Shown: positions 1 to 64,000 of the stretch, piece by piece
Layout of the letters: each line of letters begins with the position of its first letter
How positions within the stretch are numbered: the stretch's first letter is position 1
DNA from: Nitrosopumilus adriaticus
GTDB taxonomy: Archaea; Thermoproteota; Nitrososphaeria; Nitrososphaerales; Nitrosopumilaceae
DNA length: 64,000 nucleotides
NCBI RefSeq assembly: GCF_000956175.1
Contig: NZ_CP011070.1
Coordinates: 1,420,147 to 1,484,146, forward strand
Reading direction: 5' to 3'
Notes under the pieces: generated by a model
Seen by the model: the letters and a program-made list of their open reading frames with translations, nothing else
Database searches by the model: none
What the model was told of the DNA's origin: nothing
Position numbers and translations under genes: made by a program

Positions 1-251
1 CCTGACAGTCCAGTAATTCTAAGACCATATGATGTATCAGAAAAAGTTATCGGAGTTGTTCCAGAATTTACAATTCGGATTTTAATCTCTTCACCTTTTT
101 TAAAATCAAATTTTTCAGTAACTAAAGAAATCGATGGATCATCAACATACACTAGTTGATGTGTACTTTTAAAATCCATCAAATAAACACCATATGCAAA
201 TCCCGAGACTACTCCTATTGCAATAAAAATTACAAGACTTTTTGCTAACAT
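1..251 (-). CDS. membrane-anchored protein, C-terminus beyond window
   Basis: A frame opens with ATG at 251 and runs off the left edge without a stop (83 codons visible). It begins MLAKSLVIFIAIGVVSGFAY, one hydrophobic segment of about 20 residues suggesting a signal anchor. A soluble part follows that reads like a beta-sandwich edge (FKKGEEIKIRIVNSGTTPI, then TFSDTSYGL). The pattern resembles thaumarchaeal exported beta-domain proteins, but no family is recognised. It lies directly downstream of cbf5 on the same strand, 22 bases away, so it could be the last gene of that operon. Confidence 0.55.
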   Translation of the reverse strand, partial: MLAKSLVIFIAIGVVSGFAYGVYLMDFKSTHQLVYVDDPSISLVTEKFDFKKGEEIKIRIVNSGTTPITFSDTSYGLRITGLS

Positions 252-273
252 GGCTTTAGAATAATTGTTTTAG

Positions 274-1275
274 TTAATCCTTTGGATGTGTAGGCTTTGT
301 TCTCCATTTTTTAGGATATGTGTTTGGAGCCATTATGATTCTCTTTGTTTCAAATGCATATCCCTTTGCGGCATCACGAATCTCTTCTTCAGACATTGTA
401 GATTCTGCCAATGCTACTGCTTCTCCTTTTTGAGTGTAAACTCCAACAAGATCACCTTTTTTGAGATTTTGAGAAATTTTTAAAATTCCAGGAATTGCAA
501 GCTGAGCACCATGGCACATTGCATCTACTGCAGAATCACGAATTACTACGGATTTTAATTCACTTAGTGCATATTCAACAGGTTTTATCATTTTCATCAA
601 TCTTGTTTCATCTTTGTTTTCTTCCCATAGTGCAAATGCATTTGCCAATTCATGAAGGGTAACTAGACCATCAGTTTCATAAAATTGGTCCACCCTAGAT
701 CTTCTAAGCTCAATCATGGTAGCTCCAGGTCCTAGAATTTCTCCAATATCGTAGTATAATTTTCTAATATAGGTTCCAGCCTCACATAACACGCGAGTAA
801 GAAGCAACCGTTCTTTTTGCTCAATTAATTCAAATTCATAAATTGTTCTAGTTCTTGTTTGCCTTACAACTGCTGAACGTTGTGGGGGTTTTTGAAATAT
901 CTCACCTTTGAATGATTCAATTATTTCAGATAGCTTTTCTTTTGATGGAAGTGAATGTACACGTCCCAATGCAACATATTCCTTAGGACCCAACAATAAA
1001 ACACCCAATGCTTTTGTTGCCTCACCTAATCCAAGAGGAAGTACTCCAGAAACCTGTGGATCAAGGGTTCCGCTGTGACCAATTTTAGGTAGTTTCAAAA
1101 TTCTTTTCACCCATGCTACTGTTTCATGACTTGTAGGACCTGGTGGTTTATCCAATAAAATGATGCCATAGTTTAGTAATTGTTCAAGTGAACGTTTGTC
1201 ATAATAGGTTCCAAAAGAATCATCAGTGATGTCTTGATCAATTTCAACTAGATTTTCAAGTTGTTTTAATGTCAT
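274..1275 (-). CDS. cbf5: tRNA/rRNA pseudouridine synthase Cbf5 (TruB family)
   Basis: Catalytic subunit of archaeal H/ACA ribonucleoproteins; it isomerises uridine in rRNA and can also make Psi55 in tRNA. The 333-residue length fits archaeal Cbf5. The family signature GHSGTLDPQVSGVLPL is at about 66-81, with Asp72 as expected catalytic residue. The KPPGPTSH loop is at 43-50, and the C-terminal ~80 residues (from about 245, with GDLVGVYTQKGEAVALA) match a PUA domain. It overlaps the upstream cmk by 4 bases and closes the ribosomal/secretion operon, the usual archaeal position. Confidence 0.96.
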   Translation of the reverse strand: MTLKQLENLVEIDQDITDDSFGTYYDKRSLEQLLNYGIILLDKPPGPTSHETVAWVKRILKLPKIGHSGTLDPQVSGVLPLGLGEATKALGVLLLGPKEYVALGRVHSLPSKEKLSEIIESFKGEIFQKPPQRSAVVRQTRTRTIYEFELIEQKERLLLTRVLCEAGTYIRKLYYDIGEILGPGATMIELRRSRVDQFYETDGLVTLHELANAFALWEENKDETRLMKMIKPVEYALSELKSVVIRDSAVDAMCHGAQLAIPGILKISQNLKKGDLVGVYTQKGEAVALAESTMSEEEIRDAAKGYAFETKRIIMAPNTYPKKWRTKPTHPKD

Positions 1276-1832
1276 AGTAATTTTCTCACAGTTTCTTTTG
1301 CAACATCAATTACCTGTTGGGCAGACAGATGATCGGTATTAATAATTAAATCAAACACAGATTTATCCTCACCAAAATCAAAATCATAAAGTTTTTTGTA
1401 CAATGCCTTATTTTTGTCAAATCGCTCTTTTGTAATTTCATATGCTTCTTGTGGACTCATGTTATCTCTTGTTTGCATTCTTTGTGTACTGCTTTCATGT
1501 GAGCCTTCAAGCCAAATTTTAATTCCATCTGAGATTAACCATGGTAAAGTGTAACTAGTGATTACAACGCCACCTTTCTTGAAGAGTGCAGTTAATTTTT
1601 CATCCAGGGCTCTATCATATTTTGAATCATTTTCTCGTTTATTGAGAAAACTCATTCCTTCTTTCGTATCCCACCAATCATCACCATCTGAATGATATCC
1701 TTCTTCTATTGCCATCTCTTTTAGGACATCACCACCACTAAGATACTCTAGTTGAAATTCTTCTGCCAATCCTTTGGCAACAGTTGTTTTACCTACTGCA
1801 GGAGGGCCAGAAATTACTATAGATTTTGTCAA
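1272..1832 (-). CDS. cmk: cytidylate kinase, archaeal type
   Basis: Phosphorylates CMP/dCMP with ATP in pyrimidine nucleotide salvage. The P-loop GPPAVGKTTVAKGLAEEF starts at residue 9, followed by a short lid and the C-terminal helix typical of archaeal Cmk. The length of 186 residues is normal. It overlaps DUF106 upstream and cbf5 downstream by 4 bases each (ATGA-type junctions), implying translational coupling. Order adk-DUF106-cmk-cbf5 is the standard archaeal spc-operon tail, which supports the call over other P-loop kinases. Confidence 0.93.
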   Translation of the reverse strand: MTKSIVISGPPAVGKTTVAKGLAEEFQLEYLSGGDVLKEMAIEEGYHSDGDDWWDTKEGMSFLNKRENDSKYDRALDEKLTALFKKGGVVITSYTLPWLISDGIKIWLEGSHESSTQRMQTRDNMSPQEAYEITKERFDKNKALYKKLYDFDFGEDKSVFDLIINTDHLSAQQVIDVAKETVRKLL

Positions 1833-2458
1833 CTGAGATCCATAGAGGTTTTCGTCAGTTTCATAATAATGCCACTAAATGCAATAGATGAAAGGAAGTA
1901 CCAAGCCCAGAGATACAGAGAATTTTCTTGACCAAAACAAGGATCACCTTCTATAGCTGCATGCTCAGCCGTACATGTTAGTTGGAAGAATTCACCAGGG
2001 ATTACATTTAGGGGGATTGGGGATAGTGCCACAGTGTAAGAAAACAATTGAGGCAGTACGAGATAAAATATCAAAATTAAAGGTACAAAAGTTATCATCA
2101 TTGGACGCATATTCATCTGCATCATTTCCATTGACATTTTGTTCATGTATGCAGATTTTTTTCCAAGTTCAGCTGCTTTTGCAGTATCTTTTGCTCTCAT
2201 GGCAGCCATTCTTGCTTTTTGCCATGCACGAGTTTCTTTCATGATTCGCTTTAGCTTTGTTTGGTCTACCATCTTCTTTCTAACTCCGGCATTGAAGATA
2301 TTCAATAAAATTCCAAATCCAGTAACTGCAAACATTGAAAGAATCAGTCCCTTGATTATTGGATCATCACTACCAAGTGCTTGTCTTCCATCACCACCAA
2401 AAATATCAAATTGTAGGGGGATTGAGTCGAGAAATAGTAGAATAAAGTTTAAGTCCAT
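1829..2458 (-). CDS. DUF106 membrane protein (archaeal Oxa1/YidC/EMC3-like insertase)
   Basis: Integral membrane protein of 209 residues with hydrophobic segments near 35-57, 118-140 and 183-203 and a charged coiled hairpin between the first two (KKMVDQTKLKRIMKETRAW onward). This is the topology of archaeal DUF106 proteins, regarded as distant YidC/Oxa1/EMC3 homologues that help insert membrane proteins. A Met-rich cytosolic segment (MNKMSMEMMQMNMRPMM) sits before TM2; Met-rich segments also occur in substrate-facing loops of other targeting factors. It follows secY-adk in the operon, consistent with a translocon role. Confidence 0.9.
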   Translation of the reverse strand: MDLNFILLFLDSIPLQFDIFGGDGRQALGSDDPIIKGLILSMFAVTGFGILLNIFNAGVRKKMVDQTKLKRIMKETRAWQKARMAAMRAKDTAKAAELGKKSAYMNKMSMEMMQMNMRPMMITFVPLILIFYLVLPQLFSYTVALSPIPLNVIPGEFFQLTCTAEHAAIEGDPCFGQENSLYLWAWYFLSSIAFSGIIMKLTKTSMDLS

Positions 2459-2461
2459 TTT

Positions 2462-3049
2462 TTACAGTCCTAGTGCATTAATTATTTTGTCTATGGCTTC
2501 ATCAATCTTTCCTTCTCTATTAAGAATATGTTTTACAGGTGAGCCTGTAAGTACAGTACATGCAGAGATCATTGCTGATTGAATATCTAGTTCTTTATTG
2601 ATAGTTAATAATGTAATTTTGTCACGATTTCGTGTTTCATCTGTCATTCGTCTGTTGTAGATTTCTTCAGGCTTTGCTGAAACTGAAACAAAGTTGGTAG
2701 GTTGGATAATTTTCAATACATGTTCAGGCAATCCAGGATAGTAGCCTTCAGGGGAATTGATAAAGGCATGAGTATCTACAATTACTACTTGTTCATCAAA
2801 TGCTGCAATTTTTTCAGCAGCTAGTTTTTGAAGATGTTGTTGTCGATCTACAGGCAAATGTCGGAGTTCATCTCTATCTTTGAGACCATTTTCTTTTGCA
2901 ACTTCAAACATCAAAGTTCCAAAACTTACCACATGAACAGTTTTGTTATGATCCTTTAGAATATCTACCATTTTTTTTAAAATAGTAGTTTTTCCTACAC
3001 CTGGAATTCCTACAAGGATAATTCTCTTATTTCCTTCCAAGTAAAGCAC
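2462..3049 (-). CDS. adkA: archaeal adenylate kinase
   Basis: Interconverts ATP + AMP and 2 ADP. The P-loop GIPGVGKTTILKKM starts at residue 14, and the 195-residue length and lack of a large LID insert fit the archaeal AdkA type rather than bacterial Adk. The frame overlaps the end of secY by 23 bases. An ATG opens at 3049, and a TTG three codons later would shorten the overlap, so the exact start is uncertain. Its location between secY and DUF106 is the canonical archaeal arrangement. Confidence 0.92.
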   Translation of the reverse strand: MLYLEGNKRIILVGIPGVGKTTILKKMVDILKDHNKTVHVVSFGTLMFEVAKENGLKDRDELRHLPVDRQQHLQKLAAEKIAAFDEQVVIVDTHAFINSPEGYYPGLPEHVLKIIQPTNFVSVSAKPEEIYNRRMTDETRNRDKITLLTINKELDIQSAMISACTVLTGSPVKHILNREGKIDEAIDKIINALGL

Positions 3050-4457
3050 CCAAACGCGGCATGACGACTTCTACTTGTTCTCTTACTAACTGTGTGTAAT
3101 AGTTGATGAGAATATCTACCATAAGTAAAATTCCAATTCCAGAACCAAATACACCAAGTACATCAGACACACCTGCTAGCAGACCCAAAATCATAGAGCC
3201 AATAATTGTAACTGATGGAATGTATTTGTTCAGTAATGCTTCAACTGGTTTGTTTGATCTTCTAAATCCAGGAATTTGTACATCAGCATCAAGTAAGTTC
3301 TGAGCTGCACTTTTTGGTGACAAACCACCAAGCTCTACCCATAGTCTTCCAAACACAACTACAATTCCTATCATAAATAGTACATATCCTACTGCACGCA
3401 TTGGATCCAATGCTGCAACATCCAAACCTCTTGGAGGGGTGATATAGTAGATTACACCACCTATAGGAGTAGATGGACTCGTCGGGTCAAACTGCGCAAC
3501 AAAATTCATGAAGAAATTATTATTCCGCGGGTTCATGTTTGCCCACAACATTTGGAAAATGAAAACAGCATTTGCCGTAAGGGCGGATGCCAAAATTACT
3601 GGGATGTTTGAAACATACATCAATTTGATAGGGTAAACAGCAGAGAAACCTCTGTATTTTGTAGATACAATTGGAATTTCAATTTTCATTCCTTGTGTAA
3701 ATACAAGAATTAACAAAATTCCAGCCGTCAGGAATATACCAAAGACACTCGGAAGTTGATTCGAACGGAAGAAAACATTTGACAAATCGCCACCCATTAT
3801 TGATTGACCAAGATATGGAATGATACCAATCGTTCCTCCATCACCTGCAGGTAACGGACTAAACAAACTCCAAAGAATTTGTTGCGCGACACCTGCCATA
3901 ATGAAAAGACTGATTCCACTACCCAGACCCCATCCTTTCTGAATTAATTCGTCTAAGAACATGATAATGATTGACGCGGCCATCAGCTGCCCTATCATGA
4001 CATACAAAAAGTACGGCTCTGTTACTCCTGGTCCATATACTGCAATTGCATATACAATAGATTCTGCAACAATTACAATGTAGGTTACAATTTTAGTTGC
4101 TGTCTGAAAGATTCCTCTCTCTTCAGGTTTTTTGAAATCAAATTTTAGAATGTCCGAACCCCTCAGCAATTGCATTAAGAGTCCAGCAGTAACTATGGGT
4201 CCAATCCCTAATTCAACAAGAGTTCCTTGTTGTGATGCAAAAATTACTCTGGCAAAGGCTAAAAAGTCAAACTGTGGGGCTGTTGCGCCAAATAATGGAG
4301 TCTGACCCATTATCATGTAAATTAGTAATGCTACTCCACACCACAACAGTCGGGTTGGGAGTGGAATTTTCTTTTTTGGTTTTGGAACTTGAGGAAGATA
4401 AGGTTCTGCTTTGAAAACTATTTTTCGAATAACACTAGTAATAGTACCCTCAGCCAT
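3027..4457 (-). CDS. secY: preprotein translocase subunit SecY
   Basis: Central channel of the Sec61/SecYEG translocon. I count about ten hydrophobic segments. Familiar SecY pieces include GLGSGISLFIMAGVAQQI (TM4 region), KYRGFSAVYPIKLMYVSNIPVIL before TM7, and GGLSPKSAAQNLLDADVQIPGFRRS near the C-terminus. I prefer the ATG at 4457 (MAEGTITSVIRK), which overlaps uL15 by 8 bases, to an earlier in-frame ATG at 4481 that would add eight residues and a longer overlap. The secE partner is at 15967-16140. Confidence 0.96.
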   Translation of the reverse strand: MAEGTITSVIRKIVFKAEPYLPQVPKPKKKIPLPTRLLWCGVALLIYMIMGQTPLFGATAPQFDFLAFARVIFASQQGTLVELGIGPIVTAGLLMQLLRGSDILKFDFKKPEERGIFQTATKIVTYIVIVAESIVYAIAVYGPGVTEPYFLYVMIGQLMAASIIIMFLDELIQKGWGLGSGISLFIMAGVAQQILWSLFSPLPAGDGGTIGIIPYLGQSIMGGDLSNVFFRSNQLPSVFGIFLTAGILLILVFTQGMKIEIPIVSTKYRGFSAVYPIKLMYVSNIPVILASALTANAVFIFQMLWANMNPRNNNFFMNFVAQFDPTSPSTPIGGVIYYITPPRGLDVAALDPMRAVGYVLFMIGIVVVFGRLWVELGGLSPKSAAQNLLDADVQIPGFRRSNKPVEALLNKYIPSVTIIGSMILGLLAGVSDVLGVFGSGIGILLMVDILINYYTQLVREQVEVVMPRLGALLGRK

Positions 4458-4875
4458 TATCGGATAACACCTCTCCCCCAACAGCTTTTATCTTTTCTTC
4501 TGCAGTTGCAGTGAATTGTTTTACTTTGACGGAATAGGCATTTGCTATTTTTCCGCCACCAAGGAGTTTTTCGTATCCTGCACTTGTAAGGTCTACGATT
4601 TTCTTTCCTCCTTCTTCTTTACCGAACTTTAAGAACAAGTCATCAATGTCTCTGATGCTAGTCCATGTTTTTGTAATATTTGGGTGAGGGCGTTTAGGTG
4701 CTTCATGACCATAATGATCTGGTTCATATTTTAAAGTAGAACTCCAATGATGCTTTAGCATACCTGTAACTCCAAGACCACCTTTGTGACCACTTGCGCG
4801 GTGTTGACCTACTTGTCCCCATCCCATGTGTCTTCCGCCTCTGAGTCTTCTAGTTTTTCTTAATCTTGTTGCCAT
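4450..4875 (-). CDS. rpl15: large ribosomal subunit protein uL15
   Basis: Archaeal uL15 of 141 residues. The N-terminus is a basic extension rich in Arg/Gly (RLRKTRRLRGGRHMGWGQVG) that threads into 23S rRNA. The globular part contains KRPHPNITKTWTSIRDIDDL, and the C-terminus has GGGKIANAYSVKVKQFTATA, the family's terminal strand-helix. It lies 1 base after uL30 and overlaps secY, as expected for the archaeal spc operon. Confidence 0.95.
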   Translation of the reverse strand: MATRLRKTRRLRGGRHMGWGQVGQHRASGHKGGLGVTGMLKHHWSSTLKYEPDHYGHEAPKRPHPNITKTWTSIRDIDDLFLKFGKEEGGKKIVDLTSAGYEKLLGGGKIANAYSVKVKQFTATAEEKIKAVGGEVLSDNG

Positions 4876-4876
4876 C

Positions 4877-5344
4877 TCAAATCATTCTCCTAACGATTGT
4901 GTCAAGTTCTTTGTTTTGTCCAAGTATACCCTTGTTTCCATAAAGTCTCTTTGTACTTCTTTTGAATCCAAGTTTTGGAGGAGCCAAAGCAAACCATGGC
5001 TTTAGTGGTTTTAATTTTGATAGTGTAGCTTTTCCTTCTGCCAATGCAGTTCCTAATTCATCTGAACTTGCAAATCCTAGTTCCTTAAGATCTTCTGGAG
5101 TAATTTTTTGATAACCGCCTTTTCTTGCTTTTTTGTCAATGAGTTCTTTTGCCAGTGATGCGTCAAGTTCAATCCAAGAAACATAGTGCTGTACTTTTCT
5201 TAGCATTCCTAAGGTGTTTTCTTTTGCAGGCAAGATTGTTGCACGGTATTTTTTATCTAATTTTAGTAGAGTCATTGTATGAGTTGCCCAGTAGGGACAA
5301 TCGGCTTGGCCTTTAATTCTAACAACAAGATATGCATTTGCCAT
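4877..5344 (-). CDS. rpl30: large ribosomal subunit protein uL30
   Basis: Archaeal/eukaryotic-type uL30 of 155 residues, longer than the roughly 60-residue bacterial form because of the C-terminal extension. The N-terminal beta strand YLVVRIKGQADCPYWATHTM and the LDKKYRATILPA segment are characteristic. The distal part (FKRSTKRLYGNKGILGQNKE) is basic. Five to seven bases separate it from its neighbours uS5 and uL15. Confidence 0.94.
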   Translation of the reverse strand: MANAYLVVRIKGQADCPYWATHTMTLLKLDKKYRATILPAKENTLGMLRKVQHYVSWIELDASLAKELIDKKARKGGYQKITPEDLKELGFASSDELGTALAEGKATLSKLKPLKPWFALAPPKLGFKRSTKRLYGNKGILGQNKELDTIVRRMI

Positions 5345-5350
5345 TTTCTA

Positions 5351-6070
5351 TCAACCTTGACTAAATGTCTGTCTTAGACAGTCCAGAATTGCTTTAGAAG
5401 TAGAGTTCATGGTAGGAGTTGAGCCCTTTGCAGTAGTCCATGCATCTTTGAGACCAGCTAATTCCAATAATCGTTTAATTTTACCACCTGCAACAAGTCC
5501 TAGTCCTCTAGGTGCAGGAATAATTTCAATTGTAACACTACCACCTTTTCCCTTTACTTTGAATGGGACTGAATGTTTTTGATCACATCTGCATTCCCAA
5601 CTGCCACATCCTAGTTTGATTGGATTAACATTTAGGTATGCTTGACTGGTTGCTTTTTCAATTGCAATTCTCATCTGTTTTGATTTTCCTTGGCCAATTC
5701 CCAAGTAACCGTTTTCATTTCCAGCAGCAACAATTGCTTTGAATCTAGTTGACTGTCCGTTTGAAGTCATTTTTTGAATGATACCAACATCTACTACTTC
5801 GCTTTTCAAGTCAGGCAATAGTTTCTTAATAATTCCTGACTCTTGAATTCTTAATCCTAATTCTATAATTTCTTCTAGAGATGAAATTTCTCCTGATGCG
5901 ACTTTTTGTCCCAAGATTGTTTTTGGAACCCAAACTTCTTCTTCTGGTTCTCTTCTTGGTCTTCTTGGACGGTCTCCGCCTTTAACTCCACCTGGTGGGC
6001 CACTGCCATAAATTGGTGGACCTCGTCCTCTTTGACCTGGTTTACCTTTAGATTGTGCAGCTTGGCTCAT
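5351..6070 (-). CDS. rps5: small ribosomal subunit protein uS5
   Basis: uS5 of the decoding-site/mRNA-entry region. The S5 dsRNA-binding fold is at about 85-150 (FKAIVAAGNENGYLGIGQGK) and the C-terminal domain has GLGLVAGGKIKRLLELAGLKD. A basic Gly/Pro/Arg-rich N-terminal extension of about 45 residues (GKPGQRGRGPPIYGSGPPGG) precedes the conserved core, longer than in many archaea and probably disordered. Cys residues at 177, 182 and 184 (region LGCGSWECRCDQ) match the eukaryotic/archaeal pattern. Operon order uL18-uS5-uL30 supports the call. Confidence 0.95.
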   Translation of the reverse strand: MSQAAQSKGKPGQRGRGPPIYGSGPPGGVKGGDRPRRPRREPEEEVWVPKTILGQKVASGEISSLEEIIELGLRIQESGIIKKLLPDLKSEVVDVGIIQKMTSNGQSTRFKAIVAAGNENGYLGIGQGKSKQMRIAIEKATSQAYLNVNPIKLGCGSWECRCDQKHSVPFKVKGKGGSVTIEIIPAPRGLGLVAGGKIKRLLELAGLKDAWTTAKGSTPTMNSTSKAILDCLRQTFSQG

Positions 6071-6072
6071 GT

Positions 6073-6555
6073 CTACTTGACCTCACTGTCGATTGTGGAT
6101 TTCATTTTAGATACTTCGTTTTTTACTGTAAGATGTTCACCGTTAATTCTATCCTCTGGTGGGAAAGTTTCCTCGTTTACTGGTACTTGTACTCCAGCAT
6201 CAACAACTCCTTTGAGTGCTGCTGCCATTCTTTGGGTATAGCGTCTTGTTCCAGTGTAAAGAATTGCATCCTTTGCACCCTTACCAAGTGCTTTCTTTCC
6301 TGCCAAATATCCAGTAAGATATGCTGCAGGTACACTTTTTCTAGAACCCTTCCATCCTTTCTCAAGGAGATATCTAGAGTGAGCAGATGCTACTACTTTA
6401 TCGCCTTCCATTCCAGGCTTTAGAATTTGGACTTGGGTATTTTCATTAGTAATATTTACAGTGATAAAATCGTGTTTACCCATCAACATGGTGCCACGTT
6501 TTTTGTAATTGGTCTTTTCCTCTCTAAGTCTACGTAATATTTTCGAATAGGCCAT
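6073..6555 (-). CDS. rpl18: large ribosomal subunit protein uL18
   Basis: Archaeal uL18, which binds 5S rRNA. The N-terminal basic segment YSKILRRLREEKTNYKKRG and the AYLTGYLAGKKALGKGA helix are typical. The length of 160 residues fits. This is the first gene of the local spc fragment; eL32 and eL19, which normally precede it in archaea, are 8 kb away at 14-14.9 kb. A TATA-like element lies about 27 bases upstream. Confidence 0.94.
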   Translation of the reverse strand: MAYSKILRRLREEKTNYKKRGTMLMGKHDFITVNITNENTQVQILKPGMEGDKVVASAHSRYLLEKGWKGSRKSVPAAYLTGYLAGKKALGKGAKDAILYTGTRRYTQRMAAALKGVVDAGVQVPVNEETFPPEDRINGEHLTVKNEVSKMKSTIDSEVK

Positions 6556-6581
6556 CTATAGAAACCGAGTTTGAATCTGCT

Positions 6582-6590
6582 CTTATATAC
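6582..6590 (-). promoter_or_regulatory. TATA-box-like element upstream of uL18
   Basis: On the minus strand the sequence GTATATAAG sits 27-35 bases before the uL18 start codon, inside the gap between argF and uL18. The spacing suits a leaderless or short-leader archaeal transcript, so the ribosomal block may have its own promoter and not rely only on readthrough from pfdA-ftsY-argF. Confidence 0.45.
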
Positions 6591-6591
6591 G

Positions 6592-7506
6592 TTAAGCGCG
6601 AATTAGGGCGGCAAGCAAAGCCTTCTGTGTATGTAGACGATTTTCTGCCTCATCCCAAACAACAGATTGGTTTCCATCAATTACAGATGATGTTACTTCT
6701 TGTTCTCGTTTAGCTGGAAGACAATGCAAAAAGATCGCATTAGTGTTTGCAGACGTCATTAGTTTTGGATTGACTTGATATTTTGGGAGGAATTTTTTTA
6801 TTCTTTTAGGATCACTGTTGTGAATTGAAGAATATGTGTCAGTAACTACAATATCTGCGTTCTTTGTTGCAACAAGTGGATCGGCAGTTAGTTCAATCTC
6901 AGTTGATTTCTTTGCGTCCTTTACAACACCTTTGTCAGGTTGGAATTCTTTTGGAGTTGCAATTGACATATCTATTCCAGATAGTGCTGCGCCATAAATC
7001 ATAGAGTTGCAAACATTATTTCCATCACCTACCCAGGCAATCTTTAATCCCTTGAGTTTTTTCTTTTTTTCTTTAATGGTCATAAAGTCTGCCAAGATTT
7101 GACATGGATGAAATGAATCAGAGAGTCCGTTAATTACAGGAACATCAGAGTATTCAGATAATTTTTCTAGCAAGTCATGAGAGTAGACTCGGGCCATAAT
7201 GCAATCAGTGTATCGTGATAGGGTCTTTGCAGTATCCTCAACTGACTCTCCGCGGGATAGCTGCATGTCATTTGCTGATAAATTAATTGCGTGTCCACCT
7301 AGCTGAAACATTCCTGTTTCAAAACTCACACGAGTTCTAGTTGATGGCTTTTGAAATATCATTGCCAGGGTTTTATTTTTTAAAACAGGTTTGGATGTTC
7401 CTTGTTTGAGTTGTTTTTTTAGTTTGATTGATTCATCAATTAATCCTAAAAATTCCTTTGGGGATAGTTCCGCTAAAGTGAGTAAGTTTTTTGTTTTGAG
7501 TTTCAT
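6592..7506 (-). CDS. argF: ornithine carbamoyltransferase
   Basis: Transfers the carbamoyl group from carbamoyl phosphate to ornithine, giving citrulline for arginine synthesis. The phosphate-binding motif STRTR is at 55-59, the [11 protein letters not shown] motif near 132, and [12 protein letters not shown] near 262 supplies the catalytic Cys region. The 304-residue length is normal. I prefer OTC to aspartate carbamoyltransferase because of the HCLP motif. It overlaps ftsY by 4 bases, an unusual pairing of a biosynthetic gene with targeting genes, though such mixed operons are common in small thaumarchaeal genomes. Confidence 0.93.
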
Positions 7507-9017
7507 TTCTTAAAGAATCCAAACATACCTCGCTTCTTTTTAGATTTTTCTTCTTTATCATGTTTTTGTACATCATCATCTGAAATCTCATCTTGCTTGT
7601 CTTCAGGTTCATCTTTTGATTGTCCAGGTTTAGGCCTGCCGTCTTTGATCCATTGACGGATTTTATTTCCAAGCAGTACTGCTTCGCTGTCTCTTTCAGG
7701 TGGTGGGACATCAAACAGATCTGAATAAGTTGCAATGTCATCATCTTTGATTCCATCAAATGGATCATCAGAAGAAATTGGTTCCGGTGTTGGTTCCGGT
7801 GTTGGTTCCGGTGTTGGTTCCGGTGTTGGTTCCGGTGTTGGTTCCGGTGTTGGTTCTGGTTCCGGTGTTGGTTCTGGTTCCGGTGTTGGTTCTGGTTCCG
7901 GTGTTGGTTCTGGTTCCGGTGTTGGTTCTGGTTCCGGTGTTGGTTCTGGTTCCGGTGTTGGTTCTGGTTCCGGTGTTGGTTCTGGTTCCGGTGTTGGTTC
8001 TGGTTCCGGTGTTGGTTCTGGTTCCGGTGTTGGTTCTGGTTCCGGTGTTGGTTCTGGTTCCGGTGTTGGTTCTGGTGTTGGTTCTGCGTCTTTTTTTATC
8101 TCAACATCATCTAATGAACCAAAAACGGTTTCAAGAAAAGTTTTCTTATCAAAAGCCTTCAGATCAGGATATTCCTGTCCAACTCCAACATAGAGAACAG
8201 GAGTTGATGTAATTTTTACTATAGATAGTGCTGCTCCACCTTTAGCATCTGCATCACTCTTGGTCAAAATTGACGCGTCAAATTTTACATGCTCATAAAA
8301 CTCTCGTGCTTGATTTACAGTATCATTTCCTGCCAAAGAGTCACCTACAAATATTTTCATATCAGGATTCACAACTTTGGTGATTTTTGCAATTTGCTCC
8401 ATCAAGTTTTTGCTTGTCTGCATTCTTCCTGCAGTATCAATTAGTACACAGTCTGTTCTATGGGAATTTGCATAAAGAACTGCGTCTCTTGCAACAGCTG
8501 CAGGATCTGATTCATAGTTCTGAGCAACAAGTTTCAGATTAAGTCGATTCGTGTGTTCCCGTAATTGCTCAATTGCACCAGCTCGAAACGTATCAGCTGC
8601 TGCAACAACAACAGAATATTTTGCTTGTTGTAACAGATGTGCAATTTTTGCCAAAGATGTGGTTTTTCCAGTTCCGTTAATTCCAACAAATAAAATTAAA
8701 AATGGTTTTCCTTGTTTCTTTTTTTCATCAATTTTTGCAAATAGATCATATGTTCCTGCAGAATCAAACAGTGCAGAGATACTAGAAATTAGACTGTCCT
8801 TGACAAATTTTTCAATTTCTTTTTTATCGACTTTGGAGCCAATCAGTTTTGTTTTAAGATCGTCTTTGATTGATTCAATGACTTCAGTTGCAACATCAGA
8901 CTCCATAAGAGAGATTTCTAATTCAAATAAAATATCTTCAATGTCTTTTTCACTAAGTTCTTTTTCACCAAGACTTTTCGCTGCATTTGAAAATGCACTA
9001 CGAAGTTTATCAAACAT
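7503..9017 (-). CDS. ftsY: SRP receptor FtsY with C-terminal TPEPEP repeat tail
   Basis: GTPase receptor that docks SRP-ribosome complexes at the membrane. The N domain is at 1-95 and the G domain at 96-300, with G1 GINGTGKTT at 112-120, DTAGR at 194-198 and TKSDAD at 252-257, so NG is complete. Residues 312-413 are a Pro/Glu repeat encoded by a DNA minisatellite. Residues 414-504 are acidic, ending in a short basic-aromatic tail ([12 protein letters not shown]). In bacterial FtsY the acidic region precedes NG; here it follows it. The final basic, Phe-rich stretch could be a membrane-contact element (inference). It overlaps argF by 4 bases and follows pfdA. Confidence 0.95.
7780..8079. repeat. 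in-frame minisatellite in ftsY
   Basis: Read on the plus strand: six exact copies of a 12-bp unit GGTTCCGGTGTT (7780-7851), then twelve copies of an 18-bp unit GGTTCTGGTTCCGGTGTT (7852-8067), then one 12-bp variant (8068-8079). On the coding strand these give (TPEP)n and (TPEPEP)n. The near-perfect DNA identity, beyond what the protein needs, suggests recent slippage expansion and likely copy-number differences between strains. Unit lengths are multiples of 3, so the frame is kept. Confidence 0.97.
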
Positions 9018-9020
9018 TGT

Positions 9021-9446
9021 TTATCCCGATTTTGGTTGTTGCATTGCCTGCATCATTTGATTCATTTGGGCTTTTCCTTGCTCTAACCTATTTGCTGCAT
9101 CTTGTTTCTTTGCAGAAGTATCTTGCAAAGCAATTTCAATTTCTTTAATTCTTGCTTCAAGATAATTTATTGCTGAAGGAAAATCTTTTTCGACTGCAAC
9201 TCCTGCCCCAATATTCAAAATGATTTTGCTATTTGATGAAATCTTTGTTGGAACATATGTTCCCATTCCAATTGGAACTAAAGTTTCAGATTCAGGGCTT
9301 TTGCCAAGTGACTGGATTGATTCGATTGCAGCAGTTGCTTCTCTCAAAATACTGTAGAAAGTTCCCTCTCTTTGAGATAAATCAGAAAAATATGTCTCAA
9401 GCATTTGCATTTGCTGCATTAATTGCTCTGCCTGCTCTTCACTCAT
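9021..9446 (-). CDS. pfdA: prefoldin alpha subunit
   Basis: Subunit of the archaeal prefoldin (GimC) hexamer, which delivers unfolded chains to the thermosome. The 141-residue protein has N- and C-terminal coiled coils around a central beta-hairpin region (ETLVPIGMGTYVPTKISSN, then KIILNIGAGVAVEKDF), the alpha-type pattern. The C-terminus is Gln/Met-rich. It is the first gene of pfdA-ftsY-argF, with 3 bases between its stop and ftsY. Confidence 0.9.
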   Translation of the reverse strand: MSEEQAEQLMQQMQMLETYFSDLSQREGTFYSILREATAAIESIQSLGKSPESETLVPIGMGTYVPTKISSNSKIILNIGAGVAVEKDFPSAINYLEARIKEIEIALQDTSAKKQDAANRLEQGKAQMNQMMQAMQQPKSG

Positions 9447-9539
9447 TTACAACCAACCTCCCTCAGAAGGTTATAAATTCATTCATGGGTAAAAGAGAAA
9501 TCAAAAATAGAAAATGAAGAAAAAAATAAAGATTGAACT

Positions 9540-10160
9540 TTATTTTGCTTTGGAGAATCTAGATTCTACCTCATCCCAGTTTACTACATTCCACCATGCG
9601 GCGATATAGTCTGGTCTTTTGTTTTGGTAGTTTAGATAGTATGCATGTTCCCAAACATCACAGCCCAATAATGGCACCAGTCCTTCAGTTCTTGGACTTG
9701 TTTGGTTTGGCATTGATTTGTATTCAACCTTACTTGATGAAGGGTTGTAAACTAACCATCCCCAACCACTGCCTTGTATTACTGCTGTAGTGGATGAAAA
9801 TTTCTCCTTAAACTCAGCGAAGCTTCCAAAAGAACTGTTAATTGCATCAGCAATTGATCCTCCTGGTTCACCGCCTCCGTTTGCTTTCATGTTGTTCCAA
9901 AATAGCCTGTGGTTATCATATCCACCACCATTGAAATTAACTGCACCTCTTTGAGCTTCTGGTACTGATTTGATATCAGCTAGAATCTCAAGTATGTCTT
10001 TTGATTGAATATCAGCAGGACATGCTTCAAGGGCTGCATTTAATTTGTCAGTGTATGCTTGATGATGTTTTGTATGATGAATCTCCATTGTTCTTGCGTC
10101 AATGTGAGGTTCGAGTGCATCATATGCATATGGCATTTCAGGAAGAGTGTATTTTCCCAT
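9540..10160 (-). CDS. sod: Fe/Mn superoxide dismutase (copy 1)
   Basis: Converts superoxide to oxygen and peroxide. The 206-residue protein has [14 protein letters not shown] at the N-terminus (first metal His), [10 protein letters not shown] in the core, and [19 protein letters not shown], which provides the Asp and His ligands. The metal cannot be assigned from sequence alone. Monocistronic, minus strand, divergent from the subtilase gene. A second, clearly paralogous copy is at 54600-55256. Confidence 0.95.
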
Positions 10161-10223
10161 AGAATCAAAGAGATCCTAATTCAATTTATTGCTTTACGAA
10201 GCAATTCATTTTTACTTGTAAAA

Positions 10224-12260
10224 ATGCATAAAAAATTTGTGAAATTTCTAGCATTTTTATTAATACTTGCAATTGCTGTCGGATTTGTTTTCTCAGGGTT
10301 CTTTTTTGCAGAAGACGAAATTCGAGCATATCTGGACAAAAGCGTTCCATTCATTGGAACAGATATTCCAAGAATGGGTGGAATTGACGGGGCAGGAATC
10401 AAAGTCGCAGTAATAGATACGGGCGTAGATTTTAACCATCCAGATTTACTTGGCTGGGGACCTGATGGCAAAGTAATTGGAGGATACAATTTCATTGAAG
10501 AGAATAAGCCTCCATTGGATAAGAATGGGCATGGCACTCAAGTTGCAGGAGTGATTGCAGCTGATGGGCAAGCAAAAGGTGTTGCACCAAAGGCCAAAAT
10601 TCTTGCATACAAAGTTTCTGAAGACGGTGAAGGAGTGTCATCGGATCTTATTATTCGAGCAATTGAGAAAGCAGTAGAAGATGGTGCAGACATTATCAAC
10701 ATTAGTTTGGGAGTTAACAAAACAAATTCAAAGATTGACCGCGCAGTAAATCTTGCATTAGAAAAAGAGATCTTTGTAGTAACTGCAGCTGGAAATGACG
10801 GTCCAGGATTTCAAACTATTGGAAGTCCCGGAAGAAATTACGGTTCAGTTACAGTTGGTGCAACATATAACAATCTCACTTCAAGCTTGGTGGCAACTCT
10901 AGAAGTAAATGACAAACCATTTACAGTAATCCCAATGGTCGGCTCTGAAAAATTAAACGGTCCAATTACTGGAAAAATAATTTTTGCAGGATATGGAAAA
11001 CTAAAAGACTTTGAGGGAATTGATGTCAAAGATGCGATAGTAATTGTTGAGAGAGGAAGTGATGTAGAGGGAGAATTGCTGTATTTTTCAATCAAGGAGA
11101 ATAATGCCGCAAATGCTGGAGCCAAAGCTTTGATAGTGTACAATAATGTCCCAGGAATTTTTCTTGGGGAATTAATTCACGATTTTGCAGATTCAGACTA
11201 TAATCCCCAGATTCCAGTAGTATCAATTGACAGAGAAGAAGGTCTGGAGATTATCGAATCAATAAAAAATGAAAACAATGCATCAATGCATTTGTTTTAC
11301 AATCCAGACTTTGTAGCTCACTTTAGCTCCCGAGGTCCTGTTTCACCATTTTACCTAAAGCCCGAACTTGTAGCACCGGGGGCATACATCAATACCACTC
11401 AAAGTAATGCAGGGTATAATTTCACCAGTGGAACAAGTTATGCCGCACCTCATGTGAGTGGGGCAGCAGCACTATTACTCCAGAAAAACCCATCACTGCA
11501 CCACCATGAGATAAAATCGCTACTACTGACCACAGTTGAGCCTGTATCTGATGCCTATGGCCAGCAATTCTCACTAAATGATGCAGGGGCTGGAAGGCTT
11601 GATATTGAAAATGCATATGGGGCCAATCTAATCATAATGCCGCCTAATTTTGTAATCAGCATTTCATCAGATGATACCATTGCAGAAAAACAATTACAGC
11701 TAAAACTCATTGATGGCACCCTAGATGATTTGGATGTAAAATTTGAAGGACCAGAGTTTATTCAGTTTGGATATAATCTTGAAGAAGATAATTTGAAATT
11801 CAAACTAAGTATGACTGGAGAAAATTTCGGTGAACATGAAGGACAAATAATTATTCATCATGATGGCACACGTTACACCATTCCAATACTGGTTCATTAT
11901 ACTGAAGGGTCGATATCGGTAATTCAGCAAAATCAAAAACTCATCTTTGATATTTATCATCCAGAGAAATGGAATTTTGCAAAAATATCAGTGACAAACA
12001 GCAAAGACGGCAGAGTAGATACAACTACCATGCTGCCAAACAATAAGGCAACAATAGATGTCTTTGAGAATGCAGAGTACTGGATTGAAGCTAAAATTAG
12101 AACGGATCAAAACTCTACTAGTGCATACAATACAATCGATATCACTACAATTCCTGATGGCATTCAAAGACTAGACTTTGACATTCCAGAAAAACAGATT
12201 GGAATCATTGCAATAATAGTGGCAGCTATTGGAATTTTTGGATTGATTAAAAGAAGATAA
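10224..12260 (+). CDS. membrane-anchored subtilisin-like serine protease (S8) with PA domain
   Basis: Extracytoplasmic protease of 678 residues from the ATG at 10224, which gives a clean N-terminal hydrophobic segment (residues 8-28). The catalytic triad is visible: Asp65 in AVIDTG, His103 in NGHGTQVAG, and Ser in FTSGTSYAAPHVSG, plus the oxyanion Asn in TAAGNDG. Between His and Ser lies an insertion of about 140 residues with a PA-domain look (AGAKALIVYNN). A C-terminal beta region follows, then a final TM segment (IGIIAIIVAAIGIFGLIKRR). No long I9 propeptide is present. In-frame sequence upstream of 10224 lies over the sod gene and is not coding-like. Confidence 0.93.
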   Translation: MHKKFVKFLAFLLILAIAVGFVFSGFFFAEDEIRAYLDKSVPFIGTDIPRMGGIDGAGIKVAVIDTGVDFNHPDLLGWGPDGKVIGGYNFIEENKPPLDKNGHGTQVAGVIAADGQAKGVAPKAKILAYKVSEDGEGVSSDLIIRAIEKAVEDGADIINISLGVNKTNSKIDRAVNLALEKEIFVVTAAGNDGPGFQTIGSPGRNYGSVTVGATYNNLTSSLVATLEVNDKPFTVIPMVGSEKLNGPITGKIIFAGYGKLKDFEGIDVKDAIVIVERGSDVEGELLYFSIKENNAANAGAKALIVYNNVPGIFLGELIHDFADSDYNPQIPVVSIDREEGLEIIESIKNENNASMHLFYNPDFVAHFSSRGPVSPFYLKPELVAPGAYINTTQSNAGYNFTSGTSYAAPHVSGAAALLLQKNPSLHHHEIKSLLLTTVEPVSDAYGQQFSLNDAGAGRLDIENAYGANLIIMPPNFVISISSDDTIAEKQLQLKLIDGTLDDLDVKFEGPEFIQFGYNLEEDNLKFKLSMTGENFGEHEGQIIIHHDGTRYTIPILVHYTEGSISVIQQNQKLIFDIYHPEKWNFAKISVTNSKDGRVDTTTMLPNNKATIDVFENAEYWIEAKIRTDQNSTSAYNTIDITTIPDGIQRLDFDIPEKQIGIIAIIVAAIGIFGLIKRR

Positions 12261-12261
12261 C

Positions 12262-13866
12262 CTAGAGGGGTGGTTTTGGACCTGCCTCAATAATATCAGG
12301 TGAGACACCATCAAACTTTTTGAAATTCTCAGTGAACATCTGGGCTAGTTTCTTTGCAGACAAATCATAAGAGTCCTTATCAGTCCAGGTATTTTTTGGA
12401 TCTAAAATTTCAGATGGGACACCTTCCACTTCAGTTGGAATATCTAGATTAAACAAATCATCATGACGATACTTTACAATATCAAGTGCGCCAGAAAGTG
12501 CAGCTGTAACCATTGCTCTACTGTACTTTATCTTGATTCGTTTTCCTACACCATATGGGCCGCCAGACCATCCAGTGTTTACAAGATAGACTACAGTATT
12601 GTGCTGATTGATTTTATCTCCCAACAATTTTGCATAAACTGAGGCCGGTCTAGGCATGAATGGTGCCCCAAAGCACTCAGAAAATACAGATTTTGGCTCT
12701 TTGATACCACGTTCTGTTCCTGCCAACTTGCTGGTATATCCGGACATGAAATGAAACATTGCCCCCTCCTTTGTCAATCTAGAGACAGGTGGCAAAACAC
12801 CTAGTGCGTCAGCTGTCAAAAATACAATTACTTTGGGATTTCCTCCGACACTTGGAATTACTGCACCTGGAATAAAGTCAAGTGGGTATGCAACCCTAGT
12901 GTTTTCAGTTAATGAGTTATCATCATAATCAGGTACATTGTCTTTGAGTACTACGTTTTCTAAAACTGCGCCAGGTTTGATTGCATTCCAAATTTCAGGT
13001 TCTGCTTCTTGGCTAAGATTGATACACTTTGCATAACATCCACCTTCAAAGTTAAAGGTTCCATTATCAGACCAACCGTGTTCATCATCACCAATTAGTT
13101 TTCTATTAGGATCTGCAGAAAGAGTAGTCTTACCAGTACCAGACAATCCAAAAAACAAAGCAGTGTCACCTTTCTCTCCAATGTTTGCAGAGCAGTGCAT
13201 TGGGAAGATTCCACGTTCAGGCAATAAGAAATTCATTACACCAAACATTGACTTTTTCATTTCACCGGCATACTCTGTCCCACCAATCAAAACAATTTTT
13301 CTAGTCAAGTCAATTAGGATAAAGACATCAGTTCTTGTTCCATCAATTTCAGGATCTGCTACAAAGTCGTTAATACACAAGATTGTAAATTCCGGTTCAT
13401 GATTTTCAAGTTCTTCTTTTGTTGGTCTGATAAACAGATTCCTTGAGAACATGTTCTGCCAGACATGATCATTTATCACCCTAATTGGTAAACGGGTTTC
13501 AGGGTCTGCCCCAACAAAGCCATCAAAAACATAAAGTTCCTTGTTATCAACAAAGTTTTTCATTTTCTCCAAGAGTTTCTCAAATTTGCCAGTTGGGAAT
13601 TGGTGATTAATTTTACCCCAATCAATGGTATCATGGGTTTTGTCATCAAATACAATAAATCGGTCATCAGGTGAGCGGCCAGTATATTTTCCGGTATTGA
13701 CTGAAAGTGAGCCTGTGGAATTTACTACCCCCTCTTTTCTCTCAACTGCAATTGAGACCATCTCCTCAACGCTTAGATTTCTGTGGACTTTGGATGGATT
13801 GATTCCAAACTCTTTTAGCTGAGCAGTGAATTTGTCAGTAACTGCATTACCTACGACTTTGGTCAG
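12262..13866 (-). CDS. pckA: ATP-dependent phosphoenolpyruvate carboxykinase, start codon unclear
   Basis: Interconverts oxaloacetate + ATP and PEP + CO2 + ADP. Visible are TGRSPDDRFIV, the kinase-1a P-loop GLSGTGKTTLSADP, and GGCYAKCINLS. The first in-frame ATG (13761) gives 499 residues but cuts off conserved N-terminal sequence: codons upstream read KEFGINPSKVHRNLSVEE, which is clearly family-like. No ATG, GTG or TTG exists in frame before the TAG at about 13894. A CTG at 13864-13866 sits 9 bases after a GGAGG Shine-Dalgarno sequence and would give 534 residues, close to the usual length. Alternatives are a frameshift from the ATG at 13913 or an assembly error. Confidence 0.93.
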   Translation of the reverse strand: MTKVVGNAVTDKFTAQLKEFGINPSKVHRNLSVEEMVSIAVERKEGVVNSTGSLSVNTGKYTGRSPDDRFIVFDDKTHDTIDWGKINHQFPTGKFEKLLEKMKNFVDNKELYVFDGFVGADPETRLPIRVINDHVWQNMFSRNLFIRPTKEELENHEPEFTILCINDFVADPEIDGTRTDVFILIDLTRKIVLIGGTEYAGEMKKSMFGVMNFLLPERGIFPMHCSANIGEKGDTALFFGLSGTGKTTLSADPNRKLIGDDEHGWSDNGTFNFEGGCYAKCINLSQEAEPEIWNAIKPGAVLENVVLKDNVPDYDDNSLTENTRVAYPLDFIPGAVIPSVGGNPKVIVFLTADALGVLPPVSRLTKEGAMFHFMSGYTSKLAGTERGIKEPKSVFSECFGAPFMPRPASVYAKLLGDKINQHNTVVYLVNTGWSGGPYGVGKRIKIKYSRAMVTAALSGALDIVKYRHDDLFNLDIPTEVEGVPSEILDPKNTWTDKDSYDLSAKKLAQMFTENFKKFDGVSPDIIEAGPKPPL

Positions 13867-14014
13867 AGGATTTGGCCTCCAAAAATAATTCTATCAATCC
13901 CAGGCTGGTTCATGAGATATCGATCCGCCTAAAGTTTCCTTATTATCTTTTTCTTATATGAAATCATTTTTTTGTCTAGGAACGTATTTATTCCAAAATT
14001 CAAGACTCAAATTG

Positions 14015-14419
14015 ATGCCTATCAACAAGGACAAGATTGCAAAGAGAAAGGAAGTAAAAGAACACAATCCTGAATTTGTAAGACCAGAAAGCTGGCGTTA
14101 TGTTAGACTGCAGACTAACTGGAGAAAACCAAAAGGTATCGATCACCACCAGAGAAAACAAAAAAGTAGAGGTCGTCCTGGACTAGTCAAAGTAGGATAC
14201 GGAGGACCAAAAGAAGCAAGAGGATTGCATCCATCAGGATATACAGATAACTTAGTATTCAATTTATCAGACTTGGAAAAACTAGATCCAAAAAAAGACG
14301 GAGTCAGATTCGGACATAGTGTTGGAACTAGAAAGAGAAAGGAAATAATTGTAAAAGCAATTGAAAACAAATTCAAAATTTTTAATGCGAGAGTGAGTGC
14401 AAGTGGTAGTAAATCTTAA
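14015..14419 (+). CDS. rpl32e: large ribosomal subunit protein eL32
   Basis: Archaeal/eukaryotic-specific eL32. The ATG at 14015 (MPINKDKIAKRKEVKEHNP) starts right at the family N-terminus; in-frame sequence upstream to 13958 is unlike the family. Conserved blocks are PESWRYVRLQTNWRKPKGID and GYGGPKEARGLHPSGY. It overlaps eL19 by about 20 bases. In most archaea these two genes sit in the spc operon between uL6 and uL18; here they form a separate pair. Confidence 0.93.
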   Translation: MPINKDKIAKRKEVKEHNPEFVRPESWRYVRLQTNWRKPKGIDHHQRKQKSRGRPGLVKVGYGGPKEARGLHPSGYTDNLVFNLSDLEKLDPKKDGVRFGHSVGTRKRKEIIVKAIENKFKIFNARVSASGSKS

Positions 14420-14858
14420 CGCTAAGAAGAGACTCGCAGCTAGAGTCACAGGTGTCGGCATTCACAGAATTAAATTTGATACGGATCATCTAGATGACAT
14501 TGCAGATGCAATTACTAGAGAAAACATCCGTAGTCTCATCACTGCAAATACAATCAAGATAAAACCATTTGTTGGAACATCAAGAGGAAGAGCACAATTC
14601 AAAAAAGACCAGAGAAAGAAGAGAGGTACAACTCAAGGATCAAAACAAGGCAGAAAGGGTGCAAGAGTTGGCAAAAAAGAAGTTTATGTTGCTAAAGTTC
14701 GTTCATTGAGAAGATTACTAAAGATTGCAAAAGACAGAAAGGACTTGACAAATCCTGAATTCTGGGAACTCTACAAAAAAGTAGGCGGCAATACCGTTAG
14801 AAACAAAGCACATCTCAGACTACTCATGGATGAAATTAGAGAAAAGAGAAAAGACTAG
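14397..14858 (+). CDS. rpl19e: large ribosomal subunit protein eL19
   Basis: Archaeal eL19, a helical, strongly basic protein on the 50S surface. The segment AKKRLAARVTGVGIHRIKFD and the GRAQFKKDQRKKRGTTQGSK basic linker are typical. Starts available are GTG at 14397 or GTG at 14403; the second gives the more family-like terminus (V-V-N-L). It overlaps the end of eL32, suggesting translational coupling, and is convergent with ogt (4-base overlap at the stops). Confidence 0.93.
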   Translation: MQVVVNLNAKKRLAARVTGVGIHRIKFDTDHLDDIADAITRENIRSLITANTIKIKPFVGTSRGRAQFKKDQRKKRGTTQGSKQGRKGARVGKKEVYVAKVRSLRRLLKIAKDRKDLTNPEFWELYKKVGGNTVRNKAHLRLLMDEIREKRKD

Positions 14859-15154
14859 AACCGATAAACTGTATTTTCTAAATTCATAATTTTACCATTC
14901 TTAATCTTGATACCTTCGTCACTTAGCATCTTGGCTTTGATGTGCTCCCCATATGCATAACCTCCAATTTTACCTGTAGACATTACAACTCTATGACATG
15001 GAATGATTACAGGATACGGGTTTTTGTTCATAATTCTCCCAACAACTCGTTGTCCATTTTTTAGTCCAACTGCTTTTGCAAGATCACCATATGTTGTGAT
15101 TTGGCCTTTAGGGACTTGTAGTAATTTTTTGTAAATCTTTTGTTCAAGATTCAA
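14855..15154 (-). CDS. ogt: methylated-DNA--protein-cysteine methyltransferase (catalytic domain only)
   Basis: Suicide alkyltransferase that removes alkyl groups from O6-alkylguanine. The active-site motif IPCHRVV is intact (Cys present, so not an ATL protein), preceded by the helix-turn-helix arm KGQITTYGDLAKAVG and the NGQRVVGRIMNKNP segment. At 99 residues it lacks the N-terminal domain of bacterial Ogt/Ada; such minimal forms are known. It overlaps dtdA by 4 bases. Confidence 0.9.
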   Translation of the reverse strand: MNLEQKIYKKLLQVPKGQITTYGDLAKAVGLKNGQRVVGRIMNKNPYPVIIPCHRVVMSTGKIGGYAYGEHIKAKMLSDEGIKIKNGKIMNLENTVYRF

Positions 15155-15927
15155 AGTTTGATGACCTCAAGACTCGTTGTTTCAAGCAAATCAAGTATCT
15201 TTTGTTTATCAGAGCCCAGTCCCTTCCAATCAAGTAGTGCAGCAGTTGCCATTTTGTTTTGGGATAAAATATGAGAGAAAAGTTCTGCGTCAAGATTTTC
15301 TAGTGCATGCTTTGGAATTACAGTTCCAAGGGCATATTTTCCATTTAGCAATTCATCTGTAAACTTTGAAGGATAGTGAGTTCCGCCAAAGCAGATAGCT
15401 GCTGGATTTTTAGGAATTGGTTTTGACATTACCTGGTGGACCAATAATGCAACAGAGTGACACAGCGATTCATCAGTCCATTGTTTTTCAGTAGTTCCAA
15501 TCTCTATGAAGATTGATGGTTTTCTCAATGCAGTAGGACCATGATGTGTGGCCTCTATGGTAATTTGAAAATCTGAAAACTTTGATTGGTTTTTCTTTAA
15601 TGTTTTAAGATATTCTTTTTGAAGATCAGGGTGTGGGACTGCAACTTGTTTATCATTTCCTCCAAACTTTGCCTCTGAGAAATTTCCTGTACTATGACAA
15701 GTCAGTGCCAACTGTCCGGACTCTGCTGCATGCTTTGAGAGAAAAACAAATCCGTCATAATCATATTTTTCTTCCAGCCAATCAGCTGAAATTGCAGGAG
15801 TTGGAATGATTAGTAAATCATAATATTTTCCACGAAAGACATCACCGTCTTTGGTCATTTCCTTTGAAAGAAATTTTGCCATATTGTGGCCAGCTGGGTC
15901 ATCTTGATACGCAATTAGTAGCTCCAT
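15151..15927 (-). CDS. dtdA: D-aminoacyl-tRNA deacylase (archaeal/plant GEK1 type)
   Basis: Hydrolyses D-aminoacyl-tRNAs, recycling tRNA and keeping D-amino acids out of translation. The 258-residue protein starts at the ATG at 15927 (MELLIAYQDDPAGHNMAKFL). Family motifs are TCHSTGNFSEAKFGG, TIEATHHGPTALRKPSIFIEIG and CFGGTHYPSKFTD. A longer in-frame stretch upstream to 16050 lies opposite secE and looks non-coding. It is coupled to ogt, so this is a two-gene quality-control/repair operon. Confidence 0.92.
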   Translation of the reverse strand: MELLIAYQDDPAGHNMAKFLSKEMTKDGDVFRGKYYDLLIIPTPAISADWLEEKYDYDGFVFLSKHAAESGQLALTCHSTGNFSEAKFGGNDKQVAVPHPDLQKEYLKTLKKNQSKFSDFQITIEATHHGPTALRKPSIFIEIGTTEKQWTDESLCHSVALLVHQVMSKPIPKNPAAICFGGTHYPSKFTDELLNGKYALGTVIPKHALENLDAELFSHILSQNKMATAALLDWKGLGSDKQKILDLLETTSLEVIKL

Positions 15928-15966
15928 GAGATAAGGAATATAAGGACACCCTATTAATTTCCACCA

Positions 15967-16140
15967 ATGAACCCTAAGCAGACTTTGAAGAATATGGTAA
16001 ATACCATGAAAATGGCTAAAAAACCAGACAAAGACGAGTACCAACAGCACCTAAGACTAGTATTATTGGGAATTGGTGGAGTCGGATTAATTGGATTTAC
16101 TATACAGTTTGTCTTTTCGGTAATAACATTTGGACGGTAA
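15967..16140 (+). CDS. secE: protein translocase subunit SecE/Sec61-gamma
   Basis: A 57-residue protein from the ATG at 15967 to a TAA at 16140. It has an amphipathic basic N-terminal helix (MNPKQTLKNMVNTMKMAKKP), the DKDEYQQHLR junction, and one TM segment (VLLGIGGVGLIGFTIQFVF). This is the archaeal SecE/Sss1 architecture, and it lies 2 bases before spt5, the standard secE-nusG order. It completes the translocon with SecY (3027-4457). Confidence 0.92.
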   Translation: MNPKQTLKNMVNTMKMAKKPDKDEYQQHLRLVLLGIGGVGLIGFTIQFVFSVITFGR

Positions 16141-16142
16141 AA

Positions 16143-16601
16143 TTGTCAGAGGAAATAAAATCACACTTGTTTGCAATTAGAACCACTGGAGGACAAGAAA
16201 AAGTGGTTATGAGATTATTAGAGGCAAAGGCCAATGCCAATCAAATTAACATTCAATCAGTATTACTAGTAGATAATCTCAAGGGATATGTCGTAATTGA
16301 GGCAATCAATCCCAGTGATGCATACATGGCAGTTGAAGGTGTAAGACACATTCGCGGTCAATTAAGAGGAGAATTAGAATTCAAAGATATCGAAGGATAC
16401 CTAATCAAGAAATCAACAGTTTCACAATTAGCAGTAGATAATGTCGTAGAAATTACAGGAGGTCCATTCAAGGGAATGAAGGCAACAATCACCAGAATTG
16501 ATGTCGACAAGGAAGAGGCAACCGTAGTTTTACTTGACGCATCATACCAATTGCCAGTAACAGTAGACGCAAACTACCTAAAGCTCTCAAGTGAGGGTTA
16601 G
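16143..16601 (+). CDS. spt5: transcription elongation factor Spt5 (NusG-like)
   Basis: Clamps RNA polymerase during elongation together with Spt4. The NGN domain is at about 10-90 (FAIRTTGGQEKVVMRLLEAK), followed by a KOW domain (VVEITGGPFKGMKATITRID). The 152-residue length is archaeal. The start is a TTG at 16143, 2 bases after the secE stop. It is followed by uL11 after 35 bases. Confidence 0.94.
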   Translation: MSEEIKSHLFAIRTTGGQEKVVMRLLEAKANANQINIQSVLLVDNLKGYVVIEAINPSDAYMAVEGVRHIRGQLRGELEFKDIEGYLIKKSTVSQLAVDNVVEITGGPFKGMKATITRIDVDKEEATVVLLDASYQLPVTVDANYLKLSSEG

Positions 16602-16636
16602 GAAGGATTAAATTTTCATTTTGAGTTTGATTTAAC

Positions 16637-17116
16637 ATGGGAGAACAAAAAGTATCATCACTTGTAACAGGCGGAGCAGCATCAGCTGGTCCACCATTAG
16701 GACCTGCACTAGGACCACTAGGTGTCAACATCATGGAAGTCATTCAAGCAATTAATGATAAAACCAAAGACTTTGAGGGAATGAAAGTTCCAGTTACAGT
16801 AATTGTTGATTCTGATACAAAAAAATACGAAATTGAAATCGGTATCCCATCAGCTGCTGCATTAATCATGAAGGAAGCTGGAATCCAGAAAGGATCTGGC
16901 GCATCTGGTACTGAATGGGCAGGAGATGTGACACTTGATTCTGTAATCAAAGTTGCAAATACTAAACTAGAGAAATCTTATGCTACATCATTGAAATCAG
17001 TTGCAAAGACAATCATTGGAACATGTCTTGCATTGGGAGTCAAAGTTGAAGGAAAGACACCAAAAGAGATGACAGCTGAAATCAACGAAGGCAAATGGGA
17101 TGCAAAATTCCAATAG
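16637..17116 (+). CDS. rpl11: large ribosomal subunit protein uL11
   Basis: GTPase-centre ribosomal protein. The N-terminal signature VTGGAASAGPPLGPALGPLG and the C-terminal rRNA-binding domain (KSVAKTIIGTCLALGVKVEG) are intact. The 159-residue length fits archaea. In most archaea uL1 and uL10 follow directly; here they resume 6.8 kb later at 23963, after a block of signalling genes. Confidence 0.95.
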   Translation: MGEQKVSSLVTGGAASAGPPLGPALGPLGVNIMEVIQAINDKTKDFEGMKVPVTVIVDSDTKKYEIEIGIPSAAALIMKEAGIQKGSGASGTEWAGDVTLDSVIKVANTKLEKSYATSLKSVAKTIIGTCLALGVKVEGKTPKEMTAEINEGKWDAKFQ

Positions 17117-17199
17117 AATAGAATTAAGCAAATAATTTTTTCAAAAACAAATCACTGTTCAATAAGACCATCCTTATAGGGAGATTTCATATTGTGTGC

Positions 17200-17439
17200 A
17201 TGATTAGAGGAGCTCCAAAATACATTATGGTTGCATTTTTTGCATTAGGGGCGTTGTTTGTTGTTTTTTCACTTTGGGCACTATATCTAACGGACATTCC
17301 ACAAGAGCAATTCCTAGAGGATCCTCGATTCGAAGAAGAGTACGTGAAATATTACGAATGGAACATTCTATTTGGAACAGTACTAATAGGAATTGGTTGG
17401 GTTTTTGCATTTCTTGGACGTAAAATGTCTCGCAGATAA
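17200..17439 (+). CDS. small two-TM membrane protein
   Basis: A 79-residue protein (ATG at 17200; a GTG two codons earlier is also possible) with two hydrophobic segments, near 8-30 and 53-72, joined by an acidic loop (DIPQEQFLEDPRFEEEYVKY). The C-terminus is basic (GRKMSRR), placing both termini in the cytoplasm by the positive-inside rule. No family recognised. Plus strand, downstream of uL11. Confidence 0.7.
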   Translation: MIRGAPKYIMVAFFALGALFVVFSLWALYLTDIPQEQFLEDPRFEEEYVKYYEWNILFGTVLIGIGWVFAFLGRKMSRR

Positions 17440-17500
17440 TTTTCAAAAATTTAAATTTTATTTGTAATTTTTAAGTATTGAAAGAATCGGTGTAGCTTGT

Positions 17501-17590
17501 ATGAATAAAAAAATCATTTACATTATCTTGGGAATTGCAGGATTAACAGCATTTGAATTACTTTTCTATTCAGGTTTATTTTTATTCTAG
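17501..17590 (+). CDS. possible 29-residue single-TM peptide
   Basis: ATG to TAG frame of 30 codons with a basic start (MNKKII) followed by continuous hydrophobic residues (YIILGIAGLTAFELLFYSGL). Size and pattern fit a small membrane peptide, but chance is possible in AT-rich DNA, and no Shine-Dalgarno sequence is clear. Confidence 0.3.
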   Translation: MNKKIIYIILGIAGLTAFELLFYSGLFLF

Positions 17591-17677
17591 TTCTATAGAA
17601 TGAGAGCATTAGCTGAATCTAATTAGTCACATCTAATTTTCACAGACTTTAAATTAAAAAACTACCCACATGATACT

Positions 17678-17860
17678 ATGAGAATTGAGTCATGTAGAAA
17701 ATGTGGAATCGAACTAGAAGAAAACAAAAAGTGTGATATTTGCAGAAAAGTAAATCAGTTTTTCTGTCACAACTGTGGCTTTACAACTGATGAGCAAATC
17801 CATTCAAAGTGTTATCTTCTGAGATCAAACCATACCATTCAAAACGCAGCTGTAGTTTAA
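17678..17860 (+). CDS. small double zinc-ribbon protein, copy 1
   Basis: A 60-residue protein with Cys at 6, 9, 19, 22, 30, 33 and 45 and His at 42, giving CX2C-X9-CX2C-X7-CX2C-X8-HX2C, enough ligands for two zinc sites. The same spacing and flanking residues (CRxCG near the start, T-[DE]-x-[QR]-[IF]-H-S-x-C near the end) recur at 22429-22650 and 63744-63926. No enzyme residues are visible; an adaptor or nucleic-acid binder is plausible. It is convergent with the histidine kinase at 17913. Confidence 0.85.
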   Translation: MRIESCRKCGIELEENKKCDICRKVNQFFCHNCGFTTDEQIHSKCYLLRSNHTIQNAAVV

Positions 17861-17912
17861 TTCTCACAAGGCAAACAGTATTTAAAATTCTAAATGGATA
17901 TCACGAAAAAAA

Positions 17913-19286
17913 TCACTTTACATCTGCCTTTGGAAGTAAAATGGTAAAGATTACTCCTGTTGGTAAGTTTTTGGCAGAAATTTCACCATTATGTGCCTCT
18001 ACAGTATTCTTACAGCTGACCAATCCCAATCCAGTTCCAGTTTGTTTGGTAGTGAATAACGGCTCAAATATTGCCTCCAGAGAATCATCTGGAATTCCCT
18101 CACCATTATCTTCTACAGTTATTTTATCAAACTTTTGTTCCTCTTGGAAATTAATAATTATTTTTCCCTCTTTTTTGCCAATAGCATGAATGGAATTTGA
18201 AATTAAATTTACAATTACATTTTGAATTTGATTTTTATCACACCAAAGTATTCCATCATTTTCAGATACTGAAATTTTGATGTTTTTTGGAAATTGAAAT
18301 GATTTTAAAGAATTTGAAATGATTTCAGAAAATTTTACATTCTCTCTTTTAGGTGGATGTTTTTTGATAAACCCAAGCACTTCGTCAATTTGATGATTCA
18401 TTCTCTCGACTGAATGCTGCATCATATCAAAATATTCTTGGTTTTCTTTAATCATCTCAGGTTTTTTTGATTTCAAGATATCAATTGCCATTTTTAGTGA
18501 ATTCAATGGATTTCTCAAATCATGGGTAATTCTTGAAGACAATTCACCAATAGCTGCCAATCTTTCAGTTTTGATCATCTCTTTTTGATACTTTTCTAAT
18601 TTTTCACCCATCTCAAAGATTTGTTTTGATAGTTGATCAATTTCAGAAATATTTGAAAAGATATGAGGATTTTTTAAATTTCCATCAGAAACACGGAAGA
18701 TGTTTTCTCGAAGGTCTAAAATGGGCCTACTGATAGATCTGCCTAATTGAATCGCTATAACTGCAGAAATTCCTAAAATGATTATGGCTGTAAGAATTAT
18801 GCTTGTGATGGAATTTTGTATTCTAGAATTGATTCCTTGGGTAGAATACTCCATGACGAGAATGCCAATTTTTTCATTCAGCATTATTGGTTTTGAGGCA
18901 TAAATTACATCATCTTCCACTAGAAGCATCTCTTTATCTTCTAAAATTGAAGTTTGAATAAACTCATCCTCAATCACTTTGCCAAAATTATAGTCATCAT
19001 CAGTCCCATCAGTAAATAAACGCCCATCAGGAAATAAAACAAGAACCTGAAGAATATTTTTTTCTTTCTCTAAATTATCAATGATTTCATTTAGTTCATC
19101 TACATCCAAGTTATTCATAGGATTTCTCATTTCACTTTCAGTCAAATCACACAGAGATTTAATTTTTGAAATTGTAGAATCAAACAAATCTCTAGATGTA
19201 AACTCTGCAATAATAATTGAAGTCAGTGATGTGGCAATCAGTACAGGAATGATTGCTATCAGTACAAGTTTGGAATTTAGATTCAT
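17913..19286 (-). CDS. membrane sensor histidine kinase
   Basis: 457 residues: TM1 at 7-27, an extracytoplasmic sensor of about 130 residues (28-155), TM2 at 157-180, HAMP-like linker at 182-235, phospho-acceptor His255 in SRITHDLRNP, and an HATPase domain ending TGTGLGLVSCKNTVEAHNGEIS. The ATG lies 1 base after the stop of the PhnD-like binding protein, so they are co-transcribed. The binding protein is probably the ligand-sensing partner. The nearest receiver is divergently encoded at 20258. No output domain is attached. Confidence 0.93.
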   Translation of the reverse strand: MNLNSKLVLIAIIPVLIATSLTSIIIAEFTSRDLFDSTISKIKSLCDLTESEMRNPMNNLDVDELNEIIDNLEKEKNILQVLVLFPDGRLFTDGTDDDYNFGKVIEDEFIQTSILEDKEMLLVEDDVIYASKPIMLNEKIGILVMEYSTQGINSRIQNSITSIILTAIIILGISAVIAIQLGRSISRPILDLRENIFRVSDGNLKNPHIFSNISEIDQLSKQIFEMGEKLEKYQKEMIKTERLAAIGELSSRITHDLRNPLNSLKMAIDILKSKKPEMIKENQEYFDMMQHSVERMNHQIDEVLGFIKKHPPKRENVKFSEIISNSLKSFQFPKNIKISVSENDGILWCDKNQIQNVIVNLISNSIHAIGKKEGKIIINFQEEQKFDKITVEDNGEGIPDDSLEAIFEPLFTTKQTGTGLGLVSCKNTVEAHNGEISAKNLPTGVIFTILLPKADVK

Positions 19287-19287
19287 C

Positions 19288-20205
19288 TTACTTTAAAAGT
19301 CCCATTAATTTTTCTGAAATTTCAAAATCTTCATCCCAATTGATTTCAGAAAACTTTGATGTATCAGAGATCTTACCAAGAATCTCCAGTGAGTTAGAAT
19401 TATCATCCATATCTAAAAGAATCTCCTTAAGCTCGTCTTGTTGTTCAACATGATTGCCAACAAATACCATTTGCCTTGGAAGGGATTCAGTTGATTCAAT
19501 TATCTTTACTCTTTCTTTGATGTTTGCAGGAATGTCTTCAAAATCTAAATTGGATGTAGCCCCAACATCTCCTTTGCCCTCAAGAATCCAAACGGGAGTA
19601 TTCTCATCATCGTTACTAAAAACAAACGAAAAATCTTCCGAACCATCAAGGTCAATATCATATCCAGCATTTTGAAGATGGATCACAGGCAGGTAATACC
19701 CTGATGTTGATTCCGTATCCTCAAAAACCAATGTTTTATTGAATAGATTATCAAATGTGATTTCTGAATCAATTGCAGTAATGAAGACTGTATGATATTC
19801 ACGATGCCCCTCCTTCCAAGATAATAGAAAAGGCTCTATTTCAGCATCATTCATGATTTTAATTCCAATTAAAGGACTATCAAAATACAGATCCATCTCA
19901 TGATTGTTGATTGCTTCAATCATTTTTTCTTGGCTTGGAAGTATCATCACTTTACCCTTGTACATTTTATTTTCATCACTAATTTTCTCTGCAATGTAAT
20001 CAGCTAATGGCTGATACCTTTTTACCATTTTTGCAGAGTCCCTGTGAATTGTACCAATTGTAAAAAGTTCATAATCAGAGCTTGTAGTATCGGTATTTTC
20101 AACAACATTATTTTCAACATCATCAGCTGATGATAATGCCTGATACCCAATCATTCCAGACACAATTGCAATACCAATTATTCCTAAAATTATGTAGAGT
20201 TTCAA
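19288..20205 (-). CDS. PhnD-like periplasmic binding protein, probable kinase sensor partner
   Basis: 305 residues with an N-terminal membrane anchor (5-24) and a type 2 periplasmic-binding fold of the PhnD/phosphonate-binding family: GTIHRDSAKMVKRYQPLADY near the start, then FDSPLIGIKIM and LVFEDTESTSGYYLPVIHL. No permease or ATPase for a phosphonate importer is nearby; the next gene in the operon is a histidine kinase. Hence I infer ligand sensing and not uptake. Ligand unknown (phosphonate, phosphite or another oxyanion). Confidence 0.85.
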   Translation of the reverse strand: MKLYIILGIIGIAIVSGMIGYQALSSADDVENNVVENTDTTSSDYELFTIGTIHRDSAKMVKRYQPLADYIAEKISDENKMYKGKVMILPSQEKMIEAINNHEMDLYFDSPLIGIKIMNDAEIEPFLLSWKEGHREYHTVFITAIDSEITFDNLFNKTLVFEDTESTSGYYLPVIHLQNAGYDIDLDGSEDFSFVFSNDDENTPVWILEGKGDVGATSNLDFEDIPANIKERVKIIESTESLPRQMVFVGNHVEQQDELKEILLDMDDNSNSLEILGKISDTSKFSEINWDEDFEISEKLMGLLK

Positions 20206-20257
20206 CTTTTACCTCTAAACTCATAACATATTAAAAATAGCTGTCAGCACTTTCTGT

Positions 20258-20641
20258 ATGGGGATAACTGCCATAATTGCAGAAGATGATCTAATCAATT
20301 TAAAATTATTTGCAGAATTGCTTGAAATAAACGGAATTTCTGTTGTAGGTAAAGTAACTAATGGAAAAGAAGCAGTGACATCTTTTGAAGAATCGAATCC
20401 TGATGTAGTATTTTTAGATGTAATGATGCCGGAATTTGACGGAATTTATGCATTGGAGCAAATCCGAAAGAAAAATCCATCATCTAAAGTTGTGATGGTC
20501 ACAGCTGACACTTCAGAGGAAACAGAACAATTACTTGAAAAATTAAAACCATCAGCAGTCATCCACAAACCATATGAAATAATTACAATTCTACACATTC
20601 TTGAAAATCAACTAGAACTAAAAATTTCATCATCAGATTAA
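20258..20641 (+). CDS. stand-alone response regulator receiver
   Basis: CheY-like receiver of 127 residues with the acidic pair EDD near residue 9-11, phospho-acceptor Asp in VVFLDVMMPEFDG (about 55), conserved Thr in MVTAD and Lys in HKPYE. No output domain. It is divergent from the sensor-kinase operon with a 52-base gap, which suggests it is the cognate receiver. Confidence 0.93.
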   Translation: MGITAIIAEDDLINLKLFAELLEINGISVVGKVTNGKEAVTSFEESNPDVVFLDVMMPEFDGIYALEQIRKKNPSSKVVMVTADTSEETEQLLEKLKPSAVIHKPYEIITILHILENQLELKISSSD

Positions 20642-20746
20642 AGCACATCAAAATTATATTTCCATGATTGATGTGATTATTTTTCACAAGTATTGAATTT
20701 GCTGTAAGAGAATTGTTTAAAGCCTAGAATCCCAAATGGGATTGTC

Positions 20747-22414
20747 ATGAAAGCATCTGACTTGTTTGTAAAATGTCTTGAAAATGAAGGTGTTGAATAT
20801 GTTTTTGGGATACCAGGAGAAGAAAACGCAGATTTTGTAATGTCATTATCTGAATCTAAGATAAAATTCATCTTAACTCGTCATGAGCAAGGGGCCGCCT
20901 TTATGGCAGATGTCTATGGAAGATTATCAGGTAAAGTAGGAGTATGCCTTGCGACACTTGGTCCCGGTGCAACTAACCTGGTAACTGGAGTGGCCAATGC
21001 AAACATGGATAGATCACGATTGCTTGCCATCACAGGACAAACCGACTCGCATCTCTTACACAAGGAATCTCATCAAAACATGGATGCAATAACAATGTTC
21101 AAGCCAATCACAAAGTGGAATTGGTCAATACGCAATCCACAAAACATTCCAGAAATTGTAAGAAGGGCTTTCAAGATTGCACTAGAGGAAAAACCAGGCG
21201 CGGTACACATTGAATTGCCTCAAGACATTGCAAAAAAAGAAGCAGACATTCCCCCAATAGAACCTCAACGAGTCTTTAGGTCAGGGGCAAATGAGGAATT
21301 GATAAAACAGGCTGCAAAAATTATTCTTGAAGCAAAGCATCCAGTAATTTTTCTAGGAAATGGGTGTGTTAGAGAAAATGCCAGCCAGCACATCAGGAAG
21401 CTAGTAGAAAAAACAGGAATCATTGCAATGAACACGTTTATGGGAAAAGGAGTTGTCTCAGATGACTCTCCACTTCACCTCCACACAATCGGTATCAAGG
21501 ATGCAGATCATGCTTTGCTGGCAATAGAATCAGCTGATGTTGTAATTGCAGTAGGTGTTGATTTGGTAGAATACAGTCCCAAGAATTGGAACAAGAAGTT
21601 AGATAAAAAAATAATTCACATTGATTTTACACCATCTGAAGTCTACACCTATTACAGACCAGTAGTTGAGATAGTATCAGATATTGAATATGCAATTGAT
21701 GCAATTCTTGACGAATTAGAACTGCAGAAAAAAACACATCCAGAATTAGATGTATTTCCGATTAAAGAAATTCCAGAATTATTTAAAAAAATTATGAAAG
21801 AAGTAGACGAAAGACGGGATTCATTTAATGATGATAAAGCTTTCCCAATAAAGCCTGAAAAATTAATTATTGATGTTCGAAATGCTTTGGGTGAAAATGA
21901 CATTCTACTATCAGATGTTGGTGCACACAAGCTTTGGATTTCAAAAATCTACAAAACCTATCAACCAAACACATGCATTATTCCAAATGGCTTTTGCTCA
22001 ATGGGATTTGCATTTCCAGGCGCAATTGCAGCAAAGATTGTCCATCCAGAGAGAAACATAGTAGCAATGTGTGGCGATGCAGGATTCTTGATGAATATTC
22101 AAGAGCTTGAGACGGCTGTTCGTCTAAAACTTGGATTCATTACAATAGTTTGGTGTGATCTTGACTTGGGAATGATTTCAATGAAGCAAAAAAATGAATT
22201 TGGCAAGAGCGTCTTTACAAAATTTACAAATCCGGATTTTATCAAATTGGCTGAGAGTTTTGGAGCAGTAGGATTCGTGGTAAAATCTACTGAGGAATTT
22301 CCAAAGATTTTGGAGGAGGCAAAAGCAATCAAGGACAAGCCAGTAATCATTGCAATTAATGTGGATTATTCAAGAAATCATGTTCTGCTAAATGACAGTC
22401 ATTATGAAATATAA
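20747..22414 (+). CDS. ThDP-dependent acetolactate-synthase-like enzyme
   Basis: 555 residues with the three-domain ThDP decarboxylase layout: PYR domain with catalytic Glu47 in RHEQGAAFMADVYGR, a middle domain, and a PP domain with MCGDAGFLMNIQELETA (GDA in place of GDG, Asn conserved for Mg). It resembles acetolactate synthase large subunits of the catabolic type. No regulatory small subunit gene is adjacent, so a role in branched-chain synthesis is unproven; other 2-oxoacid carboligases fit as well. Confidence 0.85.
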   Translation: MKASDLFVKCLENEGVEYVFGIPGEENADFVMSLSESKIKFILTRHEQGAAFMADVYGRLSGKVGVCLATLGPGATNLVTGVANANMDRSRLLAITGQTDSHLLHKESHQNMDAITMFKPITKWNWSIRNPQNIPEIVRRAFKIALEEKPGAVHIELPQDIAKKEADIPPIEPQRVFRSGANEELIKQAAKIILEAKHPVIFLGNGCVRENASQHIRKLVEKTGIIAMNTFMGKGVVSDDSPLHLHTIGIKDADHALLAIESADVVIAVGVDLVEYSPKNWNKKLDKKIIHIDFTPSEVYTYYRPVVEIVSDIEYAIDAILDELELQKKTHPELDVFPIKEIPELFKKIMKEVDERRDSFNDDKAFPIKPEKLIIDVRNALGENDILLSDVGAHKLWISKIYKTYQPNTCIIPNGFCSMGFAFPGAIAAKIVHPERNIVAMCGDAGFLMNIQELETAVRLKLGFITIVWCDLDLGMISMKQKNEFGKSVFTKFTNPDFIKLAESFGAVGFVVKSTEEFPKILEEAKAIKDKPVIIAINVDYSRNHVLLNDSHYEI

Positions 22415-22428
22415 AATGAAAAACCAAA

Positions 22429-22650
22429 CTAATTACTAATTGGGTTTGGGTATTTTTCAGGTAATAGAGATGGAGTAATTTTCTCATCATACTCTGTTAT
22501 CTTAAAGCAGATTGACACATGAAAGCGCTCATCAGTGAGCATACCACAGATTCGGCAGATAAATCGCGTCGGAGCTCTGCATTTCCCACACAAGGAATAA
22601 TCAAAGAGCAATCCCCCACATTTTCTGCATGATTCATCAGGCAATTCCAC
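22429..22650 (-). CDS. small double zinc-ribbon protein, copy 2
   Basis: Third gene of a three-gene micro-operon. From a GTG at 22650 it is 73 residues with Cys at 8, 11, 21, 24, 32, 35 and 48 and His44, the same CX2C-X9-CX2C-X7-CX2C-X8-H spacing as the copies at 17678 and 63744, but HX3C in place of HX2C at the end. An ATG at 22692 would add 14 residues and overlap the upstream gene by 23 bases. A 20-residue tail after the last Cys is unique to this copy. Confidence 0.8.
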   Translation of the reverse strand: MELPDESCRKCGGLLFDYSLCGKCRAPTRFICRICGMLTDERFHVSICFKITEYDEKITPSLLPEKYPNPISN

Positions 22651-22669
22651 ACATCCAATTTGCAGGCAG

Positions 22670-23077
22670 TTATGCCACCTGTGGAATCTCAATTAATGAC
22701 TTTTCTTGTAGTCTTGTCGTAAGATATCCGTATGCAGTTTGAACTATTTTGTTGTGATCAAATCCAGGCTCTACTGATAGCAGCATCAAATCCTCTTGGT
22801 GTGGAATTGTAATCATTGTAGTGTTTTCCCTAAAGGAAACAATGGCAGATATCTTTCCAAATGAATTGTCAAATTCTTTTCTCATTGACATGTCAAGTGT
22901 GGTCTCCATAAACAGCATCTCTAGTTTTTTTTCATCAGTCTCTAAAGGAATTGACCGAGATTTGCATTCAGAAATCTTTCGTCCACGATTATTAATCATC
23001 ACTGCAAAATTAATTCCAGGTAGATTGGACATTTTTTTGCAGATTTCATCATATAGACACATTTGCTTTACTTCCAT
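22670..23077 (-). CDS. roadblock/profilin-like small protein, copy 1
   Basis: 135 residues with a helix, then strand (INFAVMINNRGRKISE), helix ending MRKEFD, strands (ISAIVSFRENTTMITIPH then DLMLLSVEP) and a C-terminal helix. This order fits the Roadblock/LC7 fold used by small GTPase and kinase adaptors; I recall a thaumarchaeal family catalogued as DUF6659, not verified. Paralogs are at 39783 and 53055. Its ATG follows the TAA of the upstream GLSW-motif gene with no gap, so they are tightly coupled. Confidence 0.7.
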   Translation of the reverse strand: MEVKQMCLYDEICKKMSNLPGINFAVMINNRGRKISECKSRSIPLETDEKKLEMLFMETTLDMSMRKEFDNSFGKISAIVSFRENTTMITIPHQEDLMLLSVEPGFDHNKIVQTAYGYLTTRLQEKSLIEIPQVA

Positions 23078-23287
23078 TTAGAAATCCTCCTCATCTAGTA
23101 GAGTCCAGGACAAACCTGCAACATCTTCCCAATGGAATTGAGAGGCATTCTCAATTGCAGGGTCTGTGTATTTGATTTTTGGAGTTTTCTGAATCTGATT
23201 TGTTTCAGATTGCTTGTGAATCAATATAGTTGACATGCAATCTTTTGGTTTGAGTATTATATTGGATTGATTGTTGTGTTGCGGCAT
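23078..23287 (-). CDS. GLSW-motif microprotein, copy 1
   Basis: 69 residues; the first 45 are polar and low in pattern, the last 22 read ASQFHWEDVAGLSWTLLDEE-DF. The motif W-E-D-V-x-G-L-S-W-x-L-x-D-E recurs at the C-termini of two other tiny genes (28510-28677 and 40168-40245). First gene of the operon leading to the roadblock-like and zinc-ribbon genes. The start could be Met18, since the motif sits at the C-terminus in all copies. Function unknown; a short peptide that docks onto its neighbour is a reasonable guess. Confidence 0.65.
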   Translation of the reverse strand: MPQHNNQSNIILKPKDCMSTILIHKQSETNQIQKTPKIKYTDPAIENASQFHWEDVAGLSWTLLDEEDF

Positions 23288-23343
23288 GCCTTTGTTCTAA
23301 AAATATGAATTTTTTTAATTGATAATTAGAGATGATTGAATTT

Positions 23344-23805
23344 CTAAATTGTCTGAGTAAGATACACAGGATCCTTGTCAGTTTTTTGCAGTTCCACAAA
23401 AGTCTCAGAGTTTTGAACGCCTGGAACTTTGCCTATCTTTTCAATAACTATACTATGAAGGGCCTCAAGATCTTTTGCATATACTTGAATGATAATATCG
23501 AACCTGCCAGTAACTTCTGAGATCGATACAACTTCAGGAATACCCATGAATGTTTTGTGAATTTCGTCTTTGTGTTTTGGATCTCGATTTATTCCAACTG
23601 ATGCCTTTACACCGATTCCCAAAAGAGAATCATCAATTTCGACTGTGAATTTTTTGATTAGTTTTTTCTTCATCAGTCTCTTTATTCGACTATACAGAAC
23701 TGATGCGTTAATTCCTAGTTTTTTTGACAGTGTAGGGACAGAAATAGATCCATCCATGGTCAATTCAAATAGTAATTTCATATCCAGTTCGTCAAAGCGA
23801 TGCAA
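23344..23805 (-). CDS. Lrp/AsnC family transcription regulator
   Basis: 153 residues: N-terminal winged helix at 5-60 (ISVPTLSKKLGINASVLYSR) and an AsnC/RAM ligand-binding domain (VVSISEVTGRFDIIIQVYAK). Starts at the ATG 23805. It lies upstream of the GLSW micro-operon on the same strand with a 56-base gap and may regulate it or itself. Effector not predictable. Confidence 0.93.
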   Translation of the reverse strand: MHRFDELDMKLLFELTMDGSISVPTLSKKLGINASVLYSRIKRLMKKKLIKKFTVEIDDSLLGIGVKASVGINRDPKHKDEIHKTFMGIPEVVSISEVTGRFDIIIQVYAKDLEALHSIVIEKIGKVPGVQNSETFVELQKTDKDPVYLTQTI

Positions 23806-23962
23806 CGTATTCGAAAAAACATTTTCTGATTTAATATATGTAGGTTTTTACAAATAATTCAGCCAGATTTACAAGATTTAATTGAAAATCTGTAATTTTT
23901 CTAAAAATTTCGATATCTAAAAACATCAATCCCTAAACGATTTTAAGTAGGCTTTTTTGAAA

Positions 23963-24634
23963 ATGGTCGTAATGATTACAGAGTCTCAGTTAGTTGATTT
24001 GATCAAAAAGGCAAAGGCTGCCACCAAAAAGAAAAAGTTTACGCAGTCAATTGAGCTTATTGTTAATTTTAAAGATATTGATGTAAAGAAGGGATTTGCA
24101 CTAAACGAGGTAGTTCAGCTTCCAAAGACCAGTTCACCAGCTACAGTTTGCGTCATGGCAACAGGTGAGATGGGCCAGAAAGCAAAAGAAGCAAAGGCAG
24201 ACTCTGTAATTGGGACAGAGGAGTTGGACAAATTTGGAGCAAACAAAAGAGAGTCTAGAAAATTCATCAACAAATATGATTTCTTTTTGGCAGATACGAA
24301 AGTAATGCCAACAGTCGGTAAAACTTTGGGTCAGCTATTAGGTCCTAGAGGAAAGATGCCAACACCGGTTCCTTTTGATGCACCAATTGATTCATTTTTG
24401 TCAAGATTTAGATCATCAATTAAAGTTAGAACAAGAGCATCACTATCTGTTTCATGTAAAATTGGAGATGAGACAATGGAGGATGCAGATTTAGCAATCA
24501 ATGCACACACTGTTCTTAATGCAATTGAAAAGAAATTACCAAACGGCGAGAAGAACATGAGAAGAGTCATGATCAAAACCACAATGGGAAAGCCAATAAA
24601 ACAAGTTCAAGAGGTCAGAAAGAAATTTGCATGA
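23963..24634 (+). CDS. rpl1: large ribosomal subunit protein uL1
   Basis: L1-stalk protein that binds 23S rRNA and, in archaea, often its own mRNA. Typical are KFTQSIELIVNFKDIDVKKG at the start, GPRGKMPTPVPFD in the middle and the C-terminal KTTMGKPIKQVQEV. About 223 residues. Starts available are TTG 23957, ATG 23963 and ATG 23972. It overlaps uL10 by 8 bases. Confidence 0.94.
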   Translation: MVVMITESQLVDLIKKAKAATKKKKFTQSIELIVNFKDIDVKKGFALNEVVQLPKTSSPATVCVMATGEMGQKAKEAKADSVIGTEELDKFGANKRESRKFINKYDFFLADTKVMPTVGKTLGQLLGPRGKMPTPVPFDAPIDSFLSRFRSSIKVRTRASLSVSCKIGDETMEDADLAINAHTVLNAIEKKLPNGEKNMRRVMIKTTMGKPIKQVQEVRKKFA

Positions 24635-25493
24635 GAATAGAACTACTTATCCTAAAAGAAAAACTCAGATGTATCAGCAACTACAAGAGTTACCAAAAAA
24701 ATACAAAGTAGTATCAGTTATCAAATTAAACAAAGTACGTTCAACACAGATTTTACCATTAAGAAAAGTTCTCAAAGACGATGTAGAGTTTGTTGCAATC
24801 AAAGACAAAGTTGCACAAAAAGCACTCAATTCACTTGACATTCCAGGAATCAAAGCGATTGCAGACCAACTTGAAGGCCAATGCATGTTCTTGTTTACAA
24901 ACATGTCACCATTCAAACTCAATGTACTTTTAGCTAAAAACAAAATAATGATGGCAGCCAGAGGTGGCGACATTGCAAGTATCGACATTGTAGTTCCTGC
25001 AAAGAACACAGGAATTGCACCAGGCCCAATGCTTACAGAATTCAAGGAAGCTGGAATCCCAACAAAGATTGATCAAGGAACAATTTGGATTGCAAAAGAC
25101 AGCACACCAGTTCTCAAAGGAGAGGCCATCAATGAAAAACTAGCATCAATTTTAGGTAAATTAGATATCAAGCCAGTAGAGGCTGGAATTTCACTATTCA
25201 CAGCACTTGAAGAGGGCAGCGTATATGCAGCAGACGACATGGTAATTGATGTCGAGAAGATAAGAGCAGAGTTTGGACAAGCATACCAAGAAGCAGTCTC
25301 ACTATCAATCGAGGCAGCATACATTACTGCAGAGAACATCTCACAGATTCTCAGCAAAGCATCACAGCATGCTCGCTCATTGTCAATAGAATCAGGATTC
25401 ATGACAGACGAGACAAAGGAGCAAATCTTGCAAAAAGCAGACGCACAAGCAAAAGCAGTTGCAGGCCAAGCAAAAGATTACACTCCAGCATAA
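24627..25493 (+). CDS. rpl10: large ribosomal subunit protein uL10 (P0)
   Basis: Base of the ribosomal stalk. The rRNA-binding domain (KVVSVIKLNKVRSTQILPLR) is followed by the archaeal insertion (PAKNTGIAPGPMLTEFKEAG) and C-terminal helices that bind L12/P1 dimers, visible as two related segments with ARSLSIESGFMTDETKE and AVSLSIEAAYITAENIS. It ends in DYTPA and lacks the acidic GFGLF-type tail common in archaeal P0. The L12/P1 gene that normally follows is absent; the next gene is a histidine kinase. Confidence 0.93.
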   Translation: MHENRTTYPKRKTQMYQQLQELPKKYKVVSVIKLNKVRSTQILPLRKVLKDDVEFVAIKDKVAQKALNSLDIPGIKAIADQLEGQCMFLFTNMSPFKLNVLLAKNKIMMAARGGDIASIDIVVPAKNTGIAPGPMLTEFKEAGIPTKIDQGTIWIAKDSTPVLKGEAINEKLASILGKLDIKPVEAGISLFTALEEGSVYAADDMVIDVEKIRAEFGQAYQEAVSLSIEAAYITAENISQILSKASQHARSLSIESGFMTDETKEQILQKADAQAKAVAGQAKDYTPA

Positions 25494-25553
25494 ACCTAAT
25501 TAGTTTTAGTTTTTAATTCAGACACGAATCAGTTTTGGTAAAATCAATCGGAG

Positions 25554-27192
25554 ATGTCAATAATGAAGAATAAAGAACTGGCATGGTATGGAATCATCTT
25601 TGCTGTAATCATTTCACTAGTAATTGCCACCATTCAGATTTACAGCATTGAAGAGCAAAACATCAAGACATCAATAACTGAAAACCAAATTGAAATTCAA
25701 GAAGTCATTGCAAAATCAATTGCAAAAAACATCAGTTCAGAGATGGATCTAATAATATTTGAATTAAAAAATTTGTCAGAAACTAGCCAAATACAAGAAG
25801 ATACTGGAACGGCAGAATCAAGTAAAATGATTGCAGGAACATTTTTGCGAATAAACTCAATCTCACCTACTGCGCAAATTCTCGCCCTTGATGAAGAGTT
25901 TATTGTGCTTTCACAAGCAAGCAAGAATCACGAGTCATTTGTTGGTGCCAAAGTAAAGGGCCTATCAGAATTAATTGATTTAGAAACAAATAGCCTAGAT
26001 ACTGATCCCAAGATTTTATCAATTAACACACTGCTTTTTGATGAACCAGAAATTGCCATAACTTATCCAATATTCAATGAGGCAAAAGAGCAGACAGGGA
26101 CACTGCTAGTAACATTTGCATCAAGTGAGTTTTTCAAGAGACACGGAAACATTTACGATGTAGAATCTCAATTTTTGACTGTAACTGATGAAAATCATGT
26201 GCGATTAATCTATCCAAACAATGAAAATTTTGAAGAGAGGTCCTTAGAATATGCGCCAAAATATGCCGATGATCCTGTGTTAAATGCGCACATACAACTA
26301 ATTTCTGAAGGCAACATATCTACTGCAATTTTTTTCACTAGATGATGATATAGGAGAAAGAATAAGCACCGGAATTCCTGTTACAATAAATAACAAGATT
26401 GAATTTTTATTTGCAGTAGTTACACCGACGCAATCAATTAACAAAGAGATTGATGAGATAATTTTCGTCACACAGGTTCAAAGTATCTTTTTGTTGCTAT
26501 CTACCATAGTTGTCCTGCTGGCATTACTAGTAAAACGCTCTCAAAGCTTCAAGAAAGAAAAGCTAACAGTAATCGGGCAGCTATCATCAAACATTGCACA
26601 CGACATACGCAATCCCCTCGGTACAATAAAAAATGCAGGAGTTATTATTCAAAAAGAAAACAAGGACGGAAACGAAGTCATATCAAGGGAGATTGACAGA
26701 ATAAATCTGTCAGTGAGAAGAATATCTCATCAAATCGAAGAGGTTCTAAACTATGTCAGGACAACACCGCTAATTCTAAAACCACACTCAGTTAATCAAA
26801 CAATTCAAGAAGCAATAGATACACTAACTGTACCAGAAAACATTACAATAAACACTCCAACAAATGACGTTACCATAAAATTTGATCATGAAAAAATACT
26901 CATTGTATTTGTAAACATCATACTAAATGCAGTTCAGTCAATAGGAAAAACAAAAGGGGAGATCACCATCACTATCAATGAAACCGAAACCCATGCTACA
27001 ATTCAATTTGAGAACTCAGGTCCTAACATCCCATCAAAAGATCTAAAACGCGTCTTCGATACACTATACACTACCAAACTGGAAGGAACAGGTCTTGGTC
27101 TTTCTAGTTGCAAAAACATAATCGAGCAGCACAAAGGAGAGATATCTGCAAGCACAAAACCTGTAAGATTCTCAATAAAACTCCCAAAATGA
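25554..27192 (+). pseudogene. sensor histidine kinase broken by a one-base frameshift at a T7 run
   Basis: The first frame (25554-26345, 263 residues) has TM1 at about 10-32 and an extracytoplasmic sensor, then stops just after a run of seven T (26329-26335). The next frame continues without a break from that run: FSLDDDIGERISTGIPV, the second TM (IFLLLSTIVVLLALLV), phospho-acceptor His in SSNIAHDIRNP, and an HATPase domain ending at 27192. Removing one T would join them into one kinase of about 545 residues. It could be a pseudogene, a phase-variable gene, a slippage-expressed gene or a sequencing error. A receiver gene follows at 27224. Confidence 0.85.
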
Positions 27193-27223
27193 CCATTCAA
27201 ATAACATCGACTGGCAACACAAA

Positions 27224-27598
27224 ATGGAGAGAAAATTGACAAATTCCAGTATTCTTTTGGTAGATGACGACATTCAGTTCCTAGAGGCCACAGAATACAT
27301 GCTAAAATATGAAAATTATGACGTAATTACGGCTAAAAATGGCGAGGAGGCCATCAAAAAGTACTCAGAATCAAGCCCAGATATCGTCCTAATGGATTTG
27401 AAGATGCCCGTGATGAACGGCTATGATGCATTTTTTAAAATAAAAAAACAACATCCTGATGCAAAGATAGTATTCACATCAGCGTATGCAATCAATAATG
27501 AAGAATTTGCAAAGGCCAAAAAATCGGGATTGTACGGATTGCTGACAAAACCATTTGATCTTAATGAGCTAAACAGTCTGGTTGAATCAAAAAACTAG
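27224..27598 (+). CDS. stand-alone response regulator receiver
   Basis: 124-residue receiver: LLVDDD at 11-16, phospho-acceptor Asp in DIVLMDLKMPVMNGYD, switch residues in FTSAYA and LTKPFD. It sits 31 bases downstream of the frame-broken kinase on the same strand, so the two form a two-component pair if the kinase is expressed. No DNA-binding domain. Confidence 0.93.
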   Translation: MERKLTNSSILLVDDDIQFLEATEYMLKYENYDVITAKNGEEAIKKYSESSPDIVLMDLKMPVMNGYDAFFKIKKQHPDAKIVFTSAYAINNEEFAKAKKSGLYGLLTKPFDLNELNSLVESKN

Positions 27599-27602
27599 CA
27601 TT

Positions 27603-28460
27603 TCATTTGGCATCAGACTTTTTCAATATTGTGTATCTTTGCTGATAATATTTTGTTGCACTTCTAAAAAAAATCAAGAACCATTTTTTAAGCAAAGCAT
27701 CCTCTTCAAAAATAACATCTAGATTTTTTATTCCGTCAGTTTTTGGTTCAGTTTTTCCAATTGGGTTGTACAGCAAATTAATGTAAAACCAATACGAGAT
27801 TTGTTCTGCGAGCTGCTCTTCTGAAATTGATTCAAAATTTCTCTGAAATTTGATGTGCAGATATGACATTAATTCATAAAATGGAATTCCCTGTTGTACT
27901 TGAATCTGAGGGTTGTCTGCAAGCAATCCATTTGCCAATAATTTAATTCCGTAAATCCTGTTTCCAATTTTTGATTTTAGATAATCCCATTTTCCAAAAA
28001 CTTTTGGCAATACATTAGAATACTTTTCTGCAAGCTTGTCAATTTCGTTATTTGAAAAATCCAATACATCAATGCAATACAAAACTCCATACAATGATAA
28101 TCTGTACTTGTCAGCTACACCTGTCTTGAGACTCTTTCCATCTTTTACTACCAATCCCAAATTTAAAATTCCATCTGAGCGTTTTCCTTTATCTTTTCTT
28201 CCAACAAGCAGTCTTCGGTAAATTTTTTCACGTTCACGCAATTTTGCCATGTCATTTGGAATTGATATTTTTGCAAACTCCCAAGTTGTAAGTGGCTTAT
28301 TTTTTGACATTATTTTTAAAAGTGATTGGACGTTTTGTTGATGTTTAGTTAGATTTGATTTTTTTTCGCCTGGCTTTCCATAGTGAAGATGTGCGTTTGG
28401 GCGCAAGTACATTTTGTAGTTTTGCAAGTTGCCCAGTACGGATTCTGATTCGGAAGGCAT
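27603..28460 (-). CDS. hypothetical winged-helix-containing protein
   Basis: 285 residues. Residues about 35-135 look like a winged helix with a long basic wing (LTTWEFAKISIPNDMAKLRE then GVADKYRLSLYGVLYCIDVL). The rest is alpha-helical and aromatic-rich (SYWFYINLLYNPIGK). A transcription regulator is possible. Convergent with the receiver gene (4 bases between stops). I do not recognise a named family. Confidence 0.75.
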   Translation of the reverse strand: MPSESESVLGNLQNYKMYLRPNAHLHYGKPGEKKSNLTKHQQNVQSLLKIMSKNKPLTTWEFAKISIPNDMAKLREREKIYRRLLVGRKDKGKRSDGILNLGLVVKDGKSLKTGVADKYRLSLYGVLYCIDVLDFSNNEIDKLAEKYSNVLPKVFGKWDYLKSKIGNRIYGIKLLANGLLADNPQIQVQQGIPFYELMSYLHIKFQRNFESISEEQLAEQISYWFYINLLYNPIGKTEPKTDGIKNLDVIFEEDALLKKWFLIFFRSATKYYQQRYTILKKSDAK

Positions 28461-28509
28461 ACCGTAATCCGGTATCTCTTGTTATATATAACTCAGCCTC
28501 AAGTATTGC

Positions 28510-28677
28510 ATGAAGCAGCAAACCGTACACAACTGGCAACACTCGCCTTCAAAAACTCAGGTTGCAAGCATCCCTGTAAAAGCAGTGTCAAAATCCTTGC
28601 ACCAAGCCAAGACACCTACCTTCTCCAGTGAGGATTTGATGGGGCTTTCCTGGGCATTGTTTGAGGAGAGATTCTAA
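28510..28677 (+). CDS. GLSW-motif microprotein, copy 2
   Basis: A 55-residue frame (ATG 28510, TAA 28677) with a basic, Ser/Gln-rich front (KTQVASIPVKAVSKSLHQAK) and a C-terminal SSEDLMGLSWALFEERF. This matches the tails of the genes at 23078 (WEDVAGLSWTLLDEE) and 40168 (WEEVRGLTWIFTEE). The match in a short, otherwise unassigned region is the main evidence that the gene is real. The two small genes following it on the plus strand may share its transcript. Confidence 0.6.
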   Translation: MKQQTVHNWQHSPSKTQVASIPVKAVSKSLHQAKTPTFSSEDLMGLSWALFEERF

Positions 28678-28782
28678 AATGCAAGCACAGTATTTTTTTC
28701 CAAATGTCAGGATTGTGTGTAACAAGATTCCGACCAATTTTGTTGCATTGCACAGCCAAAAATGTATGGAGGAGGTGAGAAA

Positions 28783-28974
28783 ATGAGACCTGCCAGCAAA
28801 ATTTTCCCCAGAGGTGGATTTTCATCTTCGCTGCTGATGCATGCAGAACAAATCGAGAACTCAGATAGCATTGAATCTCAATATGAGAATGAAATAATGC
28901 TCGATGAGTTTAATTTGTTTGTACATCAAAGACCAAGAAGAGGCAATCAAGTGAGGTGTGGAGCATCAGCATGA
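28783..28974 (+). CDS. small hypothetical protein with strong Shine-Dalgarno
   Basis: 63-residue frame with ATG at 28783 preceded by GGAGGTGAGAAA, one of the clearest ribosome-binding sites in the window. The product is polar with an acidic middle (ENSDSIESQYENEIMLDEF) and a basic end (HQRPRRGNQVRC). Its stop overlaps the start of the exported protein at 28971 by 4 bases (ATGA), indicating coupling. No family recognised. Confidence 0.6.
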   Translation: MRPASKIFPRGGFSSSLLMHAEQIENSDSIESQYENEIMLDEFNLFVHQRPRRGNQVRCGASA

Positions 28975-29441
28975 GCATAGTTTCATCACCAAGCATACCA
29001 AGGAAGAGCAAGACAAGAAGTTTGGCAACATCATGTATTTTTGGAATGGTGTTGAGTCTTTCACTGACAATGTTTGCAGATTCGGCAAATGCAGAACCAA
29101 CTCAAACTTCAGTGATAAAACTTGATGATGAGACAAGTCTTGAAAAGACTGTTCTTAGCATGAACATTCCTGAAACAAATACACTTCCTTGGGGAACAAT
29201 CAAAGGCAAAGTGAATGACCCTTCGCAAGGACATCCTGTGATTATTCAAATTTTCAAATCCGATGAGTCCGTTCCTATTCATGTTGCACAGGTTAACTTG
29301 AAAGGCGATCATTCCTTTGAGTACAAGTTCCGATTGCTGTCAATAGATGATGGTAAAATCACTCCTTTTTTTGAAGGCGACTATAATGTCAAAATCTTCA
29401 AGGTGATTAACACACCAACAGGTAATCTAGAATCAATCTAG
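28971..29441 (+). CDS. exported beta-rich hypothetical protein
   Basis: 156 residues from ATG 28971 (a GTG at 28956 is an alternative). An N-terminal basic region, a hydrophobic core (SCIFGMVLSLSLTMF) and an ANA-E site around residue 41 form a signal peptide. The mature part contains GTIKGKVNDPSQGHPVIIQI and FEGDYNVKIFKV, resembling Ig/CARDB-like extracellular beta domains of thaumarchaea. It follows the 63-residue gene with a 4-base overlap and ends at a hairpin plus T-tract. Confidence 0.75.
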   Translation: MSIVSSPSIPRKSKTRSLATSCIFGMVLSLSLTMFADSANAEPTQTSVIKLDDETSLEKTVLSMNIPETNTLPWGTIKGKVNDPSQGHPVIIQIFKSDESVPIHVAQVNLKGDHSFEYKFRLLSIDDGKITPFFEGDYNVKIFKVINTPTGNLESI

Positions 29442-29470
29442 ATTATCTCCATCTTTTTTTATTTTTTTTA
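29424..29470 (+). terminator. stem-loop and T-tract after the exported protein gene
   Basis: AATCTAGA (29424-29431) and TCTAGATT (29437-29444) form an 8-bp stem with a 5-base loop at the end of the coding region. Two T-runs of seven to eight bases follow at 29454-29469. U-rich tracts terminate archaeal RNA polymerase; the stem is suggestive but not required. Confidence 0.55.
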
Positions 29471-29556
29471 ATTTTAATTTCAAATATGCTGTCAAATACG
29501 TATTTTACTCCAATAGTATTATTACTGGTAGAAACGGGATATTGTTGAATTAAGCA

Positions 29557-30330
29557 ATGAGTACCGAAAAAGGCAATTATTCAGGATATGGCAAGTATGA
29601 TGTCTCAGACAAATTAGAATTAAGCCTGCCAAAAACAGAAATCAAGATAGAAAGAAAATCCAATGATACATTATCATATTATCGAAAGAATGCCGAAGGT
29701 GCTGAAGTTAGAAAATCATTTCCCAATTCGAGCAAAAATGTTTCACTAGAACTGTGTCCAGTCTTGCCACTTCATCTTCCTGCTAAAAAAACACACGATC
29801 TCATCTTTTTGCGTTTGGTAGAATCTATCTTTCTAGAAAAAAACTCTACTGCAAGCTTTGTAATTCAATTTCCAATGGAGATTGGAGTCTTTGTAATTAA
29901 CTCAAGTGATGGCTCAAAGGAGCTCTTTGATTGTTTTACATGTGAGCCAATGCACTCAAGATTTGCATTGTATGGCACCCCAGAGAAGGGAAATCTTTGC
30001 ATGTACTCCAAAGTCAAACTACTAGAGGAGACGGACTCTGATCCCTATGTCTTTGCTAAAATGAGAGTTACTTTGAACAACGAACTAGACCATGGAGTAT
30101 TTGTAAAGAAATTAGTATTTCCAATAGCAGAGCATACAATTTACTATGCAGAAAAGTCTTCTGAAGTTCACATTGATGACATTAAAGGAGTGATAAAATC
30201 AGTAACAAATAATGAAGTAATTGAGATTAATAGAGAAGAGCATACCAAAAAAGACAACGATTTGAAACTAGTAACATATTCTAGCAGCAAGGAAAACAAA
30301 TCATTTACGATGGAAAAGGGGTTTGATTAG
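29557..30330 (+). CDS. DUF432 family protein, MscS-associated
   Basis: 257-residue soluble beta-rich protein. I recognise the DUF432 pattern: SLELCPVLPLHLPAKKTHDL, an integral FCTCEPMH-like segment (DCFTCEPMHSRFALYGTPEK) and VKKLVFPIAEHTIYY. DUF432 genes sit next to mechanosensitive-channel genes in archaea, and here the MscS start ATG follows the stop with no gap. Molecular role unknown; channel modulation is inferred from context. Confidence 0.8.
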   Translation: MSTEKGNYSGYGKYDVSDKLELSLPKTEIKIERKSNDTLSYYRKNAEGAEVRKSFPNSSKNVSLELCPVLPLHLPAKKTHDLIFLRLVESIFLEKNSTASFVIQFPMEIGVFVINSSDGSKELFDCFTCEPMHSRFALYGTPEKGNLCMYSKVKLLEETDSDPYVFAKMRVTLNNELDHGVFVKKLVFPIAEHTIYYAEKSSEVHIDDIKGVIKSVTNNEVIEINREEHTKKDNDLKLVTYSSSKENKSFTMEKGFD

Positions 30331-31152
30331 ATGGTTTTAGAAATTTTAGATACTCAGCTGATGGAGGGCGTTACCATTTGGAGTTTGCTAATTACTGGAA
30401 TTGTAGTTTTTGTCGGAGTAATTGTTGCAAGAATAGTTCGTATGATATTCAACAAAAAATTTGCGCCAAACATGCCAGTTCACACTGTAAAAACTATGAA
30501 CAAGTTAATCTACTATGGAATAATTGTCATCTTCTTGATGGCTGCAACTGCAAGCCAAGGAATTGATCTTGGCGGGCTAGTTGTAGGAGCAGGATTCATG
30601 GGAATCGTAATTGGTTTTGCAGCACAGTCAGTAGTATCAAACATGATATCAGGAGTATTCCTGCTAATTGAAAAGCCCGTAAAACAAGGAGACACTGTAG
30701 ATGTAATTGACTCTAATGTAACAGGTAAACTAATTGATATTAACACATTCTCGTCTAAAATTCAACAATTTGATGGAACAGTTGTTAGAATTCCGAATGA
30801 AAAAATGTTTACATCAAATCTTCGTTCTTTTAATTTATCAGAAGTAAGAAGAAGTGAAGTCACAGTTGGCATTGGTTACGGAGAGAATATCGACAAGGCA
30901 ATCAAAGTAATTAAAAATGCAATTGAAAAAAACGTAGTCTACTCACTAATGGAGCCTGAACCACAATTTTCCATATCAGAGCTTGGCGATAACAGCGTAA
31001 ACATTCTGATTCGCGTATGGTATCCCCGAGATGATCTGCTTGAAGTTATGCCCAACTTGCTCAAAGTTATTAAAAATGCATTAGATGAAGAAGGCATCGA
31101 GATTCCATTCCCACAAAGAGTGGTATGGGAAGGAAAAGAATCTCAGAGATAG
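30331..31152 (+). CDS. mscS: MscS-family mechanosensitive channel
   Basis: 273 residues: three TM segments (about 17-36, 60-80, 86-110), the last with the Gly/Ala-rich pore helix GLVVGAGFMGIVIGFAAQSV. The MscS beta domain follows (EKPVKQGDTVDVIDSNVTGK then VVRIPNEKMFTSNLRSFN) and the C-terminal alpha/beta domain is present. It releases solutes under hypo-osmotic stress. Operon partner: DUF432. Confidence 0.93.
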   Translation: MVLEILDTQLMEGVTIWSLLITGIVVFVGVIVARIVRMIFNKKFAPNMPVHTVKTMNKLIYYGIIVIFLMAATASQGIDLGGLVVGAGFMGIVIGFAAQSVVSNMISGVFLLIEKPVKQGDTVDVIDSNVTGKLIDINTFSSKIQQFDGTVVRIPNEKMFTSNLRSFNLSEVRRSEVTVGIGYGENIDKAIKVIKNAIEKNVVYSLMEPEPQFSISELGDNSVNILIRVWYPRDDLLEVMPNLLKVIKNALDEEGIEIPFPQRVVWEGKESQR

Positions 31153-31230
31153 GATTACAAAAATCACTCAATACTATTATTTTGGATTTTAAATGAATAG
31201 ATATTTTACATTCAAGTAAATCATATTTGT

Positions 31231-32472
31231 GTGGAAGTAGAACACAGCTTAGAGGAAAAAAATAGGATTCAAGCATTACATGAATTGGAAATACTAGACA
31301 CTCCACCTGAAGAGAGATTTGATAGGATTACAAAAATTGCACAAATCATGTTTGATGTTCCAATAGCGCTTGTGAGTTTAGTTGACTCTAATAGACAGTG
31401 GTTCAAATCATGTGCAGGTCTTTCTGCCAGAGAAACTCCAAGAAGCATGTCTTTTTGCAGTCATGCAATTTTGAATGAGGATATAATGACAATCGAGGAT
31501 GCAACAACGGATAACCGTTTTTCAGATAATCCTCTGGTAACAGGAGATCCATTTATTCGATTTTACGCAGGAAAGCCAATTAGAGGACAAGACAATAGGA
31601 TGTTAGGAACGTTATGCATTATTGATAAAAAACCTCGAGTTTTTTCCAAAGCTGATAAAAGTGTATTAACTGATTTGGCAAATTGGGTAGAAAATGAATT
31701 CAAAACCTCAATTCTTACAAAGTCATTAAAAAATACAACTGAGAACCTAGTAAAAGTTCAACAAGAGCTTTTAGATCAAAATAAAAATTTAGAATTAAAA
31801 ATCAAAGAAAAAACAAATCAGATTCTAAAACAAGACAGAGTTACAACTGTTGCTTCAATGTCAAGCCGTCTTGCTCATGATCTAAGGAATCCATTACAAG
31901 TAATACAGATTAGTTCAGAATTATTAAGACAGGAACTTGAAAAACACATGGATGAAAACATGAAGAAACGTTGCGGTAATTTACAGAGTTCCATACTAGA
32001 AATTAATCGAATTATAGAAGATGTGCTAGAATTTGTAAAAACATCACAGCTAAATCAAGAGACTAATTCATCAAAAAATCTATTAGAAAATTGTATCTCA
32101 AACATTGTAATTCCTGAAAACATTGCAATTTCGTTACCAGAAAATGATGTTCAGATTTTTGGAGATGCTAGGAAAATTCAAGCTGTATTTTCAAATTTAA
32201 TCATTAATGGCATTCAAGCAATAAATGGTTCTGGAGAAATCCTTATTCGCATATCAGAGTATCCTGAAAAAACTAGTATTACATTTGAAGATTCAGGACC
32301 TGGAATTCCAGATGAAGTGATGCCTAAAATCTTTGAATATCTATACACCACAAAACAAGATGGAACAGGCTTGGGTTTGGGAATTTGCAAAAGTATTATC
32401 GAACAACATGGCGGTAAAATTTCTGTTTCAAATAACCCAACTGCATTTACAATTGAGTTACCAAAACATTAG
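31231..32472 (+). CDS. cytosolic GAF-domain histidine kinase
   Basis: 413 residues with no TM segment. The GAF domain is at about 20-160 (FDVPIALVSLVDSNRQWFKS, MSFCSHAILNED), followed by a coiled coil at 165-205, His216 in SSRLAHDLRNPLQ, and an HATPase domain ending DGTGLGLGICKSIIEQHGG. GTG start at 31231. The GAF domain resembles those in bacterial kinases and cyclases that sense small ligands or redox. No adjacent receiver gene. Confidence 0.92.
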   Translation: MEVEHSLEEKNRIQALHELEILDTPPEERFDRITKIAQIMFDVPIALVSLVDSNRQWFKSCAGLSARETPRSMSFCSHAILNEDIMTIEDATTDNRFSDNPLVTGDPFIRFYAGKPIRGQDNRMLGTLCIIDKKPRVFSKADKSVLTDLANWVENEFKTSILTKSLKNTTENLVKVQQELLDQNKNLELKIKEKTNQILKQDRVTTVASMSSRLAHDLRNPLQVIQISSELLRQELEKHMDENMKKRCGNLQSSILEINRIIEDVLEFVKTSQLNQETNSSKNLLENCISNIVIPENIAISLPENDVQIFGDARKIQAVFSNLIINGIQAINGSGEILIRISEYPEKTSITFEDSGPGIPDEVMPKIFEYLYTTKQDGTGLGLGICKSIIEQHGGKISVSNNPTAFTIELPKH

Positions 32473-32521
32473 GATGTAATTTGGATAATTTGTTTTATAC
32501 AAAAAGCCTTCAGATTAAATC

Positions 32522-33169
32522 GTGAAGAAAACCATCATACCAATTATTGCGATAATTATAGTTGGAATCGTATCAGCATATGCCATATCCCCATACTTTA
32601 CTGAATCAACAGTAGACGAGGCAATACCCTCAGGTGCCATTATTGAATCAGCTATGGAAGAAACTATGATGGAAGAATCAGCTATGGAAGAAACTATGAT
32701 GGAAGAAACTATGATGGAAGAATCAGCTATGGAAGAAACTATGATGGAAGAATCAGCTATGGAAGAAACTATGATGGAAGAATCAGCTATGGAAGAAACT
32801 ATGATGGAAGAAACTATGATGGAAGAAACTATGATGGAAGAAACGATTCCAATTTCATATGCTGGAAAATTTGTCGGAGTTGGTGATGGAATACATGATG
32901 CACAAGGTGATGCATACACCATACCATTACAAGATGGAAGTAATGTACTAAGACTGGAGGACTTCCAATCAACAAATGGCCCGGATCTTTATGTTTACTT
33001 GGCAACAGATGATAATGCTTCGGAGTTTATCAATTTAGGAGAATTAAAGGCAAACAAGGGAAACCAAAATTATCAAATTCCAGAAGATACTGATCTTGAT
33101 AAATACAACAAAGTCTTGATTTGGTGCAAAGCATTCGGTGTTTTGTTTGGCAGTGCAGAATTAGAGTAA
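32522..33169 (+). CDS. membrane-anchored DM13 protein with Met/Glu pentad repeat
   Basis: 215 residues (GTG start): N-terminal TM (5-24), a stalk at 42-106 made of alternating ESAME and ETMME pentads, then a DM13 domain from about 112 (YAGKFVGVGDGIHDAQGDAY, LRLEDFQSTNGPDLYVYLA) with the conserved Cys in VLIWCKAFGVLFG. DM13 is thought to be an extracellular redox or electron-transfer domain. The Met-rich acidic stalk could bind copper, relevant in a copper-dependent ammonia oxidiser (inference). Confidence 0.85.
   Translation: MKKTIIPIIAIIIVGIVSAYAISPYFTESTVDEAIPSGAIIESAMEETMMEESAMEETMMEETMMEESAMEETMMEESAMEETMMEESAMEETMMEETMMEETMMEETIPISYAGKFVGVGDGIHDAQGDAYTIPLQDGSNVLRLEDFQSTNGPDLYVYLATDDNASEFINLGELKANKGNQNYQIPEDTDLDKYNKVLIWCKAFGVLFGSAELE
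32645..32839. repeat. 15-bp tandem repeat in the DM13 gene
   Basis: Thirteen 15-bp units, two types: GAATCAGCTATGGAA (ESAME) and GAAACTATGATGGAA (ETMME), in the order S T S T T S T S T S T T T. Units of each type are identical at the DNA level, indicating recent expansion by slippage or unequal crossover. In-frame, so length can vary without inactivating the gene. Confidence 0.95.
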
Positions 33170-33249
33170 TCTAGCAGGGAACAATGGATTCATGTTTTTT
33201 TAAAACGAACTAACAACTCTTCATAGTTACATAATGCAGATTTTTCGTT

Positions 33250-33918
33250 ATGATTCCAAAAAGAGATGCAAAACAAATTCTCGCTCAACTATCAGATACT
33301 GAGGAATTCTCATCAATAGTAGACAATGTGGCCATAATAAAAAATACAAATTTCAAGACTAGAAAATCCCTTGAATCAGTAGTAAATCAAGAAATGTTAG
33401 ATAATTTTCAAAAAATTGAAGAGGCAATAATTAATTTGCAGCGCCTTTTTGAGGATACTAAAAAACCAATTTTAAAATCACAAAATAGCCACATTGATGA
33501 AATGTCTTATGTTTCATTATTTGAAATACTAAAGCAGTCCATTCCTGTAAGCATCCCTTCAGAGATATTCATAAAACTTCCAAGACACGATTACGCAATA
33601 AAGGGGATTAAAAAGAAGCTAGTCACTCTATTTTCAAGTTTAATTCGAAATTCAATTCAAGCCATGGATAAAAAAGGAACAATTACCATTAGAGCATTTG
33701 AGTCAAACAAACAAGTAAGAATAGAATTAGAAGATACAGGAAATGGAATTCCTGAAGAGATGATTAACCAACTTTTCGTAGCTCATACAACTACCAAAAA
33801 GTTTGGAACAGGACTAGGCACATCACTTGCAAAATCCATAGTGGATATGCATGGTGGCACAATTTTTGCCAAGAACAATCCCACAACATTTACAATTCAA
33901 TTACCTGTCTACGAATAA
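33250..33918 (+). CDS. histidine-kinase-like ATPase without phospho-acceptor His
   Basis: 222 residues. The C-terminal HATPase domain is intact (N box SLIRNSIQAMD, G1 DTGNGIPEE, G2 FGTGLGTSLAKSIVDMHGG). The N-terminal helical part, where the dimerisation/His helix should be, has no H-[DE]-[LI]-[RK]-N-P motif. It could be a split kinase, a phosphatase-type regulator or a protein acting on another kinase's dimer. Preceded by an 80-base gap after the DM13 gene. Confidence 0.85.
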   Translation: MIPKRDAKQILAQLSDTEEFSSIVDNVAIIKNTNFKTRKSLESVVNQEMLDNFQKIEEAIINLQRLFEDTKKPILKSQNSHIDEMSYVSLFEILKQSIPVSIPSEIFIKLPRHDYAIKGIKKKLVTLFSSLIRNSIQAMDKKGTITIRAFESNKQVRIELEDTGNGIPEEMINQLFVAHTTTKKFGTGLGTSLAKSIVDMHGGTIFAKNNPTTFTIQLPVYE

Positions 33919-33961
33919 TCAATCATAAAACAAACTAATACAAGAATCACTGCGATATTGT

Positions 33962-34357
33962 ATGAATAATTTTCTCCAAGCAATATCATTGGATCATGTG
34001 AATATGAGCGTCAAGGATTTAGAAAAGACTGTAGAGTTTTACAAAAAACTTTTTGGATTTGAGATTAGAAAGGATGACAACTCTCCAAACAAGCTGGATG
34101 TACCATCAAAAATCATCGGTAATGATTCTATCAAGCTATGCCTGTATGAAGATCCTCAAATGTCACCTGCAGGAGGAATAGCTCACTTTGGTTTTCATGT
34201 TGCAAACTTTGATGATATAATGAACAAATGCAAAGAACTGGATGTCGAAGTTCTCTATGACGGTCCTGTAGAGTTTGAAAAGTCAATGTCGGTTTACATA
34301 AAAGATCCTAGCGGGTATGACATTGAACTCAGTGAAGTAGCTGGCGGTGGACTCTAG
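33962..34357 (+). CDS. VOC/glyoxalase superfamily protein
   Basis: 131 residues with two beta-alpha-beta-beta-beta units: LDHVNMSVKDLEKTVEFYKK and IAHFGFHVANFDDIMNKCKE, ending KDPSGYDIELSE. His (LDHV), Glu and His (AHFGFH) are at plausible metal sites. The substrate cannot be predicted; the family includes glyoxalase I, dioxygenases and resistance proteins. Confidence 0.88.
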   Translation: MNNFLQAISLDHVNMSVKDLEKTVEFYKKLFGFEIRKDDNSPNKLDVPSKIIGNDSIKLCLYEDPQMSPAGGIAHFGFHVANFDDIMNKCKELDVEVLYDGPVEFEKSMSVYIKDPSGYDIELSEVAGGGL

Positions 34358-34501
34358 ATTATTTGAATTCAATTGGATCAGTAGAGCAAGTTTCCTCTAG
34401 AAAAGTTCCAGTTATGAGTAGAATTCAGAAAATATCTCAAACATTGTTTGTATAATTTGGAAACTCCAATATTCTTATGTTCATACTAAATTCAGAATGT
34501 A

Positions 34502-34732
34502 GTGAGAATACAAACTATTAGCATTGTAAGTTTAGCAGTAATCATATCATTTGTAGCATATGGGACATACTTGATACATAATCCACAGGTAGACCTTGAG
34601 AAAACTGAAAAAATCCATCAGATGGTTTCAGATAAATTTGAAAAATGTCTTATGGAATTTCAATCTGTAGAAATCTGTAATGCGTTATTAGAAGAGTTTA
34701 CTCAATCAGCTAGATTAGAACTTGGATATTGA
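34502..34732 (+). CDS. small single-TM protein with two Cys
   Basis: 76 residues from a GTG at 34502. A TM anchor is at 5-24, followed by a helical extracytoplasmic part with two Cys (KCLMEFQSVEICNALLEEF) that could form a disulfide. No family recognised. Convergent with the cupin gene with 2 bases between stops. Confidence 0.6.
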   Translation: MRIQTISIVSLAVIISFVAYGTYLIHNPQVDLEKTEKIHQMVSDKFEKCLMEFQSVEICNALLEEFTQSARLELGY

Positions 34733-34734
34733 GA

Positions 34735-35163
34735 TTAATCCCAATGTTTGGAGCCATCTGAAAAAATCTGACCGTATTTTTTTCCAATCTCAGATTCTTC
34801 TTCAAAAGGAACTTTCCTTTCTGAGAGTAATTTGCTAACCTCCCAAAAATAAAATTCTAGATTTGGTGGACTAATTACAATTGCATGTCCACCTTTTTCA
34901 CCAGTAACAAATCTATGTAGTGCTCCGGTAGGAACACAAACAGTATCACCTGCTTTTGCCACAATAGATTCTCCATTTAGAAAGAATTCATAATTACCTT
35001 CAACAATATGAAAGGTTTCAGGACCTGCAGGATGTTGGTGTGCTGCAGGACCAATGTTCGGAGCATGTAAAATATCTAAAACCGTGTATCGGTTACTGGA
35101 TTCAGAGGATAGAACTTTGATGGTAAATTGTGAACCATGAAAATCAAAAGGATGGTTTTTCAT
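34735..35163 (-). CDS. cupin domain protein
   Basis: 142 residues, a single cupin barrel: motif 1 AHQHPAGPETFHIVEGNYEF with two His and Glu, motif 2 AGDTVCVPTGALHRFVTGEK with the third His. The metal site therefore looks intact. The family covers many enzymes and sensors; context gives no substrate. Confidence 0.9.
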   Translation of the reverse strand: MKNHPFDFHGSQFTIKVLSSESSNRYTVLDILHAPNIGPAAHQHPAGPETFHIVEGNYEFFLNGESIVAKAGDTVCVPTGALHRFVTGEKGGHAIVISPPNLEFYFWEVSKLLSERKVPFEEESEIGKKYGQIFSDGSKHWD

Positions 35164-35276
35164 AATTTGAAAAACATATTCATAAATAAAAATTCATTTT
35201 ACGTGGATTAATCTACTGTTTCGGAGATAAAATTAGATTCAGATAGGTGTGAGATAAGAAAAAATGTCTTGTAAAT

Positions 35277-35453
35277 TTAATCACAGACTTTGATTTCTGA
35301 TGTTTCTGCTTTGAAACCAGATTTTGCATGTGAGCCATCACAATTTGGTTTGTTTTCTGATGCAGTACATCTACATAATGCACATAATCTCTTTCCATCA
35401 GTTTCTACAATTAATGGACCATTTTCAATAGCTTTGATTGTTACTTTGACCAT
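35277..35453 (-). CDS. CDGSH iron-sulfur domain protein
   Basis: A 58-residue protein from ATG 35453 to TAA 35277. It carries RLCALCRCTASENKPNCDGSH, which is the CXCX(S/T)X3PXCDGXH signature with an extra upstream Cys, binding one [2Fe-2S] cluster with three Cys and one His. Begins VKVTIKAIENGPLIVETDGK. Small single-domain CDGSH proteins like this are common in archaea; they are redox or cluster-transfer proteins. Confidence 0.9.
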   Translation of the reverse strand: MVKVTIKAIENGPLIVETDGKRLCALCRCTASENKPNCDGSHAKSGFKAETSEIKVCD

Positions 35454-35578
35454 GTCACAATGTGTTTTTTATCATATATTACACTGTCTTATCGGAGATC
35501 ATACTCTCATTTTGGGAAAGAAATAGACGCAGAAATGTGTGAAAATGCTTATCTGAATTGAATTCATGAATTTTTGTT

Positions 35579-36334
35579 ATGGGTTTGTTAGATAGATTTA
35601 GTCGTACGTTTGACAAGCATGGGTATGACTTGGATGGTTATGACAAAAATGGTTATGACAAAAAGGGATTCGACAAAAATGGTTATGACAAAAAGGGATT
35701 CGACAAAAATGGTTATGACAAAAAAGGATACAACAGAAATGGGTTTAACAAAAAGGGATACGACAAAAACGGTTATGACAAAAAAGGATACAAGGACGGT
35801 TATGACGAAGATGGGTTTGATTTCAAGGGTTACGACAAAGACGGGTTTAACAAAAACGGTTATGACAAAAATGGTTATGACAAGGACGGTTATGACAATC
35901 GGGGTTTTTCCATAGATGGAATTCACATCGATACAAAAATTGCTTTTGATAAAGACGGGTTTAACAAAAATGGTTATGATGAAAATGGGTTTAACAAAAA
36001 TGGTTATGACAAAAATGGGTTTAACAAAAATGGGTTTAACAAAAATGGTTATGATGAAAATGGGTATGATAGTAACGGGTATGACAAAAAAGGATACAAT
36101 AAAGACGGGTTTAACAAAAATGGTTATGATGAAAATGGGTATGATAGTAACGGGTATGATGAAAATGGATTCGATGAAAATGGTTTTGATCTAGATGGGT
36201 TTGATGAAAATGGGTATGATAGTAACGGGTATGACAAACTAGGATATGATCATATAGGTTATGACAAAGAAGGATACAACCAAGAGGGATACAACAAATT
36301 CAATAAAAAGAAAAACGAATTACATAACGATTAA
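35579..36334 (+). CDS. [FY]-[DN]-x-x-G pentapeptide-repeat protein
   Basis: 251 residues made almost wholly of five-residue units such as YDKNG, YDKKG, FDKNG and FNKNG. The only breaks are a short hydrophilic start (MGLLDRFSRTFDKHG), a one-residue slip near KKGYKDGYDEDG, and a non-repeat insert at about 110-122 (SIDGIHIDTKIAF). The period, invariant Gly and alternating Tyr/Phe suggest a regular solenoid or turn array, different from A(D/N)LXX pentapeptide proteins. No signal peptide, so cytosolic. Function unknown. Strong codon-level identity among units suggests recent expansion. Confidence 0.9.
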   Translation: MGLLDRFSRTFDKHGYDLDGYDKNGYDKKGFDKNGYDKKGFDKNGYDKKGYNRNGFNKKGYDKNGYDKKGYKDGYDEDGFDFKGYDKDGFNKNGYDKNGYDKDGYDNRGFSIDGIHIDTKIAFDKDGFNKNGYDENGFNKNGYDKNGFNKNGFNKNGYDENGYDSNGYDKKGYNKDGFNKNGYDENGYDSNGYDENGFDENGFDLDGFDENGYDSNGYDKLGYDHIGYDKEGYNQEGYNKFNKKKNELHND

Positions 36335-36461
36335 AACAAATTTTTTTCTTTGAATACATTCAACAAAAATGTGCACTTCCACTGCTAGTCTATTTGCTAA
36401 ATCTGAAGAAGATAACAGTATGCATAAAAAAATAATTTCAAAAATAGTATTTTGGAATCCC

Positions 36462-37868
36462 TCAGATATTGCCTGTATCGATTGCACACCTATTTGGCCC
36501 AATCTCCAAATCAGGAATCTGTGAATGCATCAGTTCTAATTCTCCTTTGTTAACGGTAATGATTTTCCTATAATTCATTGGTCGTGGGCGAGTTATCGCA
36601 ACTACCTTTTTGATAAACACTTGTTTTGGGATATCCAGCCATGGAAGTTTTTTGGCTTGCTGTATGGTAGAATAAAATGCATCATCTATAGGTTCTACAT
36701 CACCATGATGAGTTGGAAATACCATAGTATCATCTGAAAGTCTGAGTAGTTTGTTATGTAACGTATTGTGAAGATCTTCTGTGAATTCTTCTGCATTATC
36801 CCTCAAATCAGGTCTTCCAATTGACTCTACAAATAAGATATCACCAGTAAAGACATATTTTTCATCAACTACATAGCTTAGACTTCCAGGTGTGTGACCT
36901 GGGGTATGAATTACTCTGAGTTTTGTTTTGCCAAATGCCACTTCATCTGAATCCTCAACAAAGTTTGCATCATAATCATATTCCTCATATTTTGAAAGAT
37001 ATAATTTTGCACCAATAGTTTTGGCAAGGTCTCTTGCAGCAGAGACATGATCTGCATGCAGGTGAGTATCAAAAACTGCAGTAATTTGAAATCCTTCTTG
37101 CTTGGAAATATCAATGTATTTTTCAAAAGGATATAACGGATCAATTACAACAGCATCTCCATTAGATTCTACAATATGTGATAGGCATCCTTTTCCGACT
37201 TTTTGAATTTGGGTAATTTTTATTGGTTCAGTTACAACAGTTACGTCTTTGAGGAATTGGTTCCATCCTACCAATCCACCTGCAAGTGTTTGAGAATCAA
37301 GTCCTGCCCTTGAGAGAGCAAAACTTGCAATCATTGCTCGATTTCCATGCGGACAAATGGTTACAATTTCTTTATCTTTTGGAATATTTGAGATAGTTTT
37401 TGTATCAAACAGTTTCTCTAAAGGAATGTTTACACTTCCAGGAATTTGAAATTCTGTAAACTCGTCATTGTCTCTAACATCTAATAGAAATACCGAGTCC
37501 AATTTTTGAGCAAGTTTATCAGGTGTTATTATTTTTCCAGTTTGACCTAAAGATATTTTTCCAGTCCATGCAGAAAATCCACCTTCAAGATAATGAGCGT
37601 CTAATCCAAATGACTTCATCATAGATGCAGTCTCTTTAGCAAAATCTTCAGGTTCAGAAATCAGTACAATTTTGGTATTTTTTGGAATTTTTGGCATGAT
37701 CTTTTCTTTGGCCTGTGCGTCACATACTGCATGCACTGAGCCTTCAATGTGAGATTTTACAAAAATGTCTTTTTCTCGAATGTCAAACAAAAGAATTGGC
37801 TTTTGTTGAACTAAATCATCGTTTAACTCCTCGGGAGTAACTCCTAAATTTTCAGTAGTTTTATCCAT
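36462..37868 (-). CDS. double-rhodanese plus metallo-beta-lactamase-fold protein
   Basis: 468 residues. Rhodanese 1 (about 10-105) has VLISEPED at the active loop and no Cys, so is inactive. Rhodanese 2 (about 115-210) has TICPHGNRA with the catalytic Cys. The MBL domain (about 215-440) has THLHADH, HTPGHTPGSL and FPTHHGD, matching glyoxalase II/persulfide dioxygenase. This combination handles sulfane sulfur or persulfides elsewhere; here it is inferred. A separate active rhodanese gene is upstream at 38011. Confidence 0.9.
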   Translation of the reverse strand: MDKTTENLGVTPEELNDDLVQQKPILLFDIREKDIFVKSHIEGSVHAVCDAQAKEKIMPKIPKNTKIVLISEPEDFAKETASMMKSFGLDAHYLEGGFSAWTGKISLGQTGKIITPDKLAQKLDSVFLLDVRDNDEFTEFQIPGSVNIPLEKLFDTKTISNIPKDKEIVTICPHGNRAMIASFALSRAGLDSQTLAGGLVGWNQFLKDVTVVTEPIKITQIQKVGKGCLSHIVESNGDAVVIDPLYPFEKYIDISKQEGFQITAVFDTHLHADHVSAARDLAKTIGAKLYLSKYEEYDYDANFVEDSDEVAFGKTKLRVIHTPGHTPGSLSYVVDEKYVFTGDILFVESIGRPDLRDNAEEFTEDLHNTLHNKLLRLSDDTMVFPTHHGDVEPIDDAFYSTIQQAKKLPWLDIPKQVFIKKVVAITRPRPMNYRKIITVNKGELELMHSQIPDLEIGPNRCAIDTGNI

Positions 37869-38010
37869 ATGACAATATTCTTAATTTTACTTTAAAATAA
37901 ATAAGACATTTTTCATCAATGACTTTCAAACATGGCAATCGTTTTGAGGATACTGATAAAGTATTAACTTTCAAGATTCATCTGTCATAACTAGCACTAA
38001 TTTCTGTGTG

Positions 38011-38307
38011 CTAATTGGAATCCCATGAAGGATAGCCGCCATCTAATGTTACAGCACTAAACCCCTCTTTGTTTAGTTCATCTGCTGCAATATTTCCACG
38101 GTATCCAGTACCACAATAGGTACAAATTTTCTTATCTCTCAAATCCTCGATCTGCTTCTTTTTTGCATTTCTTATTGCCAATCCAAGCGGCATGTGAACA
38201 GAACCATCGACTTTTCCCGAGGCAAGCTCGTCAAGCTCCCTCACATCAATAATTACAAAATCATCTTTTTTTGATTTTAGTTCGCTTGCAGTAATTTTAT
38301 CAGCCAT
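38011..38307 (-). CDS. single-domain rhodanese
   Basis: 98 residues: VIIDVRELDELASGKVDGSV at the front and active loop CTYCGTGYRGNIAADEL with the catalytic Cys. It transfers sulfane sulfur. 143 bases upstream of the rhodanese-MBL gene on the same strand, so a shared sulfur-handling role is likely but not proven. Confidence 0.92.
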   Translation of the reverse strand: MADKITASELKSKKDDFVIIDVRELDELASGKVDGSVHMPLGLAIRNAKKKQIEDLRDKKICTYCGTGYRGNIAADELNKEGFSAVTLDGGYPSWDSN

Positions 38308-38421
38308 GAGTTTTCAATGAACATTTTCCTATTTATTCTAATTCTATTTTGTAATTTTAATCCGAATCAAGGCATACCGCAAGTTGCAGTATATTTTGAT
38401 ATAACACATTTGCCATACTGC

Positions 38422-38494
38422 ATCTGGCGAAAACGTAAGAGGCTGACATATCACAGGGATACCCTCGAATCCAGATAGTTGCCTCATTGCGTTT
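38422..38494 (+). other. possible structured RNA leader with alternative pairings
   Basis: In the 207-base gap before the coiled-coil gene, AAACG (38431-38435) + GAGGC (38439-38443) can pair with GCCTC (38481-38485) + CGTTT (38490-38494), enclosing a small AGGG/CCCT hairpin (38455-38465). ATCTGG (38422-38427) is also complementary to CCAGAT (38471-38476), which crosses the first stem, giving a pseudoknot or a mutually exclusive fold. It ends 20 bases before the start codon. No known riboswitch consensus fits. Confidence 0.35.
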
Positions 38495-38513
38495 CACCAA
38501 AAAGTGATTAAAA

Positions 38514-39110
38514 ATGAAAAAAATGAATTTGAAAAATAAATCGCTTGGAATTCCCTTAGTAGCATTACTGTTTGTGTCTGTTTTTTCAACAGCAGCATAT
38601 GCTGAAGATGCAAAGGATGTTTACGACCAAGCAAAACTGGCTGCAGAATTAGAGTTCAGTGAAACCATTCTAAAAGCAAAAGAAGAACTAAAAGCAATAT
38701 CTGAACAATCATCTACTGATCCTGAAATTAAAAAGCAAGCTGAGAAAAATTATGACAAAATAGTTGCAGAGGCTAAGAGCATAAGAGATGAAAAAATTGC
38801 TCAAGCTTGGAAGACATACAAGGAAGAATCATCTACTGAAGTCAAGGATTCAAAACAAGCAAGAGATGAATTTACTAAAAAAATCAATGACGCAAAAATA
38901 GAATATGAGAAACAACTTGAAGACGCAAAAATTGCACATGAAAAATCCTTGTCTGATGCAACAAATGACCAAGACATCAAAGTGCTAGAAGAAGAATACG
39001 AAAAAATACTCGATGAGATAAAACAAGCATACAACAACGCAATAGCTACTGCAAATGAAGAATATCACAAAGCCAAAGAATCTCTAAAAAGCAGCACAAA
39101 GAATTCCTGA
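38514..39110 (+). CDS. secreted coiled-coil protein
   Basis: 198 residues. The signal peptide (1-30) has a hydrophobic core GIPLVALLFVSVFSTA and an AYA-E cleavage site. The rest is almost all helix, Lys/Glu/Ala-rich with heptad patterning (EYEKQLEDAKIAHEKSLSDA). Likely a periplasmic/surface coiled coil; no family recognised. It ends at a strong hairpin and may be controlled by the structured leader upstream. Confidence 0.8.
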   Translation: MKKMNLKNKSLGIPLVALLFVSVFSTAAYAEDAKDVYDQAKLAAELEFSETILKAKEELKAISEQSSTDPEIKKQAEKNYDKIVAEAKSIRDEKIAQAWKTYKEESSTEVKDSKQARDEFTKKINDAKIEYEKQLEDAKIAHEKSLSDATNDQDIKVLEEEYEKILDEIKQAYNNAIATANEEYHKAKESLKSSTKNS

Positions 39111-39153
39111 TGATTTAATGATGCACTATCGATTTGATAGTGCATTAAAATCA
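39111..39153 (+). terminator. perfect stem-loop after the coiled-coil gene
   Basis: ATGCACTATC (39121-39130) and GATAGTGCAT (39136-39145) form a 10-bp perfect stem with loop GATTT. Flanking TGATTT (39111-39116) and AAATCA (39148-39153) extend it after a small internal loop. It starts at the base after the stop codon. No long T-run follows, so it may be an RNA 3'-end stabiliser and not a terminator. Confidence 0.55.
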
Positions 39154-39190
39154 TCTAGAAAACTCAGTTAATTCAGCAATAACACAAGTT

Positions 39191-39715
39191 TTATTTTTTA
39201 TTGAAATCCTGCATAATTTTTGGTAATTTATCATCAGGGTTTTTTTGTATGTTGTATTTTTTGCAAAACTCAAAATGATTTGGCCAGTTTGCTTTGGCAA
39301 TTCTTCCAAAATCAGCACTGACCATTTTATCATACCAATCAATTATGATTATACCATACCCAAAGAAACGGCGAAGATACGTTCCAATCTCAGTTGGGAT
39401 TTTGTTATTCAGTGTTAGAAAAGCAATTTCATCAAGCGTATTTAGATAATCATTTGCATATCTTTCACAGTCCTCTGTTGTTTGTAAAACGGTATTTTTT
39501 TCTAGTCTTTTAGTCAAATCTTCATGAAAAGAACGCAAAAGTTGAGAATATGTTGCCCTGGTGTTTTCTTTTGTAGTCCTCCAGGTAATCCACAAAGTAA
39601 TTGCAAATATTGTCATAGTTACAGAGCTAATCATTACTGCCAAAACAGGAATCTCTATCGGAAGAGAGATTGATTGGAGATAGGCAGTACTGAAAATATC
39701 AAACATGTTTCTCAT
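39191..39715 (-). CDS. membrane protein with DUF4760-like cytosolic part
   Basis: 174 residues from ATG 39715 (MRNMFDIFSTAYL). A TM segment is at about 24-46 (VLAVMISSVTMTIFAITLWI), followed by a helical cytosolic part with QLLRSFHEDLTKRLE and EDCERYANDYLNTLDEIAFL. The layout recalls DUF4760-type proteins, but that is tentative. Longer in-frame starts to 39784 would overlap the divergent roadblock-like gene. Confidence 0.6.
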   Translation of the reverse strand: MRNMFDIFSTAYLQSISLPIEIPVLAVMISSVTMTIFAITLWITWRTTKENTRATYSQLLRSFHEDLTKRLEKNTVLQTTEDCERYANDYLNTLDEIAFLTLNNKIPTEIGTYLRRFFGYGIIIIDWYDKMVSADFGRIAKANWPNHFEFCKKYNIQKNPDDKLPKIMQDFNKK

Positions 39716-39782
39716 TGATTTGTGATTATTTGTATATGATCCTGTAGAAATTGTTTTTATTTGCTGATATGCTATGATAATC

Positions 39783-40166
39783 ATGTCTTCTACTGAAATT
39801 GAGAATTTAGAGAAGGCATGTCAAAAAGTTTTAGAATTATCAAAAGTTCGATTTGTAGGAGTACTTAACCCGATGGGAAAGAAGATTGCAGGGGGTTTCA
39901 AAGAAGGTGTCACATCTTTTCTTCCAGACAAAGACAATCAAAAGATGTATGTTCAATTAATGCTCGAATACATGATGAGAAAAGACTTTGATAAGCAATT
40001 AGGTGAAATAGATTATATCGTTTCTAGAAGAAGCAATCTAACAATGATAAGTATCCCAACAAAAGAATACCTCGTCTTAATTTCTTGTCAAAGGGATGCC
40101 AGCGCTCAAGAAATAATCAATCACGTAAATTCTGCTTTCACTACACTGCCAGACATTAAACCGTAG
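39783..40166 (+). CDS. roadblock/profilin-like small protein, copy 2
   Basis: 127 residues (ATG 39783; an ATG at 39774 also possible). It shares with the 22670 copy the order helix, strand VRFVGVLNPMGKKIAGG, helix ending MMRKDFDKQLG, strands DYIVSRRSNLTMISIP and YLVLISC, then a C-terminal helix. The M-[MS]-R-K-[DE]-F-D and T-M-I-[ST]-I-P pieces are nearly identical. Convergent with a GLSW-motif microgene whose stop is 1 base past its own, again pairing these two families. Confidence 0.72.
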   Translation: MSSTEIENLEKACQKVLELSKVRFVGVLNPMGKKIAGGFKEGVTSFLPDKDNQKMYVQLMLEYMMRKDFDKQLGEIDYIVSRRSNLTMISIPTKEYLVLISCQRDASAQEIINHVNSAFTTLPDIKP

Positions 40167-40167
40167 A

Positions 40168-40245
40168 TTATTCTTCAGTGAATATCCAAGTTAGGCCTCT
40201 AACTTCTTCCCAGGATAGATTTGAATCGTTATTGCTCTCTTTCAT
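40168..40245 (-). CDS. GLSW-motif microprotein, copy 3
   Basis: A 25-residue frame: MKESNNDSNLSWEEVRGLTW followed by IFTEE. The tail matches the genes at 23078 and 28510 in W/S-E-[DE]-[VL]-x-G-L-[ST]-W-x-[LF]-x-[DE]-E. By length alone it would not be credible. The motif match and the position beside a roadblock-like gene, as in the 22-23 kb operon, support it. Confidence 0.55.
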   Translation of the reverse strand: MKESNNDSNLSWEEVRGLTWIFTEE

Positions 40246-40378
40246 GATACAACTAATACAATAATTGTTTATAATATTCATGAATCATTTGTTCAGATCA
40301 TTGATCCATATTTTTGATTGTATAATCCTAGAACAAAGTATTCAAAAAAGGGTCAGAATAATTCCAGGTTAGAGCATA

Positions 40379-40960
40379 TTATTTTTCAACATTAAAAAAA
40401 TCAATATGTGTCATCAATGATTGGTTAATCTTTTGAATTACTGTTTTAATAATATCCTGCTTTGAGGTAAAGAATCCTCTAAAGTGGTCTCCTTTCTCAA
40501 CACCGCCAATGTCTTCAGCGACCAGGCCAAATAGACCATCAGAGCCTTTAGATATTACAATCCACATATTTTGAAGATTTGTGCCTGCACAAGTTAGAAT
40601 TTCTGCTTTATCAGGAGGGGTCTCTGGTGCAAAAAATGGATTATCAAATCCACCGATTACCCAAGTTTTTGGAATATTTTTCATTAGTTCAAGGTAATGT
40701 TTTTCTACGTACTTGTAGAGATGCTCTGTTTCAAATGTAGCAATCAGTGGCTCATATGCACGTTGGGCATGATCTTCAATTAATTTACTCAATCTGTAAA
40801 GATCAGGTCTTTTTACATTATCAAACATAATGAGTTTGGCTTTGATGTGATCATCTAGTGTTGCAAATTTATTTTGATCAGTGATGTCTGTTTTTTCAGT
40901 TGTTTGCAATACATCAAATTCTTGATAAATTGAATCAAGGAATTTTTCATTGACTTGCAT
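40379..40960 (-). CDS. hypothetical protein, possible DICT-like sensory domain
   Basis: 193 residues, soluble. The C-terminal half has LQNMWIVISKGSDGLFGLVA then GDHFRGFFTSKQDIIKTVIQ, which resembles the 'GFFTFD' end of DICT sensory domains. The N-terminal half is helical. The assignment is tentative; no catalytic residues stand out. Confidence 0.6.
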   Translation of the reverse strand: MQVNEKFLDSIYQEFDVLQTTEKTDITDQNKFATLDDHIKAKLIMFDNVKRPDLYRLSKLIEDHAQRAYEPLIATFETEHLYKYVEKHYLELMKNIPKTWVIGGFDNPFFAPETPPDKAEILTCAGTNLQNMWIVISKGSDGLFGLVAEDIGGVEKGDHFRGFFTSKQDIIKTVIQKINQSLMTHIDFFNVEK

Positions 40961-41068
40961 AACTTTCTATAGACTTGACTGTATTTAGAGGATGCCATCA
41001 TTTATGCAAAAAATAAAAACATAAAATAAAATAAATAAATTTCAAAAAAATAAAAATTGTTTTAAGGA

Positions 41069-41428
41069 TTAGTTGTGTCTTGGAGTAGCTTTTCCAGTAA
41101 TCTTAACTATGTCAGGATCAGTTGCAATCTTTTCAACATGTCTGACACCCATAAGACCAGAAAATATTACAGCATCATTCCATTTGTTAGTGGTGATTTC
41201 TATAGGATACTTGTCTCTACCTTCTTCTTGCTTCTTGTGAATGTCAACCCCCTCCTTGTATGTAACATCTAGATGTACGTGAGGAATATCTGGGCCAATA
41301 TACCGTTTGAGATTTAATTCAAAGAGCATAATTCTAACTATTAGCTCAGGATCAATTGTTGGATGCGAGTTCATTACATTATTTAGAAATAATCTAAAGT
41401 GCCCCTCAATTGTTGATTGTTGACTCAT
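41069..41428 (-). CDS. hypothetical protein
   Basis: 119-residue soluble protein with a helical N-terminus (FRLFLNNVMNSHPTIDPELI) and a His-containing beta segment (PDIPHVHLDVTYKEG). Normal codon use and a clean ATG suggest a real gene. No family recognised. Preceded on the minus-strand 3' side by A/T-rich sequence only. Confidence 0.6.
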   Translation of the reverse strand: MSQQSTIEGHFRLFLNNVMNSHPTIDPELIVRIMLFELNLKRYIGPDIPHVHLDVTYKEGVDIHKKQEEGRDKYPIEITTNKWNDAVIFSGLMGVRHVEKIATDPDIVKITGKATPRHN

Positions 41429-41556
41429 AATGAAAATAAAGTAAAACTGTATTTAAAGAAAGATTAGCAGACAACCTAATGCCAACAATTTTCAGTTAAT
41501 TGGCACCATGGATAATTTTTTGAAACATTAAATGCAGTTGTTTTGAGAATATAGTT

Positions 41557-42471
41557 ATGAAATCAGTTCTTGTTACAGGTGCAACTGGTTTTATCGGATC
41601 TAGACTTGTATCAGCATTGCTTGAAAAAAATTATTCTGTATCAACTCTTATCAGACCAGGGAAAAATACAGATGTAAAGGCAGAAAAAATAGTAGGCGAT
41701 CTTACCGATTCAGATTTGGATTTTGAAGGAAAAAGCTTTGATTGTGTCTTTCATTTGGCATCTTGTACACCGCTAGAAAAAGACTCAAAAGTTTTAGAAA
41801 AGGTCAATCTTACTGGAACCAAAAATCTTTTTGAGGCAATTAATGGAAAGACAAAGTCAATCATCTACATTTCAGGATTGGGAGTGTTTGGCGAACCCGG
41901 AGACAAGGTAATTGACGAATCTGCTCCACGTAATCCAAATACAAAATTTGTCAGTATCAGGCTAGAGGCTGAAAAATATCTTGAAAAAAAATGTAGTGAG
42001 AATGGAATTGATTTTTCCGTGGTATATTTTGGAGATGTGTATGGCTCAAAGGGCTGGTTTTATGATATTCTAGTTAAAAGATTGGAAAAAAAATCATTCA
42101 GGCTTCCTAGTGGAGGCAAGTACTTCAAAGGATTTGTCAATGTAGATGATGCAGTAGGAAGCATGATTGCAGTTTTAGAAAAGCAGGCATTTGGAGAGTC
42201 CTTCATTGTTGCAGATTCAGAACCTGCACTTTTCAAAGACTTTGTGAACTTTACTGCAGACCAAATCGGCGCAAAGCATCCAGGAAATGTTCCAACATTT
42301 CTTGCAAAAGCAGTTTTGGGTTCTGATTTAGTAAAACTGCTGACAACATCAATGAAGGTATCAAACAAGAAAATTTCAGAGATATATTCATTAAAGTATC
42401 CCAGCTATAAAGAAGGGATTCCCAAAGTAATTTCTGAGATTAAAGAAAACGAGTCTTTGTTGCAAAAATAA
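41557..42471 (+). CDS. extended SDR / NAD-dependent epimerase-like protein
   Basis: 304 residues. The Rossmann motif TGATGFIGSRLVSALL is at 7-22, with GDLTDSD and VFHLAS following. At the position of the catalytic YxxxK the sequence reads FVSIR (before LEAEKYLEK), so both Tyr and Lys are replaced. It may be a non-catalytic binding protein or use another mechanism, as in atypical SDRs. The C-terminal substrate domain has GGKYFKGFVNVDDAV. Confidence 0.87.
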   Translation: MKSVLVTGATGFIGSRLVSALLEKNYSVSTLIRPGKNTDVKAEKIVGDLTDSDLDFEGKSFDCVFHLASCTPLEKDSKVLEKVNLTGTKNLFEAINGKTKSIIYISGLGVFGEPGDKVIDESAPRNPNTKFVSIRLEAEKYLEKKCSENGIDFSVVYFGDVYGSKGWFYDILVKRLEKKSFRLPSGGKYFKGFVNVDDAVGSMIAVLEKQAFGESFIVADSEPALFKDFVNFTADQIGAKHPGNVPTFLAKAVLGSDLVKLLTTSMKVSNKKISEIYSLKYPSYKEGIPKVISEIKENESLLQK

Positions 42472-42573
42472 TTTTCATCAAACATATCGTTCGAATTTTG
42501 TAGAATTTCATATTTGATAATCTTGATTCAATGAATAAATAGGTCAAATTGACAAAAACAAGATAATAAGACA

Positions 42574-43575
42574 TTGAGAAAAATTGAGGTTATTTGCTAT
42601 GAGCAGCAAAGTAAAAGCATAGAATATTCATTCAAGAAATACAAGATTCCTTTTCACTCAGAATTAACTATGGCAGACGACGAGAAACTGCTCAGATATA
42701 CAGGAATTTGTCCGGATTCATTAGCAAATGCGCTATCTAATGAATTAAACAAAATCGTGGATACTAGAAAAAAAGAACTGTATGTGACTAGTTTTGCAAT
42801 TGAAGCTACATTATCAGATTACTTGTCAAACTATGTCAAAGAGCTTGAATCAAAACAAGTTAAAGTAAAAAAGAAAAAACTAATCGAAGAGTACGATTCC
42901 ATAATAGATCCTAATGTAAGATTTAACAAAAATCTCCTTTTCATGATTGTAATAGCTGCAGGAGTTGCAACAGTTGGACTGTTTGCAAACAATGCGTCTT
43001 TGGTAATTGGTGCGATGCTGATATCGCCATTGCTAGGACCGATTTCTGCATTTTCATTCAATACCGCAGTTGGCAAAACCGAAAAAATGTACAAATCCCT
43101 TTATTCAGGACTTATTCTACTAGTATCAGTTATTCTTACAGGTGCTCTTTTGACATTTATCGGAGCTCAATTCATGGAGTTACCATTAACAAATGAGATT
43201 TTATCTAGGACAGAAATATCACCCGTGTTTTTGGGAGTTGCAATTGCGCTGGGATTTGCGGGAGGAATTGCAATGTCAACTAACATTCCAGGAATTTTAG
43301 TGGGAGTTGCAATTGCAGCAGCGTTGGTCCCACCAGCAACGGTTGCAGGCATTGGAATTGCATTATTGGATTTTGAAATTTTTTCAAGCGCTTTGACACT
43401 TACTGCAGCAAACATCATAGGACTAGTTCTTGGAATGATGATAGTATTTTTCATAGGAGGAGTATCTCCAAGAAAGTTTTACGAAAAAGAAAAAGCCCAG
43501 AGACACATGATTATTACAATATCAGTATTCATTGGTTTGAGTATTCTATTGGGATTTTTATTGTTCAAACCTTAA
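42574..43575 (+). CDS. DUF389 (TIGR00341-like) membrane protein
   Basis: 333 residues: an N-terminal cytosolic domain of about 115 residues, then six or so TM segments, including the family block GAMLISPLLGPISAFSFNTAVG and GVAIAAALVPPATVAGIGIAL. The TTG at 42574 is the start. Function of the family unknown; some members are in transport-like contexts. Confidence 0.88.
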   Translation: MRKIEVICYEQQSKSIEYSFKKYKIPFHSELTMADDEKLLRYTGICPDSLANALSNELNKIVDTRKKELYVTSFAIEATLSDYLSNYVKELESKQVKVKKKKLIEEYDSIIDPNVRFNKNLLFMIVIAAGVATVGLFANNASLVIGAMLISPLLGPISAFSFNTAVGKTEKMYKSLYSGLILLVSVILTGALLTFIGAQFMELPLTNEILSRTEISPVFLGVAIALGFAGGIAMSTNIPGILVGVAIAAALVPPATVAGIGIALLDFEIFSSALTLTAANIIGLVLGMMIVFFIGGVSPRKFYEKEKAQRHMIITISVFIGLSILLGFLLFKP

Positions 43576-43615
43576 TCCATTTACTGGAACAAATTTTTTG
43601 CCAGAATAAATTAAT

Positions 43616-44056
43616 TTATGATTTTGGAGGCTTGACTATCATCACAGGACATCGTGCTTTTGCCACAACATTAGATGCCACACTTCCAAGTACGACTTTT
43701 TTAAAACCAGACCTGCCATGAGAACCCATTACAATTAAATCTGTATTGTTCTTCTCTGCAAATAAAAGAATGCCATCAGAACTTGAAGAATTGTGAACTA
43801 TTTCAACTGAGATTGACACATTTTCAACAATGTTTGAATTTTTTAGTTTATTCAAATCTTCTTTTGCTTTATTCTCAGATTCATCATGTGCCTCCTCAGC
43901 ACGTGACAAGGACATTCCAGATGTGTCAATATCACTTCCAATAACTGAAATCAGAGTTAGTTTTGAATCAAATTTTTTTGCAATCTCCATTGCTTTATCA
44001 AATGCCAAGTCACCAAAATTTGTAAAATCATAAGGAACTAGGATGTTATTTACCAT
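43616..44056 (-). CDS. UspA-family universal stress protein
   Basis: 146 residues from ATG 44056 (MVNNILVPYDFTNFGDLAFD). The C-terminal ATP-binding signature GSHGRSGFKKVVLGSVASNV plus RCPVMIVKP is intact, so the ATP-binding subclass. Two further UspA genes are at 55325 and 55845. Confidence 0.93.
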   Translation of the reverse strand: MVNNILVPYDFTNFGDLAFDKAMEIAKKFDSKLTLISVIGSDIDTSGMSLSRAEEAHDESENKAKEDLNKLKNSNIVENVSISVEIVHNSSSSDGILLFAEKNNTDLIVMGSHGRSGFKKVVLGSVASNVVAKARCPVMIVKPPKS

Positions 44057-44196
44057 ACTAGACACATAATTTTTTCAAATATTAAGATATACCATAATTG
44101 TCATGTTGTTGGTCATCAAAATTAAGAGTCATTTATTGTAGATTTAGCAGACATACCTTCAAAGATTTTCTAATAGTAAATCAAAGAAATGGACCA

Positions 44197-44676
44197 TCAA
44201 ACAATTTTCTTTAATTGCTGTTCGTGTTTTAATTTGTAAGCAGTTAGACCTACAAACCCAAAAATGATTACCAATCCTAGATATGCCAATCCCTGACTAT
44301 ATTCTATTAGTACAGCAGAAACACCAGTTCCAAAAACTCCTGGAAGTAATGATAAGGCATACAGCCACCAGCCACAACAGCCAAGCGGCACTAGAGAGAA
44401 AAATGAGAAAAACGATGTTGTGGCAACACTAGAAGAATTTCCACCAAATGCTTTTTTCTTTACAGATAGTTTGCATCCTAATTGTTTACTTTTTTCAGAC
44501 AAGAAGACTTGCAACCCAATTCCAATTCCCATTCCAATTATCACTATGGAATTTAGTTGAAATGCGGCATTGATTGCTGCTAATGGTTCTAGTGCAGGAG
44601 TTGTAATGACTACAACCAAAAGATAGCCAACTATGGTAATGATTCCAACAATGATTGCTTTTTGAACTGCTTTCAT
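44197..44676 (-). CDS. multi-TM membrane protein with CCGW motif
   Basis: 159 residues, four hydrophobic segments (about 8-28, 38-58, 88-112, 128-150). A conserved-looking LVPLGCCGWWLYALSLLPG segment begins the third. Two adjacent Cys in the membrane could bind metal or form a redox pair (inference). Its ATG directly follows the DUF3179 stop, so they are co-transcribed. Confidence 0.75.
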   Translation of the reverse strand: MKAVQKAIIVGIITIVGYLLVVVITTPALEPLAAINAAFQLNSIVIIGMGIGIGLQVFLSEKSKQLGCKLSVKKKAFGGNSSSVATTSFFSFFSLVPLGCCGWWLYALSLLPGVFGTGVSAVLIEYSQGLAYLGLVIIFGFVGLTAYKLKHEQQLKKIV

Positions 44677-45789
44677 TTACACATCTCCAAAAACTAGTGT
44701 GTCAGGATGAAATGCAATCCATGAAAACCAAAACCCAGGTTCTATAGGCATTCGTTCTAATTGCTTTCCTTGGTATTTTCCAGATATTGAGAAACCATCA
44801 TAATTCCATTCTGAATTTGTTTGCAAATCAAGAATTTTACCATCAGAGTATTCAAAGTCCAACATTTCATCGTCAATTATTCTCTCAAATGCACGAGAGT
44901 TTTCAGAAAATAATGAAACAAGAAGAATTGGAGTGTTACCTACAAAATCATTGATCACAACTTTAGATTCAATTTCATTTTGTTTGTAAGCTTTGTAGAT
45001 GTCATCTTGATGTAAACCAATGACGATTTCTTTTGGATTCATTCTATCATCTCTGTTTTCTACTGGAAACATTATTCTTGGTTCAGTGTAATAATTTCCA
45101 TAAGGATCTGTTGCATACGAACGAATGTGTCCTGTTTCAGTAGTTAACACCAATGTATCAGGATGAATTTTTTTCCAATCACCCCAAGTAATAACATCAA
45201 AAGGAATCAAATTCAATTCATATCCACTCAGCTCTCCAGTTACTGCCATTCCAAGTGCCTGACTCCAATATGATTCGGTGAATCTATCATACATCAACAA
45301 ATTACTGTTGTATAATTTTCCAGAAGTACCAAATTCTACTTCTTGCCCATCGATAGTTCTCTCAAAAACCTGATTGGTATAACACAGTGGACAATAAGTT
45401 ACAGATACCGGAGTACCACCAACATTGTCATTTACAATTTCATGCCATACCAAAATAAAGAGAGGGTAGGCTTTTGCCTGACCGTTAATTTCTAATCCAA
45501 TTACTGTATCAGAGTCAGACATAAAGTGAGAATCAGAAATGCTTGCAAATACAGGGTTATCTATTGATGGAATTCCGTCCTTTGGGGGACCTCCTCCTTT
45601 AATTTTATCAAGCGGTATCAGGTGCTTTTCTCCATTTGTTTCCATCAGAGAAAGTTTTGAAGTAACATTGCCAGGCTCTTCAGAATTTTCTATAGTTGAT
45701 TGATTAGAAGAATACATTCCAAATAAAACGCCAAATGCCAAAAGAGCAATACCTACTATTACAATTAGAAAGAATACCTTAAAGTTCAA
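44677..45789 (-). CDS. DUF3179 exported protein
   Basis: 370 residues with an N-terminal TM anchor (4-24) and a DUF3179 domain: VIGLEINGQAKAYPLFILVW, EIVNDNVGGTPVSVTYCPLC, FGTSGKLYNSNLLMYDRFTE and ITWGDWKKIHPDTLVL. The TYCPLC motif is the family's hallmark. Function unproven; family members are exported and often paired with membrane proteins, as here. Confidence 0.9.
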   Translation of the reverse strand: MNFKVFFLIVIVGIALLAFGVLFGMYSSNQSTIENSEEPGNVTSKLSLMETNGEKHLIPLDKIKGGGPPKDGIPSIDNPVFASISDSHFMSDSDTVIGLEINGQAKAYPLFILVWHEIVNDNVGGTPVSVTYCPLCYTNQVFERTIDGQEVEFGTSGKLYNSNLLMYDRFTESYWSQALGMAVTGELSGYELNLIPFDVITWGDWKKIHPDTLVLTTETGHIRSYATDPYGNYYTEPRIMFPVENRDDRMNPKEIVIGLHQDDIYKAYKQNEIESKVVINDFVGNTPILLVSLFSENSRAFERIIDDEMLDFEYSDGKILDLQTNSEWNYDGFSISGKYQGKQLERMPIEPGFWFSWIAFHPDTLVFGDV

Positions 45790-45941
45790 TTTTGAATAAT
45801 TTTTGTTTGAAAAATATTAAACGATTATTCCAATTCTTGTGCCTGCCTCAGATTAGCCTCAAAAACAGATAGATTCTAAGAATTGAATTAGATTCTCAAA
45901 ATGGATCCGATCAAAAAATTTTCTATATAGAATACAGAGTT

Positions 45942-45953
45942 ATCATAATCTAT
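45942..45953. promoter_or_regulatory. Pho-type motif upstream of pstS
   Basis: The 12-mer ATCATAATCTAT lies 41-52 bases before the pstS ATG. The identical 12-mer occurs in the divergent regulator/pstC promoter at 48341-48352. A shared operator or promoter element of the phosphate regulon is the simplest reading. Confidence 0.5.
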
Positions 45954-45994
45954 GCCTAGTATTTGTAAATAGAATTTTCAAACCAATTTTATCA

Positions 45995-47245
45995 ATGAAG
46001 ACAACAACATCGTTACTGATTTTATTGACTGCACTTGGAGCTATAATCACTCCAATGTACGCAGACGCAGCAACATCACCTGATGTACCTGATCCAAACC
46101 AAGAGTTTACAATAACAGGAGCAGGAGCAACATTCCCATATCCACTAATTGATTTATGGAGAGTTGAATACAACAAGGAATTCAACAATGTAAATCTAAA
46201 TTATCAATCAATTGGAAGTGGTGGCGGAATTAAACAGCACATAGAAAAAACTGTGAATTTTGCAGCATCAGACAAACCCATGAGTCAAAAAGAAAGAGAC
46301 ATTGCAGTAGGAACGCTACACATTCCAGAATCAATTGGTGGTGTTACGTTAGTTTACAATGTACCAGAAATTCCAAACAAAGGTCTAAAATTAACAGGTG
46401 AAGCTGTTTCAAAGATTTTCTTAGGAGAAATTACAAGATGGGATGATCCCGTAATTGCAAATGAGAATCCAGGATTGAATCTTCCTGATCACGAAATTGT
46501 TACAGCACATAGATCAGATGGTTCTGGAACCACTTTCATATTTACAGACTATTTAGCTACTGTTAGCCCAACATGGGATGAGCAGATAGGTAAAGGAAAA
46601 TCTGTCCCATGGCCTTCAGGTCTTGCAGCTGCAGGAAATGAAGGAGTTGCAGGAATTGTAAAATCTACTGAATATTCTATTGGCTACATTGAACTTGCAT
46701 ATGCATTTCAAACTGGAATGACTTATGCATCAATTCAAAATGGTGACAAAACTGCATTTATCGAGCCTACACTAGACAGCATTTCTGCTGCATCTAGCGG
46801 AGTAGCAGACTCATTACCTGCAGCCGAAGAGAGCTGGGTCGGAGTGTCACTAGTCAATGCACCAGGACCTGATTCATACCCTCTAGCTAGTTTCACTTAC
46901 TTGCTATTGTATGATGATCTAAAATCAGTAACTGACAACAAAGAACAAGCTAAAGCCTTAATTCATTTGGTTTATTGGATGATTACTGATGGTCAACAAC
47001 ACTCTGCAAGTTTACTATACGTTCCACTAGCCGACAAAGTGGTAGAACTTGGCAAACAAGGTTTATCAAAAATAACCTATGATGGAGAAACCATTTGGAA
47101 TTATGAGGCAGAAGCTGTTGTAGATTTGGGAATTCCGCAATGGATTAAAGATAATGCAAAGTGGTGGTCTGAAGGATTGATATCTGATCAAGACTATATC
47201 AACGGATTGCAATATTTAATCCAACAAGGTATACTCAAAGTATAA
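45995..47245 (+). CDS. pstS: phosphate ABC transporter substrate-binding protein PstS
   Basis: 416 residues with signal peptide (1-27, ending ADA). The phosphate-binding fold has TITGAGATFPYPLIDLWRVE, SIGSGGGIKQH, FAASDKPMS and THRSDGSGTTF-like (TAHRSDGSGTTFIF). The last ~38 residues (IPQWIKDNAKWWSEGLISDQ onward) are not part of PstS but a small helical module that I associate with thaumarchaeal exported proteins. It is about 1.2 kb from pstCAB with the regulator gene in between on the opposite strand. Confidence 0.94.
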   Translation: MKTTTSLLILLTALGAIITPMYADAATSPDVPDPNQEFTITGAGATFPYPLIDLWRVEYNKEFNNVNLNYQSIGSGGGIKQHIEKTVNFAASDKPMSQKERDIAVGTLHIPESIGGVTLVYNVPEIPNKGLKLTGEAVSKIFLGEITRWDDPVIANENPGLNLPDHEIVTAHRSDGSGTTFIFTDYLATVSPTWDEQIGKGKSVPWPSGLAAAGNEGVAGIVKSTEYSIGYIELAYAFQTGMTYASIQNGDKTAFIEPTLDSISAASSGVADSLPAAEESWVGVSLVNAPGPDSYPLASFTYLLLYDDLKSVTDNKEQAKALIHLVYWMITDGQQHSASLLYVPLADKVVELGKQGLSKITYDGETIWNYEAEAVVDLGIPQWIKDNAKWWSEGLISDQDYINGLQYLIQQGILKV

Positions 47246-47268
47246 TTTTTTTCTTTTTTTATTTTTTA
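47246..47268. terminator. T-tract between convergent pstS and regulator genes
   Basis: The short gap is composed of T-runs on the plus strand, suitable for U-tract termination of pstS. The A-rich complement is less suited to the opposite gene. No clear hairpin. Confidence 0.5.
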
Positions 47269-48303
47269 TTAAGACTCTGCAATGACACTTTGCACTGTTT
47301 CATCTATTGTAATTTCAGATATATCCCTGGAATATTCTGCGGTTCTTCGCATATCTTCCAGAATTAGTTTGATAATTGCAGTGTTGTTGTTTTGTTTTAG
47401 AGAATCCATCAGTTTTTTCTCTTTGTCAATTACCTGAGTCACACTTGCTGCAACCTTTTCTGCCATTTCATAATCTCTTTTAGAAAGAGCAGTTATGGAA
47501 TTTTCAAAAACGGTAAGGGAATCTTTGCTTATTTGCTCTATTTCTTTGAGGACTTTTTTCTCGATTGCCGAATCCAGATATTTTATTTTCTTTGCAATTA
47601 GTCCTGCATGATCTGCAATTCTTTCTACACATTTTACTACAGTTCTATAGCCCAGGCAATCAGATGGTTTTTCGAGCCCAGAATCAAGTAAAACCTGAAC
47701 ATTTTCTAGCGATAAATTCAGATTCCTCAACAAATATAGGCTGAATCTATCTACCTCATCATCCATTTTCAGTACTTCTTCGGCAAACTCTAAATCCAAT
47801 TCCTTTAATGCCTCAATTGCGTCCTGATGCATGTTTGTTGCAGTAATGTACATTCTTTTTAGCGCAACATCAAATGACAATTGTGCAAGTTGTGTGAGAA
47901 CTTGCAGTACAATTCTCTCAGAACTTGTCTCAATAATTTCAGTTCCCATAAGAGTGGTTCTAACCAAATCCCTGATTGCCCCCCTATGCATACTAGGAAT
48001 TTCCATTCCTTTTGTTTTGATCTCTATGGTTTTGTAACCTGATAGGTACATTGCAATAATCTTTCTTCGTATGGATTCTTTTGAATCACTTTTTCCAATA
48101 AATGCAATAGCGTTGATTTTTTTATTTTGTTCTTCTTGAAATAGTGTAATTGAATTATTACGATTTTTTATTAGTGTGATATTGGAGTTTTTTTCTAGTT
48201 TTAATTCATCAATCCATGTTTTTGGTAATGAAACAGTGTATGTTGAACCGCCAGTAACCTGCAACCGTCTAATCTGTTTAATGTCAGTCAATCTGTCTAA
48301 CAA
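47269..48303 (-). CDS. AbrB/SpoVT-like DNA-binding plus PhoU-domain regulator
   Basis: 344 residues. The N-terminal swapped-hairpin domain (about 10-60: IRRLQVTGGSTYTVSLPKTW) is followed by two PhoU-type three-helix repeats (VERIADHAGLIAKKIK). The combination is typical of archaeal phosphate-uptake regulators. Located between pstS and divergent pstCAB, it probably represses or senses the pst system; its promoter region carries three ATGATCAT palindromes. Confidence 0.9.
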   Translation of the reverse strand: MLDRLTDIKQIRRLQVTGGSTYTVSLPKTWIDELKLEKNSNITLIKNRNNSITLFQEEQNKKINAIAFIGKSDSKESIRRKIIAMYLSGYKTIEIKTKGMEIPSMHRGAIRDLVRTTLMGTEIIETSSERIVLQVLTQLAQLSFDVALKRMYITATNMHQDAIEALKELDLEFAEEVLKMDDEVDRFSLYLLRNLNLSLENVQVLLDSGLEKPSDCLGYRTVVKCVERIADHAGLIAKKIKYLDSAIEKKVLKEIEQISKDSLTVFENSITALSKRDYEMAEKVAASVTQVIDKEKKLMDSLKQNNNTAIIKLILEDMRRTAEYSRDISEITIDETVQSVIAES

Positions 48304-48308
48304 TATTG

Positions 48309-48402
48309 TATGATCATTTTTTAGTCATATACTGCTAATGATCATAATCTATATAGATCTAAATCCATATCATACTCTACATATTTTATGATCATTTTTT
48401 AG
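48309..48402. promoter_or_regulatory. palindrome-rich operator in the regulator/pstC divergent promoter
   Basis: The 16-mer TATGATCATTTTTTAG occurs twice (48309-48324 and 48387-48402), and a third ATGATCAT palindrome is at 48338-48345, running into the 12-mer ATCATAATCTAT shared with pstS. The first copy abuts the regulator start codon and the last ends 27 bases before the pstC ATG, well placed for auto- and co-regulation by the AbrB-PhoU protein. Confidence 0.6.
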
Positions 48403-48428
48403 ATAACACAACTTTAGCATCAAAATTT

Positions 48429-49406
48429 ATGGCCAGGCCAAAACTTGTACCGAAAAAACCGGGAAGACTTCCAATTTCAGACAAGGTCTTCAAAATCGGT
48501 GCAACTCTTGCTGGCGTCTATGTTCTAATAATGATAGCATTGCTTGTCTTTCAATTAGTTTCTGAATCTTATCCAATTTGGGAAGAAGAAGGACTTTCCT
48601 TTATTGTTGGTACTGACTGGAACGCAGTTGAGGATCGTGAGTCCTTTGGTGCTTTGCCCTACATCTTGGGAACTTTGGCAACTTCAGCACTTGCCATGGC
48701 AATTGGTGTTCCTCTTAGCATCGGAATTGCCATGTTTATCTCAGATGCTCCTGCAAAGATTGGCGGACCCTTAGGATTTCTAGTAGAATTGCTAGCCGCA
48801 GTTCCAAGTGTGATTTATGGGCTTTGGGGTCTTTTTGTTTTTAGAGTTTATTTCAAAGATTGGATTGAAACACCACTGCACAATGCTTTTGGGGATTCCA
48901 TATGGTTATTTTCTGGAACACCATTTGGATTAGACATTATCACTGCAAGTGTAATATTGGCAATTATGATCATCCCAACAGTTTCAGCTGTTTCTCGTGA
49001 AGTAATGAAGGCAGTTCCTCAACAACAAAAAGAAGCAGCATACATGCTGGGTGCAACAAAATGGGAAATGTTCAGACTAGCAGTATTTCCATATTCTAAA
49101 ACGGGTTTGATTGGTGCATCAATACTTGGATTGGGAAGAGCAGTTGGCGAAACCATGGCAGTAACAATGTTAATTGGAAATGCAACAGGGATTGCAGCAA
49201 TTCCATCGTCATTTTTCAAACCAAGTCAAACAATGTCAAGCATTATTGCAAATGAGTTTGTCGAAGCTTCTCCTGCATCACTGCATCTTCCGGCATTGAT
49301 TGGAGTTGCACTAGTTTTATTGTTGATTGCAATTGTGATCAATGTTATTGCACATATTCTTGTAACTAGAATGCTCAAAGTTAAGGAGGGAGCAATTAAC
49401 AATTGA
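48429..49406 (+). CDS. pstC: phosphate ABC transporter permease PstC
   Basis: 325 residues with six TM segments; the permease EAA loop reads SAVSREVMKAVPQQQKEAAY then MLGATKWEMFRLAVFPYSKT. The extracytoplasmic loop after TM1 (WNAVEDRESFGALPYILGTL) matches PstC. It overlaps pstA by 4 bases. Confidence 0.95.
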   Translation: MARPKLVPKKPGRLPISDKVFKIGATLAGVYVLIMIALLVFQLVSESYPIWEEEGLSFIVGTDWNAVEDRESFGALPYILGTLATSALAMAIGVPLSIGIAMFISDAPAKIGGPLGFLVELLAAVPSVIYGLWGLFVFRVYFKDWIETPLHNAFGDSIWLFSGTPFGLDIITASVILAIMIIPTVSAVSREVMKAVPQQQKEAAYMLGATKWEMFRLAVFPYSKTGLIGASILGLGRAVGETMAVTMLIGNATGIAAIPSSFFKPSQTMSSIIANEFVEASPASLHLPALIGVALVLLLIAIVINVIAHILVTRMLKVKEGAINN

Positions 49407-50332
49407 CAACTACACTCGAACGAAGACAAGAGTATCGTGCATTATTCAAGTCAAATGTAGCAAAAAGACTTGTAGTCGATAAAGTTGTAAGAATAATTGT
49501 TTTTGCATGTGTAATCATTGCAATTATTCCACTTGGAAGTATTCTAGTAGAAGTTTTCAAAAATGGAATAGCTGCAATAAGTTTTGAGTTTTTGACTGAA
49601 ACACCTGGTTCAATTGGTTCTGGTGAGGGAGGAATTGGTCCTGCAATTCAGGGAACTCTGATAATTATTGGACTTGCAAGTTTGATTGGAGTCCCGATTG
49701 GTGTGATGTCCGGCATCTATTTGGCAGAATATGGGGACAACAGACTTGCCCGCTCCATTAGATTCTTCAACGATGTCTTTATGGAATTCCCATCAATCGT
49801 ACTTGGAATATTTGCATTTTTAGTAATTGTTTTAATTCTTGGCCATTTCTCAGTCTGGGCAGGAGCCTTTGCATTATCTTTGATAATGTTTCCAATTGTA
49901 GCTAGAACCACAGAAGAATCCTTGAAGATGGTTCCAATAACTTATCGTGAAGCTGGAACTGCTCTAGGCTTGAAAAAGTGGGTAATTACATTCAGAATCG
50001 TAATATCTGCTGCAAAAAGTGGCATGATTACGGGGATTTTACTCTCTGTCTCCAGAATTGGTGGTGAGACTGCGCCATTAATCATGACAATTCTTGGAAG
50101 TAGTCAATTCTTTAGCAGTATGGATGTTCCAATGGATGCATTACCTTTGAGAATCTGGAGACTGTCTTTACTTCCATATGATAGTGCGCAGCTTCAAGGT
50201 TGGGGATCAGCTCTAGTTTTGATAATAATTATTTTGGGAATCAATTTAGGTGTAAGATACTATTTTGCAAATAAAAAAGGTCACGGTATCATCGGGAGAT
50301 TAATTAAAGCAGGAGTTACAAGACAAAAATGA
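49403..50332 (+). CDS. pstA: phosphate ABC transporter permease PstA
   Basis: 309 residues, TTG start. PstA features are [40 protein letters not shown], and the EAA loop [20 protein letters not shown]. Overlaps pstC and pstB by 4 bases each. Confidence 0.95.
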
Positions 50333-51168
50333 CTGCATTGAGCATACCTACACCAAAAATTACAAGTTCTTTAAATTCAGATAATTCATCGTCCCCTCCC
50401 GAAGTAGAGAAGAAATACAAAATGATTGCTGAAGATGTAACAATTCGCTATGGAGATTTCATCGGAGTAAAAAACATCACAATGAAATTCCCAGAAAAAT
50501 CAGTCACGGCATTAATTGGTCCTTCTGGATGTGGCAAGACTACTTTTCTCAGATGTCTAAACAGAATGCACGACATGACAAAAAATGCAAAAGTCGAAGG
50601 AAGAGTAATGATTGACGAGATTGATCTTTATGACAAGTCAATTGATCCTATTTACCATAGAAGAAAAGTTGGAATGGTTTTCCAAAAACCCAATCCATTT
50701 CCAACAATGTCGATTTATGACAATGTAACTGCCGGACTAAAACTCAACGGAGTTAGAGATAAGAAAATTCTTGATGAAATAGTAGAGGACTCTCTAAAGA
50801 TGGCGTATCTTTGGGATGAAGTCAAAAGTGATTTGAAAAAATCTGCAATCGAGTTATCTGGAGGTCAGCAACAAAGACTCTGCATTGCAAGAGCCTTGGC
50901 AATCCAGCCAGAAGTACTGCTCATGGATGAGCCTGCATCAGCACTTGATCCAATAGCAACACAAAAAATCGAAGAGACCATTACAGAGCTAAAAAAAGAA
51001 TACACAATCATCATAGTTACCCACAATATGCAGCAGGCAGTTCGAGTTTCAGATTATACTGGATTCATGTATCTTGGAGAACTAATTGAGTTTAGAGAGA
51101 CAAAGAAACTATTCACGGACCCAAAAAATGAGTTGACTGCAAAATATGTACAGGGGCAATTTGGATAA
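50329..51168 (+). CDS. pstB: phosphate ABC transporter ATPase PstB
   Basis: 279 residues: Walker [13 protein letters not shown], PstB-specific [20 protein letters not shown], signature [16 protein letters not shown], Walker [15 protein letters not shown] and switch His in [10 protein letters not shown]. An N-terminal extension of about 25 polar residues precedes the core. One-base overlap with phoU. Confidence 0.96.
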
Positions 51169-51842
51169 TGACTAGATTAATCGATCCTTCACTTGAAAAG
51201 CTATCTAGAATAATGTCTGAGATGGGAGATATGGCAATTGAATGCGTATCCCTAGCAGTTGACTCGTATCTTGAAGGCAAAAACACCAATGATCAAGTCT
51301 ACGAGTTATCAGATTCTATTCGTAACAAGTATTTCGAAGTCGAAGATTTGATTTTCGATATGCTGCTAAAATATCAACCAGTCGCAGATGACTTTAGAAT
51401 GATTCGCTCTTCAACTGAAATATCATATGCATTTTCCAGATTTGGCAGATATGCATACGACATCACTCAAGTCAGGGATTTGTTTGGAGATATTTCAGAG
51501 TGCACAAATGCATCATTACTTGAAATTACAAAAAAAGTCAAGCATATGATAAAAGAGGCCGTCATGTCTTTTGCAGAACTAGACGTTAGAAAAGCTGTAA
51601 AAATTCAGGAAGATGAAGCATTCATAGATAAAATATACAAAGAGAGATTACCAAAACTAATCGAATCAAACAATACAAAATGTGCTTTAGCTGAAGCATT
51701 ACTCTTACGGTATCTTGAAAGAATCGGAGACCATGCAGTTTTCATGAGCGATGCAATCAACTATATCGTTACAGGAAAACACAAACCAAGTGAAAAGAGG
51801 ATTGCTGATCACACTAAACCTCCATCAAAGGAGACATTATGA
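51168..51842 (+). CDS. phoU: PhoU-domain phosphate regulator
   Basis: 224 residues, two PhoU three-helix repeats with the metal-binding type motifs (ISYAFSRFGRYAYDITQVRD; LRYLERIGDHAVFMSDAINY). Last gene of pstCAB-phoU. Distinct from the AbrB-PhoU fusion at 47269; this one has no DNA-binding domain and probably controls transporter activity. Confidence 0.93.
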   Translation: MTRLIDPSLEKLSRIMSEMGDMAIECVSLAVDSYLEGKNTNDQVYELSDSIRNKYFEVEDLIFDMLLKYQPVADDFRMIRSSTEISYAFSRFGRYAYDITQVRDLFGDISECTNASLLEITKKVKHMIKEAVMSFAELDVRKAVKIQEDEAFIDKIYKERLPKLIESNNTKCALAEALLLRYLERIGDHAVFMSDAINYIVTGKHKPSEKRIADHTKPPSKETL

Positions 51843-51919
51843 CCAAAAAAATAACCATCCCAATTCTAGGAATTAATACAAAAGATAGAATATATTCAGG
51901 ATCATCTAATACAGAATAA
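51839..51919 (+). CDS. possible 26-residue peptide coupled to phoU
   Basis: ATG overlaps the phoU stop (ATGA) and the frame runs 26 codons (MTKKITIPILGINTKDRIYS, then GSSNTE) to a TAA 2 bases before the zinc/RHH gene. Overlap geometry suggests it may be translated; the peptide itself has no recognisable feature. Confidence 0.3.
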   Translation: MTKKITIPILGINTKDRIYSGSSNTE

Positions 51920-51921
51920 CT

Positions 51922-52200
51922 ATGAGATGCAAGTACTGTGGAAAAAATATTACTGTAAAAAATGCAATTTTTTGCTCGACTAAATGTAACACATACTATT
52001 CCACTGAACTTGAAAGAAAAAATGTGTCAAACTATTCCAGGGTCACCATTACACTGGATAAAGAGATGACAAAGAATCTCAGGGAAATCCAGTCAAAACT
52101 AATTAAAAATACCAATGAGGGCATATCCTTTTCTCAAGTTGTAAATCTTGTACTAGAAGAAGGGGTTAAAGTAAAAAAGACAATTCTAAATGACACCTAA
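51922..52200 (+). CDS. zinc-ribbon plus ribbon-helix-helix-like DNA-binding protein
   Basis: 92 residues. N-terminal zinc knuckle CX2C-X11-CX3C (Cys 3, 6, 18, 22). The C-terminal part YSRVTITLDKEMTKNLREIQ then SFSQVVNLVLEEGVK has the strand-helix-helix pattern of RHH/CopG regulators. It follows phoU closely and may be part of that operon. A truncated relative with only the zinc part is at 52325. Confidence 0.75.
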   Translation: MRCKYCGKNITVKNAIFCSTKCNTYYSTELERKNVSNYSRVTITLDKEMTKNLREIQSKLIKNTNEGISFSQVVNLVLEEGVKVKKTILNDT

Positions 52201-52324
52201 AATCAGGATTTCTCCAGAAGAATCATTTGTAATTTAGAGTTAATACTAGAAAAAAATTTTGACTAAAAATGTTGTAACATTTGAACACAATATCTCTTAT
52301 GAAATTAATCTAGTATGAAAAAAC

Positions 52325-52429
52325 ATGCCAAAATGCAGAAACTGTGAGGATGACTTTATTGCAAACAATTCAAGTTTTTGCTCTAGTGAGTGCTCAAATA
52401 GTCACTCAAAGAAATTCTTCTTATTCTGA
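52325..52429 (+). CDS. 34-residue zinc-knuckle protein
   Basis: ATG 52325 to TGA 52429. Cys at 4, 7, 19 and 23 give CX2C-X11-CX3C, the same spacing as the first 22 residues of the protein at 51922 (CKYC...FCSTKC against CRNC...FCSSEC). It looks like a duplicate that lost the RHH part, or an independent zinc-knuckle microprotein. Confidence 0.6.
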   Translation: MPKCRNCEDDFIANNSSFCSSECSNSHSKKFFLF

Positions 52430-52556
52430 TTAACCTGCAAATGCCATTTTATGCCAAAAAATTTTAGTTGATTTAGTGATATGAATGCACATTTGTGAGG
52501 TGTTGTAAAAATATTACAAACAATCTGTAATGTAATGTAAATTTCAACATAAATTG

Positions 52557-52955
52557 ATGAATATTGTTCCCAAGGTAATCGTTGTAGATGACGTTCAATC
52601 GCATTTGGATGTTTTTTGCGAATTTTTACGCTTGAAAAACATAGATGTTGTTGGAATTGGAAGCGATGGCCTTGAAGCAGTTCAGCTTTATGAAAAGATT
52701 CGTCCTGACATCGTACTGATAGATTTGGCAATGCCTATCTATGACGGGCATTATGCACTGGAAAAAATATTGTCGATAAACAAAAATGCCAAAATAATTG
52801 TAATGACTGCAATTGAGAATGCAAAAAACAGAGAAATGTTATTAGAAGATGGAGCAATTGATGTTCTCCAGAAACCATTTGAATTAAACCGCGTAGCAGA
52901 TGTAATCAACAAGGCATTCAAAGATCAAAGAATTATTTCCAAAAGATACGACTAG
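52557..52955 (+). CDS. stand-alone response regulator receiver
   Basis: 132 residues from ATG 52557 (a TTG at 52554 also possible). VIVVDDVQSH start, phospho-acceptor Asp in DIVLIDLAMPIYDGHYALE, VMTA switch and LQKPFE Lys. Repeated TGTAATG elements lie just upstream (52526-52540). Next gene on the same strand is a roadblock-like protein. Confidence 0.92.
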   Translation: MNIVPKVIVVDDVQSHLDVFCEFLRLKNIDVVGIGSDGLEAVQLYEKIRPDIVLIDLAMPIYDGHYALEKILSINKNAKIIVMTAIENAKNREMLLEDGAIDVLQKPFELNRVADVINKAFKDQRIISKRYD

Positions 52956-53054
52956 AAAGAATAGAATTTGGAAAACTCGCTAGTCAAGATAAGTGAAAGT
53001 CTAGTTGTTTTAATTCAGAGTAAATGCAACCATTACTTGCTTTAATTAAAAAAG

Positions 53055-53438
53055 ATGAGAGTATATTTTATGAACGAACTAAATATTGTGGATCAAGAAA
53101 AATTTCTAAATAGCATTATGAATATTTCAGGAAACATCAGATATGTAATGGTATATGATTTACAAGGAAACATGATACATAAACGAATAATGGATGGAAT
53201 CACTGATCACTTGACAGAGCAAGAAAACATTACTGCATTAAATCATACAATTGAATCATGGAATTTTAGAAATTCTCTTTCAGAAAAAATTGGCAATGCC
53301 CATTATACTTTACAAGTATATGATAATCTAATGAGAGTGATTTTTCCATTCGGTAATGAAATGCTTCTTATCGTTACGTTGGATAATGCAGGCGCACCTA
53401 ACGACATTATCCATAGAATTCAAAAAATCATAGGATAA
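53055..53438 (+). CDS. roadblock/profilin-like small protein, copy 3
   Basis: 127 residues from ATG 53055 (a Met five codons later is an alternative). Pattern: helix, strand IRYVMVYDLQGNMIHKRI, helix, strands AHYTLQVYDNLMRVIFPFG and EMLLIVTLDN, C-terminal helix PNDIIHRIQKII. It aligns with the copies at 22670 and 39783 but is the most diverged; the MRK[DE]FD piece is lost. Downstream of a receiver gene, consistent with a signalling adaptor. Confidence 0.65.
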   Translation: MRVYFMNELNIVDQEKFLNSIMNISGNIRYVMVYDLQGNMIHKRIMDGITDHLTEQENITALNHTIESWNFRNSLSEKIGNAHYTLQVYDNLMRVIFPFGNEMLLIVTLDNAGAPNDIIHRIQKIIG

Positions 53439-53523
53439 TTATCATTCCATAATTTTGGTTTTTCAGATTAAAAATACCAGAATAAGTTTTAGTAAATAAG
53501 AAAAAACAAATCTAATCAAAAAA

Positions 53524-54049
53524 GAGTAAGACTAGGATATTTTTTAGGATGGATGGTATTTTGCTTTGGTTGTAATTCCATCAGGAAATGTCTTTCCTGC
53601 AGGTAGAACAGTACCAGTTGCAACAGTAGCATTATCTAGAACTGTAGTATCTTTTTCGATGACAATATCATCACCCATTTTGACACCACTGCCGATAACG
53701 GCATGTCCTTCGACAATTACTTTTTTGCCAAATACGCAATTATTGCCTACGTTGACTTTGCGTTCAATTACACAACCATCTTCCATGGTGACACCACTAC
53801 CTATAACGGCATGTTTTTGAATAACTACTTTATTTCCTAATACACAGTTATCTCCAATCTTAGCATCACCTTCAATTACAGTACTTTCTTGGGTTTTAAC
53901 GCCATTTCCTATAATTGCACTTGAATCTATGTTTGTCATAAAATAATATTCTTGATACATGCATAAGAGTTAGTTCCTAATTGTATTAACTCTGAATCAA
54001 AACAATTAGTGGTTCCTTTAATTCATCTAAATCACGAGTAAGACTAGGA
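53524..54049. repeat. 14-bp direct repeat flanking the beta-helix gene
   Basis: GAGTAAGACTAGGA is present at 53524-53537 and again at 54036-54049, one on each side of the beta-helix gene (53544-53939). This could be a footprint of duplication or insertion, or a pair of regulatory sites. No inverted repeats or transposase are present. Confidence 0.6.
53544..53939 (-). CDS. left-handed beta-helix (hexapeptide repeat) protein
   Basis: 131 residues from ATG 53939 (MTNIDSSAIIGNGVKTQEST). Nearly the entire chain is hexapeptide repeats, with an internal duplication: VVIQKHAVIGSGVTMEDG and VIVEGHAVIGSGVKMGDD. His in HAVIGSG recalls acetyltransferase repeats, but there is no acceptor domain, so a scaffold or structural role is as likely. 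Flanked by a 14-bp direct repeat. Confidence 0.8.
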   Translation of the reverse strand: MTNIDSSAIIGNGVKTQESTVIEGDAKIGDNCVLGNKVVIQKHAVIGSGVTMEDGCVIERKVNVGNNCVFGKKVIVEGHAVIGSGVKMGDDIVIEKDTTVLDNATVATGTVLPAGKTFPDGITTKAKYHPS

Positions 54050-54061
54050 AATTAAATTATT

Positions 54062-54190
54062 ATGAAAAAACAAACAAAAAAACCACAAATAAACAAAAAC
54101 AACAAAACAAAGCCTAAAAATTTAATGAAAAAAGAATACACCGAAGATCTGAACAGATTAAAAAAAGAAATCAAGGAAGAGCATGTATAA
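54062..54190 (+). CDS. 42-residue Lys-rich peptide preceding PII
   Basis: ATG 54062 to TAA 54190, overlapping the PII start by 8 bases. Composition is Lys/Asn-rich (KKQTKKPQINKNNKTKPKNL) followed by a short charged helix (EYTEDLNRLKKEIKEEH). Overlap suggests coupling; the function is unknown, and the Lys-rich content could partly reflect AT-rich DNA. Confidence 0.4.
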   Translation: MKKQTKKPQINKNNKTKPKNLMKKEYTEDLNRLKKEIKEEHV

Positions 54191-54512
54191 GATAGAAGCA
54201 GTTGTTAGAAATTCAGTTTTCTATGAGGTAAAAAAGGCCCTAGTAGAAGTTGGCATTTCAACATTCTCAGCATTTCAAGTTCAAATTACAGGAATCCATC
54301 ATTCTCACAAAGGATTAAGAACAAACTCACACAACTACATCCCAAAATCCAAAATTGAGCTTCTTTGTGCAGATGAAGATAAAGACAAAGTGATTGAGAT
54401 TATTCAAAAAACTGCAACTACGGGTGAAAAAGGAGATGGTATAGTGTTTTGCTATAAAATTGAGAATTTAGTAAAGATTCGCGATGGTAAAAATGACAAA
54501 GAGGCCCTTTGA
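54183..54512 (+). CDS. PII-family nitrogen regulatory protein
   Basis: 109 residues: MYKIEAVVRNSVFYEVKKAL at the start, a T-loop region with GLRTNSHNYIPKSKIELL in which the uridylylated Tyr51 is absent, and a B-loop TGEKGDGIVFCYKIE that binds ATP/ADP. A PII-like sensor of energy and 2-oxoglutarate; its target is not adjacent (no amt gene here). Confidence 0.88.
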   Translation: MYKIEAVVRNSVFYEVKKALVEVGISTFSAFQVQITGIHHSHKGLRTNSHNYIPKSKIELLCADEDKDKVIEIIQKTATTGEKGDGIVFCYKIENLVKIRDGKNDKEAL

Positions 54513-54599
54513 GATGAGTCTAAAATCACAAATTCAAAATCGTTCAATTTTATTATATTTTGAGAACTTTTTATACGGTATTAGGAGTATCCAATCATA

Positions 54600-55256
54600 A
54601 TGTCGGATTTTGTTTTACCTAAATTGCCATATGCATATGATGCGCTAGAGCCATACATCGATGCACAAACTATGGAGATTCATCATTCAAAACATCATCA
54701 AGCTTACACAAACGGATTAAACGATACATGGGAAGACATGTCAAAAGACAATCAAGATTTAGCGTTGCTCATCATACTTTCAGATTTGGATCAACTCAAA
54801 CCAGAAGTTAGAGGTCGAATTAATTTTCATGGAGGGGGATACACCAATCATGAATTATTTTGGAAGAGTATGAAGCCTGGTGGGGGCGGAGAGCCAAGCG
54901 GTCCACTAAAAGATGAAATTGTAAAAGAGTTTGGAAGTTTTGAGAAATTCAAAGAAGTGTTTTCATCAAAGACTGCAGCCATTCAAGGGAGTGGATGGGG
55001 ATGGCTAATTTATGATCCAAAATCAAAGAAAATTAAATTTAAAACAACAGAAAACCAAGACAGTCCAATCACAGAGGAACTCATTCCGCTATTAGGACTG
55101 GATGTATGGGAGCATGCTTACTATCTAAAATACGAAAACAAGAGACCAGATTACATTGCAGCTTGGTGGAATGTGGTTAATTGGGAAGAAATTGAAGGTA
55201 GATTTGCAAGAGCCCCACAGGATGCAAAAGCATTCTTTACAAGAAATAGAACATAA
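54600..55256 (+). CDS. sod: Fe/Mn superoxide dismutase (copy 2)
   Basis: 218 residues with all ligand regions: [45 protein letters not shown]. Clearly paralogous with the copy at 9540 but with differing surface residues and a slightly longer C-terminus (FARAPQDAKAFFTRNRT). Confidence 0.95.
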   Translation: MSDFVLPKLPYAYDALEPYIDAQTMEIHHSKHHQAYTNGLNDTWEDMSKDNQDLALLIILSDLDQLKPEVRGRINFHGGGYTNHELFWKSMKPGGGGEPSGPLKDEIVKEFGSFEKFKEVFSSKTAAIQGSGWGWLIYDPKSKKIKFKTTENQDSPITEELIPLLGLDVWEHAYYLKYENKRPDYIAAWWNVVNWEEIEGRFARAPQDAKAFFTRNRT

Positions 55257-55324
55257 ACCATCGAATCAAATTTTAGATTTAAAATCCACGAATTATCGTA
55301 CTTAGTTTATTCAAACTATAATGT

Positions 55325-55834
55325 TTAACGACTACCAATGAATTTAGCAGATACAGGTACGTCTAGCATTAAGGTGGGACAGCGCAATTGTTCCAATAAT
55401 TTTATTGTAAGCCCACCAACAACAGATCTACTCTCAACTGACCTAGAACCCTTACTTTTTCCCATAACTATCAAATTAAAATTATTTTTCTTTTCATATT
55501 CTAAGACTTTTTGTAATGTTGGACCAATTAGTACTACAAGGGAAGTTTTTACTTTATTCTTGTTATATTTTTTAATTTTTTTCTGAAATTCTTGCTCCAT
55601 AGTTTTTTTCATGTGAAATGCAGTGTCTTGTAATTTTTTTTGTAGTTCAATTCTTTCAAGTTTGTTGGATATACTCTCCATAGGGTATTTCGGAATGTTA
55701 ACCACATGTAAAATTGTAACAGATCCATTTGATAACTTTGCAAGATTAATTCCATGTGCCAAAGCAGAATCCCCGGCTTCAAACCCACCATGTAAAACGA
55801 GTATTTTCTTATAGTTATTTGGTTTTATTGCCAA
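55325..55834 (-). CDS. UspA-like protein
   Basis: 169 residues, NYKKILVLHGGFEAGDSALA start. The C-terminal glycine loop reads GKSKGSRSVESRSVVGGLTI, a variant of G-X2-G-X9-G(S/T), so ATP binding is possible. Third gene of a channel-Usp-Usp operon. Confidence 0.85.
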   Translation of the reverse strand: MAIKPNNYKKILVLHGGFEAGDSALAHGINLAKLSNGSVTILHVVNIPKYPMESISNKLERIELQKKLQDTAFHMKKTMEQEFQKKIKKYNKNKVKTSLVVLIGPTLQKVLEYEKKNNFNLIVMGKSKGSRSVESRSVVGGLTIKLLEQLRCPTLMLDVPVSAKFIGSR

Positions 55835-55844
55835 AATATTTACC

Positions 55845-56306
55845 TCATTTTAAAGTCAACACGTTGCATTTTACTTCTTCATGTATTGCACTAACAACAT
55901 CATTGAAATGTTGTTGTTCTGAATTAGACAAGTGTGGATGATCTACAATTAACAAATCAATTTTGTTGGAGTCTACATATTCAACAATGCTATCAACTAG
56001 AGATTCTGTTGATTTGAATGAAGTTTTAAGTGAAATGTTTTCTTCATGGGCCTTTGCTTCAAATTTTTTTAGCAAATTCAAGATTTTGGCCTTATGTTTA
56101 TCTGCCTTTGTCTTGTCTTTTTTGGTTTTAAAGAAGACAAATTGTGGAGACTCATCCTGTGAGAATTCAATAACAGATAATTTTGAGTGGTTGGTTTTTG
56201 CCATTGCCAGCCCCATGTTGAATGCAGTTTCCTTGTTGGTGGGTTTTACATAAGTTACAAGAATATTTTTGAAAACATCCGTATTAATGCTAGAATTATT
56301 ATTCAT
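55845..56306 (-). CDS. degenerate UspA-like protein
   Basis: 153 residues: FKNILVTYVKPTNKETAFNM start and a Rossmann-like pattern, with LLIVDHPHLSNSEQQHFNDV at the end where the ATP-binding glycine loop would be; glycines are absent. Probably a non-nucleotide-binding Usp. It overlaps the channel gene by 8 bases. Confidence 0.75.
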   Translation of the reverse strand: MNNNSSINTDVFKNILVTYVKPTNKETAFNMGLAMAKTNHSKLSVIEFSQDESPQFVFFKTKKDKTKADKHKAKILNLLKKFEAKAHEENISLKTSFKSTESLVDSIVEYVDSNKIDLLIVDHPHLSNSEQQHFNDVVSAIHEEVKCNVLTLK

Positions 56307-57249
56307 TTACTGTTCCCATAATGACTATGTTGGAATTACCCAATTCTTTGGTAGGAATTATGATGCTTTCATTATTTTCCGTTGCAACAATTACATGCAG
56401 TAATTCTACAGCAGTAAGGGTTCCAGTTACATTTCCAATTCGTACTTTTTGACCAACTTTTAGAACTGAACGCTGTTTTGAAGCAGTGTTAATAATTGCA
56501 GGGAATATTTCTTTGAATGTAAATCCAAGACCTATTGCTATTGCAGCTCCAATTCCAATTGCAATACTCCATGAGAATGCAGAGACCAATATTGGAATTA
56601 TCTGCTGCCCAATTCCTAGTTGCGTTAAACCAACTGCAAAGATTACAGCGTAAATGATTCCTTTAACACCAATCTTAACATATTTTGATCCTCCAAAGTT
56701 TGATTTAACTAATTCCTGATCAAGCCATTTACCAATAAAAGTAGCAACTATCAATCCAACTACAATAATTAGAATGAATGCAAGAAGATTTGGAACCCAC
56801 AACCACAAATCAGTAAGTGCAGTTGATAACTGTTCAAATTCTAATGCATTGATGGCAGCAATTATGAAGAATAAATAGATGAACCATCTGACACTCGAGG
56901 CAATTAATTTAGAAGAATCTTGATTAGATGTTCCTGCGGATAAGAGATCATCGTTTTGTAGCTTAGTTTTCTGTAAGAATTTTAATGCTGTTTTTGAAAT
57001 TACTTTTCCAAATACTTTTCCAACTACTAATCCGATTAACAATAAAATAGATGCTGCAATAATTTTTGGGGCAGTTTCAGCAATACTAGTTGCAAAAGAT
57101 GTTACTGCCTCAATTCCAGGTTCATACAAAGTTTCAACCGAAAAGCTTGATTGTGCAAACACTTCATGGGTTGAAAATGTTACTAGTAAAGCAATCAACA
57201 CTACAAATGAAAACATCATTTTTGAATTATGCATGAACGTGTTAATCAT
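56299..57249 (-). CDS. MscS-like channel with signal peptide
   Basis: 316 residues: N-terminal signal-type segment (about 12-33, ending AQS), four TM helices, and a short MscS beta domain (LKVGQKVRIGNVTGTLTAVE, then ESIIIPTKELGNSNI). The TM pattern FGKVISKTALKFLQK and GLGFTFKEIFPAIIN fits the small-conductance channel group. Starts the operon with two Usp genes; the promoter region holds the CTTACAATGTAAG element. Confidence 0.88.
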   Translation of the reverse strand: MINTFMHNSKMMFSFVVLIALLVTFSTHEVFAQSSFSVETLYEPGIEAVTSFATSIAETAPKIIAASILLLIGLVVGKVFGKVISKTALKFLQKTKLQNDDLLSAGTSNQDSSKLIASSVRWFIYLFFIIAAINALEFEQLSTALTDLWLWVPNLLAFILIIVVGLIVATFIGKWLDQELVKSNFGGSKYVKIGVKGIIYAVIFAVGLTQLGIGQQIIPILVSAFSWSIAIGIGAAIAIGLGFTFKEIFPAIINTASKQRSVLKVGQKVRIGNVTGTLTAVELLHVIVATENNESIIIPTKELGNSNIVIMGTVNE

Positions 57250-57276
57250 TAATCGAAGGACAATATAAACATTGAT

Positions 57277-57299
57277 GACATTGTCTTACAATGTAAGTC
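57277..57299. promoter_or_regulatory. inverted repeats upstream of the channel operon
   Basis: GACATTGTCTTACAATGTAAGTC contains ATTGT/ACAAT and CTTACA/TGTAAG inverted repeats and lies 28-50 bases upstream of the channel start at 57249. Shares TGTCTTACAAT with the element before the RHH gene at 58051-58078. Confidence 0.5.
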
Positions 57300-57452
57300 A
57301 TTAACTAGCAATGTCATCATAGTTCAGGCATGATTTTCCAAGAAATTAGATCGCAGATAGCCACAATTAACAAATTATGAATTAGAAAGTTAGATCTCAC
57401 AGAAATAGCAATTTAGATAAAAATACTAAATCAACCATCAAAGGCAGATAGA

Positions 57453-58010
57453 TTATTTCTTTTTCTTTTTAGATTTTAAACTAAAAGTAATTTCAACGGT
57501 ATGATCCTCAATATCTTCCTCAATTGAAGCAATTTTGAGTTCACCAAATAATTTTTTCAATATTGTGCTAAAATAGATAGACCACTTGTTTCCGAGATTA
57601 TGTTTAACGATGAATTCAATTGATTCGTCAGTTTCAATTACTCTTATAGGTATGTTAGAAGTTGTAAGCCATAATTTTATCACATATGTAATTCCGGTAA
57701 CATCAACCTTACCATCAATAAAGAGTACAGCATCGCGTATTCTTGCATAACCTATAGTATCGGACATTTGGGCAAGATCCTTGTTGGAAACTTTTTCAAA
57801 TAATGCACGAACTAATGGTTTTTGTACATACATAAACCCAATATCACCAACAAATCTATCCCAAGACGCATGTTTTCGTAAAATATTATTAATTACAGTA
57901 GAAACTGTAGAATCATTTGAAGATGCTTCAAATTCAATTATGTCATAAATGTGATTAGGGATTCTAACTGTGGTGCTAGTACTAACAGAATTAGGGAGTT
58001 TTTTGACCAT
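57453..58010 (-). CDS. ribbon-helix-helix-like transcription regulator
   Basis: 185 residues. The N-terminus VSTSTTVRIPNHIYDIIEFE and STVSTVINNILRKH fit an RHH DNA-binding fold. Residues 60-175 form a domain of unknown type, with an ending rich in Lys (LKSKKKKK). Adjacent repeats containing TTACAATG suggest it controls itself and the channel-Usp operon. Confidence 0.75.
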   Translation of the reverse strand: MVKKLPNSVSTSTTVRIPNHIYDIIEFEASSNDSTVSTVINNILRKHASWDRFVGDIGFMYVQKPLVRALFEKVSNKDLAQMSDTIGYARIRDAVLFIDGKVDVTGITYVIKLWLTTSNIPIRVIETDESIEFIVKHNLGNKWSIYFSTILKKLFGELKIASIEEDIEDHTVEITFSLKSKKKKK

Positions 58011-58050
58011 ATGTTTATGAAACTTTTTTGGTTAATGTGTATTTCTATCA

Positions 58051-58078
58051 ATTGTAAGACATTGTAATATAATGTAAT
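58051..58078. promoter_or_regulatory. inverted-repeat element before the RHH gene
   Basis: ATTGTAAGACATTGTAATAT then AATGTAAT; on the minus strand it includes TTACAATGTCTTACAAT. CATTGTAATATAATG is itself an inverted repeat (CATT/AATG). Located 41-68 bases upstream of the RHH gene start; likely operator, possibly autoregulatory. Confidence 0.5.
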
Positions 58079-58130
58079 TTTTGAAACACTAAATTATTCG
58101 TTATTTTATTTTTCATTGCTGTAAAATTTT

Positions 58131-59450
58131 TCAAAGGGTAACTCTATAGTAATCTAATTTTTCAGGATTAATCTGCTGAACAAATTCAATCTCATCTTCT
58201 CGGTTTATTCTGTTTTGTATTACTTCACGAAGCTGCAAGCTAGTAAGATAAACATAATTTTTTTCTTTGGCTGTTTTTCTAAACAATTTTCTCATTGTAG
58301 AGCCGCCCCCATGACCCCAATATCCTGCCTTTATTGCCAATGGTTCAAGAAAAACAGTATTTTTTTTACCAAAATTTTCATCACAGATTTTACTTGGCAA
58401 AGAATATCCTTCCAAAGCACCACCTTTTGCAAATCCCACTATCTCACCAGTCGGCGTTCCCAAGCGTAAAGTAACTAGAATTGTATCAGATTCGTTAACA
58501 GATTCAAAGAATGTAGTTTTTTTGAATTGTAACGGATCTGGTAACTCATCATAAATATCAAAAAGAATATCACCTAACTTTGAGTTATTTTTATCATATT
58601 CCAAAACCGGGATTAGTTGAATTTGTTCATAAGAAATTGCTGCCTTGACCTCTAGCTCTTTCTCACGTAATTTGAAAAAGCCCAGTACATTATCCATGAA
58701 TATTTTTCGCATGGTCTTAGGGAGTGACCTCATTACCTTGTCAGTCATCTCATGCTCTTCATTTAGCAAGGTCTCAAAAAATATTATACTTCTACGAATT
58801 AAAAAAGCAGGATCCCATCCCAGAGAATGAGAATTTTTCTTTGCAAGTTCCATAGCATCTAAAAAATTCCCCAGTGCATAAGATCCAATCCTATCTGCAA
58901 CAGACATGAACCACCCGAGATTATGGAAATGTTCTTGTTTTTTCAAATCTGTAGAATATGTTGATTTTGAAAAATGTGCTGAGATTAGCGGTTTTAGCTC
59001 TGGTTCCCTAAGATTCCACGGATAAGCAGTACGTAGAATCAAGGTTGCAACAAGATGTGCATCAATTCCAGCTTCGTTGAATAGTTTCAAAAGTTTATGA
59101 TCAGATGTAACAAAGTTGGCAGCCGTTACTTCATGTGGTTTGTCTTGTTCTTTTTCAGGATCATAATCATGAAACAAGGCAGCTGCAAACAAATGTTTGA
59201 AATCAAATTGATCAATGTGATTATTAAATTCGACTCCACGTGATGCCAATAAAGTATTGTGTGTAACTACAAGCTCATGACTTAGATTATGATACCCATA
59301 ATAGTTTTCATTTAAATTTTGTTTATGAAATTTCTCCAAACTGTAATTTAGTATTTCAATATAACATGTGTCTTCAAGATGCTCGTCTTTTAGCATGTCA
59401 ACTATAACATCTTGTAACTCTGTAAGGGTAGGGATTGTAGAACTGGACAA
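58131..59450 (-). CDS. HD/PDE-like phosphodiesterase fused to a GNAT-like domain
   Basis: 439 residues. The N-terminal half has YGYHNLSHELVVTH (H54, N55, H58), AAALFHDYDPEKEQDKPHEV (H94, D95) and conserved helices, the pattern of class I cyclic-nucleotide phosphodiesterases (HNxxH, HDxxH). Residues ~310-430 contain VFLEPLAIKAGYWGHGGGST and YLTSLQLREVIQNR, a GNAT-like acetyl-CoA loop (inferred). It is 13 bases downstream of a class III cyclase in the same operon, so it may degrade the product. The substrate is not established. Confidence 0.8.
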   Translation of the reverse strand: MSSSTIPTLTELQDVIVDMLKDEHLEDTCYIEILNYSLEKFHKQNLNENYYGYHNLSHELVVTHNTLLASRGVEFNNHIDQFDFKHLFAAALFHDYDPEKEQDKPHEVTAANFVTSDHKLLKLFNEAGIDAHLVATLILRTAYPWNLREPELKPLISAHFSKSTYSTDLKKQEHFHNLGWFMSVADRIGSYALGNFLDAMELAKKNSHSLGWDPAFLIRRSIIFFETLLNEEHEMTDKVMRSLPKTMRKIFMDNVLGFFKLREKELEVKAAISYEQIQLIPVLEYDKNNSKLGDILFDIYDELPDPLQFKKTTFFESVNESDTILVTLRLGTPTGEIVGFAKGGALEGYSLPSKICDENFGKKNTVFLEPLAIKAGYWGHGGGSTMRKLFRKTAKEKNYVYLTSLQLREVIQNRINREDEIEFVQQINPEKLDYYRVTL

Positions 59451-59463
59451 TATCTTAAATTAC

Positions 59464-60303
59464 TTATTTTCCTATATACGCATATACTGGATATATTTTT
59501 CCAGTTTTTGCAGATTTGTAACTCCATTGAGATTTATCCAATTTCAAAAGGGCAAAATATTCTTGAATAGAACCATGAATCTTTGTGTAAATATCATTAC
59601 CCACCATAATTTGATCTGGTTTTGCTAGATTTTGGATTTTTGCAGCCATACTAACAGAGGTTCCCAAGATATCCACATGTGCCTCTTGCAAGTCATCACC
59701 ATATCGCACAATAGTATTTTCTCCATAATCAATTCCAATTCTCACCTTTAATTCAGGCAGATCATTATTTTTCAGAATTGGATTTATCCCAACTTTTAGA
59801 ACTTTAAGCATAGATTCAGCACAAGTTACAGCTCTGCTGGCAACAGATGCAGACAAGCCTTCTGCAACAAAATACCCAATTACGGCATCACCTACAAATT
59901 TCAATACAAAGCCATCATGCCGTTTTATCACATATGCCATTTCTTGAGCAAATGTAGTAAAAATGGTCGCAAGTTTCTCTTTGGGTAAATTCAATATCAT
60001 ATCTGTGGAACCAACAAGATCAATAAACAGCACTGCCATCTCCATACTTTCTAATACTTTTTTTCTTAGAAATATTTCAGATTCTTCAGTTACTGCAGAA
60101 TACATGAAATTATGATTAAGTGAATTTGAAACTCGTTCCTTTATTTCTTCAATTAATGTTTCAGAGTCAATTATTTTTTCAGTACCACGTCCCATTAACA
60201 TATCAACTATGCTAGGGGTTTTTTCAGAGAGTAAATTCTCTACACCCTTTTTTGCCATATCAATGACAATTTTATCATCCATCGCATTGATTGAAATATT
60301 CAT
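59464..60303 (-). CDS. class III nucleotidyl cyclase
   Basis: 279 residues from ATG 60303 (a TTG at 60330 also possible). Helical N-terminus of about 85 residues, then the cyclase homology domain: metal Asp95 (FIDLVGSTD), Lys135 and Asp139 (LKFVGDAVIGYF), Asp211 (HVDILGTSVSMAAKIQ). The transition-state Asn is Ser218 and the Arg is Lys222, so activity is uncertain. Upstream of the PDE-like gene and divergent from an MscS channel. Confidence 0.88.
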   Translation of the reverse strand: MNISINAMDDKIVIDMAKKGVENLLSEKTPSIVDMLMGRGTEKIIDSETLIEEIKERVSNSLNHNFMYSAVTEESEIFLRKKVLESMEMAVLFIDLVGSTDMILNLPKEKLATIFTTFAQEMAYVIKRHDGFVLKFVGDAVIGYFVAEGLSASVASRAVTCAESMLKVLKVGINPILKNNDLPELKVRIGIDYGENTIVRYGDDLQEAHVDILGTSVSMAAKIQNLAKPDQIMVGNDIYTKIHGSIQEYFALLKLDKSQWSYKSAKTGKIYPVYAYIGK

Positions 60304-60381
60304 TCTTTTAAGTTGTATAGAATAATGCAATCATGAATACTGTATATATGATGAAACCATATCAAAAGGAATAAGGAAGAT

Positions 60382-61335
60382 ATGAAACAGATTAAAGGAT
60401 TAGTAATTTGGATAGTAATTACAGTTGGGTTTTGGTTTGCAAATTATTATTTAGTCCATGATTATATTGAAAAAGCATTTTACACATTTGCGGCATTAAC
60501 CATAATTCACATCGCTTTCAAAATAATTCTAGATAATCAATTTTCTAAAAAAATCAAGGAGAAAAAAACCAGGTATTCTTTTAAAAAAATTACATCCATA
60601 ATGTATGTAGGATCATTTATTGCAGCACTTGCTGCAATATGGTCAGGAGGAACGCAGGAGGTAACTGTTGCTTTTGGATTAGTAACAGCAGGAGTTGCAT
60701 TTGCGTTGCAAGATGTGTTAAAAAATTTGGCAGGTGCCATAATTATTTACATCAATAGGCTATACGTAGTAGGCGATAGAATTGAGATAAATTCCAAAAC
60801 AGGAGATGTTCTTGATATAGGAATCTTTTACACCACTATTTTAGAGATAAGGGAATGGATATCTTCAGATTCTCCTACAGGGAGGATCAGTACCATTCCA
60901 AATGGATGGGTAATTGCAAATAATGTCAACAATTACACAAAAGATCATAATTACATATGGGATGAAATTTCTATTTCACTTGATTACAAAAGTGATGCAA
61001 AATATGCTCAAGAAAAATTCATGAGTATTGTAACATCACAAACAACACAATTTGTTGAGAAAGCAAAAAAAAGCATAGAAAATATGGGAGAAAAGTATTA
61101 TCTCGGAGAGGCAAATGCAGAGCCTGTAATTTTCATGTCATTGACAGACAAGGAAATTTTCTTGAAAATCAGATACACTGTAGAAACTCGACAACGCGGA
61201 TTAGTTAAAGATAAAATCAGTAATCTAATTTTAGAGGAAATTAGAAACTCACATGATAAAATCATGATTTCCACTCAGACATTAAACATTACAGGCTTTC
61301 CCGATTTGTCAATTAATGACAATAAACAAAAATAA
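60382..61335 (+). CDS. MscS-family channel
   Basis: 317 residues, about four TM segments and the pore helix (TVAFGLVTAGVAFALQDVLK), then the MscS core NRLYVVGDRIEINSKTGDVL with RISTIPNGWVIANNV and a C-terminal domain. 78 bases from the cyclase start, divergent, suggesting joint control. Third MscS-type channel in the window. Confidence 0.92.
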   Translation: MKQIKGLVIWIVITVGFWFANYYLVHDYIEKAFYTFAALTIIHIAFKIILDNQFSKKIKEKKTRYSFKKITSIMYVGSFIAALAAIWSGGTQEVTVAFGLVTAGVAFALQDVLKNLAGAIIIYINRLYVVGDRIEINSKTGDVLDIGIFYTTILEIREWISSDSPTGRISTIPNGWVIANNVNNYTKDHNYIWDEISISLDYKSDAKYAQEKFMSIVTSQTTQFVEKAKKSIENMGEKYYLGEANAEPVIFMSLTDKEIFLKIRYTVETRQRGLVKDKISNLILEEIRNSHDKIMISTQTLNITGFPDLSINDNKQK

Positions 61336-61353
61336 GATTAAAAAATTAGAAAA

Positions 61354-61518
61354 TCATTTTAGTTTATCTTTATTCTTACCGTGCATTGCAACATCTTTGA
61401 TTTCATCAAAGCCTTTAGAGCTTAATTCTGCTCCTTTCTCAATGCCTTCTTTTCCAATATCAATTCCTTTTTCAATACTGTTTTCAGCAGCTTCTATGAA
61501 TTTTTTTAAAAATCCCAT
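61354..61518 (-). CDS. 54-residue amphipathic helical protein
   Basis: ATG 61518 to TGA 61354. MGFLKKFIEAAENSIEKGID and IGKEGIEKGAELSSKGFDEI form long amphipathic helices with Gly-Ile-repeated segments (EKGIDIGKEGIEKGAELSSKG). It may coat a membrane or form a helical bundle. Not recognised; convergent with the channel gene. Confidence 0.6.
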   Translation of the reverse strand: MGFLKKFIEAAENSIEKGIDIGKEGIEKGAELSSKGFDEIKDVAMHGKNKDKLK

Positions 61519-61685
61519 TTCTTGTTTCACCTACCAAATTTTCTATTTTTTTATACAAAGATAAAGAATTCAATAATTGTCCTGACACAGGATTAAATCA
61601 AATAGAAATAACACGAAATCTAAAAAATTCCTTCAAACAGATTCTTAGGCAGTAGAGCGATGTTAAAAAAACAACACATCACAGT

Positions 61686-62579
61686 TTACAGATCTAAGAG
61701 TTTCTGAATTGTGTTTTTCCTATTTCTCAGTGTAACTGTAGATACACCTGAAACTTCAGAGAATTTTCTTTGATTAACAGATTCCCCCATCAGCATTGAT
61801 GCCAGGTATAATGATGCTGCTGCCTGACCTATAGGATTTTTTCCTGCAGTTGCGCCTAGCTCTTCTACATCTGCCAAAATCTTCAAGGCATAGCGCTTTG
61901 TTTTCTCAGAAATCCCCATATCGCTGGATAGCTTTGATAGAAATGATGAAGTATTATACTGAGGAACATTCAATCTAAATTCATCAATCAATACCCTAAC
62001 TGCTTTTTGCAGAGATTTTTTATGGATATTGCCAAGTTCAGAAATATCATCTAAGCTTCTAGGAGTCATGGTCTGTCTGCAGGAGACATACAAAGCTGCT
62101 GCCATCAAAGAGTTTGCAGTTCTTCCCTTGGTAAGGCGATTTTTTTGTGCTCGTCTAAATAATGAACAAGTAACCTCCACAGTGTTTTCTGATATTCCCA
62201 ATTTTTCTTTTAATCCGTTCAAGAACGTCAATGATTTAACAAGAGTTCTTTGCGATGATTGTCTCAATTTACTTCTATTATCTAATTGACGTAATCGATT
62301 AAACTGAGATTTACTTGCAGAGTTTAGTGGTTTCCCAGTTGCATCACGATCGTTTCCAATAACGGAATTCATTCCTTTATCATACATTGAAAGTGATTGT
62401 TTGGATCCAACATGACTCTTTGTCATAAAATCTTCAAGACTGTGAATCTGTGTTTCATTATTGTTATCTAATTTTTCTTCTATTACAGTACCGCAATCTG
62501 CACATAAAATTTCACCACTAAAAGAATCAGTAATCAAATTATTTTTACTGCAATTATCTAATTGACATTTTTGCATCAT
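61686..62579 (-). CDS. tfb: transcription initiation factor TFB
   Basis: 297 residues. The N-terminal zinc ribbon has CQLDNC and CADCGTVIEE, followed by a B-finger/linker, then two cyclin-like repeats ending VSTVTLRNRKNTIQKLL. TFB recruits RNA polymerase to TBP-bound promoters. Thaumarchaea carry several TFBs; which one this is cannot be told. Confidence 0.93.
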   Translation of the reverse strand: MMQKCQLDNCSKNNLITDSFSGEILCADCGTVIEEKLDNNNETQIHSLEDFMTKSHVGSKQSLSMYDKGMNSVIGNDRDATGKPLNSASKSQFNRLRQLDNRSKLRQSSQRTLVKSLTFLNGLKEKLGISENTVEVTCSLFRRAQKNRLTKGRTANSLMAAALYVSCRQTMTPRSLDDISELGNIHKKSLQKAVRVLIDEFRLNVPQYNTSSFLSKLSSDMGISEKTKRYALKILADVEELGATAGKNPIGQAAASLYLASMLMGESVNQRKFSEVSGVSTVTLRNRKNTIQKLLDL

Positions 62580-62769
62580 AAATTACAATAGGATTTTCAT
62601 TTAATAAAGGGGGATCGATATTGACTTGATTCAGAATTAGTTCAAGTAGAGAAATCTTTTTTATTTTTCCAGGCATTAATTCTCATTCTATAGAACAAGA
62701 ACATTATCAATAATAGTAGAAAATCATACACAGATAAAAAACATCGAATTAATAGTTCAAAAATTGAAT

Positions 62770-62973
62770 TTATTTTGATTCGATGAAAATCACATCAACA
62801 AGATCATTGTTACTTCGTTTGGTTACAGTGTCTCTATTTGCATTATGAAAATTCTGTAAATGGGATTTTCTAGTTTTAATCCCATATCCTCGACATAATC
62901 TGCAAAAATAGGTAACCTGTCTTTCTGATCTTGGTTTTACTTGGTTTTCATATTCTAAAATCGCAGTTGCCAT
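62770..62973 (-). CDS. small C2H2-type zinc-finger protein
   Basis: 67 residues with CX2C-X10-HX4H (Cys24, Cys27, His38, His43: YFCRLCRGYGIKTRKSHLQNFH). A single finger in a basic context suggests DNA or RNA binding. Divergent from hsp20 with a palindrome between. Confidence 0.7.
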   Translation of the reverse strand: MATAILEYENQVKPRSERQVTYFCRLCRGYGIKTRKSHLQNFHNANRDTVTKRSNNDLVDVIFIESK

Positions 62974-63018
62974 TGAGAATACTCATTGGAATAGTAGTAT
63001 TTTAATGTTGTAATATTT

Positions 63019-63033
63019 ATGACATGTTGTCAT
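63019..63033. promoter_or_regulatory. perfect palindrome between the C2H2 gene and hsp20
   Basis: ATGACATGTTGTCAT is a 6-bp inverted repeat ATGACA/TGTCAT around TGT. It is about 46 bases upstream of the C2H2 start and 68 upstream of hsp20. Suits a dimeric regulator. Confidence 0.5.
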
Positions 63034-63056
63034 TAATATACGATTTATGCAAAAAA

Positions 63057-63066
63057 TTTATATTTT
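63057..63066 (+). promoter_or_regulatory. TATA-box-like element before hsp20
   Basis: TTTATATTTT lies 35-44 bases before the hsp20 ATG at 63101, preceded by A-rich sequence (AAAAAA), as in archaeal BRE/TATA promoters. Confidence 0.45.
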
Positions 63067-63100
63067 GTAATCACCATTACACTAATTCAGTGATTAAAAG

Positions 63101-63595
63101 ATGTTTGATGACCAATTCGAAAGAGCATTTCGAAGATTGTCGAATCCCTTTTTTTCAATGGGCGATGTCTTCGATAGTCCAAGGGGAGGCACAGTCCAAA
63201 CTTTTGGCCCATACTACTACGGTTACGTAAAGACTGTAGGGGAAGATGGAGTTCCTCATGTAACTGAATGGGGAAATGCAAAACCAGGAAGTTATCTCCC
63301 TGATTCGTCAGTAAGAGATCCATATGTCGATGTATCAGTTGACGAAAAAGAACGTACCCTCAAGATAGTATCTGAGATGCCAGGAATTGAAAAATCTGAT
63401 ATCAAACTAAACGTATCAGACAAACTGGTCTTGCTCTCAGCAGAACACAATGACAGAAAGTACGAAAAGAAAATTCCTCTACCAACTAAAGTAGATGAAA
63501 ATTCTGCCAAAGCAAAATACACAAACGGAGTATTGGAACTGACATTGGCGCTTGCCGAAGAAAAACCTCAAGGTAAGCTGGTGTCAGTAGAATGA
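63101..63595 (+). CDS. hsp20: small heat-shock protein (Hsp20/alpha-crystallin)
   Basis: 164 residues with alpha-crystallin domain at about 80-160 (DVSVDEKERTLKIVSEMPGI, then YTNGVLELTLA). It lacks the usual I-x-I/V C-terminal motif; the end reads GKLVSVE. Cytosolic holdase. A palindrome and TATA-like box precede it. Confidence 0.9.
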   Translation: MFDDQFERAFRRLSNPFFSMGDVFDSPRGGTVQTFGPYYYGYVKTVGEDGVPHVTEWGNAKPGSYLPDSSVRDPYVDVSVDEKERTLKIVSEMPGIEKSDIKLNVSDKLVLLSAEHNDRKYEKKIPLPTKVDENSAKAKYTNGVLELTLALAEEKPQGKLVSVE

Positions 63596-63610
63596 TTCGG
63601 AGGTGAAAAG

Positions 63611-63733
63611 ATGAACGCAAATTCACCACTCAAGCAGATAAAACAATCTGCCAAAACGTGCATGGATAAAATTTCTTCAGAATATGAAGAAGTCGTTTCC
63701 AAATGGAAGATTGGTAGGAGAAATTTCCCTTGA
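63611..63733 (+). CDS. 40-residue helical peptide with strong Shine-Dalgarno
   Basis: ATG 63611 with GGAGGTGAAAAG just upstream, 15 bases after the hsp20 stop. Amphipathic helix with Lys and Glu (KTCMDKISSEYEEVVSKWKI) and one Cys. It precedes the zinc-ribbon gene by 10 bases, so this is an hsp20-peptide-zinc ribbon operon. Confidence 0.55.
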   Translation: MNANSPLKQIKQSAKTCMDKISSEYEEVVSKWKIGRRNFP

Positions 63734-63743
63734 GGTGCAAACA

Positions 63744-63926
63744 ATGCCAGATACGCTATGTAGACAATGCGGAGGGGAATTGGATGTAGCAAAGAAATGT
63801 TTTCATTGCAGGCATCCAATTCAAATGATTTGCACACAGTGCACAGAGCTAACTGAAATTAGATTCCACAGTCAATGCATGTATCAAGAGGGAATTTTAT
63901 CTCACACAGTCGCAGCACTGGCATAG
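63744..63926 (+). CDS. small double zinc-ribbon protein, copy 3
   Basis: 60 residues from ATG 63744, preceded by TGAGGTG. Cys at 6, 9, 19, 22, 30, 33 and 45 and His42: spacing and length identical to the copy at 17678. Key pieces are CRQCGGELDVAKKC and TEIRFHSQC. Longer in-frame starts reach back into the helical-peptide gene and are not needed. Confidence 0.82.
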   Translation: MPDTLCRQCGGELDVAKKCFHCRHPIQMICTQCTELTEIRFHSQCMYQEGILSHTVAALA

Positions 63927-63947
63927 TCATAGACACCCGATTCAACC

Positions 63948-63972
63948 ATGTGAGGATGCTTCTCCCCACATG
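63948..63972 (+). terminator. hairpin after the zinc-ribbon gene
   Basis: CATGTG (63948-63953) pairs with CACATG (63967-63972), with extra G-C pairing inside. A T5 run follows soon after (ATTTTTG, 63976-63982). It is 22 bases past the stop; likely transcript end. Confidence 0.4.
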
Positions 63973-64000
63973 TCAAATTTTTGAGAATCCATATCTTTTA

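Follow-up and report, generated by a model that had tools for sequence, protein, structure and literature searches.

A conserved association of GLSW microproteins with predicted Roadblock-fold DUF6659 proteins in Nitrosopumilus-type archaea

The association of a microprotein family, whose members carry a GLSW motif near the C-terminus, with proteins of predicted Roadblock fold (DUF6659) is real, conserved and undescribed. It was found starting from a three-gene operon in the window, i.e., the whole stretch of 64,000 nucleotides analyzed from the closed genome (1,803,090 bp) of Nitrosopumilus adriaticus. The operon consists of the following genes:

23078..23236, minus strand: GLSW microprotein gene, 52 aa, MSTILIHKQSETNQIQKTPKIKYTDPAIENASQFHWEDVAGLSWTLLDEEDF; the ORF can be extended to 23287; pN/pS 0.33
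22670..23077, minus strand: DUF6659 (PF20364) protein with predicted Roadblock fold, 135 aa; assigned by 29.5 bits, AlphaFold2 and Foldseek; pN/pS 0.30
22429..22650, minus strand: double zinc-ribbon microprotein, CxxC...CxxC...CxxC...H...C, about 71–73 aa; start uncertain, longest ORF to 22692; pN/pS 0.27

The longest ORFs (23078-23287, 22670-23077 and 22429-22692, all on the minus strand) and the sequence confirmed the preliminary description of three tiny genes on one strand, with the TAA of the GLSW gene placed directly before the ATG of the DUF6659 gene. This junction has no gap (gaggaggatttctaa directly followed by ATGGAAGTAAAG), and a ribosome-binding-like stretch, GAGGAG, lies inside the last codons of the GLSW gene, whose 52-aa peptide reads WEDVAGLSW... 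at its end. Two boundaries were revised. The GLSW gene had been started at 23287; the conserved start is the internal ATG of "MSTI" (23236), since MSTI is common to the relatives and the upstream ATG is absent, or replaced by a stop, in some of them. Likewise, the last two genes had been described as overlapping or abutting. The zinc-ribbon start seen in relatives, (ME)LPDESC, corresponds to about 22429-22650 here and leaves a gap of about 19–25 nt after the DUF6659 gene; an overlap results only if the longest ORF (22692) is taken.

The operon DUF6659 protein scored 29.5 bits to PF20364 (curated cut-off of 27), a family to which Pfam gives no function. Its AlphaFold2 model, based on an alignment of 43 locus-derived sequences, reached a pLDDT of 90.9 and a pTM of 0.83, with the order alpha-beta-beta-alpha-beta-beta-beta-alpha. 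All 50 of the 50 PDB matches listed by Foldseek for this model were Roadblock/LC7-type chains or complexes, including MglB, p14/MP1, Ragulator and Asgard Roadblocks, and the probability was 1.00 to 3kye, 1j3w, 1veu, 7yh1 and 9jue at a sequence identity of about 10%. Thus, a Roadblock/LC7 fold of DUF6659 is a firm prediction from modeling, and the initial guess of this fold was borne out. The Roadblock profile PF03259 had no match at E 0.001 anywhere in this genome, and control genomes matched it. The literature search found no paper on DUF6659, and thaumarchaeal Roadblock proteins were mentioned there only as NitrOD3.

About 22 DUF6659 genes are present in this genome, 14–26 across eight complete genomes, and the family occurs in 119 of 121 family genomes. 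Within the class, it was found in the order of ammonia oxidisers; among the other families listed, a single genome had it. At L009:1462-3156, an ammonium-transporter-like (Amt) gene is succeeded after a few nt, in the same orientation, by a DUF6659 gene; the place after Amt is often held by GlnK elsewhere. At L010:1477-2361, a long tail of lysine/alanine repeats (KKKVVKRKPARKTAA), reminiscent of histone H1 tails, is attached to the DUF6659 domain.

With a GLSW profile built from nine peptides, genes were detected in 48 of the 121 family genomes, belonging to 8 of 22 genera, and none of the further families sampled in the class gave a match. The peptides themselves gave nothing over cut-off in Pfam or NCBIfam. 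The peptides span about 23–60 aa. A long class (about 50–60 aa) carries the N-terminal module RQPEPxxxLVESxPVKEG, and a short class of 22–26 aa has little beyond the motif (e.g., MQDNNNQSSWEEVIGISWLISDD). In 63 of the 66 distinct peptides, the motif ends 5–13 residues before the stop. The peptides at L102, L118 and L124 have a conserved tail (...YACA/CACA) that places the motif 18–19 residues from the stop. The N-module (QPEPxxxLVESxPVKEG) precedes a zinc ribbon instead of GLSW at L059, L031, L028, L027, L112, L111 and L033; the microproteins are thus modular. A strict GLSW DNA pattern matched four times in the genome and not at all in the reversed control. The bare GLSW 4-mer was discarded as a signal, being near background (73 vs 49 in the control) and uninformative alone.

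Two extra copies of each family had been claimed in the window, and all six proved to be real family members:

28510-28677, plus strand: second GLSW microprotein, 55 aa, matching the GLSW profile
40168-40245, minus strand: third GLSW microprotein, 25 aa, MKESNNDSNLSWEEVRGLTWIFTEE, matching the GLSW profile
39774-40166, plus strand: second DUF6659/Roadblock-fold gene, 46.9 bits to PF20364
53055-53438, plus strand: third, divergent DUF6659-like gene, E 2.8e-17 to family profile A2, below the PF20364 cut-off
17678-17860, plus strand: second zinc-ribbon microprotein, convergent with histidine kinase 17913-19286
63744-63926, plus strand: third zinc-ribbon microprotein; its ORF opens at 63684, downstream of an ORF named Hsp20-like by sequence

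The GLSW gene at 28510 is divergent from the gene of a 285-aa protein (27603-28460) and lies next to receiver and histidine-kinase genes, an arrangement kept in genomes G074 and G030. The one at 40168 is convergent with the DUF6659 copy 39774-40166, as it is in G074, and the DUF6659-like gene at 53055 directly follows a receiver-domain gene (52554-52955). The zinc ribbons at 17678 and 63744 have the pattern CRxCGxxLx5CxxCx7CxxCx8H in common. They scored 11.5 and 15.6 bits to PF12773 (double zinc ribbon; cut-off of 27.3), to which the operon copy had no match; the Cys/His pattern is conserved despite these scores.

Among 250 family genomes, 15 from 6 of the 22 genera were counted as having an orthologue of the operon DUF6659 gene, the weakest of them (G007, G231) resembling other DUF6659 lineages. 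Most of the orthologues are accompanied by GLSW upstream, by the zinc ribbon downstream or by both. A GLSW gene lies directly upstream with the same in-frame stop/start junction in G074, G189, G048, G093 and G105, the junction varying across genera between TAA/ATG, TAG/TTG and TAA/TTG. It precedes with a short overlap in G032, is a decayed peptide (GLFR) in G035, and is also found upstream of a divergent G239 copy (L155). Downstream, a zinc ribbon with PDESCR[KR]CGG or a close variant occurs in G074, G189, G048, G032, G093, G025, G035 and one G239 copy. Between the cluster genes, several genera have an additional small CxxC protein (MN[IMV]YDTK) that is absent here. In three g1 genomes, the cluster adjoins genes that, from their sequences, we take to be ribosomal L1-like, Lrp-like and acetolactate-synthase-like, and in g14 genomes it presumably adjoins exosome-type and RNA polymerase/ribosomal-protein genes, recognised in the same way. 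Since the cluster is found in at least two different genomic settings, its synteny is not a by-product of a fixed neighborhood. It is decayed in G265 and thus dispensable. GLSW has been lost from the operon orthologues L026, L029, L032 and L145, several of which keep the DUF6659 and zinc-ribbon genes. At L145:108-623 (G239), one open frame of 171 aa joins the decayed upstream peptide to DUF6659; it may be a natural fusion that arose once GLSW and the stop had been lost.

All three operon genes are under protein-level purifying selection. The pN/pS values given above for them were obtained in g1; for GLSW, the value was 0.53 in g14, and a 23-aa GLSW peptide showed 0.32 over eight genomes. Chance ORFs were ruled out by the conservation across genera together with pN/pS of 0.27–0.53, and a phage or plasmid origin was rejected as there was no match in annotated phages or plasmids. 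The preliminary description had proposed a search for homologues and conserved gene neighbors; the cluster recurs in related genomes, as does the pairing of GLSW with DUF6659, so that homologues exist outside this genome and do sit together.

DUF6659 is the commonest neighbor family of GLSW. In a rotation test over eight genomes, whose independence is overstated because they are related, 9 of 35 GLSW genes lay within 2 kb of a DUF6659 gene vs 1.5 expected; this six-fold enrichment was reached in none of 20,000 rotations. Within 6 kb, 17 were found vs 4.1 expected in the same related genomes. The median number of DUF6659 genes was 10 in GLSW-positive genomes vs 5 in the others (p 1e-7, holding after genome size), with independence overstated here as well. 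The lineage count is the safer argument: the DUF6659 genes adjacent to GLSW belong to at least six lineages with mostly 10–40% mutual identity. Thus, the pairing either originated or was retained on more than one occasion. Many GLSW genes are far from any DUF6659 gene.

Genes resembling ESCRT-III were observed in or near some of the clusters. In the GLSW-DUF6659 cluster of g14 genomes, a truncated CdvB/ESCRT-III-like protein of 94–99 aa is encoded at the following positions:

L056:8365-8646: truncated CdvB/ESCRT-III-like gene
L057:8408-8689: truncated CdvB/ESCRT-III-like gene
L060:7186-7467: truncated CdvB/ESCRT-III-like gene
L059:5602-5898: truncated CdvB/ESCRT-III-like gene

Against the PDB, the profile of this protein matched CdvB2 (E 0.0042) and CdvB (E 0.0055), and hhalign to CdvB gave 94.7%. 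A divergent full-length Snf7/CdvB gene (PF03357, 35 bits) adjoins the cluster at L061:6821-7450 (G035).

At a probability of roughly 40%, our leading explanation is that a Roadblock-fold adaptor (DUF6659) and the microproteins that partner it (GLSW and zinc ribbon) are encoded side by side at this locus. DUF6659 would dimerise like other Roadblock proteins, and the mostly disordered GLSW peptide would dock on the dimer via its C-terminal Trp-Leu-Trp amphipathic stretch. The analogy is p18/LAMTOR1, a disordered protein that belts Roadblock dimers in Ragulator. Coupling of stop and start may ensure that peptide and adaptor are made together, and the zinc-ribbon microproteins could be alternative or additional modules linking the adaptor to its target. 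A read-through GLSW-DUF6659 chain, modeled by AlphaFold2 with TAA as Gly as a nearly linkerless fusion with six peptide-bearing alignment rows, gave a peptide pLDDT mostly below 60 and no confident docking in what is a weak test. Further points against this explanation are the many GLSW genes remote from DUF6659, the presence of DUF6659 in 119 of 121 family genomes compared with 48 for GLSW, and the loss of GLSW from some operon orthologues. In its favor are the predicted fold, the conservation of the operon and its junction across genera, the enrichment of GLSW near DUF6659 in several divergent lineages, the purifying selection and the N-module common to GLSW peptides and zinc ribbons. As to an MglA-type GTPase partner, with the one profile searched (Arf), no single-domain Ras/MglA-type GTPase was found, none in the cluster, and the only match over the cut-off was a 373-aa protein, HflX-type by sequence. 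Hence, the scaffold probably serves another partner, which is probably a two-component regulator or the membrane/division machinery, differing by lineage. Unlikely as it must be rated at present, a wider version can be envisaged, in which GTPase-free Roadblock scaffolds (about 22 here) would be addressed by lineage-specific modular microproteins, in which a common N-module bears either a C-terminal GLSW motif or a zinc ribbon, with an occasional truncated ESCRT-III-like component, forming a new peptide-addressed adaptor network in Nitrosopumilus-type archaea.

The adaptor reading has to be weighed against three others. A serious if tentative competitor is that GLSW docks on another common partner, such as the transcription, division or degradation machinery, and comes near DUF6659 only via a common, fast-changing regulatory gene pool. 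Most GLSW genes are not beside DUF6659, their frequent neighbors include secreted-protein, receiver and 285-aa regulator-like genes, and the short, C-terminal motif resembles tails read by general machinery. The strong enrichment near DUF6659, spanning divergent lineages, and the tight stop/start junction kept over genera argue against it. Alternatively, the GLSW ORF might act as a regulatory leader: its translation would control the gene that follows, by coupling or stalling, and the peptide would have no free function. The immediate stop/start with GAGGAG inside the last codons, two conserved Trp near the stop, and several GLSW peptides located 30–300 nt upstream of a same-strand gene would suit such a role; however, the downstream neighbor is convergent in 20 of 66 GLSW genes, including the window copy 40168, the distance from motif to stop varies, and the N-module, likewise conserved, recurs on zinc ribbons. 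A leader function is improbable, and as a general role it was disfavored on account of the 20 convergent cases.

The least probable explanation is a relay of a classical kind, Roadblock-GTPase or two-component (MglAB, conservon-like), with the kinases of the window as partners. It would accord with the Roadblock fold, with the occurrence of histidine-kinase and receiver genes both in the window and in the neighborhoods of G074, G030 and G025, and with the fusion of NitrOD3 to receivers in Nitrososphaera (PMC5847659). The earlier observation that most copies lie near histidine-kinase or receiver genes holds for this window, where such genes abound, and does not extend to the DUF6659 family. Besides the window copy 53055, only two (L001, L011) of the 19 own-genome DUF6659 loci scanned had a receiver gene within about 1.5 kb, and no histidine kinase stood beside DUF6659 in the fetched flanks (about 1.5 kb) of these loci. 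Two-component genes are also not near the clusters of g14 genomes, and the Ras/MglA-like GTPase that such a relay would employ was not found. A signaling complex of the three proteins, as proposed originally, is at most a possibility, and a role in signaling with histidine kinases is weakly supported, the two-component linkage being local to some lineages. L001:376-1926 holds a pair of receiver-domain genes together with a DUF6659 gene, consecutive and in the same orientation.

Ammonia-oxidising archaea rank with the most abundant cells of the ocean. In the genomes examined, about 14–26 Roadblock-fold genes of unassigned role are present, and their link to an unannotated microprotein family offers a testable handle: a peptide of about 15 residues could be assayed against a small protein that is soluble and has 130 aa. 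The debate on the origin of eukaryotic membrane control centers in part on Roadblock and ESCRT-III proteins, and Roadblock and ESCRT-III-like fold types meet here in a single small cluster of archaea other than Asgard.

In fold, the system is similar to Roadblock adaptor systems, but the missing GTPase sets it apart from MglAB, conservons and Ragulator. With the Roadblock/LC7 superfamily (MglB, p14/MP1, Asgard Roadblocks), DUF6659 shares the predicted fold and the element order; it differs in lacking a PF03259 match here, in an identity of only about 10% and in that no partner GTPase was found. Ragulator is similar by analogy only, in that a disordered peptide stands next to a Roadblock protein; there is no sequence relation and no Rag GTPase, and wrapping would here be an analogy only. 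In Streptomyces conservons, the Roadblock protein CvnB occurs with a histidine kinase and the GTPase CvnD (PMC4316618). Like them, the clusters described here are multi-copy small operons around a Roadblock protein, sometimes near kinases, but they have GLSW and zinc-ribbon microproteins instead of a GTPase. NitrOD3, which may be comparable to DUF6659 in being Roadblock-related, is an output domain fused to receiver domains in Nitrososphaera; Roadblock-related domains thus occur with receivers in the same order of archaea (PMC5847659).

Follow-up and report, generated by a model that had tools for sequence, protein, structure and literature searches.

A class III nucleotidyl cyclase gene and a predicted phosphodiesterase-fold–GNAT fusion gene form a candidate cyclic-nucleotide module in Nitrosopumilus adriaticus

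Gene content of the locus

The window, which here means the whole 64,000-nucleotide stretch of Nitrosopumilus adriaticus DNA that was analysed, comes from a 1.80 Mb genome in a single contig. It carries a reverse-strand gene for a class III nucleotidyl cyclase, followed by a gene for a protein in which a phosphodiesterase (PDE)-like domain is joined to a GNAT-like domain (Table 1). A preliminary description of this DNA had named the cyclase, which is borne out by a Pfam match above the cut-off, and had placed the second gene 13 bases downstream, which is exact. The neighbours that it listed, a divergent MscS channel gene and, about 1 kb off, a second channel gene with two universal stress protein (Usp) genes, are all present.

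Table 1. Features of the cyclase–fusion locus, in window coordinates
Feature	Position	Strand	Remarks
Two Usp genes	55325-55834 and 55845-56306		
Second MscS channel gene	56299-57249	(-)	0.9 kb away
PDE-fold + GNAT fusion protein	58131..59450	(-)	439 aa, TTG start
C-terminal GNAT-fold domain, residues 276-439	58134..58625	(-)	Separate model, Foldseek, VIA
GYWGHGGGSTMR, residues 376-387	58290..58325	(-)	Probable acyl-CoA pyrophosphate loop; role inferred from GNAT fold
N-terminal class I PDE-fold (HD superfamily) domain, residues 1-275	58626..59450	(-)	VIA-align and PDEase_I family matches
D186, candidate fourth metal ligand	58893-58895	(-)	Conserved in 45/49
HD motif, residues 94-95	59166..59171	(-)	H94 and D95 in 49/49
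HNLSH motif, residues 54-58	59277..59291	(-)	H54 and H58 invariant (49/49); N55 in 48/49
Class III nucleotidyl cyclase	59464..60303	(-)	279 aa from ATG 60303; Pfam Guanylate_cyc 8.3e-16
Cyclase S218...K222	59638..59652	(-)	Transition-state pair; Asn...Arg in CyaC, CyaB and 2w01
Cyclase second metal Asp, D139	59887..59889	(-)	Invariant in 20/20 aligned archaeal cyclases
Cyclase first metal Asp, D95	60019-60021	(-)	Invariant in 20/20 aligned archaeal cyclases
Divergent MscS channel gene	60382-61335	(+)	

The cyclase

The upstream protein is called a cyclase here on its domain and fold family, and its activity is a prediction. The PF00211 catalytic domain scores 58.5 bits, above the cut-off of 21.9, and the best PDB matches are CyaC (4.1e-13) and CyaB (1.5e-12). 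Because its homologues begin, in the alignment, at residue 8 of the window protein, ATG 60282 is more likely to be the true start than ATG 60303. The catalytic domain, the metal-binding aspartates and the adenine-type Lys/Asp pair are shared with CyaC and CyaB. This pair, K135 and D211, which we take to read the base, is invariant in the 20 aligned archaeal sequences. The window's cyclase differs from CyaC and CyaB in that Pfam recognises no sensor domain fused to it and in its transition-state positions, where Ser stands for Asn and Lys for Arg, so that both residues of the pair are replaced. Lys occupies position 222 in all 20 aligned archaeal cyclases, and position 218 is Ser in eight of them, the window's cyclase type, and Asn in the remaining 12. 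Cyclases paired with a fusion gene in genomes G126 and G559 and in the marine group I single cell AG-426-M08 retain this Asn, so the activity of the window's cyclase appears less certain than theirs.

These substitutions bear on one alternative, in which the window's cyclase is not active as such: its class III fold would have decayed or serve regulation, or it would carry out other NTP chemistry like that of GTP cyclohydrolase III, and the gene pair would be no messenger circuit. Ser218 in the window's clade and Lys222 throughout fit this reading, as does a PF00211-related ORF, below the cut-off, in a gene run of the same genome; the ORF is probably GTP cyclohydrolase III and the run of riboflavin type. 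However, the metal aspartates and base-reading residues are fully conserved and the paired cyclases of the three other genomes keep Asn, which makes an inactive enzyme improbable.

A second alternative is that the pair belongs to a Pycsar-like defence system, in which a pyrimidine cyclase would work with an effector of unusual kind. The cyclase does have strong profile similarity to PycC: PADLOC PycC models match it at 1.9e-29, and its family profile finds the cytidylate cyclase 8jsf at 5e-14. Nonetheless, the core-type cyclase of the same genome matches PycC better (7.9e-35), and the match is therefore not discriminating. The fusion has no PADLOC match and no recognisable Pycsar effector (TM, TIR or CNBD), Pfam giving GNAT, PDE and HD only, and the genome itself lacks a CNBD. 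Moreover, the base-reading residues are of adenine type, the cyclase family is a conserved core gene of the order, and defence genes were not recognised among the near neighbours scanned. A Pycsar system is thus very improbable here. As a side observation, core archaeal cyclases (L014 5658-6458, L159 7134-7982, L076 17056-17856, P0002) are matched by PycC models at up to 7.9e-35, and calling Pycsar from a PycC match by itself would therefore put a wrong label on ordinary genes.

Cyclases of this family are common in the order, with a match at E<=1e-40 in 277 of 400 genomes. Among the matches listed, ten other genomes of this 400-genome draw carry a cyclase of the window's own type (77-84% identity); in the other genomes whose surroundings were examined, that type was not found directly beside a fusion gene. 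The core-type paralogue in the window's genome is 50% identical to the window's cyclase. At least three further class III cyclase-like genes lie in that genome (L015 4202-5620(-), L015 5895-6617(+) and L016 4409-6175(-)), two of them mutually divergent; one has an extended N-terminal region, probably of membrane or sensor type.

The PDE-fold–GNAT fusion protein

The AlphaFold2 model of the fusion protein (mean pLDDT 90.8, pTM 0.85) predicts a class I PDE-like fold for the first ~275 residues and a GNAT-like fold for residues ~276-439. The N-terminal part is helical and aligns with class I PDEs at VIA-align Z scores of 17.6-18.4 over 230-250 residues (rmsd 3.3-4.9 Å). Mostly helical models may attain Z 14 through common arrangement, a level that scores of about 18 exceed. 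The best 50 entries listed are all PDEs (PDE10A, 9A, 5A, 6, 2A and RhoPDE), a comparison that covers these top entries and leaves lower-ranking HD families outside it. A Foldseek search with the whole fusion places GNATs first (1.3e-4), with PDE8A at 3.6e-4.

Profile matches point the same way at lower significance. In the window's protein both PDEase_I (PF00233; E 0.009, 16.2 bits against a gathering threshold of 24.8) and HD (E 0.08) fall under their cut-offs. Across an alignment of the window protein and 48 of the 64 full-length relatives found, PDEase_I is matched at E<=0.1 by 40 of the 49 members (best 7.5e-5), HD is touched by 33 and the nucleotidase family YfbR-like by six; weak PF00233 matches at E<=10 also occur in 5 of 14 control genomes. 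Searched against the PDB, the family profile finds PDE5 chains best (E 0.011, residues 50-96).

The preliminary description had read HNxxH and HDxxH motifs of class I PDEs in this domain. The first of these stands, running from H54 to H58 and present in 48/49 relatives. Only the HD of the second does (H94-D95): the window's protein reads HDYDP, and HDxxH occurs in none of the 49. Where PDEs have HDxxHxG, the family carries HDxDPxKxxDKPHE, with P98, K100, P105 and E107 invariant across the 49 relatives. The class I PDE signature PS00126 is HDxxHx[AG]xx[NQ], and it matches 0/49 family members. In the sequence alignment, H58, H94, D95 and D186 form a candidate H, H, D, D metal ligand set, conserved in 45-49 of 49. 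The fusion therefore resembles class I PDEs such as PDE10A, PDE9A, PDE5A and RhoPDE in the fold of its whole N-terminal domain, in HNxxH and in HD, whereas it differs from them in scoring under the Pfam cut-off, in lacking PS00126 and in being joined to a GNAT.

Structure prediction had been named beforehand as a possible refutation of the GNAT-like region, and it supports a GNAT. Modelled alone, the C-terminal part reaches pLDDT 89.7, with a best Foldseek E of 3.1e-8 and VIA Z of 13.7-15.5. Acetyltransf_1 matches the fusion at 5e-4 with 20.7 bits, exactly at the cut-off of 20.7. In the putative acyl-CoA loop (GYWGxxGG...R), G379 and R387 are invariant, and G376, G382 and G383 are kept in 47, 46 and 48 of 49. 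The 50 listed rows of structural matches include NatC, RimI, the N-acyl amino acid synthase FeeM and the AHL synthase LasI, which share the fold at 6-16% identity, a likeness that does not tell donor or acceptor. Assignment to a GNAT type was ruled out, as the listed rows span only about 2 Z.

Distribution of the fusion family

As the preliminary description had proposed, a profile search was made for the fusion, and it traced the family through most ammonia-oxidising archaea. At E<=1e-50, members were matched in 248 of 400 genomes from the order, usually without an adjacent cyclase, and in 70 of 398 genomes of the phylum, every one within the window's order. A scan of 84,980 species genomes gave at least 70 fusion loci; among the matches listed all are archaeal, and they are Thaumarchaeota wherever a group is named. 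Also among the matches listed, good genomes such as G029 and G570 have a cyclase match without a fusion match. A search for viral relatives yielded 28 pattern matches, of which 0 were confirmed.

The window's fusion is a divergent paralogue, with a second copy in its genome at 46% identity. Close relatives (61-72%) were found in only four other genomes (G144, G126, G559 and G162) among the matches listed. Of these, G559 has four PDE-GNAT family matches and four cyclase matches (L096, L218, L219) among those listed, and offers a natural place for studying expansion of the family. The core fusion gene of the window's genome (L013 7163-8614) has an FAD-linked oxidase gene 9 bases downstream.

These counts qualify the earlier statement that the arrangement is uncommon in archaea. 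It does not hold for the fusion itself, nor for the cyclases, since annotation-based reports already describe class 3 cyclases in Thaumarchaeota, along with a CpdA-type PDE (PMC9289680), and adenylate cyclase genes appear on a Nitrosotalea gene map (PMC4836417); few predicted archaeal adenylate cyclases are said to be class III (PMC8646023). It does hold for their adjacency, which is rare.

Recurrent pairing of cyclase and fusion genes

A cyclase gene lies directly upstream on the same strand, at a gap of 3-13 bases, for 4 of 155 distinct fusion proteins: those of the window, G126, G559 and AG-426-M08. None was found for the other 151. The count is of distinct proteins, with at least 600 bases of upstream sequence examined for 152/155; the underlying set of 187 loci includes duplicates. 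At this frequency a conserved operon for the family as a whole was rejected. Yet the pair recurs in three other genomes, which argues against chance.

The paired cyclases fall in three parts of the cyclase tree. A single clade of the three accessory paired cyclases is rejected (p-AU 1.8e-7), as is placement of the AG-426-M08 fusion inside the window's clade (p-AU 0.002), the groups tested having been picked once the tree had been seen. In G144, about 38 bases matching a cyclase 3′ end stand directly before the fusion gene (L077 17289-17340). This scar has a local score of 31 of 39, against a best of 14 among 168 control stretches (duplicates included), and the genome keeps an 82% cyclase 12 kb from the fusion. 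G162 was considered as a second scar and rejected, its DNA score of 12 lying inside the control range and leaving only a short protein-level resemblance. Given the distinct branches of the paired cyclases, the G144 scar and the position of AG-426-M08 outside the window's clade, the pair was probably ancestral in that clade, the cyclase then being replaced in one lineage and disappearing from another; elsewhere a separate pairing exists.

That the two families are repeatedly found side by side is, in this analysis, the strongest evidence of a functional link: non-monophyletic paired cyclases and the G144 scar both argue for one. An ancestral pair broken up in most lineages would explain the adjacency as well and would have the same meaning.

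The distribution bears on a further alternative, in which the PDE-like N-terminal domain is an HD hydrolase acting on another phosphate ester, a nucleotide or dinucleotide, with a core metabolic or protein-modifying job, and cyclase pairing is occasional and serves control at most. The breadth of the family without adjacent cyclases, the HDxDPxKxxDKPHE replacement and the six members that touch the YfbR-like family all suit such an enzyme. Against it, class I PDEs are the closest fold in all of the best 50 entries listed and the pairing occurs in separate branches. We regard this alternative as unlikely, if worth keeping in view.

In AG-426-M08, a winged-helix regulator gene (HVO_A0261_N, weak FilR1_middle; L159 6337-7137) overlaps the cyclase start by 4 bases, a possible regulator–cyclase–PDE/GNAT three-gene unit. 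In the window's genome, a 41% homologue of this regulator (L015 3377-4024) lies next to two further cyclase genes.

A proposed two-gene messenger circuit

Both folds, the conservation of the candidate ligands and the recurrent pairing were established computationally, and from them we infer a two-gene messenger module, to which we assign a probability of roughly 0.4. In this model the cyclase would make a cyclic nucleotide, most likely 3′,5′-cAMP because K135 and D211 are of adenine type. The class I PDE-fold domain of the fusion would bind that nucleotide, and a two-metal centre (H58, H94, D95 and D186) would hydrolyse it, with H54 as general acid. The C-terminal GNAT would acylate a protein or a small molecule, its activity depending on whether the PDE site is filled or empty. 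Sensor, terminator and output would thereby reside in one self-resetting polypeptide, and the two genes may encode a complete messenger circuit in an ammonia-oxidising archaeon. The PDE-GNAT protein is the best candidate for a receptor, since the usual one is missing: the cNMP_binding domain (PF00027) is absent from the window's genome and matched in 12 of 14 control genomes. A domain of the PDE fold, its candidate metal ligands conserved, could sense the messenger and also degrade it.

The PDE-fold domain might instead act as a receptor only, the nucleotide gating the GNAT without useful hydrolysis and the signal being ended by a different enzyme, such as a CpdA-type esterase. Ligand-binding regulatory domains are described for other two-domain GNATs in part of PMC8556138, and CpdA-type COG1409 is reported in Thaumarchaeota in the passage of PMC9289680. 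However, candidate metal ligands that are almost invariant would be unusual in a pure receptor, and a role confined to sensing is rather improbable.

Ammonia-oxidising archaea are abundant. Were the proposed module real, a widespread protein of theirs would be messenger receptor, terminator and acyltransferase in one, and the class I PDE fold would be placed in archaea. In the open-access literature searched there was no report of a PDE-GNAT fusion or of its pairing with a cyclase, and, for cyclic-nucleotide circuits in ammonia-oxidising archaea, there were only genome annotations.

The nearest functional likeness is to the mycobacterial type III cAMP-GNATs (MsPat MSMEG_5458 and MtPat Rv0998), which also join an N-terminal cyclic-nucleotide module, here a proposed one, to a C-terminal GNAT. 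In those enzymes cAMP activates acetylation and the target is a universal stress protein, according to sections of PMC8556138 and PMC4964394. The mycobacterial module is a CRP-type binding domain, whereas in the present protein its place is taken by a PDE/HD fold in which candidate metal ligands are conserved, and Pfam finds no PF00027 in the fusion. The fusion may thus work by analogy with the type III cNMP-GNATs and, without that domain, is not a member of them. A wider claim is doubtful and more speculative: that a self-resetting switch restricted to ammonia-oxidising archaea, in which a PDE-fold receptor and terminator drives a fused acyltransferase, evolved independently as a counterpart of the mycobacterial cAMP-GNATs and represents an archaeal class I PDE-fold branch tied to a cyclase.

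Channels and universal stress proteins near the pair

The preliminary description had combined a maker and a breaker of a cyclic nucleotide and a GNAT output with the surrounding channel and Usp genes. As a prediction, the combination gains from the folds and the recurrent gene pairing, but the pair's channel and Usp neighbours are not conserved. MscS had no match in 20 scanned regions, including those of the four other genomes of the window's clade. In the scan around accessory cyclases, the pairs of the window, G126 and G559 had no Usp gene within 3 kb. With no MscS beside the other clade members and no Usp at the pairs, a conserved link of either to the pair was rejected.

Away from the pairs, solo accessory cyclases tend toward Usp neighbours (L076, L077, L083, L085-L090). 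Of 15 accessory cyclases, a total that includes the three pairs, 9 have a Usp gene within 3 kb, compared with 1 of 66 core fusion loci; within 1.5 kb, 0 of 14 core cyclases have one, and the rows of this comparison are non-independent. A mycobacterial Usp binds cAMP (as stated in a passage of PMC11107214). Finally, a stretch of about 40 kb around the end of the window contains 7 of the 16 Usp matches of its genome (window 43616-44065 and 55325-56306; genome 1463-1503 kb).
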